The notes beneath the pieces are model-generated. The model ran no database searches. It was given only the letters and a program-made list of their open reading frames with translations, and had not been told where the DNA came from. Position numbers and translations under genes: made by a program. A stretch of DNA of 64,000 nt from Paracoccus sphaerophysae (GTDB lineage Bacteria; Pseudomonadota; Alphaproteobacteria; Rhodobacterales; Rhodobacteraceae), in NCBI RefSeq assembly GCF_000763805.1, contig NZ_JRKS01000008.1:1-64000 (forward strand), written 5' to 3'. Shown in pieces: positions 1-64,000 of this stretch (position 1 is its first letter; the number at the start of each line of letters is the position of its first letter).

Positions 1-107
1 GATCCACATCCGCATTGCTCTCATGAACCGCTTCTCCGCCCTCGGCACCGCCGAGATCGTTCGCGTCAGCTGAGTTCAGCGGGGAAAGGGGCAGCTCACG
101 CCGCTAG
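1..107 (+). mobile_element. Right end of a probable insertion sequence (transposase C-terminus)
   Basis: A reading frame open from the window edge runs from base 2 to a TGA at 71-73. It ends in a short peptide (ALMNRFSALGTAEIVRVS) that resembles the C-terminus of IS5-type transposases as I remember them; this is recognition from memory only. About 30 bases of non-coding sequence follow to a CTAG at 104-107, the kind of target site used by some IS5-family elements. An intact-looking ribosome site and start of another gene lie just beyond on the opposite strand, which fits an IS boundary here. The element's other end is outside the window, so neither terminal repeat nor target duplication can be confirmed. 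Confidence 0.45.
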
Positions 108-153
108 CTGAGTTGCGCAACAACGCCGCGATCAGGTCGTCGCGGAAGGACAT
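76..153 (-). pseudogene. Start of an unidentified gene, apparently cut by the insertion sequence
   Basis: On the minus strand an AGGGAG ribosome-binding site lies about nine bases upstream of an ATG at 153. The frame then encodes a plausible N-terminus (MSFRDDLIAALLRNS) for about 15 residues before entering the presumed insertion-sequence end, and stops at 76-78. The good ribosome site and the abrupt change in character suggest a real gene that lost everything downstream. The remaining residues are too few to name a family. It could be a chance ORF. Confidence 0.35.
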
Positions 154-343
154 CGGAAGGCTCCCTGAGAACGGCTCGCCGAAACGCTCGGCCCGGAACG
201 GCACTTACAGTCTAAGCGCGCGAATCTCAATCTCCCGTTCGCGGAACGGGATCGACCCCCTTGCCGCAGAGTTTCCGGCGCGATAGCGAGAAGTGACCAC
301 GGCGTCGAGGCGCGGCGCGGCTTCTTCATCGCAGGACGCACGG

Positions 344-1606
344 ATGGTTCCGTTGTTGATCATGGCCTATGGCCAGTCGAATGCCGACCGTTATATCTCC
401 AAGCCGCGGCTTGATTCCGAACTTTTGTCCAATATGTCCGTAATCACCCTGACCTCGGGTCTGGGGGTGCGCGGGCGCGCATATGCACCGAATGGCAGGC
501 TGCACAAAAATCGCATCGCCGAATTCACCATCGACGGAAAGCGCGTGGCGGACGAGGGGGCGCCACGCGTGCTGCCGGCGACCTATCACGAAGCGAAGGG
601 CACCGCCTTGCTGCTGTCTGCCGGTGCCGTCGCCTCGGCGCTGACGAACGCCCCGCTGACCGGCGTGCGCGCCGCCAGCAAGGGGGGGCTGCGGTTCGTG
701 TCGCTGCCGGACCGCGAGGGTGTCTCGGGCATCTACCGCCTGGCAGATGGCAGCATCTCGCCCATCGTCACCGGGCTGGTCGAGGATGCCGTCGAGCTTG
801 CCGACCACCTCGGCGCCCAGACCGGCGTCCGCCCGGACCGCTGCGACATCCTGTTCCTGCATGGCGAGGCCGACCGCTCGACCCCGGCCGAGGCCTATGT
901 CGCGCAGTTCCGCGAGGCCCGCGCCGAGATCACGCAGCGGCTTGCCGAACAGGGGCTCACCCCGCGCTGGATCCTGACCCAGCCCGCCGGCACTTCGCCC
1001 AGGGGGGACGGCAACGCCTGGCAGTCGCGGCGCGGGATCCTGATGGCGCTGGCCGATGACCCGACGCTGATCTTTGCCGGGCCGCTGTATCCCTATCCGC
1101 TGGCAGACCACATCCATTACGGCGCCGAGGGCAAGGCCCTGATCGGCGAACTGTGCGGACGGATCATCGCGCAGCTGGACGCGGGCGAGCCGTGGCTGAC
1201 GCCGATGCCCACCGGCTGGCGGCTGGAGGGCGGGCTTCTGCATGTCGACTTCGACACGCCCGAGCCGCTGCGGATCGACGCCGACGCCCGGGCGATCGGC
1301 GCCCATGGCTTTCATGTCCCCTCCGGGGTCGGCATCGCCGGGGCCGAGGTGAGCTCGGACTCGACCGTCACCATCACCCTCGACGAGACGCCGGCAAAGC
1401 CGTTCACGCTGAACTATGCGTTCTATCGCAACCAGAAGGGCGATCCCCCCGAGGGGCCGCCGTTCTACCCCGTCGGCGGCGGCGCGCTGCGGACAGAGTG
1501 GGGCGAGCCCTCGATGCTGGTGCCCGGCCGGACGCTGCACAAATGGGTGCCCGGGTTTTCGATGGCCGTGGATCCGGCGCAGGGCGCGGGGAGGTTCGTG
1601 GCCTGA
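344..1606 (+). CDS. SGNH/GDSL-type esterase (sialate O-acetylesterase-like)
   Basis: A soluble protein of about 420 residues with the block pattern of SGNH-fold hydrolases, which remove acyl or acetyl groups from sugars or lipids. Near the N-terminus is a GQSN block holding the probable nucleophile Ser; mid-protein is a HGEAD segment; further on, ADHIHYGAEGK carries the Asp-x-x-His pair of the catalytic triad. The C-terminal 130 residues look like a beta-rich accessory domain. No signal peptide is visible, so the protein is probably cytoplasmic. I chose ATG 344 because AGGA sits about eight bases upstream; an earlier in-frame GTG at 293 adds 17 low-complexity residues and has a poorly spaced ribosome site. 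It stands alone, convergent with urtE. The substrate is unknown. Confidence 0.65.
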   Translation: MVPLLIMAYGQSNADRYISKPRLDSELLSNMSVITLTSGLGVRGRAYAPNGRLHKNRIAEFTIDGKRVADEGAPRVLPATYHEAKGTALLLSAGAVASALTNAPLTGVRAASKGGLRFVSLPDREGVSGIYRLADGSISPIVTGLVEDAVELADHLGAQTGVRPDRCDILFLHGEADRSTPAEAYVAQFREARAEITQRLAEQGLTPRWILTQPAGTSPRGDGNAWQSRRGILMALADDPTLIFAGPLYPYPLADHIHYGAEGKALIGELCGRIIAQLDAGEPWLTPMPTGWRLEGGLLHVDFDTPEPLRIDADARAIGAHGFHVPSGVGIAGAEVSSDSTVTITLDETPAKPFTLNYAFYRNQKGDPPEGPPFYPVGGGALRTEWGEPSMLVPGRTLHKWVPGFSMAVDPAQGAGRFVA

Positions 1607-1627
1607 TCCTGCGCCGGGGGGGGGGAG

Positions 1628-1647
1628 TGCCGGCGGTCTCGCCGGCA
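1628..1647. terminator. Hairpin between convergent esterase and urtE genes
   Basis: An eight-base-pair perfect stem (TGCCGGCG with CGCCGGCA) closes a four-base GTCT loop. A further GC-rich arm pairing around it is possible (GCGCC upstream, GGCGC downstream). It lies in the short gap between two convergent genes, as expected for a two-way terminator, but there is no T-run, so intrinsic termination is not certain. Confidence 0.45.
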
Positions 1648-1681
1648 ACCCGGCCGCCCCCGCTGGCGCAACCGGTCCGGC

Positions 1682-2383
1682 TTAGCCGATCGTCGCGAGG
1701 CGGTCCCGGACGACATCCCGATCCAGCGACGCTTTCGTCCCCGACAGGACGGTGCTGCCGCGGTTCAGCAGAGTCAGCGTGTCGCAAAGCTCCCAGGCGA
1801 AGTCGAAATACTGTTCGACCAGGACGATCGCCATGTCGCCGGTGTCGCGCAAGGCGGCGATGACGCGGCCGATGGCGGCGATGATGTTGGGCTGGATGCC
1901 CTCGGTCGGCTCGTCCATCAGCAGCACCTTGGGCCGGATCACCAGCGCGCGGGCGATGGCCAGTTGCTGCTGCTGCCCGCCGGACAGGTCGCCACCGCGG
2001 CGCTGGGCCATTTCGGCCAGCACCGGGAAGCTGTCATAGATCGCATCCGGCACGTTGCGCTGGCCGCGCGGCAGGCAGCCAAAGCCGGTTTCCAGGTTCT
2101 CGCGCACCGTCAGCATGGGAAAGATCGCGCGGCCCTGCGGCACGTAGCCGACGCCGCGGCGGGCCATCTCCTGCGCCGTCACCCGCCCCAGCCGGTCGCC
2201 CATCAGCCGCAAGTCGCCCCCGGACCGCGGGTGCCGGCCGGCCAGCAGGTTCATCAGCGAGGTCTTTCCGACCCCGTTATTGCCCATCACGCAGGTCACC
2301 TGTCCCGGCGCCGCGGCCAGCGAGACCCCGTGCAGGACTTGGCTTCCGCCGTAATGAAGTGTCACGTTCTCGGCTTCGATCAT
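1682..2383 (-). CDS. urtE: Urea ABC transporter ATP-binding protein UrtE
   Basis: A 233-residue ATPase, the second of the two nucleotide-binding subunits of the urea importer, related to LivF. Walker A (GNNGVGKTS) is at about residues 34-42, the LSGGQ signature at 133-137 and Walker B with catalytic Glu (LLMDEP) near 153-159; the EGIQPN segment after Walker B is typical of UrtE. It is the last gene of the minus-strand urt operon, three bases after urtD. It works on the cytoplasmic face with UrtD to drive urea uptake through UrtB/UrtC. Confidence 0.93.
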   Translation of the reverse strand: MIEAENVTLHYGGSQVLHGVSLAAAPGQVTCVMGNNGVGKTSLMNLLAGRHPRSGGDLRLMGDRLGRVTAQEMARRGVGYVPQGRAIFPMLTVRENLETGFGCLPRGQRNVPDAIYDSFPVLAEMAQRRGGDLSGGQQQQLAIARALVIRPKVLLMDEPTEGIQPNIIAAIGRVIAALRDTGDMAIVLVEQYFDFAWELCDTLTLLNRGSTVLSGTKASLDRDVVRDRLATIG

Positions 2384-2386
2384 CGC

Positions 2387-3127
2387 TCAGCGTCCCAGAT
2401 AGACCTCGATCACCTGCGGGTTCGCCGACACGTGGTCCAGCGAGCCTTCGGCCAGGACGGCGCCCTGATGCAGCACCGTCACCTTGCAGTTCAGGCGGCG
2501 GACGAAATCCATGTCATGTTCGACCACCACCACGGCGCGCGTCTCGGCCAGGCGGCGCAGCAGCGCCGTGGTCGCCTCGCGTTCGGCCAGGGTCATGCCG
2601 GCGGCCGGTTCGTCGACCAGCAGCAGCCGCGGTTCCGAGGCGAGCAGCATCCCGATCTCCAGCCACTGCTTTTGCCCGTGGCTCAGTTCGCCGGCCTTGC
2701 GGTGCAGCGCGCCGCCCAGATTGACCTCGGCCGCGAGATCGGCGACCCGGGCCCGGCTGGCCCGGCTGGGCCGCCAGCGCAGCACCGACAGCGGCCCGCG
2801 CGCCGAGCGCAGCGCCAGCGTCAGGTTCTCGGCGATGGTCTGGTCCTCGAACACGGTCGGGCGCTGGAACTTGCGGCCGATGCCCTCGCGGGCGATCCGC
2901 GCCTCGGACATGCGGACCAGCGAGACGGATCGCTCGCCCCACAGCACGTCGCCGGAATCGGGCCGGGTCTTGCCGGTCACGATGTCCATGAAAGTGGTCT
3001 TGCCGGCCCCGTTCGGCCCGATGATTGCGCGCAATTCGGCCTGGCCGATGGCAAAGGACAGGTCGTTGATCGCCCGGAACCCGTCAAAGCTCTTGGACAC
3101 CCCCGATACTTCCAGCAAGGCGGTCAT
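2387..3127 (-). CDS. urtD: Urea ABC transporter ATP-binding protein UrtD
   Basis: A 246-residue LivG-like ATPase. Walker A (GPNGAGKTT) lies at about residues 37-45, the variant signature LSHGQ near mid-protein and Walker B (LLLVDEPAAGM) after it; the H-loop is in VVVEHDMDF. The frame stays open upstream, but the ATG at 3127 gives the normal family N-terminus and overlaps the urtC stop as ATGA, so the two are translationally coupled. It partners UrtE in powering urea import. Confidence 0.93.
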   Translation of the reverse strand: MTALLEVSGVSKSFDGFRAINDLSFAIGQAELRAIIGPNGAGKTTFMDIVTGKTRPDSGDVLWGERSVSLVRMSEARIAREGIGRKFQRPTVFEDQTIAENLTLALRSARGPLSVLRWRPSRASRARVADLAAEVNLGGALHRKAGELSHGQKQWLEIGMLLASEPRLLLVDEPAAGMTLAEREATTALLRRLAETRAVVVVEHDMDFVRRLNCKVTVLHQGAVLAEGSLDHVSANPQVIEVYLGR

Positions 3128-4347
3128 GCCTCGGCCTCCCGTTCCTGCAGCGCGCCCGCATCGGGGCCAAGATCGGCGCCCCGGCGCGCCGGATGGCGCA
3201 GGCCGGCGGTCGCGTCCCAGATCGACGACAGGCCGCGCGGCACAAACAGTGTCACGGCCACGAAGCCGAGGCCCAGCAGCACCTGCCACCAGTCCACCCA
3301 GTGGACGGTGTATCCGCCGAGCCGCAGATCGGGCGCGCGCCCGCCGGTGAACCAGCTCGACAGCAGCGACACGGCAATGGCGCCGATTACCGCGCCATAG
3401 ATCCGCCCACGCCCGCCGATCGCCACCCAGACGGCCAGGTAGATCGAAGCGATGGGCATCATCTCGGCCGGGTTGATGATCCCGGCCTGCGGGTAGTACA
3501 GCGCCCCCGCGACGGCGCAGATCATCGCCGACAGGGTAAAGACAGCCAGCTTGAAGGTCTCGACCGGATATCCCAGGAACCGTACCCGCGTCTCATCGTC
3601 GCGGATCGCCCGGATCACGCTGCCGAACTTGCCGCCGGTGATCCAGGTCGCCAGCAGGAACCCGCAGGCCAGCGCAAAGGCCGAACCCCACAGGAAGCGG
3701 ACGGCAATCACCGATTGCGGGACATGGGCCTGGCCGGGAATGTTCTGCAGTCCCGACAGCCCGTTGTTGCCCCGGAACCCGGCGTCGTTCTGGAACAGCC
3801 ACAGCGCGAGCGCGAGCGTCATCGCCTGGGTCAGGATCGACAGGTAGACGCCGTTGACCCGCGACCGGAACGCCAGCCAGCCGAAGCCCAGGGCCAGCAG
3901 ACCGGGCACCGCCAGCACCAGCACCAGCTGCGCCGGCAACGACCCGGCGAGGCTCCAGCTCCAGGGCAGGTCGGCCGAGCCGACCACGCCGAAGATCTGC
4001 CCCGCGATCCCGTCGCGCAGCTCGGCCGGGGTCGGCGGGATCGGCGCGGCCGCCAGGGTGCGGCCGACGATCTCGGCCGTGCGGGCATACATCAGCCACT
4101 GGCCGATCATGTAGCCGCCCAGGGCAAAGAACGCCATGTGGCCCAGCGACAGGATCCCGGCATAGCCCCAGACGAGGTCCATCGCCAGCGCCGCCAGCGC
4201 CAGGCACAGCGTCTTGCCCAGCAGCTTGACGGTCGAGGTGGCCAGCGCGCCGCTGCCATATGCCTCGGACATCAGGGTGACTGTCAGGGTGAACAGCGCG
4301 AGGATCGCCAGCGCGGTCAGCAGGGCAGGGTGTCTGCGGATGAGCAT
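3124..4347 (-). CDS. urtC: Urea ABC transporter permease UrtC
   Basis: A 407-residue LivM-like inner-membrane permease. It has a long series of hydrophobic helices, a periplasmic insert near residues 90-130, and the conserved cytoplasmic stretch IRDDETRVRFLGYP near residue 240 that contacts the ATPase. It follows urtB after 15 bases and its stop codon overlaps the urtD start. With UrtB it forms the urea channel. Confidence 0.93.
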   Translation of the reverse strand: MLIRRHPALLTALAILALFTLTVTLMSEAYGSGALATSTVKLLGKTLCLALAALAMDLVWGYAGILSLGHMAFFALGGYMIGQWLMYARTAEIVGRTLAAAPIPPTPAELRDGIAGQIFGVVGSADLPWSWSLAGSLPAQLVLVLAVPGLLALGFGWLAFRSRVNGVYLSILTQAMTLALALWLFQNDAGFRGNNGLSGLQNIPGQAHVPQSVIAVRFLWGSAFALACGFLLATWITGGKFGSVIRAIRDDETRVRFLGYPVETFKLAVFTLSAMICAVAGALYYPQAGIINPAEMMPIASIYLAVWVAIGGRGRIYGAVIGAIAVSLLSSWFTGGRAPDLRLGGYTVHWVDWWQVLLGLGFVAVTLFVPRGLSSIWDATAGLRHPARRGADLGPDAGALQEREAEA

Positions 4348-4362
4348 GTCGGACGTCCCTCC

Positions 4363-6264
4363 TCAGGCTGCCGCGGCCCGGCCGCGCTGCGGGATGATCC
4401 CGCGCGGCCGGAACTGGATGAAGACGATGATGAACAGGATCATGAAGGTCTGCGCGGCCAGCGTGTTGCCGGGGTTCAGGACCTCGATGCCCTTCTGCAG
4501 CCCGCCGATCAGCGCGGCGCCGGCGAGCGTCCCCCAGATGTTGCCGACGCCCCCCACGACGACGGTCATGAAGCTTTGCACGATATAGTCGTTGCCCAGC
4601 TCGGAGGTGACCTTGGCGAACAGCCCGATCGCGACCCCGGCGATGCCGGCGATGCCCGAGCCGAGGCCAAAGGTTAGCATGGCGATGCGTTCGGGGCTGA
4701 TCCCCATCGACGCGGCCATGCCGGGGTTCTGCATCACCGCGCGGACCTGAAGCCCCAGGCGGGTGCGGTTCATCACCACCAGGAACAGCGCCAGGAACAG
4801 CAGCGCCAGCACCAGGATCGCCACCCGGATGGTCGAAATCGAGATCGCCTCGCCCCAGCCGACCGACCCTTCCAGCCAGGCGGGGGCGGTCAGCGGGCGG
4901 GCCTGGGTGCCGAAGATGTTTTTGGCGATCTGCTGCAGCGCGATCGACACGCCGAAGGTCGCCAGCAGGGTTTCCAGCGGCCGGCGCGCCAGCCGGCGGA
5001 TGACCAGCCGATACAGCACCACGCCGGCTAGGGCGGTGACGAGGAATGCCGCCGGCAGGGCCACGATCAGCGACAGGGTGCGGTTCGCGATCAGCGTCTG
5101 CACGACATAGCCGGTATAGGCGCCCATCATGATGAATTCGCCATGCGCCATGTTGATGACCCCCATCACCCCGAAGGTGATGGCCAGCCCGATGGCGGCG
5201 AGGAAATAGATCGACGCCAGCGAGATCGCGTCCAGCGCCATGTCCGCCGTCCGCGCCGCGCCCTCGCGCAGGGCCATCGCGCGCAGCGCGCCGCGCGCGG
5301 CATCGGTCACCGCGGGGTCAGGCTCAGCGTAGATGTCGGCAAAGCGGTGCGCGGCCAGCGCCGCGTCGGCCTCGGCCGCGGTGGCGGCGGCGGGCACGAG
5401 CCCCTGCGCGGCCAGCGCGTCATAGGCCGCATCGCGGCGGGCCGGGTCGGACAGCTCGGCGACCGGCACCCCGCCGACCGCGCCGTTCTTAGCGTGCGCC
5501 GTCAGCGCCGCCCGCTGTTCGGCATCGGTCAGCCGCGCCGGGACCAGCCCGGCCTCGACCAGCAGCCGATAGGCATCCGCTGCGGGCAGGTCGTCCGTGC
5601 CCGGGGTCAGCTCACGGGCGATGTTGGCGTCGGCGGGCAGGGCAGGGCCCGCCACGCGGCTTGTAGCCAACAGCGGGTTCAGCGCGGCCTGGAAATCGGC
5701 GCCGGTATCGGTGCCGAAGCTGTCGATGGCGGCGGTCCGGGCCGCGGGGTCGGGATCGAAGCGGATCGCCAGCAGGCGCTGCAGACGGTCGCGGCGGGCG
5801 GCCAGGGCCGGATCGGGGTCAGCGGGCGCATCGCGCAGCGCCGCCAGCTGGCCGGCATCCGGGGCCCGCGCGATGGCGTCCAGCGCGGCGGCGCGCGTCG
5901 CGGGGTCCGGGTCGCCCAGCTGCGCCGGCACCAGCGCCGCGGCGATCAGGCTGCGCACCCCGGAATTGGGTCGCAGCGTCTTGACCTTGCCGGCGACCGG
6001 CGCGCCGGTCAGGGCATCCTCTGCGCCGCCCTCGTGCACGATCGCCAGGCGGCCGTCGTCGGCCACCCCCAGCCTTCGTTCGGCCCAGGCCGCCAGCACC
6101 TCGGCCCCGCCTGCCTTCGCCACCGCCTCGATGACCGGGCCGATGGTCTGGCGCGAGGGTTGGGTGATCTCGGCGTGGTGGGTGGCCAGCACGGTGCCAA
6201 GGTCCTGCGCGGCCAGCGGGCCTGCCAGCAGCAGCGTCAGAAGAAGAGTAAGAAGTCGGCGCAT
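4363..6264 (-). CDS. urtB: Urea ABC transporter permease UrtB
   Basis: A 633-residue LivH-like permease with the long UrtB-type N-terminal extension. Residues 1-20 form a signal peptide (MRRLLTLLLTLLLAGPLAAQ); roughly residues 20-345 are an Ala/Asp-rich, repeat-like periplasmic region, and the membrane permease domain follows with the family motif GVINMAHGEFIMMGAYTGY. I chose ATG 6264 because it begins the signal peptide; the frame is open further upstream without family likeness. It lies 59 bases after urtA in the same operon. The role of the extracytoplasmic extension is unknown. Confidence 0.9.
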   Translation of the reverse strand: MRRLLTLLLTLLLAGPLAAQDLGTVLATHHAEITQPSRQTIGPVIEAVAKAGGAEVLAAWAERRLGVADDGRLAIVHEGGAEDALTGAPVAGKVKTLRPNSGVRSLIAAALVPAQLGDPDPATRAAALDAIARAPDAGQLAALRDAPADPDPALAARRDRLQRLLAIRFDPDPAARTAAIDSFGTDTGADFQAALNPLLATSRVAGPALPADANIARELTPGTDDLPAADAYRLLVEAGLVPARLTDAEQRAALTAHAKNGAVGGVPVAELSDPARRDAAYDALAAQGLVPAAATAAEADAALAAHRFADIYAEPDPAVTDAARGALRAMALREGAARTADMALDAISLASIYFLAAIGLAITFGVMGVINMAHGEFIMMGAYTGYVVQTLIANRTLSLIVALPAAFLVTALAGVVLYRLVIRRLARRPLETLLATFGVSIALQQIAKNIFGTQARPLTAPAWLEGSVGWGEAISISTIRVAILVLALLFLALFLVVMNRTRLGLQVRAVMQNPGMAASMGISPERIAMLTFGLGSGIAGIAGVAIGLFAKVTSELGNDYIVQSFMTVVVGGVGNIWGTLAGAALIGGLQKGIEVLNPGNTLAAQTFMILFIIVFIQFRPRGIIPQRGRAAAA

Positions 6265-6323
6265 CGCACGGGTCCTGTCGGGCGAGGACGGCGGCGCGCA
6301 CGCCGCCGCCCCGGGGGAGGAGG

Positions 6324-7610
6324 TCAATAGTTCGACTGGACCTGCACGCAGGCATTGGTTTCGGTGTTCCACATCCCGCATTCCTTGCCCGGCCAGTCGG
6401 CGTCGAGCTTGGCCGAGTCGGGCAGGAAGTCGGTCCATGCGTCGCCCGGCACCGGGTCGGTCTGGCTGACGATGTCGAACTGGCCGTCATCCCGGATCTC
6501 GCCGATCAGCACCGGCTTGGTCAGGTGGTGGTTGGGCAGCACCTTAGCCATGCTGCCGGTCAGGTTCGGCACCTCGACGCCGACGATCGCCTTCAGCACC
6601 GGATCGGTGTCGGTGGTGCCGGCCTTTTCCACCGCCTGCACCCAGGCGTTGAAGCCGATCATCGTCGCCTCCATCGGGTCGTTCGTCACCCGTTCGGCAT
6701 TGCCGGTGAATTTGTGCCAGCTCTCGATGAAGGCCTTGTTTTCGGGCGTGTCGGCGCTTTCGAAATAGTTCCAGGCGGCCAGGTGGCCGACGAGGTTCGC
6801 CGTATCCAGACCCGACAGCTCCTCTTCGCCGACCGAGAAGGCCATGACCGGGATGTCGTCCGCCGACACGCCGGCCGCGGCGAGTTCCTTGTAGAAGCCC
6901 ACATTGGCGTCGCCGTTGATGGTCGAGACGACCCCGACCTTCTTGCCGTCCTTGCCGAGCGCGACAACGTCGGCCACGATCTTGGACCAGTCGGAATGGC
7001 CGAAGGGGGTGTAGTTGACGAAGATGTCGCCCTGCGCCACGCCCTTGCCCTTGAGATAGCTTTCCAGGATCGTGTTCGTGGTGCGCGGGTAGACATAGTC
7101 CGTCCCCAGCAGCGCCCATTTCTCGACGCCCAGTTCGCCGGCCATGTAGTCGACCGCCGGGATCGCCTGCTGGTTCGGCGCGGCGCCGGTGTAGATGACG
7201 TTCTTCGACGACTCCTCGCCCTCGTACTGGACCGGATAGAACAGCAGCCCGTTCAGCTCCTCGACCACCGGCAGCACCGACTTGCGGCTGACGCTGGTCC
7301 AGCAGCCGAAGATCGCGTCCACCCCCTGGACCGAGATCAGCTCGCGCGCCTTTTCGGCGAACAGCGGCCAGTCCGAGGCGGGGTCGACGACCACCGCCTC
7401 GATCTTCTTGCCCAAAAGCCCGCCCTTGGCGTTCTGCTGGTCCACCATCATCAGGACCGTGTCCTTGAGCGTGGTTTCCGAAATCGCCATCGTGCCGGAC
7501 AGCGAATGCAGCACGCCGATCTTGATCGTGTCGCCGTCCTGCGCCCAGGCGGTGCCGGCCATGGCCAAGCACAGCGCGGCGCCGGCCACGGTGAAGTTCA
7601 GTTTCCTCAT
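6324..7610 (-). CDS. urtA: Urea-binding periplasmic protein UrtA
   Basis: A 428-residue type I periplasmic binding protein of the FmdD/UrtA group. A clear Sec signal peptide with an A-x-A cleavage site ends near residue 22 (AGTAWAQ). The mature part has family motifs such as GVLHSLSGTMAISET, the FGCWTSVSRKSVLPV segment and AWNYFES. An AGAGGGA-like ribosome site fits ATG 7610 better than the in-frame ATG at 7616, which it nearly touches. A 263-base gap separates it from ureG, so the transporter may have its own promoter. Confidence 0.93.
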   Translation of the reverse strand: MRKLNFTVAGAALCLAMAGTAWAQDGDTIKIGVLHSLSGTMAISETTLKDTVLMMVDQQNAKGGLLGKKIEAVVVDPASDWPLFAEKARELISVQGVDAIFGCWTSVSRKSVLPVVEELNGLLFYPVQYEGEESSKNVIYTGAAPNQQAIPAVDYMAGELGVEKWALLGTDYVYPRTTNTILESYLKGKGVAQGDIFVNYTPFGHSDWSKIVADVVALGKDGKKVGVVSTINGDANVGFYKELAAAGVSADDIPVMAFSVGEEELSGLDTANLVGHLAAWNYFESADTPENKAFIESWHKFTGNAERVTNDPMEATMIGFNAWVQAVEKAGTTDTDPVLKAIVGVEVPNLTGSMAKVLPNHHLTKPVLIGEIRDDGQFDIVSQTDPVPGDAWTDFLPDSAKLDADWPGKECGMWNTETNACVQVQSNY

Positions 7611-7873
7611 CGTCATTCCCTCTGGCCGCGCCGCATCGGCCCGCTTGCCCGCAGGGGGCGGCGGTGACAGAATGGCGCGGCAGCATCGTTGCACCCGTGC
7701 GGCGGTCCCGTGTTGTCCAGACCCCGGATCGCCGCACACTTCCGGCCCGCATCGGCCGTTCGCACCTGCAGAAAAGCAAGCGCAACCTGACCGGGCAACC
7801 GCCTGCGCCGCAACTTTGCCCCCGGATCGGGCAACCGGCGCATCCGGCGTCTCGGACAAGGCAGAGCGCCCGT
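7611..7873. promoter_or_regulatory. ureG-urtA spacer with a hairpin
   Basis: This is the only sizeable gap in the 11.7 kb urea locus. It contains an inverted repeat (TTGCCC, seven-base loop, GGGCAA) at 7816-7834 and a second copy of the sequence CGGGCAACCG close by. It may carry the urtA promoter and a processing or attenuation hairpin. I looked for a sigma-54 type site, expected if nitrogen control acts here, and found none that matches well. Confidence 0.3.
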
Positions 7874-8509
7874 TTATGAGGCAGCTTCGGTTTCGGCCCG
7901 GGGACGCAGCCCCCCGGCGTCGAGGATGAACCGCGTCACCTCGTCCACGCCCCGCCCGTGGCGCAGCGCTGCCATCACCACCGGGCGCCCGCCGCGCGCG
8001 GCGCGGGCATCGGTTTCCAGTAGCGTCGCATCGACGCCCACATGCGGGGCCAGGTCGGTCTTGTTGACCACAAGCAGGTCCGACCGCGCCAGCCCCGGCC
8101 CGCGCTTGCGCGGGATGTCCTGGCCCGCGGCCGTGTCGATCACATAGATCGTGAGGTCGGCCAGTTCCGGCGAAAACGTGGCGGCCAGGTTGTCGCCACC
8201 GGATTCGATCAGGATCAGGTCCAGGTCGGGGATGGCCGCGGTCAGATCGGCGATGGCGGCCAGGTTGATCGAGGCATCCTCGCGGATCGCGGTATGCGGG
8301 CAGCCGCCGGTCTCGACCCCGCGCACCCGGTCCAGGGGCAGCACCTGCGCGCGCATGAGCGCCTCTGCATCCTCGCGCGTGTAGATGTCGTTGGTGATGA
8401 CCGCCATCGACAGGCGCGGGGCCAGGCGGCGGGCAAGCTCGATGGTCAGCGTTGTCTTGCCGGCGCCGACCGGGCCGCCGATGCCGACGCGCAGGGGTCC
8501 GTTGCTCAT
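7874..8509 (-). CDS. ureG: Urease accessory GTPase UreG
   Basis: A 211-residue SIMIBI-class GTPase that powers nickel delivery to urease. The P-loop [10 protein letters not shown] is near residues 11-20, followed by [10 protein letters not shown], the metal-binding CPH motif ([13 protein letters not shown]), [17 protein letters not shown] and the base-recognition motif NKTDLAPH. Length and motifs are normal for the family. ATG 8509 starts the protein just before the P-loop, 11 bases after ureF. It acts with UreF, UreD and UreE on the UreABC apoenzyme. Confidence 0.95.
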
Positions 8510-8520
8510 GGTCGTCTCCT

Positions 8521-9210
8521 TCAGCTGCGGAAGATCCGGGTCTGCATGGTTTCGTGGCGCATCTGGGCGATGTCGGCACCGATCGCGCAGCCGCCGAGGT
8601 CGGCGTCGGTGGCGACCGCGGCGCGGTCCGCGGCGCGCAGGATATCGGGTGCCAGCCGTGCCAGCACCGTCTGGCCCTGGGTCTGGCCCAGCGGCATGAA
8701 GCGCACCGCGGCCAGGACCAGGTTCAGCGCCTGCCCGTGCAGAAACAGCGCGATCAACTCGGCCGGAGGCAGCGGCAGCGGCCCCAGCGCCCGCCCGACC
8801 GCGACGGGCAGGGTGGCGGGCAGGGTGGCGGGCAGGGCGGCGGGCAGGGACGGGGCGCCGCACAGCGCCGCGGCGGTGCGGGCAAAGGCCGCCCCCTGTT
8901 CCACCGTCTCGGTCAGCCGCTCGGCCGACTGGCACAGCGCCCGCGCGAGGTCGTCCAGCGCCGCGGGATCGGCGTCCCGGCGCAGGGCCAGCGACAGCAG
9001 CACCGCGTCGGACCACAGCGCACCGTGCGCAAGCAGGTCGCGCAGCCATTCGGCCAGCGCCGCACCGTCCGCGACGACGCCCTGCGACATCGCCCATTCC
9101 AGCCCCTGCGCATAGGCGAAGCCTCCGGTCGGAAAGGCCGGTGACAGCATCTGCACGGCCAGCAGCCGGGCGGCGGCGCGGTCAGTGGGTGTGGCCGAAG
9201 GTGCGTCCAT
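8521..9210 (-). CDS. ureF: Urease accessory protein UreF
   Basis: A 229-residue helical protein that bridges UreD and UreG in the nickel-insertion complex. The N-terminal family motif is [18 protein letters not shown]. The start overlaps the 3' end of ureE by 29 bases. An odd feature is a four-fold 12-base tandem repeat at 8803-8850 that encodes a repeating LPAT-type segment near residues 120-135; this is probably a flexible loop that has expanded by slippage. Confidence 0.92.
8803..8850. repeat. Four 12-base tandem repeats inside ureF
   Basis: Four successive 12-base units of the form GRCGGGCAGGGN run head to tail with one or two substitutions between copies. The unit length is a multiple of three, so copy-number change would not break the ureF frame. 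Confidence 0.85.
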
Positions 9211-9646
9211 GACCGTAAGCCCCGCCCTCGGGGCGAAAGGGCGCCAGGCTGCGCGTCACCCGCGCGCCCAGCTGCGCCAGCATCGCTTCCAGCACGTGAT
9301 CGGCGCGGATCACCAGGTGATCGGCGTGGATTTCGCAGGGACAGTGACGGTTGCCGATGTGCCAGGCGAGGCGGGGCAGGTCGCCCTCGATCCGCAGCAC
9401 CGGCTCGCGCGCGGCGGCGATCTCGACCGCGCAGCCGTCCTGCAGCACCAGCGCGTCGCCGCCGTCCAGCGAGACCGCCTGCGGCAGGTCGACCATGAAC
9501 GATGCGCCGCCCTCGGTCATCAGCCGCCTGCGGCGCAGGCAGCGCGAGTCGTGGTCCAGGACCACCCGGCCGACGATCTTGCGGCCGTGCCCCGCAGGTG
9601 CCGTCGCGACCGCGGTGCCAAGACTGTCGTCGTAAGCAGGCAGCAT
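9182..9646 (-). CDS. ureE: Urease nickel metallochaperone UreE
   Basis: A 154-residue protein with an N-terminal peptide-binding domain and a C-terminal metal-binding domain, which includes the conserved WHIGNRHCPCEIHADHLVI segment. The tail carries His residues ([10 protein letters not shown]) rather than the long poly-His run of some species. It donates nickel to UreG. It overlaps the ureF start and follows ureC by 15 bases. Confidence 0.92.
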   Translation of the reverse strand: MLPAYDDSLGTAVATAPAGHGRKIVGRVVLDHDSRCLRRRRLMTEGGASFMVDLPQAVSLDGGDALVLQDGCAVEIAAAREPVLRIEGDLPRLAWHIGNRHCPCEIHADHLVIRADHVLEAMLAQLGARVTRSLAPFRPEGGAYGHGRTFGHTH

Positions 9647-9661
9647 GATAACCTCCTTGGG

Positions 9662-11354
<1,693 letters not shown>

Positions 11355-11365
<11 letters not shown>

Positions 11366-11669
11366 CGAGCGCCCCCATCACCTGCGCGTTGAACCCCCAG
11401 ACGGCGCGGGCGCCGGCGAAGGGGACCAGCCGCACCTCGCGCCGCTGGCCCGGTTCGAACCGGATCGCGGTGCCGGCGGGGATGTCCAGCCGCCGGCCAC
11501 GGGCGGCGACGCGGTCGAAATCCAGCCCCGGATTGGTTTCGGCGAAATGGTAATGGCTGCCCACCTGCACCGGCCGGTCGCCGGTATTGGCGACCATCAG
11601 CGCGATGGACTCGCGCCCCGCGTTCAGGGTCAGCGTCCCCGCGGCGGGGATGATCTCGCCCGGGATCAT
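11355..11669 (-). CDS. ureB: Urease beta subunit UreB
   Basis: A 104-residue structural subunit. It begins [19 protein letters not shown] and contains the family signature [18 protein letters not shown]. The ATG at 11669 overlaps the stop of the upstream HupE/UreJ gene by four bases. It assembles with UreA and UreC. Confidence 0.95.
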
Positions 11670-12226
11670 CCGGCTACCGCCAGCATCAGCCCGGCCAGCG
11701 TGGCCGCGGCCCCGGCGCCCCGCAGCAGCATCGCCGGGATTGCGTGGCCGGCAAGGATGCCGACCCCGTGCAGCGCGGCGGTCGCCAGGGCAAATCCCGC
11801 CATGAAGGGCAGCAGCGCGCCCGACGGCGCCTCGGCCCCGTGCGCCCAGCCATGCGCGAGCCCGAACAGGGCCGCGCCGGCCAAGGTAGCGGCCAGCGGC
11901 GGGCGCAGCGCCCCGGCGACCATCGCCCCGATGACGATGGCCGAGGCGAGGATCGCCGGCTCGACCGCGGGCAACGGCACGCCCGCGGCGCCCAGGGCGC
12001 CGCCGGCGAGCATCGCTCCGACGAAACCCGCGGGCAGGGCCCACGTCGCGCGTCCGCCCCGCTGCGCAGCCAGCAGCCCCAGCGAGATCATCGCCAGCAG
12101 GTGATCGGCGCCGCCCAGCGGATGCGCCAGCCCCGCGGCGATTCCGCCGGGGTCGTGGCCCGGATGGGCGAGGGCCGCCGCGGGGGTCAGGGCGGCGATC
12201 ATGACCAGCAGGGTCTTGCGGAACAT
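11666..12226 (-). CDS. ureJ: HupE/UreJ-family membrane protein
   Basis: A 186-residue membrane protein with a signal-like N-terminus (cleavage likely after ALTPAAALA), the family motif HPGHDPGG then [12 protein letters not shown], and about six hydrophobic helices with a second motif near [13 protein letters not shown]. HupE/UreJ proteins are nickel (or cobalt) permeases or exporter-like facilitators. Its position between ureA and ureB, coupled to ureB by an ATGA overlap, points to nickel supply for urease. Confidence 0.88.
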
Positions 12227-12236
12227 GGGTTTTCCT

Positions 12237-12539
12237 TCAGCGGATGGGGTGGTGGACGGTGACCAGCTTGGTGCCATCGGGAAAGGTGGCCTCGACCTGC
12301 ACGGTCTCGATCATCGCGGCGATGCCGGGCATGCAGTCCTCGGCGCGGACGACCTTGCCGCCGGCGTCCATCAGCTCTGCCACCGAGCGCCCGTCGCGGG
12401 CGCCCTCGACGACGAAATCGGCAATCAGGGCGATCGCTTCGGGGTGGTTCAGCCGCACCCCTCGTGCCAGCCGGTTGCGCGCCACCATCGCGGCCATCGC
12501 GACCAGCAGCTTGTCCTTTTCCCGCGGGGTCAGGTTCAT
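12237..12539 (-). CDS. ureA: Urease gamma subunit UreA
   Basis: A 100-residue structural subunit beginning [20 protein letters not shown], with the conserved [21 protein letters not shown] segment shortly after and the [18 protein letters not shown] tail. Length is standard. It lies nine bases after ureD and ten before ureJ in one operon. Confidence 0.96.
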
Positions 12540-12548
12540 CGCACGCTC

Positions 12549-13346
12549 CTATTGCTGCCAGACGCGGGGCAGGCGGCCGGGCCGCAGGGTCAGGACCAGC
12601 CGCGCGATCGCGCCGCGCATCTGCCAGCTGTCCGCCCCGCGCAGACGCACCACCAGCGCACCCGGCCGCGCCGAGGCGGCGCCGTCGACCGGCAGCTGCC
12701 CCAGCGCCTCGCGCACCGGCGCCAGCGCAGCCTCGGCGTCCGGCGCGGCGAGGATCAGGGTCGAGACGACCCGCGCCCCGCCCAGCAGCGCGGCGCCCCC
12801 GGCCAGCGCGGCGTCGTCCAGCCTGAGGATGTCGACCAGGACCAGCCGGCCGTCGCGCCGGATCTCGCGCCGGTCGTGCAGGTGCAGCCGGGTCACCACC
12901 TCGCCCATCGCGGCGCGGCCCAGAACGATCGTCTCGACCCCCAGGAATTCTGCATCGCCCGCCAGGTCCACGGTGGTCACGCGGTCAAGCGCGGCGCGCT
13001 GGAAGACAATGGTTTCCTGCGGCAGCCAGTCCAGCCGCGCGCCCGCCCCGGCAGACAGCGCGACGCGGACCCAGGCCGTCCCCGCGTTCGAGCGATAGGC
13101 CCGCTCGGCGGTCTGGGTCGTGGCGCAGGCGCCGTGGCGCTCGGCAAGGTCGACGGCAAGCGACAGCGTGTCGCCCCCGGCCAGCCCGCCGGAGGTGTTG
13201 AGGAAGACGATCTCGGCCGGGGCGGACCGGCCCGCGGTCGAGAAGACCTTGGCCGACCCCTGCTGGTGCAGGTCCGAAATGCCGGCGCGTCCCAGCGCGA
13301 CCCGGGCCCGGCCATGACTTCGTTGCATTCGCGGTTGGCTCGTCAT
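12549..13346 (-). CDS. ureD: Urease accessory protein UreD
   Basis: A 265-residue scaffold of the nickel-insertion complex, and the first gene of the urease operon. Recognisable segments are NTSGGLAGGDTLSLAVDL, TQTAERAYRS and LDWLPQETIVF. The frame is open to 13469; ATG 13346 gives the usual length, and a later ATG at 13331 is possible. The ribosome site is weak for both. Its promoter must lie in the 280-base divergent region shared with the TRAP operon. Confidence 0.9.
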   Translation of the reverse strand: MTSQPRMQRSHGRARVALGRAGISDLHQQGSAKVFSTAGRSAPAEIVFLNTSGGLAGGDTLSLAVDLAERHGACATTQTAERAYRSNAGTAWVRVALSAGAGARLDWLPQETIVFQRAALDRVTTVDLAGDAEFLGVETIVLGRAAMGEVVTRLHLHDRREIRRDGRLVLVDILRLDDAALAGGAALLGGARVVSTLILAAPDAEAALAPVREALGQLPVDGAASARPGALVVRLRGADSWQMRGAIARLVLTLRPGRLPRVWQQ

Positions 13347-13560
13347 GGGTCCAGCGACTAGGGCCGTCCGAGGCGAGGCTCTAGCGGCGGCGGGTCCGGG
13401 CGCCATCGCCGCGCGAGGTTTGCCTAGAACGGCGCCAGAAAATCGGGTCGGTGACCGCCTTATGGGCATGCCGCGCGCCGGTTCGGGATGGTGCGTGCTC
13501 TCAGCGATCCGCCCGCAAGCGCCGCCGGTCCCAACAGGGCACCAGCGCGTTGACCGATCC

Positions 13561-13580
13561 CGATGTTAACGATACCATCG
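13561..13580 (+). promoter_or_regulatory. LacI-type operator upstream of the TRAP operon
   Basis: A 20-base near-palindrome (CGATGTTAACGATACCATCG) with a central CG pair and outer arms CGATG/CATCG, matching in 8 of 10 pairs; this is the usual shape of LacI/GalR operators. Fifteen bases of it (13564-13578) recur exactly, inverted, at 18881-18895 between the two dehydrogenase genes. It lies about 48 bases upstream of dctQ. The probable binder is the LacI protein encoded at 16381-17466. Confidence 0.75.
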
Positions 13581-13627
13581 ACCCCGGAGGAACAGATTCG
13601 CGGCAGCGGATCCGTCGGGGGGGGGTG

Positions 13628-14125
13628 ATGGCGATGCAGGCTGACGGCCGGGCTGTCGTGTGGAAGGCGATCGCCGCGCTGATGGCGGTGCTGATGGCGG
13701 CGATGATCGGTCTGGTGTTTGCCAACGTGGTCATGCGCTATGGCTTCGCCTCGGGCGTACGCCCGGCAATCGAGCTGTCGCGGCTGGGCTTCGTCTGGAT
13801 CGTGATGCTGGGCGCGGCGCTGGCGCTGCGGGCGAACGAACATCTTGCGATCACCGAGGTCGTCAAAACGCTGCTGCCCGGCGCCGTGCCGGTTCTGTGG
13901 GTGGTCACCCGCGCGATCATCATCGGACTGCTGGTCATGTTCGTCGTCGGCTGCTGGCGGCAGATGATGCTGAACTGGGCCGATATCAGCCAGGTCACGG
14001 GGCTGCCGCGGGCGCTGTTCTATGTCGCCGGGGTCACCGGGGGCGTGCTGATGATCCTCGTCGCGGTGCTGCAGATCCTGTCGCCCGCGCCGCGAGGCCA
14101 CGGGGCGGAACGGCCCGTCGAATGA
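13628..14125 (+). CDS. TRAP transporter small membrane subunit (DctQ)
   Basis: A 165-residue four-helix membrane protein of the DctQ family. It has the typical first helix, VMRYGF after it, and the central motif ELSRLGFVWIVMLGAALAL with RANEHLAI. It pairs with DctM to form the sodium-driven importer. ATG 13628 is preceded directly by a nine-G run; the GGAGG at 13586 is too far away, so an upstream in-frame start (GTG 13625) cannot be excluded. Its stop overlaps dctM as ATGA. Confidence 0.85.
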   Translation: MAMQADGRAVVWKAIAALMAVLMAAMIGLVFANVVMRYGFASGVRPAIELSRLGFVWIVMLGAALALRANEHLAITEVVKTLLPGAVPVLWVVTRAIIIGLLVMFVVGCWRQMMLNWADISQVTGLPRALFYVAGVTGGVLMILVAVLQILSPAPRGHGAERPVE

Positions 14126-15401
14126 CCCTCGCGCTGTTTCTGGGCGTGCTGATCGGATCGATTCTGCTAGGCCTGCCGGTCGCATTCGCGCTGATCTTGT
14201 CGGCGCTGGCGCTGATGGTGCATCTCGACACCTTCAGCGTCGACATCCTGGCGCAGTCGCTGGTCAACGGGATCGACAACTTTCCGCTGCTGGCGATCCC
14301 GTTTTTCCTGGTGGCCGGCGAGGTAATGGCGTCGGGCGGGCTGTCCAGGCGTATCGTCCGGCTGGCCTCGAGCCTGCTCGGCCACCGCAAGGGCGGCCTG
14401 GGCTATGTCACGATCTTCTCCTCGGCGCTGCTGGCCGGGCTGTCGGGATCGGCGGTGGCGGACGCCGCGGCGCTGGTCAGCATCCTCTATCCGATGATGA
14501 AGCAGTCGGTCTATCCCGAGGGCCGCTCGCTGGGGGTGCTGGCCGCGGCGGGATCATCGCCCCGGTCATCCCGCCATCGCTGCCGCTGATCGTGCTGGGG
14601 GTCGCCGGCAACATCTCGATCGCCAAGCTGTTCATCGGCGGCATCGTGCCGGGCCTGATGATGGGGGCGGCGCTGATGGTCACCTGGTCGCTGGTCACCC
14701 GGAACGAGACGCTGGCCGTCACCCCGCGCGCGACCGGCGCCGAACGGCTCGCCGCGCTGCGGGACGGGGTCTGGGCGCTGATCATGCCGATCCTCATCAT
14801 GGGCGGCATCCGCAGCGGCATCGTCACCCCGACCGAAGCCGCGGTGGTGGCCGCCGTCTATGCCATCGCCGTGTCGATGCTGGTCTATCGCGAGATGACC
14901 TCGCGGATGCTGGTCGACACGCTGATCTCGGCCGGCCGGTCGACGGCGATGGTGATGTTCCTCGTCGGCGCGGCGATGGTGGCGGCCTGGCTGATCACCG
15001 TCGCGCAGCTGCCCCAGCAGCTGGCCGACGCGCTGGCGCCGCTGGTCGACCGGCCCCGGCTGCTGATGCTGGTCGTCATGATCCTGGTGTTCCTGTTCGG
15101 CATGGTCATGGACCTGGTGCCCTCGGTACTGATCCTGGTGCCGCTGCTGTTGCCGGTCATCAAGATGGCGGGGATCGACCCGGTCTATTTCGGCCTGATG
15201 TTCATCATCAATTCCTGCATCGGGCTCATCACCCCGCCGGTCGGGTCGGTGCTGAACGTCGTCTGCGGCGTCGGCAAGGCGCCGATGTCCAAGGTCGTCC
15301 GCGGCACGCTGCCCTTCGTCACCGCCTATCTGATCCTGCTGGGGCTCTTCATCCTGTTCCCGGCGCTCATCACCGTGCCGCTGAACATCCTCACCGGCTG
15401 A
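14122..15401 (+). pseudogene. TRAP transporter large permease (DctM), frame broken by one missing base
   Basis: The two halves of a normal 426-residue DctM protein lie in different frames. The first half runs from MTLALFLGVLIGSILLGLP to GRSLGVLAAAG near 14550; the second resumes with PLIVLGVAGNISIAKL. Restoring one G in the GGG run at 14550-14552 joins them through the expected AAGIIAPVIPPSLPL motif with no other defect. Everything else (about 12 helices, length, ATGA coupling with dctQ) is normal. It is either a very recent frameshift or a homopolymer error in the sequence. Confidence 0.85.
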
Positions 15402-15431
15402 ATCGCAATCCAACCCGAGGAGACATCACAG

Positions 15432-16412
15432 ATGACAAGGTTCTTCCGCAGCGCCGGCCTGGCCGCCCTGATCGCCGTCGGCGCGCTTGCCGCGCAGGCC
15501 GAGACGACGCTGAAATTCGCCCACCCGGTGCCGGAAACCGACTTGCAGCAGAACCTCGCGCTGGAATTCAAGCGCATCGTCGAGGAAAGGACCGGCGGCG
15601 AGATCAAGGTCCAGATCTTTCCGAACGGTCAGCTGGGCAACGACCAGCAGATGATCGACGGCACCCGGTCGGGGATCATCGACGTCACCCTGGTCGGTCT
15701 GAACAACTATACCGGCCTCGTGCCCGACGCGGGCGCGTTCGAGCTGCCCTTCATCTTTCCGACCCGCGAGATCGCCTACAAGGTGCTGGATGGCGCGCCC
15801 GGTGCGACCGTCGCCGCCGAGATGGAGGGCAGCGGGCTCAAGCTGCTAGGCTATGGCGAGAACGGCTATCGCAACATGACCAACAACCGCGGCCCGATCC
15901 GGGTGCCCGACGATCTCAAGGGCCTGCGGATGCGGGTCAACAACTCCAAGGCGCTGAACGACATGTTCAACCTGCTGGGCGCGAACCCCCAGCAGCTGCC
16001 GGTGGCCGAGCTGTACACGGCGCTGGAAACCGGCGTCGTGGACGCCCAGGACCACCCGATCGGGATCGTCTGGTCGTTCAAGTTCAACGAGGTGCAGAAA
16101 TTTCTCAGCCTGACCCAGCACGCCTACTCGGCGCTGGGGATGACGATGAACAAGGCCAGGTTCGACGGCCTGACGCCGGACCAGCAGGCGGCCATCACCG
16201 AGGCCGCGGCTGCGGCCATCAAGATGCAACGCGGCCTGGTCCAGGCCAAGGAGGAAGAGATGATCTCCGAGCTGGAAGGCCAGGGGATGCAGGTCATACG
16301 CGACGTCGACGTGGCGGCCTTCCAGGCGGCGATCCGGCCGGTCTGGGACACCTACGTGGCCGAAAACGGCGACGCGCTGCTCAAGCAGATCGAGGAAGCC
16401 ACGGCGAAGTGA
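15432..16412 (+). CDS. TRAP transporter substrate-binding protein (DctP)
   Basis: A 326-residue periplasmic DctP-family protein with a signal peptide ending near AALAAQA (residue 23). Typical features are LKFAHPVPE at the mature start, IFPNGQLGNDQQMIDGTRSG, and the substrate-carboxylate site region around LKGLRMRVNNSKALNDM, which includes the conserved Arg for an organic acid ligand. GAGGAG precedes the ATG at good spacing. Its 3' end overlaps the convergent lacI gene by 32 bases. The ligand is likely a hydroxy- or sugar-acid, judged from the dehydrogenases nearby. Confidence 0.9.
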   Translation: MTRFFRSAGLAALIAVGALAAQAETTLKFAHPVPETDLQQNLALEFKRIVEERTGGEIKVQIFPNGQLGNDQQMIDGTRSGIIDVTLVGLNNYTGLVPDAGAFELPFIFPTREIAYKVLDGAPGATVAAEMEGSGLKLLGYGENGYRNMTNNRGPIRVPDDLKGLRMRVNNSKALNDMFNLLGANPQQLPVAELYTALETGVVDAQDHPIGIVWSFKFNEVQKFLSLTQHAYSALGMTMNKARFDGLTPDQQAAITEAAAAAIKMQRGLVQAKEEEMISELEGQGMQVIRDVDVAAFQAAIRPVWDTYVAENGDALLKQIEEATAK

Positions 16413-17466
16413 TCGCCCCGTCGGGGAAGATGTCCGCGCCGGTCGAGGCGCGGACGACCAGTTGCGGCTCGACCCGGATCAGGGTCGGGACCCCGTCACC
16501 CAGGCCGTCACCCAGGCCGTCGCCCGCGCCGTCGCGCAGCCGCCGCACGATCAGCGCGCCGGTCTCGGCCCCGATCCGGGCCGGGAAGGGGTCGATGGTG
16601 GTCAGCGACGGCTCGGCCACCGCCGCGATCTCGAAATTGCCGAAGCCGGCGATCGCCATGTCCCCGGGGACCGAGATGCCGCGGCGGGCGCATTCCATCA
16701 TCGCCCCGAACGCCGCCGGGTCGGCTACCGCCATGACTGCCTCGGTGTCGGGCAGGGTGTCCAGCAACATCGCCATCGCCGCCGCGCCCTCGCGCATCGA
16801 CACCGGCGGCGGCCCGACGGTGATCAGGCGCGAGGCATCCAGCCCGCGCGCCTCCATCGCCGCGACGAAGCCGCGCCGGCGGTCGGCGCCGCGGGTGTCG
16901 AACGAGCTGTCGCCGCCGATGAAGGCGATCCGGCGATAGCCGCGTTCGGCCAGGTGCCCGACCATCATCGCCGCCGCCGCGGCATTGGAAAACCCGACCG
17001 TGTGGCCGATCGGGCGGGCCGGCTCGTCCCAGGTCTCGACCACCGGGATGCCGGCGCCCGCCAGCATCTGCCGGGCGCGGTCGGTATGCCGGCCGCCGGT
17101 CACCACCAGCGCTTCGGGCTGGCGCCGCAGCAGCTGGCCGATCAGGCGTTCTTCCTCGGCCATGTCATAGTTAGAGCGGCCGAGCAGCACCTCCATCCCG
17201 GCGGCCTCGATTTCGGTCGTCAGCGCCCCAACGGTGTCGGCAAAGTTGGCGTTGTTGATCGACGGGATCACCACGGCGACAAAGCCGCTGCGCTGCGACC
17301 GCAGGTTCGAGGCGACGCTGTCCAGCACATAGCCCAGCTCGTCGGCGACGGCCCGGATCCGGTCGCGCGTCGTCGCGCTGATCGAGGCGTCGCGACGGAA
17401 CGCGCGCGAGACGGTCATCACCGACACGCCGGCCGCCCGGGCGACATCCTTCATCGTGGGTTTCAT
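16381..17466 (-). CDS. LacI/GalR-family transcription regulator
   Basis: A 361-residue repressor with an N-terminal helix-turn-helix (MKDVARAAGVSVMTVSRAF, about residues 5-23), hinge and a periplasmic-binding-protein-like sensor domain similar to GntR-type LacI proteins. AGGAGG lies eight bases before ATG 17466. It is the third gene of the minus-strand set that starts at the operator at 18881, so it may control itself, both dehydrogenases and the TRAP operon. The C-terminus has a Gly-Asp-Gly-Leu repeat encoded by 12-base tandem units. Confidence 0.92.
   Translation of the reverse strand: MKPTMKDVARAAGVSVMTVSRAFRRDASISATTRDRIRAVADELGYVLDSVASNLRSQRSGFVAVVIPSINNANFADTVGALTTEIEAAGMEVLLGRSNYDMAEEERLIGQLLRRQPEALVVTGGRHTDRARQMLAGAGIPVVETWDEPARPIGHTVGFSNAAAAAMMVGHLAERGYRRIAFIGGDSSFDTRGADRRRGFVAAMEARGLDASRLITVGPPPVSMREGAAAMAMLLDTLPDTEAVMAVADPAAFGAMMECARRGISVPGDMAIAGFGNFEIAAVAEPSLTTIDPFPARIGAETGALIVRRLRDGAGDGLGDGLGDGVPTLIRVEPQLVVRASTGADIFPDGAITSPWLPRSA
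16495..16542. repeat. 12-base tandem repeats inside lacI
   Basis: Four 12-base units starting GTCACCCAGGCC, the first two identical and the last two diverged, encode a GDGL-type repeat in the LacI C-terminus. Like the repeat in ureF, the unit preserves reading frame. Confidence 0.8.
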
Positions 17467-17497
17467 TCGGTGCCCCTCCTGCGCGGGGCTTAGCGGT

Positions 17498-17830
17498 TCA
17501 GGCTGGAAAATCCAGCATCTCGGTGACGTGGTGGTGGATGCGCCCCTCGAACCGGCCGGCGATCGCGGCCTGCGTGGCGGCGCGGCTTTCCAGTCGGACC
17601 GGGTAGTCCAGCGCGGCCAGCATCGTGGCCCGGTCGGGATAGGTGATGGCGAGGATCAACGGATATTCCGGGGCGCCCTCGTCGCGTTCCAGTCCAAAGG
17701 TGATCCGCAGGCCGGTCTGGCCCGCAAACTGGCGCCACATCGGCACCAACCGGTTGATCACCACGCGGCGGAAATCCTGTTCGGTTCCGGGGACAAGGCG
17801 GCCTTCGAAGATCGCGTAGCGGGTCAGCAT
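17498..17830 (-). CDS. Small alpha/beta-barrel-like protein (NIPSNAP/EthD-like)
   Basis: A 110-residue soluble protein (begins MLTRYAIFEGRLVPGTEQDF) with the look of dimeric ferredoxin-fold barrel proteins: alternating strand and helix, an RRVVINRLVPMWRQFAG helix and a PLILAITYPDRATMLAAL strand-helix. Its start overlaps the upstream dehydrogenase stop by one base (TGATG), and 31 bases separate it from lacI. Relatives often sit in catabolic operons as small isomerases, dehydratases or monooxygenases. I cannot name a reaction. Confidence 0.6.
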   Translation of the reverse strand: MLTRYAIFEGRLVPGTEQDFRRVVINRLVPMWRQFAGQTGLRITFGLERDEGAPEYPLILAITYPDRATMLAALDYPVRLESRAATQAAIAGRFEGRIHHHVTEMLDFPA

Positions 17831-18717
17831 CAGTCGTTCTCCAGCATCAGGCGGGGCCTGAAATATTCCATCAGCGCGGCCTGGTCCTCGCCGCCCAGGC
17901 CCGCGGCGGTCAGCATCCGGTGGACTTCAGCGCAGACCGCCGTCAGCGGCATCGCCGTGGTCGTCGCGCGGGCCACGGCCAGGGCGCCGTCGAGGTCCTT
18001 GACCATGTTGTCGATCCGCCCGGTCCGGCGATAGTCGCGGGTGGCAAAGCGCGGCATGTATTCCTGCAGGATGGCGCTGTCGGCGCGCCCGCCCCTCAGC
18101 GCCAGGGGGATGCGCTCGGCGGCGATCCCGGCCGCCTCGGCCAGGGCCGTCGCCTCGGCCACGGCCAGGAAGTTCAGCCCGCAGAGCACCTGGTTGATGA
18201 GCTTGGTCGCCTGCCCCGCGCCCGCCGGGCCCATATGGGTGATGTTCGCGGCGACGGCGGCCAGTACCAGGCGGGCGCGGTCCACGTCGGCGTCGGCCCC
18301 GCCGAGCATGAGGGTCAGCTCGCCGGTCGCGGCCTTGGGCGCGCCGCCGGACAGGGGCGCGTCGACCCAGGCCAGCCCCGCTTCGGCCGCGCGCTGCGCG
18401 AGATTGCGGGTGGCGGCGGGGTCGATCGACGACATGTCGATGATGAGCGTCCCGGCCGCCGCGCCCTCGGCCACGCCGGCCGGCCCGAACACCGCCACCT
18501 CGACGATCCGGGCGCTGTTGAGGCTGAGAATCACCGCCTGTGCCTGCCGGGCGGCCTCGGCCGCCGAGCCAGCGGCGACCGCGCCCTGCGCCGTCAGCGT
18601 GGCGACCCGGGCCGAGTCGAGGTCGAACACCCGCAGCAGGTGCCCGGTCGCGCGGAACCGCGCCCCGATCGCGCCGCCCATCGCGCCCGCCCCGATCAGC
18701 GCAAGCTGCGCGGTCAT
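17830..18717 (-). CDS. 3-hydroxyisobutyrate dehydrogenase-family NAD(P) oxidoreductase
   Basis: A 295-residue beta-hydroxyacid dehydrogenase. The nucleotide site GAGAMG is at residues 10-15, the substrate loop DAPLSGGAPKAATG begins near 119, and the catalytic Lys is at about 172 in GAGQATKLINQ. Relatives include tartronate-semialdehyde reductase and L-threonate dehydrogenase. It is first in a minus-strand set with the small barrel protein and lacI, and divergent from a second dehydrogenase across a LacI-type operator. The exact substrate cannot be read from sequence. Confidence 0.88.
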   Translation of the reverse strand: MTAQLALIGAGAMGGAIGARFRATGHLLRVFDLDSARVATLTAQGAVAAGSAAEAARQAQAVILSLNSARIVEVAVFGPAGVAEGAAAGTLIIDMSSIDPAATRNLAQRAAEAGLAWVDAPLSGGAPKAATGELTLMLGGADADVDRARLVLAAVAANITHMGPAGAGQATKLINQVLCGLNFLAVAEATALAEAAGIAAERIPLALRGGRADSAILQEYMPRFATRDYRRTGRIDNMVKDLDGALAVARATTTAMPLTAVCAEVHRMLTAAGLGGEDQAALMEYFRPRLMLEND

Positions 18718-18880
18718 GGCAAGGCTCCTGCTTGGGTGCGGTCGGTGACGGCGGCGAACCGCAAATTGCCCGCCGCCCGCCGGTCCGCCGGGCGGGCGCC
18801 AGTGCGGGGCGGCTGTCGCCCGCTGTGATCGAAGAGGTCCACTATCGTCATCGCTCTTTCCCCGGCCACGGGCTCAAGGT

Positions 18881-18895
18881 ATGGTATCGTTAACA
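18881..18895 (+). promoter_or_regulatory. LacI-type operator between divergent dehydrogenase genes
   Basis: ATGGTATCGTTAACA is an exact inverted copy of the 15-base core found upstream of the TRAP operon at 13564-13578. It has the central CG and TG...CA ends of LacI-family sites. It lies 71 bases before the plus-strand dehydrogenase and about 164 before the minus-strand one, so it could control both. Confidence 0.75.
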
Positions 18896-18965
18896 AGTCC
18901 GTCAACCGCGGATCGGATGCCCCGACGCCGCAGCAAGCCCGTCAGACCAAGGTGGAGCCCCCCCC

Positions 18966-19916
18966 ATGAACAGCACCTCGCGCACTCTCGCCATCGGCCC
19001 CTACAGCGAGACCGACCATCGCGCCCTGGTCGACGAACTGGGCGCGGTCGTGCTGCCCGGCCTGGCCGCGCTGGCCGACCTGCCTCAGCGCGACCGGGCA
19101 GGGGTCGAGGCGCTGGCCTACATGGGCCACGCGCCGCTGGGCGGGGCGCAGATGGACCTGCTGCCGGCGCTGCGGGTGATCGCGAATTATGGCGTGGGGT
19201 ATGACGCCATCGACGTGGCGGCGGCGGATGCGCGTGGCGTAGTGGTGACGAACACCCCGGACGTGCTGTCCGAGGACGTCGCCGATCTTGCCGTCGCGCT
19301 GATCCTGGCGCACGCGCGCGGCCTCGTGGCGGGCGCGGCGCATGTCGCGACGGGTGGATGGGCGCGGGGCCGGCCGCTGCCCCTGGGGCGCAAGGTCTCG
19401 GGGGCGCGGGTCGGTATCCTCGGGCTTGGCCGCATCGGGCGCGAGATCGCGGATCGCATGGCGGCCTTCGGCTGTCCGATCCACTATTGGTCGCGCTCGG
19501 CCAAGTCCGTGCCGCCCGGCTGGACGGCGCACGAGACGCCCGCGGCGCTGGCGGCGCACAGCGATTTCCTGGTCGTCGCGCTGGTCGGCGGGCGCGAGAC
19601 GGAAGGAATGGTCTCGGCCGGGGTCATCGGGGCGATGCCGCGCGACGCCGTGCTGGTCAACATCTCGCGCGGCTCGACGGTGGACGAGGACGCGCTGATC
19701 GAGGCGCTGGCGGGGGGCCGGATCGCCGGGGCGGCCCTGGACGTGATGCGGAACGAGCCGGACCCCGATGCGCGGCTGCTGACGCTGCCCAACGTCCTGC
19801 TGCTGCCGCACATCGGGTCGGCCACGGTCGAGACGCGGGCCGAGATGGCCGCCCTGCAGCGCCGCAACATCGCGGCGGTGCTGAAGGGCGAACGGCCGCC
19901 GACGCCGGTGAACTGA
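18966..19916 (+). CDS. D-isomer 2-hydroxyacid dehydrogenase (glyoxylate/hydroxypyruvate reductase type)
   Basis: A 316-residue NAD(P)-dependent dehydrogenase. The Rossmann motif GLGRIG is at 153-158; the catalytic Arg235 lies in NISRGSTVDEDAL, Glu264 in MRNEPD and His282 in LLPHIGSAT. All three catalytic residues are present and length is normal. It probably reduces a 2-keto acid such as glyoxylate or hydroxypyruvate, or works in reverse, in the same pathway as the neighbouring beta-hydroxyacid dehydrogenase and TRAP importer. Confidence 0.9.
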   Translation: MNSTSRTLAIGPYSETDHRALVDELGAVVLPGLAALADLPQRDRAGVEALAYMGHAPLGGAQMDLLPALRVIANYGVGYDAIDVAAADARGVVVTNTPDVLSEDVADLAVALILAHARGLVAGAAHVATGGWARGRPLPLGRKVSGARVGILGLGRIGREIADRMAAFGCPIHYWSRSAKSVPPGWTAHETPAALAAHSDFLVVALVGGRETEGMVSAGVIGAMPRDAVLVNISRGSTVDEDALIEALAGGRIAGAALDVMRNEPDPDARLLTLPNVLLLPHIGSATVETRAEMAALQRRNIAAVLKGERPPTPVN

Positions 19917-19949
19917 CCTCCGGCGGTCAGGCGCCGGCTGTCCGCAACT

Positions 19950-20899
19950 TCAGCATCGCGCCGTCGGGGGCAGCCGCAGGTTCGCGCCTGACAGGGTCGT
20001 CCCGGCGCGGACGGGAGGCGCCAGGGTCGCCCTGGCAGCCAGGTAATACGGCACCGTCGCCGAGGGGCCGAACGGTTGCGCTGGGGTCAACCGATCTCGG
20101 GGATGCGCAGGATCGGCGCGTGCAGGTCCGGCCGGTCGGGGGACAACGCGGTGGCGTTGGCCACCAGCGCGAGTTCGCAGAGGTCCGGAACGGCTCGCTG
20201 CGGCAGGTCGGCCGCGGCCGCCGACCGCGCCGCCACGACCTCGGCCCACTGGCGTTCCCGCGGGTCGAGCCAGTCGCCCAGCCCAGGGCGGCGACGGTGC
20301 GGCCATTCGACGTGACCGCACCCGTGTCGGGGTCGGACACGAAATCATACTCGCTGGACTTGCCGGCGCAGATGATGGTCAGGCCCAGCACCTCGGCCCA
20401 GGTGACCAGCCCGATCAGCAGGCTGGGCTGGTCGCCATCGGCGGGGGTCACGACCAGACCGCGGGCGGCGGCCCGACGGCTGAGTTCCGGGCAGACCACG
20501 CTGTCGGTATCCTTGGTGACCATGACGACATGGTGACCCGCCGCGATGGCCAGCAAGGCATGGCTGGTGCCGGCCTCGGGGTCGCCGGTCGCCTCGACGG
20601 CCACCTCGAAGGGCAGGGCGGCGACATCTGCGAAATCCCCGGCGGCGATCAGCACGCCGCGGTCCCAGACCACCTGCGCCCCGGCGGCGAAACGGCACAG
20701 GGCGATGCGCCGGGTCCGCGCCGGTGGCGGCCAGCGCCGCGGCGGCGCGGGCGGCAGCCAGATCGACGGCGATCCGGCAGGACGGCCCCGGCACCCGCCC
20801 GGCCTGGGCCAGATAGCTCTGCCCGAACCCGCTGGTCCCCAGGATGCAGGTTTCGACGACCCGGCCTTCGGGGCGGGCGAAATAGCGGTGGTGGTTCAT
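19950..20899 (-). pseudogene. SAF-domain / homoserine-dehydrogenase-like protein, frameshifted
   Basis: Pieces of one protein lie in three frames. It starts MNHHRYFARPEGRVVETCIL at 20899 (ATGA overlap with the end of the TctA frame), continues in another frame with GVLIAAGDFADV and a NAD-fold part (VVMVTKDTDSVVCPELS), and ends in a third with LAPPVRAGTTLSGANLRL, the type of SAF segment found at the C-terminus of these proteins. Shifts lie near 20690 and 20250. Relatives often accompany tripartite tricarboxylate transporters. No continuous product can be made as written. Confidence 0.7.
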
Positions 20900-22399
20900 T
20901 CGACGACCTCGGGCGGGGTGCGGCGGCGCAGGCTGCCCAGCCGCGGCAGGACCATCAGCGCCAGTCCGACGACCGATCGTTGCCACCAGCGGGTTGGAAA
21001 AGAAGATCGACAGCGACCCGTCCGACAGGATCATCGACTGGTGAAAGGCGTTTTCCGCCTTGTGGCCCAGCACCATCGCCAGGATCAGCGGCGCCAGCGG
21101 ATAGTCGAGCCGGGTCAGCAGATGGCCGACCAGCCCGAAGACCAGCGCCAGCCACAGGTCGAAATCCTTGCCGGAAACGGTATAGGCGCCGACGAGGCAG
21201 ATCGCGACGATGATCGGCCCGATGATGGCGAAGGGGATGCGCAGCAGCGCCGCGAACAGCGGCACCGTCGCCAGCACGAGGATCACGCCCACCACGTTCG
21301 GGACATCCATGCTCGCGATCAGCCCCCAGACGAAATCGGGCTTGGTCGCGAACAGCATCGGCCCCGGCGTCAGCCCCCAGATCATCAGCCCGCCCATCAT
21401 CACCGCGGCGTTGGCCGAGGACGGCACCCCCAGCGCCAGCATCGGCAGCATCGCGCAGGTGCCGGCGCTGTGGTCGGCGGCTTCGGGTGCGACGATGCCC
21501 TCGAGCTGGCCGGTGCCGAAGGGGCGGCCGCCCTTGCGCGACGCCTGCCGGGCGATGCCCTAGGACATGAAGGACGCCGCGGTGGGGCCTCCGGGGATGA
21601 TGCCCATCCACGTCCCGACCGCGCCGGACCGCAGCAGCGTCGCCCAATAGCGCGGCAGCTCGGCGATCGTCGCCAGCACGTCGCGCAGGCGGATGCGGCT
21701 GGCGACGCCGCGGAAGCGCAGCCCCTCCTGCACGGTGGCGAGGATCTCTCCCAGCCCGAACAGACCGATCACCACGACGAGGAAGCTGACCCCGCCCAGC
21801 AGGTCGCTGAAGCCGAAGGTCAGCGGCACCACCCCCGGTCACGCTGTCCATGCCCACCGTCGACAGCAGCAACCCGGCCGCCAGCGAGGTCAGGGTCTTG
21901 AGCGGCGCACTGCTGCCATCCCGACGAAGGCCGCGAAGGCGAGGAAATAGACGGCGAAATATTCCGGCGCGCCGAAGCGCAGCGCAAAGTTCGCGGCCCA
22001 TCCGGCCAGCAGGGTGATGACCACGGCGCCCAGCAGCGCGCCGGAGCCCGTCGACATGAAGGCCAGCGTCAGCGCCCGCGTCGCCTCGCCGCCCTGGGCG
22101 ATCGGATAGCCGTCGAAGGTGGTGGCGACCGAGCTTGGCTCGCCGGGGATGTTGAACAGGATCGACGTGGTCGAGCCCCCGAACAGCGCCCCCCAGTACA
22201 TCGACGACAGCAGGATGATGGCCGAGGTCTGGTCCAGGCTGAAGGTCAGCGGGATCATCAGCGACACCCCGTTGGGCGCCCCCAGCCCCGGCAGCACGCC
22301 GACGACGAGGCCCAAGAGGACGCCGCCGACCATCAGCGCGATGTGAAACGGCGTCAGCGCGGTGCCGAGACCGGACATGAGCAGACTGAAATTTTCCAT
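20896..22399 (-). pseudogene. Tripartite tricarboxylate transporter large permease TctA, multiply broken
   Basis: The protein can be followed from MENFSLLMSGLGTALTPFHI to an ending GLALMVLPRLGSLRRRTP, but it is interrupted by frameshifts near 21905, 21838 and 20972 and by an in-frame TAG at 21560-21562, where the family normally has MSYG. The TctA signature GVLPGLGAPNGVSLMIPLTF and the IIPGGPTAASF segment are readable. Total length without lesions is normal (about 500 residues). Its stop would overlap the next gene by ATGA, so the original operon structure is still visible. Confidence 0.85.
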
Positions 22400-22426
22400 C
22401 GCCGGTGTCTCCTCGCGTGGCGCGGT

Positions 22427-22645
22427 TCAGTGGATGCCCAGCAGCGGCTCCAGCGGGCCCTTCAGCAGCAGAACCTTGAAGGCGAGCTCGAACACCGCAT
22501 ACAACAGCGCCGAAAACGCGATCCCGACCGCCAGCGACGTCGGCCCCCGGTAGCCGCCCCGGAACCGCGCGTTGAAGGCGACATAGGCGGCGCTGGCGAT
22601 ATAGGCTCGGGTCCGCTGGTGGTCCACGCGGCACCACGGCCGTCA
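22427..22645 (-). pseudogene. C-terminal fragment of transporter small membrane subunit TctB
   Basis: About 65 codons ending FKVLLLKGPLEPLLGIH match the last two helices of a TctB-type protein in style and in position directly before tctA. Nothing of the N-terminal part is found upstream; instead the sequence passes straight into a DUF2955 gene around 22640. The simplest reading is a deletion that removed the start of tctB and the end of the neighbouring gene. Confidence 0.55.
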
Positions 22646-23351
22646 TGGCCCCGCCATACAGCGTCACCAGCACCCGCTCGTTCGCCTCGGCCAGCGCCGC
22701 CTTGCCGGTGGGAAAGACCAGCACCATCGCGGTGATCATCGCCAACATGATGTCCGAGGGCTGCAGCACCGTGTAAAGCCACAGGCTGACCAGCAGCAGA
22801 AGCGAGGCGCGGATCGCCGCGCCGACCCCGACATTGCCCGGCGCCGGCTGCGGGTCTCTGACATGCAGTTCGGCGGTGCGCGCGGGCAGCAGCGCATGGA
22901 CCAGCCGCCCCAGCACCAGCGACAGCAGCGATGCCTGGGTAAAGCCGTCGCGCATCGCCTCGGCGGCGGCGATGCTGTTCAGGCCCATCACCGACACCAG
23001 CACGGCGATGATGATGATCAGCATGCCGAGCTGCGCCCCGGTGCGCAGGATCATCAGGAAGCACAGGAAATAGGTCAGCCACATGGCGCCGACATAGACC
23101 AGCGGCATGGCCTGCAGATGGCTGACGATCCAGACCATGACATGGCTGAGCACGATCATGGCACCGGGCCTGCAGATGGAGTTGCCCCAAGTGAAGCGGC
23201 GCCGCTGCCCGCCGATCAGCCCGATGGGCAGGGCCGCGATGATCGACGGCATCGCCGGGTCGAAAACGGCGACGGCCAGATAGGGCAGCCGTCAGCGCCA
23301 GCCGGATGCCGAATAGCGGGTCCTCGACCGGGTCGGGGCGCGGCGGGACAT
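22646..23351 (-). pseudogene. DUF2955 (FUSC-like) membrane protein, truncated and frameshifted
   Basis: The readable part runs MPSIIAALPIGLIGGQRRRF through several helices (VMGLNSIAAAEAMRDGF, LVLGRLVHALLPARTAEL) to LVFPTGKAALAEANERVLVT, the order of a DUF2955 protein. These partner HlyD-type adaptors in efflux, and the next upstream fragment is of that type. A one-base shift near 23290 separates the first 25 or so residues, including DPVEDPLFGIRLAL; the last helices are missing where TctB sequence begins. Confidence 0.7.
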
Positions 23352-23358
23352 CGCGCGC

Positions 23359-23910
23359 TCAGTGCAGATAGCTCGCGACGCTGCGCAGACGCATGGTCGC
23401 CCGCGCCAGCCAGCCGACCGGGCCGCCCGGCTCGGCCAGCACCGTCACCGTCGCCTTGCCGCCGACCGGGACGTCGCGGGGCCATCGCTCCATCCCGCCG
23501 GTCAGCTCGATGCGGGCGGGGATGCGGCCGGCCGGTTCGAACCAGCGGCTGGCGGGCTGGTTCACCACCAGGCCGCCCCTGCCGGCTGTGGCCGGGGTCG
23601 ATGCCCCAGGCGACGCTTTGCACCCGGCTCTCGAACAGCTCTCCCGGGCGGGCGTCGAACAGCATGATCGCCGGGTCGCCCGGATCGACGTTGCCCGGCT
23701 GGTTCTCGCGCAGGTCCGCCGTGATCCAGGCCGCCTCGGCGTCGACAAGGTCAGCGCCGGGGTGCCTGTGGATGCGAACTGGCCCGGCGACAGGGTAAGG
23801 TTCGTGACCACGCCCAGATGCGGCGCCACCACCTGCGGGCCGGCAAGGTCCAGCTGGGCCTTTTCCAGCTGCGCCTCGGCCGCGATCAGGGCGGGGTTGT
23901 CCTGGCCGCC
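23359..23910 (-). pseudogene. HlyD-family efflux adaptor, N-terminus lost, frameshifted
   Basis: The remnant starts inside the coiled-coil (NPALIAAEAQLEKAQLDLA), continues through the lipoyl/barrel part (VVTNLTLSPGQFASTG) and ends LRSVASYLH. Two compensating frameshifts divide the middle: the stretch AAWITADLRENQPGNVDPGD is in another frame. The membrane anchor and first half are missing, and the sequence upstream belongs to a peroxidase gene. Its stop precedes the DUF2955 start by a few bases, as in intact efflux pairs. Confidence 0.7.
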
Positions 23911-24487
23911 CTGGCCAAGCTGGGGCGATGCTGTCGCGGAAGCCGAAGAGGTTCTTGGCCTCCTCGTCGGCGCCGAATTCATGCGTGCCGAGCAGCGTTA
24001 CGCCGTGCGAGGCCTCCAGTTCGCCCATCGCCCTGCCGACGGCGCGGTCGCGGGCGGCCTCGTCCACGGCATAGATGGTCAGCGCGACGTGGCATTGCTG
24101 GCCCTGGAACGGCGCGTCCCAGTTTTCCGGCGCGTTCTCGCCAAAGTCGCGCAGGATCTCGGCGCGGGCCGCCATCCCCTGCTGGAAGGGCAGCGGAAAG
24201 GTCTTCAGCGTCGCCTCGGGGACGCCCAGCGCCTTGAGCCCCTAATGACTGAAGGCGACGCCGGTCCAGGAGTCGAGATCGTCGTGGAAGCCCTCGGCCG
24301 AAGGGATGTGGGGGGCGAGCCGCGCGATCAGGTCGCGGCCGCCGTAGGTGTCGTCGATATGCAGCATCGCATGGATGCCGACATGGGGTTCGGGCCGGTT
24401 GCGCAGGATCAGCGCTTGGATGTCATCCAGCTGCAGCGTCACGTCCTCGCGCCGGAAGCGGTCGCGGTTTGCGGTGATAAGGCCCAT
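23911..24487 (-). pseudogene. Dyp-type peroxidase N-terminal part, C-terminus lost
   Basis: The fragment begins MGLITANRDRFRREDVTLQL, contains HAMLHIDDTYGGRDLIARL, and reaches EEAKNLFGFRDSIA, which corresponds to the GFRDG motif (distal Asp) of Dyp-type haem peroxidases. The C-terminal half with the haem-binding His is absent; sequence of an efflux adaptor follows. An in-frame TAG interrupts it at 24242-24244. It lies two bases after a conserved unknown and downstream of a catalase-like gene, suggesting a lost peroxide-related operon. Confidence 0.65.
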
Positions 24488-24488
24488 G

Positions 24489-25220
24489 TCAGTAATCCAC
24501 CGGCTCGGGTTTCGCCAGCTCGTCGGTCAGCTTTCCAACGCCTTGCGGGTGGTTTCATCGACATCCTTGTTGGCGTCCATGGTGTCGAGGAAATCCTGCA
24601 GCGCGTGATCCATGCGCTGATAGCGGCGCACGTCCACGACCGTGACCTGCGGGTTGGCGACGAACCAGCCGGCGCGTCGATCTGGTGCTCGGCGATGAAG
24701 TCCTTGACCTTGGGGCTGTCGATGCCCGGCCAGCCCTCGACGTTCTGGAACAGCAGGTCCATCAGCTCGGGGATCTAGGTGGCGAAGTCATTGATGTAGG
24801 CATCCCAGTCGCCGTCATAGGCGGTGGCGAACAGGATCCTGGCGTCGTTGTCGAACATCACGAAGCGCATGTCGTGCAGCGTGGACACGCGCTGGGCGCC
24901 GTCCATGTTGCCGACGGTCAGGTCGAGGATGCGGCGCAGCCGGTCGGCCCCGCCTGGCTTGAGGTCGGCGATGGCGGTCAGTTCCGACACGTTGCCCGAC
25001 TGCAGCCCGGCGCGGCCCGCGGACTTGGCGCTGCCCTTCAGGTCAGGGTTGCGGTCGCGGATCAGCGCCTCGAGCGCGATCTTGGCGACCTGTGCGGCGC
25101 GTCGGCGGCGACTTCGTTGATGCGGCGGCGGATTTCCTGCAGCTTGCTTTCGTCGGCAAAGCGCGGGTCGCCGGTGGTTTCCTTGGTTCCCTTGGTTTTC
25201 GGATAATTTCCTTGGTCCAT
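24489..25220 (-). pseudogene. Conserved unknown (MFDNDARILFATAYDGDWD family), broken
   Basis: The start MDQGNYPKTKGTKETTG at 25220 is two bases from the end of the catalase-like frame. After a shift near 25100 it continues DLKPGGADRLRRILDLTVG and the family-like core MRFVMFDNDARILFATAYDG with DWDAYINDFAT, then an in-frame TAG at 24775-24777, IPELMDLLFQNVEGWPGIDS, another shift near 24675, and ends EPVDY. I have seen similar proteins beside peroxidases but know no function for them. Confidence 0.55.
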
Positions 25221-25223
25221 GAA

Positions 25224-25831
25224 TCAGGCGGGAATGTCGGCGGCGGATCGCGGCTCGGCCGGGCGACGTCGTTCATCCCGCGGCGGCGGTCCTGCGACAT
25301 CTGGTAGACGTGGCGGCGGATGCGCATGATCGAGCCCAGCGACCGGTGCGCCTCGACCCCGTTCCACGGGCTGAAGGCCAGCACGTCATCGGCCCAGACC
25401 CGGCGCGCATCGGAAAAGCTGTCCTGCAGCGGAAAGGTGATGGTGCCCACCACCTCGAAGGGCGAGGCCGCCTCGTCCCATTCGATCGCGGCGTCCTCGA
25501 CCGGCATCGCGTCGAGGTCGGTGTTCAGCGCACGCGCAGGTGGAAGCTGACCGGCTGGTCGCGGACGGCCTTGGCCACCGCGCGTTCGATGCCCGACTAC
25601 GACAGGTCGGGCATGTCCACGCCGGTCAGCGCGCGGGCATTGTCCGACACGGGCGCGACCGACAGCTTGGCGATATGGTCGCCATGGCGCAGCACGCCCT
25701 GGGTAAAGTAGGTCTCTCCCAGCAGGTGGTGGCTGTCCGAGGCGAGCCCCTGCAGCGTGGCGCTGTCCAGCCCGACCCGCTCGGTCGCGGCTTCCAGCCC
25801 GCGCGCCACGGCGGCTGGCGGTTGCTTTCAT
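25224..25831 (-). pseudogene. Catalase-family protein, N-terminus missing, frameshifted
   Basis: The sequence matches the C-terminal two thirds of small catalase-like (SrpA-type) proteins: LASDSHHLLGETYFTQGVL, then DAMPVEDAAIEWDEAASPF and FSPWNGVEAHRSLGSIMR. The first 150 or so residues, with the catalytic His, are absent; the divergent tetR promoter lies where they should be. Frames change near 25820, 25535 and 25260, and an in-frame TAG is at 25597-25599. Confidence 0.7.
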
Positions 25832-25899
25832 GGCCCGGCGCGGGGCGTGGCGAAGCCTGTGGGGTCTCGGGTCGACGCGGCCGGGGCGGCTCCGGTTTC

Positions 25900-25932
25900 C
25901 AACAATAATTCAAATGATATAATTACTTTTCC
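25900..25932. promoter_or_regulatory. AT-rich promoter/operator patch upstream of tetR
   Basis: A short, strikingly AT-rich stretch (around CAAATGATATAATTAC) in otherwise GC-rich DNA, with outer TAATT/AATTA inverted arms spaced ten bases apart. It sits about 75 bases before the TetR gene and at the truncated head of the divergent catalase-like remnant. It is a plausible promoter and TetR binding site; the symmetry is imperfect. Confidence 0.45.
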
Positions 25933-26007
25933 GGCCCGGATAACCGCCCGTTGGCGGGCGGGCGGTTCGTGACATACCCGCTGCCGCCACGTCACCAGGG
26001 GACCGCC

Positions 26008-26646
26008 ATGACGACCTCGCGCAAGACCCGCGCCGAACGGCTGCAAGAGACTCGGCAGCGTCCTCTGGCTGCCGCGTCCGACATCATCGCCCAGGGCGGT
26101 GTGGCGGAGGCGACGATCCGCGGCGTCTGCCAGCGGGCCGGGTTTTCGCAGGGCGCGTTCTATACCAGCTTTGCCAGCAAGGACGACCTGCTGCTGGCGC
26201 TGCTGGACGAGAACATGCAGCAGGCGATCTCCGGCATCGAGGCGCTCCTGACCGAGCCGGCGCCGGCGGGCGCGGAGGTGGTCGATCGGCTGGTGGCGAC
26301 CGTCGTCGGCCTGGGCGAGAACACGGTCGCGGCGCGGCTGGCGGTGGAGCTGCACCTGCACGCCCAGCGCGACCCGGCGTTCAGCGCGCCGCATCAGCGC
26401 CTGCTGGACGTCTATTACAGCCGCTTTTCCGAGGTGCTGCAGGCGCTGGCCGACAGGGCCGACTGCACCTTGCTGATCGACGCGCGGCGTTGTCCGCGGA
26501 TGATCCACACCTTGTGGCTGGGCGGCGTCGTAAAGGGCAACGAGGCCTCGGACGACTTCCGCGAGGCGCTGGCGATGACCTGCCGCGCCGCGATCCGCCA
26601 TGCGCAACCGAAGAGCGGGGACAGCGCCTCGGTGCAGGCGTCCTGA
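26008..26646 (+). CDS. TetR-family transcription regulator
   Basis: A 212-residue repressor. The N-terminal helix-turn-helix is clear: GGVAEATIRGVCQRAGFSQG followed by AFYTSFASKDDLLLALLDE. The C-terminal ligand domain is helical and not assignable. ATG 26008 follows GGGGA and removes a non-family extension. It faces away from the damaged catalase/peroxidase/efflux block, so it is probably the former regulator of that block and is still intact. Confidence 0.88.
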   Translation: MTTSRKTRAERLQETRQRPLAAASDIIAQGGVAEATIRGVCQRAGFSQGAFYTSFASKDDLLLALLDENMQQAISGIEALLTEPAPAGAEVVDRLVATVVGLGENTVAARLAVELHLHAQRDPAFSAPHQRLLDVYYSRFSEVLQALADRADCTLLIDARRCPRMIHTLWLGGVVKGNEASDDFREALAMTCRAAIRHAQPKSGDSASVQAS

Positions 26647-26826
26647 GCGCGGCAGGCCGCTGTCTGGCGGGTTCTTCGCGGAAATCGTCCAGCGCATCGG
26701 CGGCCATGATGGTTACGGCGCACCGAACTAGCCGTTCCGCATCGCAGCGCTCAAGCGGCTGATGCGGCTGGCCGGCATGCCGCGCCGCTGGCGGGCCGCC
26801 CAGGCGGCGGGCCGCCCCGGGTGCGA

Positions 26827-27678
26827 TCACACGCCGTCCGACCGTCCGGGCGCGCCGCTGGGTGCCGCGGCGAGGGTCGCGGGCGCGTCGCTCGTGGGGG
26901 GCGATCCCATCTCTCCGGCGCTGGCGGCGGGGACGCCTTGGGTGCGGGCGATGGCGGGATCGGGCAGCGCGTGCAGGGTCTCGCTCAGCGCCTCGCCCCA
27001 GCGCGACGAGATCATCGCGTAATAGGGGTCGGCCTCGGTCATCCGCGCCCCCGTCACCGCCAGCGTATCGCGTTCGACCAGCGTGACGTCCAGCGGCAGC
27101 CCGACCGACAGGTTGGCCTTGATCGTCGAATCGAAGCTGACGGTCAGCAGCTTGATCGCCTGGTCGAAGGTCATGTCGGACCGATAGGCGCGGACGATGA
27201 TCGGGCGGCCGTATTTGGTCTCGCCGATCTGGAAGAACGGCGTGTCCACCGTCGCCTCGATGAAATTGCCTTCGGGATAGATCAGGAACAGCCGCGGCGG
27301 GCCGCCGGCGATCTGGCCGCCCAGGATGAGACTGGCCGAGAACTGCCCCTGCGCGGCCGGTCCGGCCGCCGAATCGAACCGCTGGATCTCGTCGCGCAGG
27401 GTGGCGCCGATCATCTCGGCCGTCGCGAACATCGAGGGCAGGTGCATCAGCGACTGGCTGCGCCCCTCGGGAGCGATCGGGCGTTCCTCGAGCCGGCCCG
27501 TTACCGCCTGGGTGGTGGCGAGGTTGCCCGCCGACAGCAGCACCAGCGTCCGGTCGCCCGGCTCGTGCCAGACCCGGGTCTTGCCGAAGACCGAGATGTT
27601 GTCGACGCCGGCATTGGTGCGGGTGTCGGACATGAAGACGAGGCCCCCGTCCAGCATCATTCCCACGCAATACGTCAT
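26827..27678 (-). CDS. Proteasome-type protease Anbu
   Basis: A 283-residue Ntn-hydrolase of the ancestral-beta-subunit (Anbu) group. After loss of the initiator Met the N-terminal Thr (MTYCVGMMLDGG) is the expected nucleophile; the accompanying Asp and Lys are at residues 18 and 33 (FMSDTRTNAG, FGKTRVW). AAGGAG precedes ATG 27678 at nine bases. About 35 residues of Ala/Pro/Ser-rich tail follow the core. It is the last gene of the characteristic four-gene cluster with transglutaminase, alpha-E and ATP-grasp proteins. Confidence 0.9.
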   Translation of the reverse strand: MTYCVGMMLDGGLVFMSDTRTNAGVDNISVFGKTRVWHEPGDRTLVLLSAGNLATTQAVTGRLEERPIAPEGRSQSLMHLPSMFATAEMIGATLRDEIQRFDSAAGPAAQGQFSASLILGGQIAGGPPRLFLIYPEGNFIEATVDTPFFQIGETKYGRPIIVRAYRSDMTFDQAIKLLTVSFDSTIKANLSVGLPLDVTLVERDTLAVTGARMTEADPYYAMISSRWGEALSETLHALPDPAIARTQGVPAASAGEMGSPPTSDAPATLAAAPSGAPGRSDGV

Positions 27679-27712
27679 GACAGGGCGCTCCTTCTGGACG
27701 TGACGCGGACGC

Positions 27713-28546
27713 TCACTGTTCGCCGATCGACAGGTGGACGTCCAGACTTTCAGCGGCGGACCCGTAGCGGACCCCGCCCATCGGCGCGGCGTCGTCGTAG
27801 TCCAGCCCCGAGGCGATCCGCACATAGCGCTCGTCCGGGCTGATCCGGTTCGAGGCATCGAACCCGACCCAGCCCAGCCCGTCCAGATGCAGCTCGGCCC
27901 AGGCGTGGGTGGCGGTCTGGTCCTCACGGTCGTCCAGCCGCAGGTAACCCGAGACGTAGCGGGCGGGAATCCCCAGCTGCCGCGCGGCGGCGATCATGAT
28001 GTGGCTGTGGTCCTGGCAGACCCCGGTGCCGCGGGCCAGCGCCTCTTCGGCGGTGGTGGCCGGATGGGTGTCGTCGGTGTCATAGGCGACGGCTTGCGCC
28101 ACGCGCTCCATCAGCCGGTGCGCGAGCGGCAGGCCGCCGGCCCGGGCGCCGCGATCCGCGGGCGGGCGACCCGTTTCGTCGGCCATCCCCTGGATCAGCC
28201 GCGCCACGCCGTCGCCGGGCGCGGTCAGCCGGGTCTGCCGGGTGAACAGCCACAGCGGCGCCAGCGACCGGTGCGGCCCAAAGACGCCATGCGTCTCGCG
28301 CGTTTCGACGCGGCCGCGGGCGGTGACGTCGATGCGGTCGGAGGCGCCCGTCGTCGAGATCAGCCACACCTCGTTGCCCATGTGATCGCGGTAGCTCACC
28401 TGTCGGTCGGCGCCCTCGATGTCGATCTGCCAGTCCAGCACCCGCTGCGGGCCGAGGCTGCGGGGGCAGACGCGCAGGCGCATCACCCCGTAGGGCGGCG
28501 GCGCGTCATAGCGATAGGTCGTGCGATGCGCGATGGTGAGCAGCAT
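27713..28546 (-). CDS. Transglutaminase-like cysteine protein of the Anbu cluster
   Basis: A 277-residue protein with an N-terminal bacterial-transglutaminase beta domain (MLLTIAHRTTYRYDAPPPYG) and a papain-like core. The catalytic triad is readable: Cys177 in GVCQDHSHIM, His214 in ATHAWAELH and Asp230 in VGFDASNR. It could cleave or form amide bonds. It lies three bases after the alpha-E gene and 34 before anbu. Confidence 0.9.
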   Translation of the reverse strand: MLLTIAHRTTYRYDAPPPYGVMRLRVCPRSLGPQRVLDWQIDIEGADRQVSYRDHMGNEVWLISTTGASDRIDVTARGRVETRETHGVFGPHRSLAPLWLFTRQTRLTAPGDGVARLIQGMADETGRPPADRGARAGGLPLAHRLMERVAQAVAYDTDDTHPATTAEEALARGTGVCQDHSHIMIAAARQLGIPARYVSGYLRLDDREDQTATHAWAELHLDGLGWVGFDASNRISPDERYVRIASGLDYDDAAPMGGVRYGSAAESLDVHLSIGEQ

Positions 28547-28549
28547 GGC

Positions 28550-29521
28550 TTACTCCGTAAAGCGATAGTCGCGGGCGATCCCCGCGGCGAGCCGCGCGTT
28601 GTCGGCGAGAAAGCCCACCAGGAATTCGTGCAGCCCTTCCTCGAACACCTCGTCGATGTCACGCTCGGTCAGCATCCGCCGGATGGCGTCGGCCTCGTCA
28701 TGGCAGGGTGGCCGGGCGCCGCAATCGCGGGCCAGCTGGTCCAGCGCCGCCGAGATTTCTGCGTGGCAGAAGGCCAGCGAGCGCGGCATCCGCGGGTTGA
28801 GGATCAGGAAATCGGCGGTGTTGGCCGCCGAGATGTCGGCATCGTACAGCCATTTATAGGCCTTGTGCGCCGACACGGATCGCAGCAGCGAATCCCACTG
28901 GGTCTGGTCCAGCGCCGATCCGACCCAGGACGACGAGGGCAGCAGGTGGTAATACTTGACGTCGAGGATGCGCGCGGTGGTGTCAGCGCGTTCCAGATGC
29001 AGCCCCAGCCGCATGAACTGAAAGCCGGGGGTGCGCAGGATGGTGTTCTCGACCATGCCGCGGATCAGCGCGGTCGCCTGCTTCACCCGCGCCAGCACGG
29101 CGGGAAGGTTCGCCTCTGGCACCGGGCGGGCGAGGTCGGCCGACACCCGGCGCCAGGCCTCGTTCACGGCTTCCCACGCGTCGCGGCTGAGCGCGGTGCG
29201 CACCATCCGGGCATTGGTGCGCCCCTGCGTCAGCGCGTTGCTGACGCTGGACGGGTTGTCGGGGTCGCGCAGCAGGAAGTCGATGGCGGCGGCGGGGTCG
29301 GGCTCGCCCTCGGCCTCGCCATGGCGGGCGGCAAAGGCCCCCGCCATGCCGGCGCTGTCGAGGACCGAACGCCAGTTCGCCTCGGCCGCGCCGCGGGTCA
29401 GGGCCATGTGCAGGCCCGCGTCGATCAGCCGCGCCATCGCCTCGGCGCGCTCGATATGGCGGGCCATCCAGAACAGCCCGTCGGCGGTGCGGCCCAGAAG
29501 GATCGTGCGCGTCGCGGTCAT
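28550..29521 (-). CDS. Alpha-E domain protein
   Basis: A 323-residue, wholly helical protein beginning with the family motif LLGRTADGLFWMARHIERAE. Alpha-E proteins occur almost only beside the circularly permuted ATP-grasp and transglutaminase genes, as here; their role is not established, and a peptide-modifying assembly has been proposed. Its start overlaps the ATP-grasp stop by four bases. Confidence 0.88.
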   Translation of the reverse strand: MTATRTILLGRTADGLFWMARHIERAEAMARLIDAGLHMALTRGAAEANWRSVLDSAGMAGAFAARHGEAEGEPDPAAAIDFLLRDPDNPSSVSNALTQGRTNARMVRTALSRDAWEAVNEAWRRVSADLARPVPEANLPAVLARVKQATALIRGMVENTILRTPGFQFMRLGLHLERADTTARILDVKYYHLLPSSSWVGSALDQTQWDSLLRSVSAHKAYKWLYDADISAANTADFLILNPRMPRSLAFCHAEISAALDQLARDCGARPPCHDEADAIRRMLTERDIDEVFEEGLHEFLVGFLADNARLAAGIARDYRFTE

Positions 29522-31053
29522 TGTCCGGCCTCCGTCTGGCTTGGCGGGGCGGGGGCTGCCGCGGGATCGGGGAAGTCGGGCTGCTGCGGGGCGGGAAAGC
29601 GGATGCCGGGCGCGCTGGCGGCGGCGGTCGCCGTTCCGCCGGGGCCGTCGCGCAGCACCCAGGTGTCCTTGGTCCCGCCGCCCTGCGACGAGTTCACCAC
29701 CAGCGAGCCCGGTTTCAGCGCCACCCGAGTCAGCCCGCCGGGCACGATCCGGATCCCGTCCCCGACCAGCGCAAAGGGCCGCAGGTCGACATGCCGCGGC
29801 GCCAGCCCGGCCTTGGTGAGCACCGGACAGGTGGACAGCGCCAGCGTCGGCTGGGCGATGTAGTTTGCCGGCCGGGCCTTGAGCTTTTCGGCGAAGGCCG
29901 CGCGCTCGGCCGAGCTGGCCGCCGGCCCCACCAGCATCCCGTAGCCGCCCGAGCCGTGGACCTCCTTGACCACCAGCTCGTCCAGCCGGTCCAGCACATG
30001 GGCGAGCGTGTCGGGTTCCGAACAGCGCATGGTCGGGATGTTCGACAGGATCGGCGCATCCCCGGTGTAGAAGCGGATGATGTCGGGCATGTAGGAATAG
30101 ACCGCCTTGTCGTCGGCCACGCCGGTTCCCGGCGCGTTGGCGATGGTGATCTTGCCGGCGCGATAGACGTCCATGATCCCCGGCACCCCCAGCACGCTGT
30201 CGGGCCGGAAACTGAGCGGGTCTAGGTAGTCGTCGTCGATGCGCCGATACAGCACGTCGATCCGGCGATAGCCTTCGATGGTACGCATCGCGACATGGCC
30301 GTCCACCACCCGCAGGTCGCGTCCCTCGACGAGCTGCACCCCCATCTGGTCGGCCAGGAAGGCGTGTTCGTAATAGGCCGAGTTGTTGACCCCCGGCGTC
30401 AGGACCGCCACCGTGGGATGGTCCGTCGTCCGCTGCGGCCGGGCCGCGGCCAGCGAGCGGCGCAGATGCTTGGGGTAATCCTCGATCGGCTCGACCCGGT
30501 TCTGGATGAACAGCTCGGGAAACAGCTGCATCATCGTCTCGCGGTTCTCGAGCATGTAGCTGACGCCCGAGGGCGTGCGGCAGTTGTCTTCCAAGACCTG
30601 GAACTCGTTCTCGGCGGTGCGGACGATGTCGGTGCCGACGATATGGGTGTAGATGCCGCCGGGCGGGGTCAGGCCGATCATCTGCGGCAGGAAGGCGTCG
30701 TTGGTGGCGATCAGGTCCAGCGGGACGATGCCGGCCCGGATGATTTCCTGCCGGTGATAGATGTCATGCAGGAACGAGTTGATGGCCCGGACCCGCTGCT
30801 CGATCCCGGCCGCGAGCCGGGCCCATTCCGCCGCCGACAGGATGCGCGGCAGGATGTCGAAGGGGATCAGCCGTTCCGTGGCCTGTTCTTCGCCGTAAAC
30901 GGCGAAGGTGATTCCGGTGCGGCGAAACACCTCCTCGGCGTCGCTGGACTTGGTCACCAGCAGGTCGTCGGGCTGGCCCGACAGCCAGCGGTGGAACTCG
31001 GCATAGGGCGGGCGGGTACCGTCACCGGCCATCATCTCGTCGAAAGCGGTCAT
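29518..31053 (-). CDS. Circularly permuted ATP-grasp protein of the Anbu cluster
   Basis: A 511-residue ATP-grasp-fold protein (DUF404/407/403 type). Typical segments are ITFAVYGEEQATERLIPFD, GVYTH-like GGIYTHIVGTDIVRTAENEF, LTPGVNNSAYYEHAFLADQM, VVKEVHGSGGYGMLVGP and the SSQGGGTKDTWVL motif near the end. It probably makes an ATP-driven amide bond. A GAGGTGA ribosome site precedes ATG 31053; it is the promoter-proximal gene of the cluster. The Pro/Ala-rich C-terminal 45 residues look disordered. Confidence 0.9.
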   Translation of the reverse strand: MTAFDEMMAGDGTRPPYAEFHRWLSGQPDDLLVTKSSDAEEVFRRTGITFAVYGEEQATERLIPFDILPRILSAAEWARLAAGIEQRVRAINSFLHDIYHRQEIIRAGIVPLDLIATNDAFLPQMIGLTPPGGIYTHIVGTDIVRTAENEFQVLEDNCRTPSGVSYMLENRETMMQLFPELFIQNRVEPIEDYPKHLRRSLAAARPQRTTDHPTVAVLTPGVNNSAYYEHAFLADQMGVQLVEGRDLRVVDGHVAMRTIEGYRRIDVLYRRIDDDYLDPLSFRPDSVLGVPGIMDVYRAGKITIANAPGTGVADDKAVYSYMPDIIRFYTGDAPILSNIPTMRCSEPDTLAHVLDRLDELVVKEVHGSGGYGMLVGPAASSAERAAFAEKLKARPANYIAQPTLALSTCPVLTKAGLAPRHVDLRPFALVGDGIRIVPGGLTRVALKPGSLVVNSSQGGGTKDTWVLRDGPGGTATAAASAPGIRFPAPQQPDFPDPAAAPAPPSQTEAGQ

Positions 31054-31315
31054 CTGTCACCTCATCACGAAAAGCCTAGCCCGGCTTTCGGCGGGGTGAA
31101 AAGAGCGATCGGGCACTGCGGGGGTTTCATCGCGTCAGTGCCCAAGATGTGGGCGGTGGGTGTGCGGTCCGTGCGGGGGGCGTCTGGCGCAGGACGGGTC
31201 CGGCAGCAGCACGGCGGCGCTATGGCGGGCGTCTTCCTCGACCAGCGCCCGAGCCTATGGCCTCCCGCCAAACATGTGGGCGCGCGGCAGCGGACCGCCG
31301 CACGCCCCAGCCGGG

Positions 31316-32818
31316 TCACTCGGTGAACCACCAGCGTTCCGAGGCGCGGGCGCCGTCAAGCTCCCAGTCGTTGCCAAGCTCGCCGTGGGCGACCTTGTCG
31401 GTGGTCGCGTCCAGGAAGTCGGCCCAGACCGGCGCCACCATGCCGCCGTCCTCGCTGATGAGCCGCTGGCATTCCCAGTACAGCTCCTTGCGCCTGGCCT
31501 CGTCCTTTTCGCCGCGGGCGGCAACCAGCGCGCTGTTGAAGGCCGCGTTGTCCCAGCTGGTCTCGTTCCAACCGCCGATGGCCTCGCGCGCATAGGCCGT
31601 GGTCAGCATCACGTCCTCGTTCACGCGGCCGGACCATTTCGTCGCGAACATCGGCCGCTTGCCCCAGATCGAGGACCAGTAGCCGTCATCGGGCTCGCGC
31701 TTGACCTCGATGGTGATGCCGGCCTTCGCGGCCTGGTCGGCGTAAAGCTGGGCCATGTTGGTGGCGCCCGTGAACGGCGTGTCGGCCACGTGCAGCGGCA
31801 CCGTCAGGCCCGCAACCCCGGCCTTTTCCAGCAGCGCCTTGGCCTTTTCGGGGTCGTAGCTGTGCTGTTCCAGGTTCGGGTTGTGGTATTCGTAGGCCTC
31901 GGAAATCGGCTGGTCGTTGGCGATCGAGCCACGGCCGGACAGGATCTTGTCCAGCATCTCCTGCCGGTCGATGGCCAGCTTCATCGCCATCCGCACGTTC
32001 GGGTCGATGAACAGCGGGTCCTTGCAGTTCATCGAGAACGCATAATGCTGCTTGCCCTTGGTCTGGATCAGCTTCAGCCCCGGCGCCGAGGCGAGCAGGT
32101 CGACGGTGGTGGTGTCGACGAAGGCCACCGCGTCGATCTCGCCGGTCTGCAGCGCGGCGGTGCGGGCGTTCACGTCGGCGATGCAGCGCGTCTCGACCTC
32201 GTCGAACCAGGCGCGGCCTTCCTTCCAGTAGTTCGCAAAGCGCTTGACCTCGCTGCCGACACCCGGCTCATAGCTTTCCAGCGTATAGCCGCCGGTGCCG
32301 ATGCCCTTGTCGAACTCGGCGTCGCCCGCGGGCACGATCAGCAGGTTCACGAGGCTCATCAGCGACGGGAAGCCCGCATTCGGCGCGGCCAGCGTGACCG
32401 TGACCTCGCCCGGCGCGGTCGCCTTGACCCCGGTGATCTCGGTCAGCAGCGCCTTGGCCTCGGAGATGGTCTTTTCGCCGCCATGCAGGTTGATCGAATA
32501 GACCAAGTCCTCGGCATCCAGCGTCTTGCCGTTGTGGAATTCGACACCGGGGCGGATCTTGAAGGTCCAGGCAGTGAGGTCGGGGTTCGAGCCCCATTCG
32601 GTCGCCAGTTCCGGGACCAGCTTGCCGCCCGGCCCGACCTCGATCAGGCAGTTCCGCAACTGGTATTGCAGCTGCCATCATGAACCGCGTCTCGTTGACC
32701 TGCGGGTCCAACGTGTCTGCGGTGTCGAAATCCGCGACGGCCAGCCGGAAGGTGCCGCCACGGCGGAAAACGCGCCCGCGCCGACAAGCAGCGAACGGCG
32801 TGTGGTCAGCAATGTCAT
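31316..32818 (-). pseudogene. Peptide-type ABC transporter substrate-binding protein, frameshifted near the start
   Basis: A family 5 (DppA/OppA-like) extracytoplasmic binding protein. The last 447 residues are intact (from RNCLIEVGPGGKLVPELATE to ERWWFTE). The start is in other frames: MTLLTTRRSLLVGAGAFSAV, a probable Tat or Sec signal with Arg-Arg, at 32818; then VADFDTADTLDPQVNETRFM. Shifts near 32755 and 32680 separate the three parts. It probably served the permease and ATPase genes at 34-37.5 kb; both promoters share a 17-base site. Confidence 0.8.
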
Positions 32819-32880
32819 GGGTGCTCTCCCTGCTGTGGTCGCAGGATGCGTCCTGCGGCGACGTTGACCCGATCGGTCCT

Positions 32881-32897
32881 TATGTCTAGTCTTATAC
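32881..32897 (+). promoter_or_regulatory. Probable GntR/HutC operator upstream of the binding-protein gene
   Basis: TATGTCTAGTCTTATAC matches 14 of 17 bases with the site upstream of the permease gene at 37575-37591 (read on its minus strand). It overlaps a small inverted repeat CTAGT...ACTAG. It is about 63 bases upstream of the binding-protein start and 100 before the LysR gene. CTAG is rare in such GC-rich DNA, which strengthens the match. Confidence 0.65.
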
Positions 32898-32997
32898 TAG
32901 GGCGAGGGCGGGGAGTGCGACAAATCAGATTGGTTGACCGATGCGACAGCTTCCCTAAACCAAGACTCACGATCCGTTGGCCCAAAGGCGAGCCCCG

Positions 32998-33808
32998 ATG
33001 ACCAGCACCCTGCCGCCCCTGCGCGCCCTGCAGACATTCGAGGCGTTCGGCCGGCTGGGCTCGGTCACAGCCGCCGCGCGGGCGCTTGGCGTCACCCCCG
33101 GCGCGGTCAGCCAGCAGCTGCGGCTGCTGGAAGATCACGCGGGGCTGTTGCTGATCGTCAAGGAAGGCCGGCGCGCCACGCTGACCCCGACGGGGCGGAA
33201 ATACCACGAGCTGATCGTGCAGGGCTTCGGCCGGCTGATGCAGGCGCAGGAATACCTGTCCACCCAGCGCCAGGTCGAGGAGCTGACCATCTCGGGGATG
33301 CCGACGCTGATGCAGCGCTGGCTGAACCCGCTGCTGCCCGACTTCCAGCGCCGCAGCGACGGGGTCGCCGTGCGGGTCGTGGCCACCCACCAGGAATCCG
33401 ATCCGCAGCTGATGGAGCAGAACTTCCGCCTGACCTATGGCGACGCCGCGCGCCCCTATCCCTATTCGCGGGTGCTGTTCACCGATCACTGCTTTCCGGC
33501 CTGCTCGCCCGATTTCCTCAAGCGCTTCCCCGAGGCCGTGACGCCCGAGGGGCTGGCCGCCGTGCCGCTGGTCGGCATCGACTGGGGCGCGGCTATACCA
33601 GCGAGCCGCAATGGCGCGAATGGTTCGAATCCCAAGGCGTGCGCCCGGCGCCGCCGGTCCGGCTGGTCGCGGTCTATTCGCTGTCGGCGCTGGCGCTGGA
33701 TGCGGCGGTGGACGGGCAGGGGGCGGTGCTGGCTCAGGCCGCCTTTGCCGACGACCATATCCGCAGCGGGCGGCTGGTGCGGCTGTCGCCGCACAGCCTG
33801 ACCATGCC
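32998..33808 (+). pseudogene. LysR-family regulator (GcvA-like), frameshifted and missing its C-terminus
   Basis: The N-terminal helix-turn-helix (LGSVTAAARALGVTPGAVSQ) and most of the effector domain are in one frame to LAAVPLVGIDWG near 33590. One base of frame change then gives GYTSEPQWREWFESQGVRPA through DDHIRSGRLVRLSPHSLTMP. After that the plus strand becomes the complement of an AstE-like gene, and the last 25 or so residues of a normal LysR protein are lost. The gene ends in a deletion junction near 33808. Confidence 0.75.
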
Positions 33809-34258
33809 CGCCCCGCCCGAGTGCATGTCCAGCACCAGGTCCGCCCCCGGCAGCAGATGCGCGGTGACGAAGCCCGCCAACCCGCGGATCGGGCCGGCAT
33901 CGGCGCCGCCCGGAAAGGCGCGGTTCATGTTGCCGCCGTCCAGCGGCGAGACCCGGCTTTCCGCCAGCACCGCGGCCATGTTCAGCGCCGCATCACGATC
34001 AGCGTGCCGGGCAGGTCGGCGGGCTCGAGCCGGGCGAACAGGCGGCGGGCGATCAACTGCCCCTCGTATTCGTCGCCGTGGTTGCCGCCGGTGACCAGCG
34101 CCACCGGGCCCTCGCCTCCGCGGATCACGCCGATCGGGCTGCGGATCGCGGAAAAGGCGTGGCGGTCGTCGGATGGCCCAGATCGACCCAGCCGGCGCGC
34201 TTGCCGGGACTGCCGAGGTCCAGCGCGCAGGAAACGGGGCCAAAGGACAGCCGCTCAT
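33809..34258 (-). pseudogene. AstE/aspartoacylase-family zinc hydrolase, truncated and frameshifted
   Basis: From an ATG at 34258 that overlaps the ATPase stop as ATGA, the pieces LSFGPVSCALDLGSPGKRAG, GPVALVTGGNHGDEYEGQ (the zinc-binding H..DE motif) and LNMAAVLAESRVSPLDGGNM lead to VLDMHSGGAGMV with the third zinc His, in three frames. The C-terminal half is missing at the junction with LysR. Relatives remove acyl groups from amino acids or peptides, which would suit a peptide importer operon. Confidence 0.65.
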
Positions 34259-35722
34259 GCCCCGCCCAGCGATGCCTGCGCCGCGGCCTCCGCGTCGGCG
34301 ATCCGCCCGGCGGCGCGCTCGGCCAGCAGGCCGGTCAGCCAGTCGGGGTCCATCTCGGGGACCGAGGACAGCAGCAGCTCGGTATAGGGATGGTGCGGCG
34401 GGGTGAACATCGCCTCCTTGGGGCCGCTTTCCACCACCCGGCCCTGCTGCATCACCACCACCTCGTCGGCGATGGACTTCACCGTCGCGAGGTCGTGGGT
34501 GATGAAGAGATAGCTCAGGTCGCGTTCGCGCTGCAGCCGGTCGAGGAGGCGCAGGATGCCCTTGGCGACCAGCTGGTCGAGCGCCGAGGTGACCTCGTCG
34601 CAGATGATGAAGTCCGGCTCGGCGGCCAGCGCGCGGGCGATGCAGACCCGCTGCTTTTGCCCGCCCGACAGCTCGCCCGGCAGGCGGTCGATGAAGCGGT
34701 CGGGCTCCAGCTCGATCTCGGCCAGCAGTTCGCGGATGCGGTCCTGGCGGGCGCGGCCGCGTAGCCCCAGGAAGAAATCCAGCGGCCGGCCGATGATGTC
34801 GCGGATACGCTGGCGCGGGTTCATCGCGGTGTCGGCCATCTGGTGGATCATCTGCATCCGCCGCTGCAGGTCGCGCGGCCGGGCGCGGCTGGCGGGAGGC
34901 AAGGGCCGGCCGTCGAAGACCACCTGTCCGCGGGTCGGGGCCAGCAGCCCCATCACCACCCGCGCCGTCGTGGACTTGCCCGACCCGCTTTCACCCACCA
35001 CCGCGACGGTGCGCCCGCGCGGCACCGCGATCGACACGTCATGCAGCACCGGCACGGCGCCATAGCTGGCCGAGACGTTCTCGATCCGCAGGATCGGCGC
35101 CGGGGCGGTCTCGCCCGTCCGCGGCGCTGGGCGGAAGTCGCGCACCGCCCATAGCGAGCGCGTATAGGCCTCGCGCGGGGCGGACAGCATCTGGCGGCTG
35201 GGCGCCTCCTCGACCTCGGAGCCCTTCAGCAGCACCTTGATGCGGTCGGCCATCTGGGCGACCACGGCCAGGTCGTGGGTGATGTAGATCGCCGCCGTGT
35301 GGTGTTCGCGGACCACGTCGCGGATCGCGGCCAGCACCTCGATCTGGGTGGTCACGTCCAGCGCCGTGGTCGGCTCGTCGAAGATGATGAGGTCGGGCTT
35401 GCAGGCCATCGCCATCGCCGTCATCGCCCGCTGCAACTGCCCGCCCGATCCGGCGGCCGCGCAGGTCGCGCAGGCGGCTGGCGGGCGTGCCCACCAGTTC
35501 CTGCCCGTCAAAGCGGATCGACCCGCCGGTGATCCGGCAGCCCGGCTTGACATAGCCCATCGCGGCCAGCCCGAGCGTCGATTTCCCGGCCCCCGATTCA
35601 CCGAACAGCCCGACGATCTCGCCGCGGTCCAGCGTCAGGTCGACGCCCTTGACGATCTCGTGCCAGGTGTCGCCGGAGCGGCCCCCGATATGCAGGTCGG
35701 TGATGTCCAGCAGATGCGTCAT
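34255..35722 (-). pseudogene. Fused two-domain peptide ABC transporter ATPase with internal deletion
   Basis: A DppD-DppF-type double ATPase. Domain 1 starts MTHLLDITDLHIGGRSGDTW with Walker A GESGAGKST, then breaks at about 35450 directly after LRDLRGRR and resumes in another frame inside the signature (SGGQLQRAMTAMAMA). Some 60 residues including the Q-loop are missing. Domain 2 is complete: Walker A GESGSGKSTTA, signature LSGGQKQRV, Walker B DFIICDEVTSALD. The deletion plus frame change should inactivate domain 1. Confidence 0.8.
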
Positions 35723-35725
35723 GGC

Positions 35726-36583
35726 TCAGTCCTTCAGCCCGCTGGACAGGCGCAGCACCCAGTCCACGACCATGTTGACCGCCACCGTCAGCATGGCGAT
35801 GGCCCCGGCGGGCAGCAGCGGCGCGAGGCCGAAGCTCGCCGCCTTCCAGCTTGAGAAATTGGCGAACGCGATCTGCTTGGCGCTTTCGCGCACCATCGAG
35901 CCCCAGTCCGCGGTCGGTGGCTGCAGCCCCAGCCCCAGGAAGGACAGGGCCGAGATGAACAGGAAGAAGAAGCAGAAGCGCAGCCCGAATTCGGCGATCA
36001 GCGGGGCGGTGACGTTCGGCAACACCTCGCGGCCGATGAGCCAGCCCAGCCCCTCGCCGCGCATCCGCGCGACCTCGATATAGTCCATCGTCAGCACGCC
36101 CTGCGCGACAGCGCGGGACAGCCGGAACACCCGGGTGCTGTCCAGCACCGCGATCACCAGCACCAGCGCGGTGACCAAGGTGCCGGTGATGGTCAGGAGC
36201 AGCAGCGCGAAGATCAGCGAGGGCGCCGCCATCAGCACGTCGACGACGCGCGAGGCGACCATGTCGAACCAGCCCCCCAGCGTCGCGGCGAGCAACCCGC
36301 CCACGGTCCCGATCACGAATGCCAGCACGGTCGTCAGCAGGGCGATCCCGACGGTATTCCGGGCGCCATAGATCAGCCGCGACAGCACGTCGCGCCCCAG
36401 CGCGTCGGTGCCCAGCCAGTGCGGACCGGCCCAGGGCAGGTACTTGGGGCCGACGACCTCGGCCTCGGGGTAGGGCGCGATCCAAGGCGCGAGGATCGCG
36501 GTCAGCGCATACAGCACGATCAGCGCCATCCCGACCCGCGCCGACAGCGGCGCCGTGCGCAGAAGTGTCAGCCAGCGTCCCAC
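35726..36583 (-). CDS. Peptide-type ABC transporter permease (DppC-like)
   Basis: A 285-residue inner-membrane permease. N-terminal helix around VGMALIVLYALTAILAPWIA, the DppC motif HWLGTDALGRDVLSRLIYGA, and the EAA loop VARMRGEGLGWLIGREVLPN that docks the ATPase. I chose the GTG at 36583, preceded by GAGGTGA, five bases after the end of the upstream permease; an ATG further upstream adds foreign sequence. It is the only undamaged gene of this transporter, and its partners look broken. Confidence 0.82.
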   Translation of the reverse strand: MGRWLTLLRTAPLSARVGMALIVLYALTAILAPWIAPYPEAEVVGPKYLPWAGPHWLGTDALGRDVLSRLIYGARNTVGIALLTTVLAFVIGTVGGLLAATLGGWFDMVASRVVDVLMAAPSLIFALLLLTITGTLVTALVLVIAVLDSTRVFRLSRAVAQGVLTMDYIEVARMRGEGLGWLIGREVLPNVTAPLIAEFGLRFCFFFLFISALSFLGLGLQPPTADWGSMVRESAKQIAFANFSSWKAASFGLAPLLPAGAIAMLTVAVNMVVDWVLRLSSGLKD

Positions 36584-36587
36584 GCCG

Positions 36588-37556
36588 TCACCTCGGATGC
36601 AGCAGGCGCGAATTGGACAGGATGCCCAGGATGTCCGCTGCCAGGTTGAGCAGGATATAGGTCGCGGCAAAGATCAGGCAGGCGGCCTGCACGAAGGTGA
36701 TGTCGCGCTTGGCGACGCTGTCGACCAGCAGCTGGCCGAGGCCGGGATAGACGAACACCACCTCGACCAGCACCACGCCGACGATCAGATAGGCGAGGTT
36801 CAGGGCGACCACCGTGACGATGGGGGCGACCGCGTTCGGCAGCGCGTGGACCGCGATCACCCGTCAGCGGCGCAGGCCCTTGAGATGCGGCATCTCGATA
36901 TAGGGCAGCGACAGCAGGTTCACGACCGCCGCGCGGGTCATCCGCATCATGTGGGCGGTCACGATCAGCACCATCGTCATCGCCGGCAGGAAGGTGACAT
37001 ACAGCCGGTCGGCCAGCCCCATGCCGGGGCGGATCGTTGCCAGGCTGGGGAACCAGTGCAGGTGCTGGGCGAAGATCAGGATCAGGATGTAGGCGACGAA
37101 GAATTCCGGAAACGAGATCACCGCCAGCGTCGACCACAAGATGAAGCGGTCCAGCACCGACCCGCGATACAGCGCCGCGACCAGCCCCAGCACCACCGCC
37201 AGCGGCACCGCGATGGCGGCGGCATAGGCGGCGAGGAAGAAGGTGTTGAAGGCCCGGTCCGAGATCAGCTGGGTGATCGGCCGCTGGTTGGCCAGCGACA
37301 GGCCGAAATCTCCGGTCAGGGCCCCGCCCAGCCAGTGGACATAGCGCACCGGCGCGAGATCGTTCAGGTTGAAGCGGTCGCGAAACGCGGCCAGCGTCTC
37401 GGGCGTCGCGGACTGGCCGAGGATCTCGGTGGCGATGTCCCCGGGCAGCAGCTCGACCGCCCAGAACATGAGTGCCGAGACCAGCAGCAGGGTCAGCAGG
37501 CCGATGGCCAGCCTACGCAGCACGAGGCGCAGAAGCAGAGAGCGGCGAGATGTCAT
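36588..37556 (-). pseudogene. Peptide-type ABC transporter permease (DppB-like), in-frame TGA
   Basis: Two parts of one permease lie in the same frame, separated by a TGA at 36864-36866. The first 230 residues run from MTSRRSLLLRLVLRRLAIGL to MPHLKGLRR; then TGA CGG GTG and the second part IAVHALPNAVAPIVTVVAL to LLHPR. The stop falls in the EAA loop, where Arg or a similar residue is usual. A GTG three bases after the stop could restart translation, which would make a split permease, but a nonsense change is simpler. Confidence 0.75.
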
Positions 37557-37574
37557 ATGATTGCACAAGCCCCG

Positions 37575-37591
37575 GTTTATGACTAGATATA
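37575..37591 (-). promoter_or_regulatory. Probable GntR/HutC operator upstream of the permease operon
   Basis: Read on the minus strand the site is TATATCTAGTCATAAAC, matching 14 of 17 bases with the one at 32881-32897. It lies 19 bases before the permease start and about 120 before the divergent gntR gene, the usual place for an operator bound by the adjacent regulator. Confidence 0.65.
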
Positions 37592-37712
37592 ACCGTGAAG
37601 CCGGGCGGTCCGTCCAGCGGCGTCTGCTTAGGGCGTCTGTCCGATTCTTTAGCGCCGCTGCGGATGGTTTGGGTTAAGCCAGATCGGCGGCTGGGGGAAG
37701 GGGAGGGCGAAG

Positions 37713-38408
37713 ATGGCGGGACACGTCACCTATCGCGAGGTCAAGGCGACGATCCTCGATCGCATCAAGGGGGGCGCGTGGCCTCCCGGGGCGCTGCTGC
37801 CCAGCGAGGTGGAACTCGCCGCCGAGTTCGGCACCGCCCGCGCCACCGTCAGCCGCGCGATGCGGGACCTGGTCGAGGATGGCCTGGTCGAACGCAAGCG
37901 CAAGGCCGGCACCCGCGTGCGCAAGATGCCGCTGCGCCAGGCACGGCTGGACATCCCGCTGGTCCGGGTCGAGGTCGAGGATCAGGGCGCCGTCTATCGC
38001 TATGCGCTGGTCGCCTCGCATGTCGGGGCGGCGCCCGACTGGCTGCGCGCCCGCATGGGGCTGCCGGGGGGCGGCGAGGTCCGGCACATCCTGTGCATGC
38101 ATTTCGCCGACGGCCAGCCCTATCAGTTCGAGGACCGCTGGATCAGCCTCGATTCGGCGCCCGACGCCCGCGCCGCCGATTTCACCGCCGAGGGGCCGAA
38201 CGAGTGGCTGGTCCGGCAGGTGCCCTACAGCAATGTCGAGATCAGCTTTTCCGCCACCGCCGCCGACGCCGAGCAGGCCCAGCACCTGGGCTGCGCCTTG
38301 GGCGACGCGCTGTTCCGGGTCGAGCGCCAGACCTCGTGGGACGGGCGCGAGCTGACCTTCGTGCGGCTGACCTATCACCGCGGCTATCGGATGACGGCGC
38401 GCTATTAG
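37713..38408 (+). CDS. GntR-family regulator, HutC subfamily
   Basis: A 231-residue regulator. The winged helix is at the N-terminus (LLPSEVELAAEFGTARATVS), followed by a UTRA ligand domain from about residue 80 ending RLTYHRGYRMTARY. ATG 37713 follows a GGGGAGGG run. It is divergent from the peptide ABC operon and probably represses it and the distant binding-protein gene through the shared 17-base site. Its 3' end is repeated, diverged, just downstream. Confidence 0.9.
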   Translation: MAGHVTYREVKATILDRIKGGAWPPGALLPSEVELAAEFGTARATVSRAMRDLVEDGLVERKRKAGTRVRKMPLRQARLDIPLVRVEVEDQGAVYRYALVASHVGAAPDWLRARMGLPGGGEVRHILCMHFADGQPYQFEDRWISLDSAPDARAADFTAEGPNEWLVRQVPYSNVEISFSATAADAEQAQHLGCALGDALFRVERQTSWDGRELTFVRLTYHRGYRMTARY

Positions 38409-38470
38409 GCTGCCTGACCTTCTTCCGGCTGACCTATCACCGTGGCTATCGAATGACGACACGCTATCAG
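38352..38470 (+). repeat. Diverged 57-base direct repeat: remnant of a second HutC-type gene
   Basis: Bases 38352-38408 (the last 19 codons of gntR) match 38414-38470 at 50 of 57 positions. The second copy reads LTFFRLTYHRGYRMTTRYQ, again the end of a UTRA domain, and several differences are silent (for example CGC to CGT). That pattern suggests the tail of a separate paralogous regulator gene whose body was deleted, rather than a fresh slip duplication. Confidence 0.75.
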
Positions 38471-38595
38471 GCCGCCGCGCCGGCTGCCTGCCGGAGGGGG
38501 CGGCGAAGGGTGTCCCTGAACCCACGTTGCCGCAAGGCCGCATCGCGCAAGCGGGCCGGCCAGTGCCGGTGGCAGCGTCCGGCCGCCGACCCGCG

Positions 38596-38620
38596 GCATC
38601 ATCCTTGGGTGATGCTTTTT
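38596..38620 (+). terminator. Intrinsic terminator after gntR
   Basis: The stem GCATCAT with GTGATGC (one T-G wobble), a six-base loop and an immediate run of five T. It lies 190 bases after the gntR stop and behind the paralog remnant, so it may originally have ended the lost second gene. Confidence 0.7.
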
Positions 38621-38761
38621 CCAGATATCCGCCGGGCCCGGGTCGATGCGCCTCGGTCGGGTGCCGGTCTGGCGAGGCGCGGGCGGACCGGCCGGGGAAC
38701 TACTGAACCGGCCTGCGGTGACGGCGGCGGTGTCCGATCGGGGGGGGCGCGCCCTTGGCCG

Positions 38762-38828
38762 ACGCGATCGTGGGTGGGGCGCGATCGCTGGCAGGGCGCG
38801 ATCGGAGGCAGGGCGCGGTCGCCGGCAA
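38762..38828. repeat. 17-base imperfect tandem repeats
   Basis: About three and a half copies of a 17-base unit of the form GGGCGCGATCGNNGGCA follow one another in a non-coding stretch upstream of the cytochrome gene's 3' end. The rest of the 38.41-38.88 kb gap, apart from the paralog remnant and terminator, shows no gene. Confidence 0.75.
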
Positions 38829-38879
38829 GCGTTCGGAGAGCAGGTGCGGGAGCCCAGCAGCCCGGCCCACCAGGCGTCT

Positions 38880-40826
38880 TCAGTCGTTATCGACCCCCTC
38901 GAGCCAATCGAGAAGCGGCTCGTAATCCGGCGAATCGTCGATGCCGGTCGGGGTGATGCCGACGCCCCAGGTCAGGCTGACCCTGTCGCCGTCGATCTCG
39001 CGGTCGGTGATGACCTCACCGACGCGATAGGCGCTACCGTCTTGATGGGCGAACCCGTCATCGGTGCGGAAATACCGGAAGCTGGCGGGGGTGGCGGGAA
39101 AGACATCCTTGCCGAAATCATGGCGCTGCGTCGCCACCACCTTGCGATAGCGGCGGGCGGCCTCCAGCGCCTGGGATTCGGGGGGATACAGCAGCACACC
39201 CTGCAGGTTGCCGCGGGCGTCCAGATGGCCGCCGCGCGCGGTCAGTTCGCGCAGCAGCGTGGCGCGGGCGGCTTGCGCGGCCTGATAGGCAGCAGCGTCG
39301 TCCAGCGGCAGGCGGGGCCAATCGGCGCTGTAGCCCGCATCCGCGCGGATCGTGGCCGCCAGCCAGCGCTCGACGCTGGCGGGCATGTCGCCGTAAAGGC
39401 TGACGCCGACGACCGATTCGAGGAAATGCCGGAACTCGCCGACCCCGAGCTTGCGGTTGACGGGGTCGGACCGGCCGGCGGTGCCGATGCCGTCGCCCTC
39501 GGGGGGGGCGCGGTAGCCCATCGAGTCCATCTCGCGCCAGCCGTCGGCGCCGGGCAGGCGGCGGGGCAGGGCCCAGGTGCTGTCCACCGTGACGCCCACG
39601 CCCGACTGGAAATCCGGCCAGCCGCCGGTTTCCGGCTGCGGCATGTGGCCGGAATGGCAGCCGACGCATTGCACCAGCTCGGACGGTGTCTGCGGGCGCA
39701 GCGCGCCGCCGGCGTCCTCGATCCAGCCGGCCAGCATCCAGCCGGCGCCGTTGTCGATCCAGCCTTCGCGGCTGTTGGCATAGGCAGGGGCGGATTCCTC
39801 TTTCATCTGCGGGCCGCCATATTCGGGGTCAAAGCGGCGGATCTTGTACATGTAGCGGATTTCCTTGACCCGCTCGGCCCGCGCGCCGGGATAGCGCGAG
39901 GGCGCGCCCTTTGACCCGTCGGCCGCGACGTCGACGTAATGCAGCGGATGGGCGAACTCGGTGCCGATCGGGTATATCCCGGGCAGCAGCGGATCGTCCG
40001 CGGCACCGCCGGCATAGGTCCGGGGCGAGGCGTCGGTCAGCCGGTCCTGGACCGCCTGCGACAGCAGGTCAAGGTTCGCGGCATAGGTCGCCAGGTCGAA
40101 CCGCCCGCCCGCGTCCCGCATGAAGCGTTCCGGCAGGCGGACATAGATCCCCGAGACCGAACCGGTCAGCGGCGTGAAGATGCCGTAGGGGGTGAAGTTC
40201 ACCGACCGCCAGCCGGTGATCCAGCCCCGGCCGTCGTCGAAGAACGCCCCGGCCGGGGTAGCGCTGCGCACGAAGCCGTCGTCGCCCGCCGGCAGGTCGG
40301 CCGGGTTCAGCGCCGGAAACAGCCGGAACGGGTCGTCCAGCCGCGCCCCGTCCCACTGGCGCGGATCGCCGGGGCGCCTGGCCCGCGCGGCGGTCCAGTT
40401 GTCCTGACGCACCCATGCGGCCATGTCCCAGGCCGCCGCGTCCTGGCCCGTCGCCGCCAGCGCCGCGTCCAGCCGTTCCGGGTGCAGCGTGTTTTCCCAC
40501 GGGTTGATCGAGCCGTTGGGCGTGAACGGCCAGTTGATCGCCGCAAAGGCGTAATCGGCCGTCAGGTCGCCCAGCACGTTCGAGGCGCCCCGTTGTGGCA
40601 CGTTGTTGCCGAAACGGCGCCCGGCCAGCCCGTCGGTGTGGCAGTACTGGCAGGCGTTCTGGGTGCCCCCCGCGGTTTCGACATGGCACTGGGCCGGGAT
40701 ATGGGCATAGGGGTTCGGCATCTGCGCGCGGGACAGATGCGTGCCCTTCAACGGCGGGCGCGGCGGGTCCTCGGCAAGCGCCGGCACGGCGGCAAGGGCG
40801 GTAAAGACGATCAGCGCGCGCAGCAT
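38880..40826 (-). CDS. Two-haem c-type cytochrome-like protein, function unknown
   Basis: A 648-residue exported protein. A signal peptide (MLRALIVFTALAAVPALA) precedes two haem c sites: CQYCH at residues 59-63 and CVGCH at 387-391. Between and after them are long stretches with no domain I recognise, rich in Trp and aromatic motifs (ENTLHPERLD, RSVNFTPYGIFTPLTG). It is probably periplasmic. It follows the PhoX-like gene by about 70 bases on the same strand, and I read the pair as one operon. A large-scale redox enzyme or electron acceptor is possible; no function is claimed. Confidence 0.8.
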   Translation of the reverse strand: MLRALIVFTALAAVPALAEDPPRPPLKGTHLSRAQMPNPYAHIPAQCHVETAGGTQNACQYCHTDGLAGRRFGNNVPQRGASNVLGDLTADYAFAAINWPFTPNGSINPWENTLHPERLDAALAATGQDAAAWDMAAWVRQDNWTAARARRPGDPRQWDGARLDDPFRLFPALNPADLPAGDDGFVRSATPAGAFFDDGRGWITGWRSVNFTPYGIFTPLTGSVSGIYVRLPERFMRDAGGRFDLATYAANLDLLSQAVQDRLTDASPRTYAGGAADDPLLPGIYPIGTEFAHPLHYVDVAADGSKGAPSRYPGARAERVKEIRYMYKIRRFDPEYGGPQMKEESAPAYANSREGWIDNGAGWMLAGWIEDAGGALRPQTPSELVQCVGCHSGHMPQPETGGWPDFQSGVGVTVDSTWALPRRLPGADGWREMDSMGYRAPPEGDGIGTAGRSDPVNRKLGVGEFRHFLESVVGVSLYGDMPASVERWLAATIRADAGYSADWPRLPLDDAAAYQAAQAARATLLRELTARGGHLDARGNLQGVLLYPPESQALEAARRYRKVVATQRHDFGKDVFPATPASFRYFRTDDGFAHQDGSAYRVGEVITDREIDGDRVSLTWGVGITPTGIDDSPDYEPLLDWLEGVDND

Positions 40827-40898
40827 GGACGGATCCCCGGTTCGGAAATGGCAGGGGCCGGGCCCCCAAGGGCGCCCGGCCGTCGTGCGGTCAGGCGA

Positions 40899-42881
40899 TC
40901 ACAGCCCCGGCAGGCCGCCCAGATAACCGATATTGGCCTCGAGCATGAACTTGGCCGTGCCCTTGTCGTTGCTGCCGAAACTGGTCCGGGCCAGCTCCTC
41001 CAGCCGCTTCGACACTTCCTCGGGCATCGACTCGATCCATTCGCCCTGATGCTGGTTGTTGGCCATGATGTAGGCGTGGCCGTTCATGTCGTCGACGACC
41101 TGCAGCCCGGTCGCCTCGGCGCCCGACGGCTGCCACAGGATCGACGCCAGCGCCCCGGTATCGACGTTCCAGGCCCAGACCGCGTTGTTGACATGAGTGC
41201 CCGAATCCTCGCCCACGAACAGCGTCCGCATCTTGGGCGAGAAGAACAGGTTGTCGGGGTTGGCGATCTTCGTCGGGTCCGCGACGTTACCCAGCGCGTC
41301 GGCCTCGATGTCCACGCCCAGCAGCGCGGCGGGAACGGCCATCTTGTTGCCGACCCAGTCGGAATTGATCGCCTCGCCGTTCTGGTCCTTCTGCCCGCCG
41401 GCCATCGGCAGTTCATAGACCGCGCCGGCCTTGAGCTTGGCGACCTGGATGTCGTCCCGGGGACCCGTCTCGTCCTTGGTCATGCCCTTTTCGATATAGG
41501 ACATGGCGACGTAGAGATTCTTCTTCCGGTCGTCGGCGGCCACGCCTTCCATCTTGTTGAACTCGGTCGTCGCACCCAGCATCGCGGCGTAGCGGCGCGG
41601 TTCGAGGAACGCGGCGGCCTGTTCCATGCCCGGCTTGAGCTTGAGCCATTCGTCCCCGCCATGACCGGCGCGGATCCGGGTGAAACCCTCGGCGGCATGG
41701 TCCGGGGCGGTGGCGTCGGTTGCAGCCTCGGCCTTGGGCGCCTCGCCGGCGGGGGCGGCGGCGGGGGCTGCGGCAGCCTCGGCCGTCTTCTCTTCGACGG
41801 GCGCCGGCGGAGCCTTGCTTTCGAAGATGTCGTCGAAGGTGATGCCCTTGTCGATCAGCGCCTTGACCTCAGCGTCGGTCGCGTGGCCCAGCTTGATCCA
41901 GGTGATGTCGGCGGCACCGCCGTTGTCGGCCGAGGTTTGCGTCCACTTGGCCGCATAGAGGGTTCCCGCCGACAGATCCTTTTCCGCGTCCGCCACATAC
42001 ATGAACAGCCCCACATTGGTGCCGTCATCGCCGTAATAGGCGGTGCGGTTGTCGGGCATCACCCGGGCCAGTTCCCACGTCGCCCGACCCATCGAGTAAT
42101 GCTTGACCACCGCGGCCGAGCCGTCGCCCTTGACGGTGACTTCCGGGATGAAGCCGTAGGCATAGGGGTTCGCCTGCTTCTCGCCGCGGAAATAGACCTC
42201 GCTCAGCGCCTTGACGCCGGCGGTGGTCTTCTTCAGCTCCTTCTCGCCCGAGGCGACGGTGAAATACAGGTCATAGTCCTCTTCCGACCCCAGGTGGGTG
42301 CCCCAGGGCGTCGGGCCGCCGGCGCAGGGGATCCACAGCCCGTCCACGCTGGAAAAGTCGATCGGCTTGACGCTGGTCGGGGTCAGCTTGCCGTCCTCTC
42401 CCTGGGCCAGCGCGGCGACGGTCATGCTCATCGGCATGCGGCCGTGCCAGCCTTCGGCCTTGCGGCCTTCCTCGCCATTGCCGAGAATCCAGTCGTATTC
42501 GTAATGGGTGACCAGGAACGGCTTGCCGTCCACCGACAGCAGGCTGTTGGCGTCGGGCGTCTCGGCGATCACCAGGTCGCCGTTCGGGTCCTTGATTGGC
42601 TCGCCCTTGACGTCATACAGCTGCCCTGCCGCCTTGCCGTCGAACGCGTCGGTGTTCTTGAAGATCACGTTGTAGGTCAGCGGAAAATCCCTGGTGGTGC
42701 CGTCGGCATAGGTGACCTTGGCGACCGACGAGGTGACCGGCCGCAGCATCGCCTCGTCCGTCGCGGGGGCGGGCGTGCTGCTGAATTCGACCGCGGTCAC
42801 GTCGGCCGCCATCGTCAGGCCGGGCAACGCCACCAGCGCGGCGCTGCCAAGCAGGATGGAAAGACGGGAGGGGATGAACAT
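40899..42881 (-). CDS. PhoX/DUF839-family exported protein
   Basis: A 660-residue beta-propeller-type protein of the PhoX/DUF839 group, which includes calcium/iron alkaline phosphatases. A signal peptide ends near residue 25 (LPGLTMA). Family segments are CAGGPTPWGTHLGSEEDYDL (about 186-205), RTAYYGDDGTNVGLFMYVAD (279-298), and FFSPKMRTLFVGEDSGTH near the C-terminus. Residues 355-398 form an Ala/Pro/Glu-rich linker that splits the domain and is probably disordered. Phosphatase activity is plausible but not shown; a metal site cannot be confirmed by eye. Confidence 0.82.
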   Translation of the reverse strand: MFIPSRLSILLGSAALVALPGLTMAADVTAVEFSSTPAPATDEAMLRPVTSSVAKVTYADGTTRDFPLTYNVIFKNTDAFDGKAAGQLYDVKGEPIKDPNGDLVIAETPDANSLLSVDGKPFLVTHYEYDWILGNGEEGRKAEGWHGRMPMSMTVAALAQGEDGKLTPTSVKPIDFSSVDGLWIPCAGGPTPWGTHLGSEEDYDLYFTVASGEKELKKTTAGVKALSEVYFRGEKQANPYAYGFIPEVTVKGDGSAAVVKHYSMGRATWELARVMPDNRTAYYGDDGTNVGLFMYVADAEKDLSAGTLYAAKWTQTSADNGGAADITWIKLGHATDAEVKALIDKGITFDDIFESKAPPAPVEEKTAEAAAAPAAAPAGEAPKAEAATDATAPDHAAEGFTRIRAGHGGDEWLKLKPGMEQAAAFLEPRRYAAMLGATTEFNKMEGVAADDRKKNLYVAMSYIEKGMTKDETGPRDDIQVAKLKAGAVYELPMAGGQKDQNGEAINSDWVGNKMAVPAALLGVDIEADALGNVADPTKIANPDNLFFSPKMRTLFVGEDSGTHVNNAVWAWNVDTGALASILWQPSGAEATGLQVVDDMNGHAYIMANNQHQGEWIESMPEEVSKRLEELARTSFGSNDKGTAKFMLEANIGYLGGLPGL

Positions 42882-43207
42882 CGGAGGCCCTTTCGCGTTT
42901 GGTCCGCTTCCCGGCCCGCGTAGCCGGAACAGGTGACAGGAATACGACGCTAGGATGTCACGATGACGGCTTTGGCCGGGGCAGGGCCCTCGGCAGGTAG
43001 CGCAGGGGCCGCCAGCGCCCGATCATCGCCAGCACCGGCGCACTTGGGGGGCAGTCCCGGAGGTCCTGCAAGGCAGGCGACCCGCCCAGGCGTGAGAAGT
43101 GGCGCTTCAGACGACGAGATGTTGGGGCGCCGCCCCGTCGATGCGACGATGGCGCTCTCTTTCCACGGAAGATCCGGCGTGGCGCGCGTTCCGCTTCAAT
43201 CCCTGCC
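42882..43207. other. Non-coding stretch, nothing recognised
   Basis: The region should hold the promoter of the PhoX-like gene on the minus strand. It has open frames on both strands but none with a family likeness, ribosome site and start together. One minus-strand frame ending near 42958 reads like protein for about 35 residues (DLRDCPPSAPVLAMIGRW) but has no start. Confidence 0.4.
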
Positions 43208-43495
43208 CAAGGACAAGGCGGACACCACGCCGTCCACACCGACTCGTGCCGCAACTGCGGTGCAGAGCTGGCCGGAAAATACTGCGCCGCCTGCGGGCAG
43301 AAGCGGGCGGCCCGGCTGGGGCGCAAGGACGTCACCGCGCTGGCGTGGGAAAACGTCCGCCGGTTCGAATACAGCCTGCTCAAGGCGATGGGCGCGGTGG
43401 CGCTGGCGCCAGGCTGCGCCGCCCGGGCCTATGTGCTGGGCGCGCGGACCGCTATGTCCACCCGTTCAAGCTCTTGCTCAGCTGCATCGTCTTTC
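43208..43495 (+). pseudogene. DUF3667-like zinc-ribbon protein fragment
   Basis: The segment CRNCGAELAGKYCAACGQKR is the paired-Cys zinc ribbon of DUF3667 membrane proteins. It is followed by WENVRRFEYSLLKA and, after a one-base shift near 43447, by DRYVHPFKLLLSCIVF, the start of the first membrane helix in that family. No start codon with a ribosome site is evident, and the remaining helices are gone: at about 43495 the sequence enters a metallopeptidase-like gene. Confidence 0.6.
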
Positions 43496-44975
43496 GGCCA
43501 CCATCTCGGCGGCCACACGCTCGTGCCGGGCGGCAGTCAACCGCCGATCGAGCTAGAGGCGGACCGCTTTTCGGGCTTCGTGCTGCACAAGATGGGCGCG
43601 GATCTCGACCAGACCAAGCAGGCGATCCGCACCCTGACCCCAGAACAGGACGGGGAGACCCACCCCGGTCGGGCCCGCCGCCTCGCGGAGGTTGAATCGG
43701 GCTGGACCGACAGCTGCGAACAGGCGGGCGGCACGGATTGCGGCGCATCGGCGGCGCGGGCGGAACCCCCGGCCGTGGCCGGCGACACACCCGCTGCCGG
43801 CGGGGGCGAGCCCGCGGGGGCCGCCGGGTCCGGGGCGGCTGCGCCGCCGCCCGAGATGGCCGCCCCCGGCGACAGCGGGCAGCCGGCCGGCGCGGCTACG
43901 GCGCCCGACGTGGCGGCCGCTCCGCCCGCCCAGCCGGGCGCCGAGATCGTTGCCGATCCGGCGCTGCTGGCGATGACCCCCGAACAGCTCGAGGCCGAGC
44001 TGATCGGGGGTCATCGGGGCGCGGATGGAGGCGGTCACCGTGGCGATCGCGAACCAGAGCGGCGTCAAGGTCGTGCAGGCGGCCCCCCGGCTGGAGGCGA
44101 CCGCGCCGCGCGACCTGCTGCCGGCCCCCGACCCCCAGGCAATCCCCCGCAAGACTGACCGCTTCGTCTATGACACGCTGGGCATCCTGAACCCCGAGGT
44201 GAAGGGGCGGATGGAAAAGCAGGCGTTCGAGGCAGCCCGCGATCACGGCATCGAGGTGGTCAGCATCGTCACCGACGATTTGCACGGGATGAAGCCCGAC
44301 GCCTTCGCCGCCGCGATGCTGCGCCAGCTGCGGGTCGGCAAGATGGACGTGGGCAACGGGGCCGTGTTCGTCATGGACCCCAAGGGCGGCAAGGTCGGCC
44401 TGGCGCTGGGGCCGGGGATGGCCACCGAATACGGCGACGCCGCCGGCGCCGAACAGTTGCGCGGCTATGCGCAGGGCTTTCTTGACAGCGTCGCCTCGGG
44501 GGCTGATCCCGCGGCGCCGCTGGTCAGCGAGCAGGCCGGGCTGGGTGCGGACCGCATCATCCGCGACCAGTCGGTGAAGGACTGGGAGGTCCGCTTTCCG
44601 AACCTCGCCGCCATGCAGACGGCCTTTGCCGACGAAAAGGCCCGGCGCGAGGCGACCGGCGAGAGCTATGACCCGGCCCGCGATCCCGTCTCGGGCCAGC
44701 TCGCCCGCATCGAGGTCACCGTGACCAACCGCTCCGCGCAGGGCGACGCCGAATGGGCGAAGCGGATCAGCCCGACCATGGCCGAGGACGCGCCCCCGAT
44801 GCTGGCCCGCTCGACCGCCGACGAGACGCTGATGCTGTATGTCCCGCCCAGCGTGGAACCGCTGATGACGGCGCCCCTTGGCGAGGGCCGCCGCTATTCG
44901 ATGATCGTCCGCGAGGAGACGATCGACGGCAACCCGCCAAGCTTCACCGTGATCAGCTATGACCTGCTCGAGTGA
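43496..44975 (+). pseudogene. M48-like peptidase remnant joined to a TPM domain protein, frameshifted
   Basis: The remnant starts at GHHLGGHTLVPGGSQPPIEL, just after the place where the HExxH zinc motif should begin, and keeps the third ligand region ELEADRFSGFVLHKMGAD. An Ala/Pro-rich linker follows, then MTPEQLEAELIG. A G-run of five at 44006-44010 carries one extra base; removing it gives LIGVIGARMEAVTVAIANQS and a complete TPM domain (DRFVYDTLGILNPEVKGRME onward) to 44975. The TPM part alone could be expressed from ATG 44025. TPM proteins are membrane- or envelope-linked; no signal peptide remains here. Confidence 0.65.
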
Positions 44976-45213
44976 CGGGGATTCACCGGCGAGAGGTAGG
45001 GATCAGGGGGGGCTCGGAGAACGGCAGGGCGGCTTTGGCCGAGGATAGCCGCGTGGACCGCGACAGTCTTCTCTAGACTTGCCATCCGACAAGACCGGAG
45101 CATCGCCCGTTCTCATCGCCGGAACGGGGTGGGTGGATGTTTACGCGATCGTTCACCGGACCGCTGCCATATTGCGAAGGCTCACGGCGCGGTCCAAACT
45201 GTCGCCGCGGGCG

Positions 45214-46002
45214 TCACCCCGCATCGGTTTCGCCGTTGTGCACAGCCTCGGTTACGCATTGCGTGCCCCAGCCGGCGCAGCGGTCCTGCAGTTCCGCGGG
45301 CAGGGGCGCTTCGGTCACGACGGCGTCCATGTCGGCCAGCGACCCCATCCGCACCGGCGCCGTCCGGGTCAGCTTGCTGAGGTCTGTGACCAGCAGCCGG
45401 GTGCGCGCCTGCCGCAGGATGGTGCGGCTGACCCGCACCTCGGCCAGATCGAAATCCAGCACGTCGCCGTCCATCTCCAGCGCCGAGCATCCGACGACGG
45501 CGAAGTCGACCTTGAAGTTGGCCAGGAACTCGCTGGTCAGGTCGCCCACCAGTCCGCCATCCGACCGTCGCACGATGCCGCCGGCGACGATCACCTCGCA
45601 GCTTTCGTTGTCGATGAGCGTGTTGGCGACGTTCATGTTGTTGGTCACGACCGTCAGGTTCCGGTGCTCCAGCAGCGCCCGGGCCACCGCTTCGGTGGTG
45701 GTCCCGATATTCAGGATCAGCGACGAGTTGTCGGGGATCATTGAGGCGCAGGACCGGCCGATCCGGTCCTTGGCCGACTCGTGCATCACGCGGCGCGCCT
45801 CATAGCCCAGGTTGCTGACCCCGGCGACCAGAACCGCCCCGCCATGCACCCGGTCGAGCAGCCCCTGATCGGCAAGCTCGCCCAGGTCGCGGCGGATCGT
45901 CTGGGCCGAGACCTCGAAACGCTGTGCAAGATCCTCGACCTCGACCCAGCCAGCGGCCCGGGCAAGCTTGAGGATATCGAGCTGTCTGAGGCTGTGCACC
46001 AT
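45214..46002 (-). CDS. glpR: DeoR-family regulator GlpR
   Basis: A 262-residue DeoR/GlpR repressor. The N-terminal helix-turn-helix is EVEDLAQRFEVSAQTIRRDL, then LVDRVHGG-like LLDRVHGGAVLV; the sugar-phosphate sensor has NIGTTTEAVARALLEHRNLT. ATG 46002 gives the family start; the frame is open beyond it. It is divergent from the glycerol import operon and 39 bases from the first of two identical operator elements. The usual effector is glycerol-3-phosphate. Confidence 0.9.
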   Translation of the reverse strand: MVHSLRQLDILKLARAAGWVEVEDLAQRFEVSAQTIRRDLGELADQGLLDRVHGGAVLVAGVSNLGYEARRVMHESAKDRIGRSCASMIPDNSSLILNIGTTTEAVARALLEHRNLTVVTNNMNVANTLIDNESCEVIVAGGIVRRSDGGLVGDLTSEFLANFKVDFAVVGCSALEMDGDVLDFDLAEVRVSRTILRQARTRLLVTDLSKLTRTAPVRMGSLADMDAVVTEAPLPAELQDRCAGWGTQCVTEAVHNGETDAG

Positions 46003-46040
46003 GTGATCTCCCCTGCCGACCGTTAGCAGGGGATCCTCCG

Positions 46041-46084
46041 CGTGCAAACGAAAATTTGCGCGCGAAAACGAAAAACCGTTGACA
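46041..46084 (+). promoter_or_regulatory. GlpR operator and -35 element of the glycerol import operon
   Basis: A 34-base element (46041-46074) is identical to the one before glpD at 56730-56763. It holds two AACGAAAA direct repeats about 20 bases apart and a TTTGCGCGCGAAA core. A consensus TTGACA -35 box follows at 46079-46084, overlapping the operator edge, so bound repressor would block polymerase. A -10 box is not clear. Confidence 0.8.
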
Positions 46085-46130
46085 AGCCCGCCCGCACTCG
46101 TGATCGATCTGCTCATCAGAAGGGGCTGGA

Positions 46131-46286
46131 ATGCGCGACACCACGGACCTGTTCATCACCCCAGGCGGGATCGACGGATGCGGCATCGCCCGCAACGCCG
46201 CCGGCGCCTGCAGGCCCGGAAGAAAGCACACGGCCATGACCGCTTGCCGGCTTTCCGGACCGCTTCGGCTGAGGGCGGCGGCATGA
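46131..46286 (+). pseudogene. glpD 5' remnant, now a 51-codon leader overlapping glpS
   Basis: A good ribosome site (GAAGGGG) and ATG 46131 start a frame that copies the first 25 codons of glpD: MRDTTDLFITPGGIDGCGIA against [20 protein letters not shown]. It then enters unrelated sequence and stops at TGA 46284-46286, overlapping the glpS ATG as ATGA. The FAD glycine motif is already spoiled. The piece cannot be an enzyme, but it is placed to couple translation into glpS. Confidence 0.75.
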
Positions 46287-47356
46287 CGCTGGAACTGCAG
46301 GGCATCAGCCGCGCAATCGGCGACGAGGTCTGGATCCATCCGACCGATCTTCGGCTGCTGCCCGGGACGATGAACGTGCTGCTGGGTCCGACGCGCGCGG
46401 GCAAGACCACGCTGATGCGGCTGATGGCCGGACTGGACGCGCCGACCAGCGGCAGCATCCTGTGGAACGGCGCCGATGTCACCGGGGTCCGGGTGCAGGA
46501 CCGGGGGGTGGCGATGGTCTATCAGCAGTTCATCAACTACCCCTCGATGAGCGTTTACGACAACATTGCCTCGCCCCTGCGGCTGCAGGGGGTGCCCCGC
46601 GCGCAGGTCGACAGCCGCGTGCGCCAGACCGCCGAGATGATGCGCCTGACCCCGATGCTGGAACGCCGGCCGCTGGAGCTGTCGGGCGGCCAGCAGCAGC
46701 GCACCGCGCTGGCGCGCGCCCTCGTCAAGGGCGCGGGGCTGGTGATGCTGGACGAGCCGCTGGCAAACCTCGACTACAAGCTGCGCGAAGAGCTGCGGGC
46801 CGAGATCCCGCGGATATTCTCGGAATCCGGCGCGATCTTCGTCTATGCCACGACCGAGCCCGAGGAAGCGCTTCTGCTGGGCGGCAACACCGCAACCCTG
46901 TGGGAAGGGCGCATCACCCAGTTCGGCCCCACCCCCGAGGTCTATCGCGCCCCCCGCGACGCCACCACGGCGCGGGTGTTTTCCGACCCGCCGATGAATT
47001 TTGCCCAGGCCGTGATCCGCAACGGTCGCGCGCGTCTGGGCGAGGCCGAATGGGACGTGCCGGGCCTGCCGGACGGGACCTATCAGGCGGGCTTCCGGGC
47101 GAACCACCTCCGGCTTTCGGGAGGCGCACCGGGGGCACTCGCCCTGCCGGCCCGGCTGCGGGCGAGCGAGGTCACCGGGGCCGAAAGCTATCTGCATCTC
47201 GACCATTCGGGCGATCGCTGGATCGCGCTGGTGGACGGCGTCCACCGGCCCGAGCCGGGCCAGGCGCTGACCGTCTGGCTGGATCCGGCCCATGTCTATC
47301 TGTTCGGCTCGGACGGGCTTCTGGCCCGCCCCGCCCCCTATGCACAGGCAGCCTGA
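46283..47356 (+). CDS. glpS: Glycerol ABC transporter ATPase GlpS
   Basis: A 357-residue ATPase of the GlpSTPQV glycerol importer. Walker A is LLGPTRAGKTT near residue 34, the signature LSGGQQQRTALARAL is canonical, and Walker B (LVMLDEPLANLD) keeps the catalytic Glu. The H-loop is unusual: where His is expected the protein reads VYATTEPEEAL, with no His. A C-terminal regulatory beta domain of about 120 residues follows. Start chosen at the ATGA overlap with the leader. It pairs with GlpT. Confidence 0.92.
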   Translation: MTLELQGISRAIGDEVWIHPTDLRLLPGTMNVLLGPTRAGKTTLMRLMAGLDAPTSGSILWNGADVTGVRVQDRGVAMVYQQFINYPSMSVYDNIASPLRLQGVPRAQVDSRVRQTAEMMRLTPMLERRPLELSGGQQQRTALARALVKGAGLVMLDEPLANLDYKLREELRAEIPRIFSESGAIFVYATTEPEEALLLGGNTATLWEGRITQFGPTPEVYRAPRDATTARVFSDPPMNFAQAVIRNGRARLGEAEWDVPGLPDGTYQAGFRANHLRLSGGAPGALALPARLRASEVTGAESYLHLDHSGDRWIALVDGVHRPEPGQALTVWLDPAHVYLFGSDGLLARPAPYAQAA

Positions 47357-47359
47357 GCG

Positions 47360-48438
<1,079 letters not shown>

Positions 48439-48439
<1 letters not shown>

Positions 48440-49305
48440 TGGACAAGCCGCTGAACAACCGCGCCTGGCTGCTCGTCCTTCCGGTCCTGCTGCTGGTCGC
48501 CTTCTCGGCCGTCATCCCGCTGATGACGGTGGTGAACTACTCGGTGCAGGACACGTTCGGGAACAACCAGTTCTTCTGGAACGGCCTGGACTGGTTCCGC
48601 GAGGTGCTGGGCAGCGACCGCATCCGCGCCGCGCTCGGCCGGCAGATCCTGTTCTCGGCCATCATCCTCGCCATCGAGATCCCGCTTGGCATCTTCGTTG
48701 CGCTGAACATGCCGAAACGCGGCTTCTGGGCAAGCCTCTGCCTGGTGCTGATGGCTCTGCCGCTGCTGATCCCGTGGAACGTCGTCGGCACCATCTGGCA
48801 GGTGTTCGGACGGGTGGATATCGGCCTGCTGGGCCGGGCGCTGGCGGCGATGGGGTTCGACTATAACTACGTCAACGACCCCGTCGACGCCTGGGTCACG
48901 ATCATCGTAATGGACGTGTGGCACTGGACCAGCCTTGTGGCGCTGCTGTGTTATGCTGGGCTGCAATCCATCCCCGACGCCTATTACCAGGCCGCGCGCA
49001 TCGATCAGGCCAGCCGGTGGAGCGTGTTCCGCTATATCGAGCTGCCCAAGATGTCGGGCGTGCTGCTGATCGCCGTGCTGCTGCGGTTCATGGACAGCTT
49101 CATGATCTATACCGAGCCGTTCGTGCTGACCGGTGGCGGTCCCGGCAACGCCACCACCTTCCTGTCGATCGACCTCGTCAAGACCGCCATCGGCCAGTTC
49201 GACCTGGGGCCGGCCGCAGCCTTCAGCCTGATCTATTTCCTGGTGATCCTGCTGATTTCCTGGGTGTTCTACACCGTGATGACCGCCCAGAAGGAGACGC
49301 TGTGA
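48439..49305 (+). CDS. glpP: Glycerol ABC transporter permease GlpP
   Basis: A 288-residue MalF-type permease with six hydrophobic helices and the EAA-loop segment AARIDQASRWSVFRYIELPK that contacts an ATPase, followed by the FVLTGGGPGNATTFLSI motif. The start overlaps the glpT stop by one base. Works with GlpQ. Confidence 0.92.
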
Positions 49306-50126
49306 TGGCTGCCCCGCGCGATCACAAGGGCTGGGGATCGGCGTTGGTCATGACGCTGTACCTGCTGTTCCTGCTGGTCCCGATCTACTGGCTCGTGAAC
49401 ATGAGCTTCAAGACGAACGCAGAGATCACCGGCGACTTCAGCCTGTTTCCGCGCCACCTGACCTTCGCCAATTATCGCACCATCCTGACCGACCCCAGCT
49501 GGTACATGGGCTATGTCAACAGCATGATCTATGTCGGCCTGAACACGGTGATTTCGGTCGCCGTCGCGCTGCCGGCGGCCTATGCGTTCAGCCGCTACCG
49601 GTTCATGGGCGACAAGCACCTGTTCTTCTGGCTGCTCACGAACCGGATGGCGCCGCCGGCGGTCTTTGCGCTGCCGTTCTTCCAGCTTTATTCGGCGGTC
49701 GGCCTGTTCGACACCCATATCGCCGTGGCGCTGGCGCATTGCCTGTTCAACGTCCCGCTGGCGGTGTGGATTCTGGAAGGCTTCATGTCGGGCGTCCCGC
49801 GCGAGATCGACGAGACCGCCTATGTCGACGGCTATTCCTTTCAGCGCTTCTTCGTCCGCATCTTCATGCCGCTGATCGCCTCGGGAATCGGGGTGGCGGC
49901 GTTCTTCTGCTTCATGTTCTCGTGGGTCGAGCTGCTGCTGTCGCGCACGCTGACCTCGGTCAACGCCAAGCCGATCGCCGCGACGATGACCCGCACCGTG
50001 TCGGCCTCGGGGCTGGACTGGGGGGTACTGGCCGCGGCGGGCGTGCTGACGATCATTCCGGGCGCGTTGGTGATCTGGTTCGTGCGGAACTACATCGCCA
50101 AGGGCTTTGCATTGGGGAGGGTGTGA
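49305..50126 (+). CDS. glpQ: Glycerol ABC transporter permease GlpQ
   Basis: A 273-residue MalG-type permease. The first helix follows MAAPRDHKGWGSALVMTL; the EAA loop is ETAYVDGYSFQRFFVRIFMP. ATG 49305 overlaps the glpP stop as TGATG; the frame is open much earlier but without permease character. It forms the channel with GlpP. Confidence 0.92.
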   Translation: MAAPRDHKGWGSALVMTLYLLFLLVPIYWLVNMSFKTNAEITGDFSLFPRHLTFANYRTILTDPSWYMGYVNSMIYVGLNTVISVAVALPAAYAFSRYRFMGDKHLFFWLLTNRMAPPAVFALPFFQLYSAVGLFDTHIAVALAHCLFNVPLAVWILEGFMSGVPREIDETAYVDGYSFQRFFVRIFMPLIASGIGVAAFFCFMFSWVELLLSRTLTSVNAKPIAATMTRTVSASGLDWGVLAAAGVLTIIPGALVIWFVRNYIAKGFALGRV

Positions 50127-50524
50127 TGACCCGCGCCGTCAACACCGGCTTCGCCGTCGCCGCCCTTGCGATGCTGGGCGTTCTCGGCTGGCTCGTCTCG
50201 ATCGTGCCGGCCGAGGACGGCGAGCGGGACTGGTTCGGCAGCCTCAACCCCGGCGGTTGGATGGCATGGACCTTTCCGACCGCGCTGTTCTACTGGATCA
50301 TCGCGGCGTTGTTGCTGGCCTTCACATGGCTGGCCATCCGCGACCCCGAACCCCCCCGCCGCGGCATCCTGGGGATCGCCACGACGCGCGGCGACCGGCT
50401 GTTCATCAGCCTGCTGGGCAGCGCCTTCATCAATCTCGCCTGGGTCGGGTTCGGGGGAAGCCCGGACTGGGGCGGGCTGGCTATTTCTTGCATCTACGCC
50501 CTCGCGGTGTTCCGCTGGGTGTGA
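50126..50524 (+). CDS. DUF2160 small membrane protein of the glycerol importer operon
   Basis: A 132-residue protein with three or four hydrophobic helices and the family core NPGGWMAWTFPTALFYWII, then RRGILGIATTRGDRLFISLLG. DUF2160 proteins are found between glpQ and glpV in such operons; the role is not known, possibly an accessory membrane subunit. It overlaps glpQ by one base. Confidence 0.88.
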   Translation: MTRAVNTGFAVAALAMLGVLGWLVSIVPAEDGERDWFGSLNPGGWMAWTFPTALFYWIIAALLLAFTWLAIRDPEPPRRGILGIATTRGDRLFISLLGSAFINLAWVGFGGSPDWGGLAISCIYALAVFRWV

Positions 50525-50560
50525 CAACGGGCCGGAACGGCCCATCAGGGAGGACGGAAC

Positions 50561-52288
<1,728 letters not shown>

Positions 52289-52318
52289 TCGGTTGACCTG
52301 CTGATCCGCGACCTGTCC

Positions 52319-52343
52319 GCCGGGGCCCATACCGGGCCCCGGC
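52319..52343. terminator. Strong hairpin between convergent glpV and ugpC
   Basis: A perfect ten-base-pair GC stem (GCCGGGGCCC with GGGCCCCGGC) around the loop ATACC. It stands between two convergent operons and can act in both directions. Only a weak T-rich tail (GTTTG) follows. Confidence 0.8.
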
Positions 52344-52436
52344 ATTCGCGTTTGTGACCCGACCGGACGGTCTGTCAAAACCCCGCGGGCCCGCCCCAGG
52401 GGCGAGGACCGGGGTCCGCGTCCGCCTTGCGATCGA

Positions 52437-53444
52437 TCAGGAGCCCTCACGGCGCAGGCCGGTGGCGGCATCGAACAGGTGCATCGCACCCGGCCGCACG
52501 GAAAGCCTCAGCGGCTCGGACGGCTGGAAATCGGGCGGCACCACCACCGACACGCGCTCGCCGCCGATCACGCCGTGGACCAGGCGGCTTACGCCCAGTT
52601 CCTCGATCCCGCTCACCTGCATGGACAGCGCGCCGTCCGGGGACGGCACCAGATCCTCGGGGCGGATGCCGACGGTCGTGCCGGGCCGAGCCAGCCCGGG
52701 CAGCACGTCCGACCGCACCAGGTTCATCGGCGTCGACCCGATGAAACCTGCGACAAAGACCGAGGCCGGGCGGCGATAGACCTCGAGCGGGGTGCCGATC
52801 TGTTCCACCCGGCCGCCGTTCAGCACCACCAGCCGGTCGCCCAGGGTCATCGCCTCGACCTGATCGTGGGTGACATAGATCGCGGTCGTGGCCAGCCGCC
52901 GCTGCAGGGTCTTGATCTCCCACCGCATGACCCCGCGCAGCTTGGCGTCAAGGTTCGACAGCGGTTCGTCGAACAGGAAGGCCGCCGGCTCGCGCACGAT
53001 GGCGCGGCCCATGGCGACACGCTGACGCTGGCCGCCCGACAGCTGACGCGGCTTGCGGTCGAGATAGGGGGCGAGTTCAAGCATCCGCGCGGCCTCGTCC
53101 ACGCGGCGGGCGATCTCGGCCGCAGGGGTGCGACGGTTCTTCAGACCGTAGGCGAGGTTCTGGCGCACGCTCATATGCGGGTAAAGCGCATAGTTCTGGA
53201 ACACCATGGCGATGTCGCGGCCGGCGGGCTCGATGTCGTTGACCACCCGGTCCCCGATCGAGACGGTCCCCTCGGTGATCGTCTCCAGCCCCGCGATCAT
53301 CCGCAGCAGCGTGGACTTGCCACAGCCCGACGGGCCGACGAGGACCACGAACTCGCCATCCGCGACGTCGAGATCGACGCCGCCGACCGCACGGGTGCCG
53401 CCGGGATAGACCTTGCCGACGCCGTTGAGGGTGATGCGCGCCAA
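52437..53444 (-). CDS. ugpC: Glycerol-3-phosphate ABC transporter ATPase UgpC
   Basis: A 335-residue MalK-type ATPase. Walker [11 protein letters not shown]-loop [14 protein letters not shown], signature [14 protein letters not shown], Walker [12 protein letters not shown] and H-loop VTHDQVEAM are all standard; an OB-fold regulatory domain follows. It starts one base after ugpE ends. Named UgpC from its operon; alone it could serve any sugar importer. Confidence 0.9.
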
Positions 53445-53445
53445 T

Positions 53446-54294
53446 CTACTTCTCCGTCTCGACCAGGCCCTTGACGAACAGCCGCTGCATCAGGACGACG
53501 ACGAGCAGCGGCGGCAGCACCGCGAGGATCGCGGTCGCCATCACCAGGTGCCATTGCGGCTGCGCGTCGGCGACGTCGGCCATGCGCTTGATCCCGGCGA
53601 CGATGGTGTACTTGTCGCTGCTGGTCGTCACCAGCAGCGGCCACAGATACTGGTTCCAGCCGTAGATGAACATGATGACGAACAGCGCCGCGATGTTGGT
53701 CCGCGACAGGGGCAGCAGGATGTCGCGGAAGAACTTCATCGGGCCGGCGCCGTCGATGCGGGCCGCCTCGGTCAGCTCGTCCGGCATGGTCAGGAACAGC
53801 TGGCGGAACAGGAACGTCGCGGTGGCCGAGGCGATCAGCGGGATAGAGAGCCCGGCATAGGTGTTCAGCAGGCCAAGGTCGGCGACCACCTTGTAGGTCG
53901 GCACGATCCGCACCTCGACCGGCAGCATCAGGGTGGCGAAGATCACCCAGAAGGCCAGCATCCGCAGCGGAAAGCGGAAATAGACGATCGCGAAGGCCGA
54001 CAGGATCGAGATGGCGATCTTTCCGATCGAGATCGACAGGGCCATGATCGCGCTGTTCAGCAGCATCCGCCCCACCGGCGGCATGCCCGAGGTGCTGACG
54101 CCGGTGCTGAACATGCGGGAATAGTTCTCGACCAGGTGGGGCCCCGGCAGGATCGGGACCACGCCCGACATGAAATCGTTCGGCCCATGCGTCGAGGCGA
54201 CGAAGGCGATCCACAGCGGCATGGCGACGACCGCGACGCCGACGATCAGCACCAGATGAGCCAGCAGGTTCAGCAGCGGGCGATCCTCGACCAT
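53446..54294 (-). CDS. ugpE: Glycerol-3-phosphate ABC transporter permease UgpE
   Basis: A 282-residue MalG-type permease beginning [20 protein letters not shown], with the EAA loop [20 protein letters not shown] and the UgpE-like [14 protein letters not shown] segment. Its ATG overlaps the ugpA stop by one base (TGATG). Confidence 0.92.
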
Positions 54295-55172
54295 CAGTAG
54301 GCGACCCGCTTTTCGATCCAGCGGAACTGGATGACGGTGAGGGCGATCACGATCAGCATCAGGATCACCGACTGCGCGGCGGAACTGCCGAGGTTCTGGC
54401 CGATGAAGCCGTCGAACCAGACCTTGTAGACCATGATGTTGGTCGATTGCGCCGGGCCGCCCTCGGTGGTCGCGTCGATCACGCCGAAAGTCTCGAACAT
54501 CGCGTAGACGATGTTGACGACCAGCAGGAAGAAGGTCGTCGGCGACAGCAGCGGCAGGGTGATGGTGAAGAACCGCTTGACCGGCCCGGCGCCGTCGATG
54601 GCCGCTGCCTCGTGCAGGCTTTGCGGAATCGATTGCAGGCCGGCGACGAAGAACAGGAAGCAATAGCTGATCCGGCTCCAGGCGCTGGCGAGGACCACGA
54701 GGATCATGGCGTCGCGCGGACGCATCAGGTGGTTCCAGTCATAGCCGACGCGGTCAAGGACATAGGGCAGCAGGCCGACGGTCGGGTTGAAGATGAACCA
54801 CCACAGAATGCCCGCGACCGCCGGGGCGACCGCGTAGGGCCAGACCAGCAGCGTGGTATAGACCTTGCCGGCGCGCACCAGCCGGTCGACGGCCAACGCG
54901 AGGACCAGGGCAACGCCCAGCGACAGCAAGGTGGTCGCGACAGCGAAGATCGCGGTGACGCGGACCGCGTTCAGATACTCGGCGCTGCCCCACAAGGCGG
55001 CATAGTTGGCGAGCCCGACGAAGCTGGTGCTCAGCCCGAACGCATCCTCGCGCAGGAAACTTTGCCGGATCGCCTGCGCTGCGGGCCACAGGAAGAAGAT
55101 CGCCGTCACCGCTAGCTGGGGCGCCAGCAGCAGCCACGGCAGCAGTCGGTTGCCAAACAGCGCGCGCTTCAT
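54294..55172 (-). CDS. ugpA: Glycerol-3-phosphate ABC transporter permease UgpA
   Basis: A 292-residue MalF-type permease. Motifs include [40 protein letters not shown], the EAA loop [20 protein letters not shown] and [18 protein letters not shown], all close to UgpA. ATG 55172 begins [13 protein letters not shown]; longer versions of the frame lose likeness. Confidence 0.92.
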
Positions 55173-55245
55173 CCGGAGGGAGCCTTCTGCGAAGGAAGGG
55201 GCCGGCGCGCGGGGGCGCCGGCCCGGAACAGGGCGAGGTGCCGCG

Positions 55246-56559
55246 TTACTTGTTCTGCGCCTCGAACTCGGCCAGCAGGGCGTTGCCGCGTTCCACGACC
55301 GCGTCCAGCGCGCCCTGGGCGTCCTTCTTGCCGGCCAGCAACTGCTCGAACTCCTCGTCGATGATCGTGCGGATCTGCACGTAGTTGCCAAAGCGCAGGC
55401 CCTTGGAGTTCTCGGTCGGCTCGTTCAGCGTGATCTGCCGGACGCCGACGTCCGAACCCGGGTTCTTTTCATAGAACCCCTGCTGCCTGGTCAGGTCCTC
55501 CGCCGCCCGGGTGATCGGCAGATAGCCCGAGAACTGGTGCCAGTCGGCCTGCACCTCGGGGCTGGAAAGATAGGTGAAGAACTTGGCGACGCCCTTGTAT
55601 TCCTCGGCCGGGCGGCCCTCCATCACCCACAGCGTGGCGCCGCCGATGATGCTGTTCTGCGGCGCGCCCGCGACGTCGTCATAATAGGGCAGCATGCCGA
55701 AGCCGACCTTGAAGTCCTTGGCGTTGGCGACGACGCCCGCCCGGCTAGCCGAGCTGTTCATGTACATCGCGCATTCCTGGCTGTAGAACATCGGCGGGGC
55801 GTTGTCGCCGTCGGTCGGGCCGCCGTACATGAACACGCCCTCGTCGGCCCACTTCTTCAGGTTGCCCCAGTGCTTCACCTGGACCGGCCCGTTCAGCGAC
55901 AGCCGCGCCGCAGGGCCGCCAAAGCCGTTCTGTTCGGTCCCGATCGGCTGGTTGTGCCAGGCGCTGAGGTTCTCGGTCTGGATCCAGCTGATCCACCCCG
56001 TGGTAAAGCCGCACTTTGCCGCCCCCGACTCCATGATCTTCTTGCTGAAGTCCTCGACCTCGGCCCAGGTCTTGGGCGGCGTCTCGGGGTCAAGCCCGGC
56101 CTTCTGGAACACGTCCTTGTTGTAATAGAAGATCGGGGTCGAGCTGTTGAAGGGCAGCGACAGCATGTTGCCCTCGGGGTCGGTGTAATAGCCGACCACG
56201 GCGGTCACGTAGCTCTTGGGGTCGAATGCCTCGCCCTCGTCCTGCATCAGCTTGTAGACGGGGCGGGTCGCGCCCTTGGCGGCCATCATGGTCCCGGTGC
56301 CGACCTCGAACACCTGCACGATCGCGGGCTGCTGCTTGGCGCGGAAGGCGGCCATCGTGGCGGTCAACGTTTCGGGATAGCTGCCCTTGTAGGACGGGAT
56401 CACGACGTAGTCGGACTGGCTTTCGTTGAAGCCCTTGACGATCTCTTCGAGCTTGGCGCCCAGTTCGCCGCCCATTGCGTGCCACCAGTGGACTTCGGTG
56501 GCGGCGAAAGCCGGGGACGAGGTGAGCAGGGCAAGGCTGGCGGCAGCAAGAAATCGCAC
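55246..56559 (-). CDS. ugpB: Glycerol-3-phosphate-binding periplasmic protein UgpB
   Basis: A 437-residue binding protein with a signal peptide ending SSPAFAA. The mature start [20 protein letters not shown] and the later [20 protein letters not shown] and [20 protein letters not shown] segments are typical UgpB. First gene of ugpBAEC, divergent from glpD; both start from the 260-base control region with the GlpR element. Confidence 0.93.
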
Positions 56560-56729
56560 GGGGATGTCCTCCGAAGGGTCGATGGGATGCAGGCAGCTGC
56601 ATTCGGACGCGGTCTAGGATCGTTCTGTGTCAGACGTGTGACAAAGGAATGACAGAACTGCAACACACCGTTCGTGCCGGACGCGGGTCCTGGTGCGGCC
56701 ATCTTCTGCGTTCGGGACCGGAGCGTGCG

Positions 56730-56773
56730 CGTGCAAACGAAAATTTGCGCGCGAAAACGAAAAGACGTTGACA
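56730..56773 (+). promoter_or_regulatory. GlpR operator and -35 element of glpD, between glpD and ugpB
   Basis: The 34-base element at 56730-56763 is identical to the one before the glycerol import operon (46041-46074), with TTGACA following at 56768-56773. The similarity continues weakly to the glpD ribosome site. Being between divergent ugpB and glpD, it may control both. Confidence 0.8.
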
Positions 56774-56819
56774 AGCCGCCCCGTGGTTGTGATCGCTTTC
56801 CATATCGGAAGGAACTGCG

Positions 56820-58382
56820 ATGCGCGACGCCACGGACCTGTTCATCATCGGCGGGGGGATCAACGGATGCGGCATCGCCCGCGACGCTGCGGGCCGGGGA
56901 CTGAGCGTGCGGCTGGCCGAACAGGGCGACCTGGCCAGCGCCACCTCGTCGGCCTCGACCAAGCTGTTCCACGGCGGCCTGCGCTATCTCGAGTTCCTCG
57001 AACTGCGACTGGTCCGCGAGGCGTTGGCCGAGCGCGAGACCCTGCTGCGCGCCATGCCCCATATCAGCTGGCCCATGCGCTTTGTGCTGCCGCTTGATCC
57101 GCAGATGCGGTTCGAAAGCCACACGCCGGTCTCGCGGATCATGCAGACGCTGATGCCTTGGGAACGCGGGCACCGGCCGAACCTGATGATCCGCGCCGGG
57201 CTGTTCCTGTACGATCACCTTGGCAAGCGCAGCATCCTGCGGGGCACCGAAAGTTACCGGCTGACCGGCCGTCCCGAGGGCGAGCCGCTGCAGCCGCGGC
57301 TGCAGCGCGCCTATGAATACAGCGACTGCTGGGTGGATGACGCGCGGCTGGTGGTTCTGAACGCCCGCGACGCGGCAGCGCGCGGGGCCGACATCATCAC
57401 CCGCGCCCGCGTGACCGAGGCCCGGCGCGAGGACGGCATGTGGCAGGTCCGGCTGGCGGACGGCCGCAGCTTCGCCGCCCGCATCCTCGTCAACGCGGCC
57501 GGTCCCTGGGTCGGCGACGTGATCCGCGACGTGGCACATCTGAGCTCGCGCCAACGGATCCGGCTGGTGCGTGGCAGCCATGTCGTGACCCGCCGGCTGT
57601 TCGATCACGACAAGGCCTATTTCTTTCAGGGCGGCGACGGCCGGATCATGTTCGCGATCCCCTACGAACGGGACTTCACGCTGCTGGGCACGACCGACGT
57701 CGATCACCCCGGCCCCCCCGGCAACGCGGAATGTACGCCGGCCGAGGTGGACTATCTGTGCCGCTTCGCCTCGACCTATCTGCGCAAGCCGGTCACGCCG
57801 GACCAGGTCGTGTGGACCTATTCCGGGGTCCGGCCGCTTTACGACGACGGCGCCTCGTCGGCGACCGCCGCGACGCGGGACTATGTCCTGTCGCTGGATA
57901 CCGGAGAAACCGGGGCTGACGCGCCGTGCCTCAACGTGTTCGGCGGCAAGATCACGACCTACCGGCGCCTGGCCGAGGCGGCGTTGACGAAACTGTCCCC
58001 CCATGCCCCGGGCGCCGGTCCCGCCTGGACCGCGGGGGCGCCGCTTCCCGGCGGCGACTTCGCCGTGGACGGGGTGCCGGAGCTGGTCGCGCGGCTGCGC
58101 GCCGATCATCCCTTCCTGACCGACGCATGGGCCGGGCGGCTGGTCCGCGCCTATGGGACCCAGGCTGCGGACATGCTGGCGGGCGCGACGTCGGCTGCCG
58201 ATCTGGGCCGCGACTTCGGGGCGACCCTCACCCAGACCGAGCTGGACTGGATGGTGTCGCGCGAATGGGCCGTTACTGCCGAGGACGCGTTGTGGCGGCG
58301 GTCAAAGCTGGGGTTGCGGATGACGCCGGCGCAGGTTGTGGCGGTCGAGGATCACATGGCCCGGGCAACGAAAGCGGCATGA
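56820..58382 (+). CDS. glpD: Aerobic glycerol-3-phosphate dehydrogenase GlpD
   Basis: A 520-residue FAD enzyme of the inner membrane that oxidises glycerol-3-phosphate to dihydroxyacetone phosphate and passes electrons to quinone. FAD motif [19 protein letters not shown] at residues 9-27, then [32 protein letters not shown] and [10 protein letters not shown] are typical. GGAAGGA precedes ATG 56820. It runs into glpK after seven bases. Confidence 0.95.
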
Positions 58383-58389
58383 GGTCACG

Positions 58390-59865
<1,476 letters not shown>

Positions 59866-59982
59866 CAGGGTCGTTCCTGATCACACCCCCGACCGGGGCT
59901 GGTCAGACACGCAAGGGCTGCTGACGATGCGGATGTCGTCTGGACGGCACTCGTTCTGCCTTCCTCGGCCCGAAGCCGCCGC

Positions 59983-61992
59983 TCAGTCCACCCGTCCCTT
60001 CGCGGCGGCCACTGCGTCGAGAATGATTGGTGCCACCAGTGCCGCGCCCGCCGGACTCAGATGGTCGTCGTCGCTGTAATACGCCGCCCCGCTGTCGGCG
60101 TTGAGACAGGTGCCCGCGGATGCATCGCACAGCGCGTGCTGGATGCGGGCCGGATGGACACGGGGCGTGTCGGCGGCGATTCTGTCGAAGAGGGCGTTGA
60201 TTTCCGCCGTCCGCCCCAGATACCCGGCATAGGGGGTATTGAGCGCCGAGCGGTCCTTGGCGAACACCAGCCGGCGAAAGGCCAGGCTGGGGACGTCCCA
60301 CCCGGCTTCGGGCAGCGGATAGACCAGCACAACCTCGAACCGCCGGGCGATTTCGCGGATCTGCGTCTCGATGGCAGCCAGCACCCGGTCCTTGCGCCGG
60401 CCGGCGCGGGGTGCGTCCGGGGCGATGACGTCGACGGCGCCGTTGTCGCCCTTTTCGACCCCGCCCGCGCCATTATCGAAGCGCTTTCCGTGCAGGTACA
60501 GCGGGAAGCGACCGGCGAGGATGACGGTGCGGATGCCGGTGGCCGCGGCATAGTCCAGCGCCGCTTGGTCGAATTCGTGGCAGGTGTCGGGTGATGTCGA
60601 GTCGCGCATCCGGCGGAAACCGGGCAGCGGGATACAGCCGCCAAAGCTCACCGCGTAGTATCCCGTCTCGGCCCGGCGCAGCCCCTCGCCCACGGCGTGC
60701 TCCAAGGCGTTGGCGTGGCTGTCGCCAAGCAGCAGGACCGAGACGTTACCCGCGGCGTCGGGATGGCGGCATTGCGGCTGCGGATGACGGTCGAGCGGAC
60801 GGTTCTCGTCGAAATGGCACGGACCGCCGGCGACCGCCCCGGCGGCCTCTGCGTACAAGAGCGCGGCGGTCGGGAAGCGGCCCGGAAACCCCGCGGACAG
60901 CGGCCCCACGACGGCGCCGACGAGTACCATCGCGACCCCGCCTGCCGCAGCGGCCCCAAGCACGCCCCGCCGGGTGGCGAAGACGCGCCCGCCGCGACGG
61001 AACGGCCGCTCGACCCAGCGCCAAGTGATCCAGGCCAAGACCAGGGTCAGCACCACCAGCCCACCCATCAGGAGGGGAGGGGGCTCACCCAGGCTGCGCA
61101 GGCGGGTAAAGGCAAAGAGCGGCTGGTGCCACAGATAGGCGCTGTACGAGATGAGGCCGATCCCGCGCATGGGCCCGGCAGACAGCAGCCGGGCGGCCAG
61201 CGTCCCCGGCGTCGCGAACAGGATCACCAGAGCGGTGCCCGCGACCGGTGGCACCGCCGCCAACCCTGGAAACGGCGTGTCGTGGTCATAGGCCAGAATC
61301 GAGGCGGCAATCATCGCCAGACCGGCGAGACTGGCCGCCTCGGCCCCCCGGCGGGGCAGTCCCGCCGGCAGGAAGGCGCAGGCCGCGCCAGCCATCAGCT
61401 CCCATGCCCGAGGCGGGGCGAGATAGAAATTGGCGCTTGGCGCAATCCGGCCCAGCACCAGCGAAAGCGCAAGGCTGGCTGCACCCAGCGCCAGCACGGC
61501 CATGAAGACGCCGCGCCGACCCAGCCGCCAGACCGCCGCCAGAAACAGCGGGAACAGCAGGTAGAACTGCTCCTCGACGGCCAGGCTCCAGGTGTGGAGC
61601 AGCGGCTTCAGCTCGGCCGAGGGCGCGAAATAGCCCTCCTCAAGCCAGAAGCGGACGTTCGAGACGAACAGTGCCACCGACACCATGCTCTGCCCGAAGT
61701 TGACGAGCTGGGCCGGCATCATCCAGGCCCAGGCGAAAGGCAGGCAGGCGGCGACCACCAGGAACAGGGCCGGCAGGATGCGTCGTGCGCGGCGCTCGTA
61801 GAACCGGGCGATCGAGAAGTCGCCGCGGCCGAGTTCGTCCAGCAGGATGGTGGTGATCAGGTAGCCGCTGATGACGAAGAAGATGTCGACGCCAACAAAT
61901 CCGCCGCCAAGCCGGTCGAAGCCGGCGTGCAGGACGATGATCGGCACCACCGCCACCGCCCGCAGTCCGTCGATCTCTGGTCTGTGCCGCAT
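59983..61992 (-). CDS. OafA/YrhL-type membrane acyltransferase with SGNH domain
   Basis: A 669-residue protein that O-acylates a cell-surface sugar. The membrane acyltransferase-3 domain occupies about residues 1-360, with RPEIDGLRAVAVVPIIVLH (catalytic His), FFVISGYLITTILL and LKPLLHTWSLAVEEQFYLLF. A C-terminal SGNH domain follows: LLLGDSHANALEH and the DDDHLSPAGA block. I chose ATG 61992, which starts at the family N-terminus. It stands alone; polysaccharide target unknown. Confidence 0.9.
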   Translation of the reverse strand: MRHRPEIDGLRAVAVVPIIVLHAGFDRLGGGFVGVDIFFVISGYLITTILLDELGRGDFSIARFYERRARRILPALFLVVAACLPFAWAWMMPAQLVNFGQSMVSVALFVSNVRFWLEEGYFAPSAELKPLLHTWSLAVEEQFYLLFPLFLAAVWRLGRRGVFMAVLALGAASLALSLVLGRIAPSANFYLAPPRAWELMAGAACAFLPAGLPRRGAEAASLAGLAMIAASILAYDHDTPFPGLAAVPPVAGTALVILFATPGTLAARLLSAGPMRGIGLISYSAYLWHQPLFAFTRLRSLGEPPPLLMGGLVVLTLVLAWITWRWVERPFRRGGRVFATRRGVLGAAAAGGVAMVLVGAVVGPLSAGFPGRFPTAALLYAEAAGAVAGGPCHFDENRPLDRHPQPQCRHPDAAGNVSVLLLGDSHANALEHAVGEGLRRAETGYYAVSFGGCIPLPGFRRMRDSTSPDTCHEFDQAALDYAAATGIRTVILAGRFPLYLHGKRFDNGAGGVEKGDNGAVDVIAPDAPRAGRRKDRVLAAIETQIREIARRFEVVLVYPLPEAGWDVPSLAFRRLVFAKDRSALNTPYAGYLGRTAEINALFDRIAADTPRVHPARIQHALCDASAGTCLNADSGAAYYSDDDHLSPAGAALVAPIILDAVAAAKGRVD

Positions 61993-62431
61993 TCCTTGCC
62001 CCCGCGGTCGCCAGATCCTCGGCAGCGGCGACCGGCGCGCGGTTCGGGCGCAGGTCGCGATGAGTCGTGGCACGAACGCGCGCTCTGGGCAACTCCATCA
62101 GTTGCGGTCAGACCAAGGCAATTTCCGCTCGGTCAGGGTGGGCTCGGCGCAACCTTCTTGGCGGGAACGGTTTTGGGCAAACATGCTGCCCACCGCGGCC
62201 TGCCCGCTTGCGGGCCGTTCACAACGCGACTCTGCGAGTTTGAGGTCGGGCCGTCAGTCCGGGCAAGCCCGCGGGGCATGCGCGGTTGATACGACAGCAC
62301 CGCCAGCGCCATTCAGCGCCGAAGCGCAGACGCGCGATCCGCTGGCGCCGGATTTTCGCGGAGAACATCGGTGTCATGGCTGACCCTCGATGCCGCGCTC
62401 ATATTCAAGGCAGTTTCTCGTAGCTGCCCCC
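61993..62431. other. Intergenic stretch, nothing recognised
   Basis: This holds the promoter side of the acyltransferase gene's neighbours only in part: the gene starts at its left edge and cobS ends at its right edge, both minus strand. I see no reading frame with family likeness, no tRNA-like fold and no strong terminator. An unrecognised small RNA is possible. Confidence 0.4.
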
Positions 62432-63178
62432 TCAGGCAATCAGCGCGGCCAGTGCCAGCCAGCCCGCGCATTCGCAGGCGATCTGGGTGGCGCCCAGAAC
62501 GTCTCCGGTCTGTCCGCCCAGCTTGCGCCGCGCGGTGATCGCGATCGCCGCCGTCGTCGACGCGACGGCCACGAGCGCGGCCCAGCCGGCCGCGCCAACC
62601 AGCGTGGCGATGGCCAGACACAGCAAAGCGCCCGGCACCAGATGGCGCCAGTCCCGCCCGCCGGTCATCCGGCCCAGCCCGTCGCCGCGCGCAGGGGGCA
62701 GGGCTTCGATGACGCCAAGCATGGCAAAGCGGCTGGCCACCCCGGCCAGCAGGAACGCGGCCAGCGGCACTCTCGCCATCCCGGCCACCGCCGCCACCGG
62801 CAACCCCACGGCAAAGATCAGCGCCAGCGCGCCATAGCTGCCGATCCTGCTGTCGCGCATGATTTCCAGCCGGTGCGCCCTGTCGCGCCCGCCGCCGATC
62901 CCGTCGGCGAAATCGGCCAGCCCGTCGTGATGCAGCGCGCCGGTGACAAACGCCATCGCGGCGAATGCGGCCAGCGCGGCCGCCGCGGGCCCAAGGCCGA
63001 TACCCAGCGACAGTTGATGGATCAGCCAACCGGCCAGGCTGACGATCGCCCCGACGAACGGATAGGCCCAACGCGCCGCGGCAAGGTCGGGGGCGGGGTC
63101 GGGCAGCCGCCCGGCCGGCAGACGGGTCAGCAGCATCAGGGCCAGCTGCGCCTCGGACGCCCGCTGCCGCAGCCTCAC
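62432..63178 (-). CDS. cobS: Adenosylcobinamide-GDP ribazoletransferase CobS
   Basis: A 248-residue inner-membrane enzyme that joins adenosylcobinamide-GDP to alpha-ribazole, the last step of cobalamin assembly. The signature is [20 protein letters not shown] with the Asp-rich metal site, followed by [19 protein letters not shown]. The start is GTG 63178, overlapping the cobT stop by four bases. Length is normal. Confidence 0.93.
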
Positions 63179-64000
63179 CCTGCCGCGATCCCGGCTTCGG
63201 CAAAGGTCGCCATTCCGTCATGGCAGGCCAGCGCGCCGCGCAGGATCGTCAGCGCCAGCGCAGCCCCCGTGCCCTCGCCCAGCCGCATCCCGAGATCGAG
63301 GATCGGCTGCTTGCCCATCGCCCTGCACAGCCGCACGTGCCCCGGCTCGCCGCTCAGATGTCCGACGAGGCAATGCGCCAGCAGATCGGGGTTGGCCCCG
63401 TGCAGCGGGGCGACCGCCGCGGTGCAGATATAGCCGTCGAGCATGACCGGAATCCGCGCCGCGCGCGCGGCCAGGACGGCGCCGCAGATCGCAGCCTGTT
63501 CCCGTCCGCCCAGCGCCGCCAGCGCCTGCATCGGCGAAACCCCGCAATGCGCGGCCACCCCGTCGCGCACCACCCCGGTCTTGATCGCAAGGATCGCGTC
63601 ATCCGGCGCGGTGCCGCGACCGACCCAGTCCTCGGCCTGCCCGCCGCAGATGGCGTGGGCCAGAGCGGCAGCGACCGTCGAATTCCCGATCCCCATCTCG
63701 CCCAGCAGGATGATGTCCGCGCTTCGATCCACCGCCGCGGCACCCCGGCGCATGGCATCGAGGCATTCCTCGGCGCCCATCGCCGCAGCGGTCGTGAAAT
63801 CCCGCGTCGGCCGGTCGAGATCCAGCGCAACCACCGTCAGTTCGGCACCGGCCGTCCGGGCCAGCTGGTTGATGGCCGCGCCGCCGACACGGAAATTCGC
63901 GACCATGGCGGCGGTCACCTCGGGCGGGAAGGCGTTCACGGACCGGGCGCAGATGCCGTGATTGCCCGCGAATACCAGTGCCTGCGCGCGGTCGATCCGG
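63175..64000 (-). CDS. cobT: Nicotinate-nucleotide-dimethylbenzimidazole phosphoribosyltransferase CobT (start outside window)
   Basis: 275 codons of a protein open to the window edge. The order is [60 protein letters not shown] and [19 protein letters not shown], ending in the Glu-containing [17 protein letters not shown] region that matches the catalytic-base motif. It makes the alpha-ribazole phosphate used by CobS. An internal GTG at 63939 is not the start, because family sequence continues upstream of it. Confidence 0.93.

Follow-up and report, generated by a model that had tools for sequence, protein, structure and literature searches.

Why does the beginning of glpD stand directly in front of an importer operon when an intact glpD lies elsewhere on the same DNA? 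In the window, the whole 64,000-nucleotide stretch of Paracoccus sphaerophysae DNA analysed here, a short ATG frame was found between a divergent glpR-type repressor gene and glpS on reading the open reading frames. The features around this frame are as follows.

45214-46002, minus strand: glpR, DeoR/GlpR-family repressor gene, divergent from the remnant (NCBIfam PRK10906, E 8.5e-74, a match of 248 bits that lies under that family's 331-bit cut-off; Pfam DeoRC, E 3.2e-49)
46031-46130, plus strand: glpD-type control region with three CGAAA elements, TTGACA at 46079-46084 and AAGGGG at 46120-46125; a copy of the region before intact glpD
46131-46286, plus strand: glpD scar frame of 51 codons, ending in an ATGA overlap with glpS
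46134-46208, plus strand: GlpD-derived part of the scar, codons 2-26, with the FAD-binding motif spoiled
46254-46334, plus strand: predicted hairpin that encloses the Shine-Dalgarno and the start codon of glpS (-44 kcal/mol, z -3.01)
46271-46286, plus strand: probable glpS start module of the glpD 3′ end, consisting of a weak Shine-Dalgarno, GAGGG, and ATGA (-6.5 kcal/mol)

The scar frame encodes 51 residues, MRDTTDLFITPGGIDGCGIARNAAG...LRLRAAA, of which residues 2-26 match GlpD in two NCBIfam models (NF008899, E 1.6e-4; NF009906, E 1.5e-4). Against a profile of 89 GlpD proteins taken from the fetched loci, the frame scores 24.9 bits at profile positions 6-30; among 100 shuffled controls, 46 were reported at all and the best reached 0.0 bits. 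Pfam gave no match to the frame at E ≤ 1. The ribosome site AAGGGG ahead of the start has a predicted energy of -7.3 kcal/mol, and the original prediction that about 25 codons from the beginning of glpD precede glpS together with a ribosome site is thus borne out. The remnant reads ITPGGIDGCGIARNAAG, with ITPGGI where the intact copy has IIGGGI; the motif altered here is the dinucleotide-binding motif, so that the enzyme motif is indeed spoiled, as had been proposed. A functional GlpD is recognized by full length and an intact dinucleotide-binding motif, and the 51-codon scar has neither.

At its other end the frame runs open, as predicted, to a TGA (46284-46286) that shares bases with the glpS ATG (46283-46285), making scar and glpS an overlapping gene pair, with the upstream stop overlapping the downstream start, at 46283-46286. 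Apart from the phase, agreement with the end of glpD is confined here to the last ~16 nt, and ~20 codons separate this tail from the GlpD match at the start. The layout of the glpS start module recurs in 35 of the 44 Paracoccus loci with a local glpD, and AGGGCGGCGGCATGACG is identical in L047. Ahead of its ATG, glpS likewise has an open frame, which extends back to a TTG at 46079 (46079-47356); a gene finder could call a 425-aa glpS there, hiding the scar frame.

The operon downstream and the second set of glpD features comprise the following.

46283-47356, plus strand: glpS, ABC ATPase gene that opens the importer operon (NCBIfam UgpC-like, E 6.5e-68, below cut-off)
47360-48439, plus strand: glpT, second ABC ATPase (NCBIfam; named by order)
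48439-49305, plus strand: glpP, permease (Pfam BPD_transp_1, E 2.1e-18)
49305-50126, plus strand: glpQ, permease (Pfam BPD_transp_1, E 1.7e-10)
50561-52288, plus strand: glpV, probable substrate-binding protein (named by operon order)
56720-56819, plus strand: second copy of the glpD control region, recognized by similarity to the scar control region
56820-58382, plus strand: intact glpD, 520 aa, outside the glpS operon; native, as judged from its grouping with the GlpD of G114 and G025
58390-59865, plus strand: glpK, directly after glpD

We take the first gene to be glpS from the operon order. No Pfam or NCBIfam match to glpV was found at E ≤ 1; in the matching plasmid regions, an ABC substrate-binding protein is annotated. 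Glycerol affects the set glpR, D, S, T, P, Q, V, K in another strain (PMC11223650). Between the glpS operon and glpD-glpK lies a second ABC transporter cluster, encoded on the minus strand (52437-56559); this cluster and glpD-glpK together occupy 52437-59865 of the window.

Intact glpD, followed by glpK, thus stands 10.5 kb downstream of the scar, and the two loci share more than coding sequence. Positions 46031-46205 and 56720-56894, which cover control region and start, are identical at 144 of 175 bases (82%); CGAAA elements occur in both control regions, and TTGACA lies 52 nt before the start in both. The CGAAA elements may form a GlpR operator, and both this role and that of the promoter are putative; a strict sigma-70 scan found no promoter site. 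In phylogenetic trees the intact GlpD of the window groups with the local glpD of G114 and G025 (support 89/92), and the window GlpS groups with the same relatives, so the intact copy is native and not a foreign replacement; a foreign origin was rejected on this grouping. Judged from these sequences, glpD has not been lost: it has been relocated, and stands outside the glpS operon with a copy of the control region before it. The idea of a glpD that was simply dead or gone, which overlooked the intact copy, has to be revised accordingly.

We then asked what arrangement preceded the scar. Of 125 Paracoccus genomes searched, 88 contain a glpS orthologue of at least 520 bits, and two further genomes match glpS only through paralogues of ~210 bits. 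From coordinates or sequence, glpD lies directly upstream of glpS in 81 of the 88 loci, including two (G040 and G071) in which a cut contig leaves only the glpD end visible. In G025, G058 and G114 the order is glpR / glpD-S-T-P-Q-U-V-K, with a full glpD between glpR and glpS, and the orthologue of the window glpK directly 3′ of glpV in an undivided operon. At base level, 35 of 44 local-glpD loci show the ATGA overlap between glpD and glpS and the other nine have gaps of 9-60 nt, in a sample that consists of the 49 best-scoring relatives minus five without glpD, leaves the other 37 loci outside, leans towards the window's own clade and includes some near-identical pairs. Relatives therefore do keep a full glpD here, mostly with the same ATGA where read, and the comparison supports both an ancestral glpD at the scar site and the deletion that had been postulated.

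Retention of an open frame after such a deletion is a separate matter. Among dinucleotide shuffles of the window scar, a fraction of 0.70 stay open, to be multiplied by 1/3 for phase; this product is not improbable, and we rejected the openness of the single window frame as proof of selection. Homology and the common control region exceed chance, whereas openness of the window frame alone does not, and the case thus rests on comparison with relatives.

Seven Paracoccus loci have no adjacent glpD: the window (G000), G015, G019, G029, G030, G069 and G082. In five of the seven, a frame opens where glpD used to start and ends in the same ATGA overlap, with sizes of 51 (G000), 90 (G015), 77 (G019), 74 (G030) and 123 codons (G069). 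The clearest scar is that of G019, in which the GlpD N-terminus (5.5 bits) and C-terminus (27.9 bits) are joined in frame, for a total of 33.4 bits. The G069 scar begins with GTG and matches the GlpD N-terminus at 12.4 bits; no TTGACA was found before it, and its start was placed by the profile match. G030 has a weak N-terminal match of 7.0 bits (best shuffle -0.8). For G015 and G029 the GlpD profile found no match, and hence no N-terminal homology; their starts were placed by promoter layout, with TTGACA 51-52 nt upstream as at the local glpD of G052, and by eye their tails, RMTKMRTVA and PMTKMETAA, resemble glpD ends of the RMTEKRAAA type. In G029 (L013), a 26-codon frame leads through ATGA to an 8-codon frame and through a further ATGA to glpS; within these 100 nt before glpS, coupling was apparently kept after a frame shift by restart at an internal ATG.

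The scars occupy about five positions in a GlpS tree of 57 rows, where G015 and G029 lie together; support is mixed. The scar peptides differ in sequence and length, and the five scars have no common sequence beyond the GlpD remnants. The product of shuffle openness and phase over the five frames is 5e-6, or 8e-5 when one failing locus (p 0.233) is included, and random deletion phase alone gives 0.004 for five of five and, as the most cautious figure, 0.018 for five of six; all of these values assume independence and chosen starts, and G015 and G029 represent one event. The fate of glpD elsewhere in these genomes varies: G015, G029 and G069 have glpR-glpD-glpK together at another site, G082 has glpD-glpK elsewhere, with no glpR match in the 8.5 kb fetched, and all that remains in G019 and G030 are distant GlpD paralogues (47% and 52%). 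At L142 (G069), GlpS groups with Roseobacter-like sequences (96/77, long branch) and glpD is of Paracoccus type; on these groupings, transfer of the importer operon is possible.

The remaining locus, G082, has no scar start, and by eye its glpS sits after an unrelated gene. A stretch upstream of this glpS (L043) also looks by eye like the glpD end of G019; the GlpD profile does not find the supposed C-terminal remnant.

With a strong glpS Shine-Dalgarno defined as stronger than -8.4 kcal/mol, overlapping glpD-glpS loci have a mean of -5.8 kcal/mol (n = 35, 2 strong). Gapped loci differ from these (Mann-Whitney p 2.5e-5), with a mean of -9.8 kcal/mol and 8 strong sites among 9. The six scar loci, including G029, range from -3.3 to -6.5 with none strong, and are indistinguishable from overlapping loci (p 1.0) and distinct from gapped loci plus G082 (n = 10, p 0.0013), in rank tests that, like the preceding one, take no account of relatedness among the genomes. 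At G082, which alone among the seven lacks a scar, the glpS site is -11.3, the strongest of the 25 scored loci that lack glpD. The start of glpS in the window is additionally buried in the predicted hairpin, which one of 200 shuffles equalled, and its opening energy is 21.8 kcal/mol, where overlapping loci average 11.7 (sd 2.3). The idea that scars share a strong hairpin was rejected, since as a group their opening energies are no higher than those of uncoupled loci (p 0.40). The weak glpS site and the window hairpin favour loading of ribosomes at the scar, with coupling by unfolding or reinitiation; both modes have been described in published work (PMC12548453, PMC6728339, PMC7538156).

Taken together, we consider it likely, on comparative sequence evidence, that the window contains a glpD deletion scar kept as a ribosome-loading frame for glpS that is indifferent to its peptide; it is best read as a natural analogue of an in-frame knockout scar. 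The ancestral operon would have been divergent glpR / glpD-glpS-T-P-Q-U-V-glpK, and its glpD would have ended in ATGA, sharing bases with the start of glpS. Its glpS, with only a weak Shine-Dalgarno in the glpD end, would have been translated mainly by ribosomes leaving glpD. In the window lineage, native glpD and its control region would have come to stand before glpK, and the old copy would have lost its middle by internal deletion, which would have joined control region, ribosome site and start codon in frame to the glpS start module. In the present arrangement, ribosomes would enter at the beginning of the scar and translate its 51 codons, which carry no meaning; in doing so they would melt the hairpin that covers the start of glpS, and they would resume translation at ATGA. 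The scar would then be translated, glpS would depend on it, and selection would have kept the frame. Of the original prediction that a deletion had preserved translation into glpS, retention is supported at the sequence level by the parallel remnants and the weak glpS Shine-Dalgarno, whereas the single frame alone shows no selection; a functional leader peptide is unsupported because the parallel remnants differ in sequence and length.

Several loci outside the genus depart from this picture. By coordinates, 13 of 99 glpS genomes outside Paracoccus lack an adjacent glpD; one of them, G320, has a glpD end upstream on a cut contig and was left out, so that 12 remain. Because tblastn had missed the remnants in G397 and G257, the remaining family loci were rescanned with the GlpD profile. 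The clear in-phase GlpD scar of G397 scores 24.5 bits, largely from the C-terminal part, but is followed by a strong glpS site (-10.4). The in-phase frames of G381 and G260 show no homology to GlpD, and the glpS sites there are -10.9 and -7.3, respectively. In G257 (L155), a GlpD remnant of 10.8 bits stops short of a weak glpS site (-4.0); this N-terminal remnant, ~200-60 nt before glpS, is a case of uncoupled decay. For the other eight of the 12, the profile finds no remnant within 700 nt. Among 80 named loci, glpD is adjacent to glpS in 71. The other nine include L063, which is G030; L067 of Palleronia, which is G181; and L110, which begins at glpS on a cut contig and is uninformative. At L078 of Kandeliimicrobium, an in-phase frame begins with TTG and the glpS site is strong, and Oceaniovalibus L140 stands directly on a strong site. 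No scar was seen at L117 and L137, which have strong glpS sites, or at L099 (-5.2) and L138 (-3.5, start uncertain), which have weak ones. The frames of G260, G381 and L078 were not counted as scars, as they have no GlpD match. Given these exceptions, coupling seems to be kept where it is ancestral and not to be a rule for the whole family.

The window frame could instead be plain debris, a decaying glpD fragment open by chance or through recent deletion, with glpS starting on its own site. The unremarkable chance of an open, in-phase frame in the window, the GAGGG site of glpS and the uncoupled remnant beside a weak site in G257 all fit this idea. Nevertheless, the same architecture recurs in about five Paracoccus lineages, several of them far diverged yet open, the glpS site is weak at all six scar loci and strong at G082, and a hairpin covers the window glpS start; we therefore regard debris as unlikely. 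A copying event is a further possibility, in which the glpD control region and 5′ end were captured before glpS from another glpD and no deletion took place here. It would explain the 82% identity over 175 bp between scar and intact glpD regions, and the scar control region had no better match among the loci then fetched. Such capture is nonetheless highly improbable, given that the relatives G025, G114 and G058 have a full glpD between glpR and glpS, that glpR still flanks the scar and that the scar tail keeps the glpD-end module.

A regulatory leader peptide or attenuator, sensing a metabolite by ribosome stalling or a terminator, might also be expected in such a place, where a small frame separates a GlpR-type control region from a transporter operon. 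The scars are alike only in their GlpD remnants and have no conserved peptide or codon pattern. The leader scan gave one terminator-like site, on the minus strand, and none on the plus strand, and Rfam gave no family above cut-off, its one sub-threshold match (E 0.74) also lying on the minus strand. On these grounds we give attenuation very little credence, and return to the scar as a peptide-indifferent loading frame.

As far as the accessible parts of the sources go, this scar resembles engineered and natural systems in several respects. Keio-type deletions keep the start codon and the last seven codons, giving a 34-residue scar peptide (PMC8547470, PMC7771539); like these, the Paracoccus scars probably place the start and C-terminal codons of a deleted gene in one short frame, and would keep downstream translation. 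Unlike these, they are natural, repeated and longer (51-123 codons), and their peptide has diverged freely. The minus-4 overlap and the Shine-Dalgarno inside the upstream frame are those of ATGA termination-reinitiation coupling (PMC6728339, PMC10666635), except that the upstream partner in the scar is no longer a functional gene. Ribosome-delivering uORFs and bicistronic designs likewise rely on a short frame ahead of a gene that is proposed to serve only for driving that gene (PMC12548453), whereas the origin of the scar can be traced to a deleted operon gene. Among the matches listed in the open-licence literature we found no report of a natural knockout-like scar, and the excerpt of PMC11223650, which names the whole gene set, does not discuss one.

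A broader proposal is that translationally coupled operons that lose their first gene repeatedly convert what is left of it into a frame devoted to ribosome loading, in which start, phase and end are selected and the peptide drifts, and which goes only where the next gene gains its own strong site; we hold this generalization to be evenly balanced between true and false. About five natural replicates of one deletion and one natural escape (G082, with a strong Shine-Dalgarno and no scar) would let the effect of translational coupling on operon evolution be measured, and a small frame at the head of an operon may be something other than a gene or junk. Scar lengths also bear on how long knockout scars should be. 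In E. coli deletion libraries (PMC8547470), 34 residues did not suffice as a scar for most genes, whereas with 41 or 60 residues the loss downstream was relieved for most. The natural single-frame scars all have at least 51 codons, and the two-frame chain of G029 is shorter.
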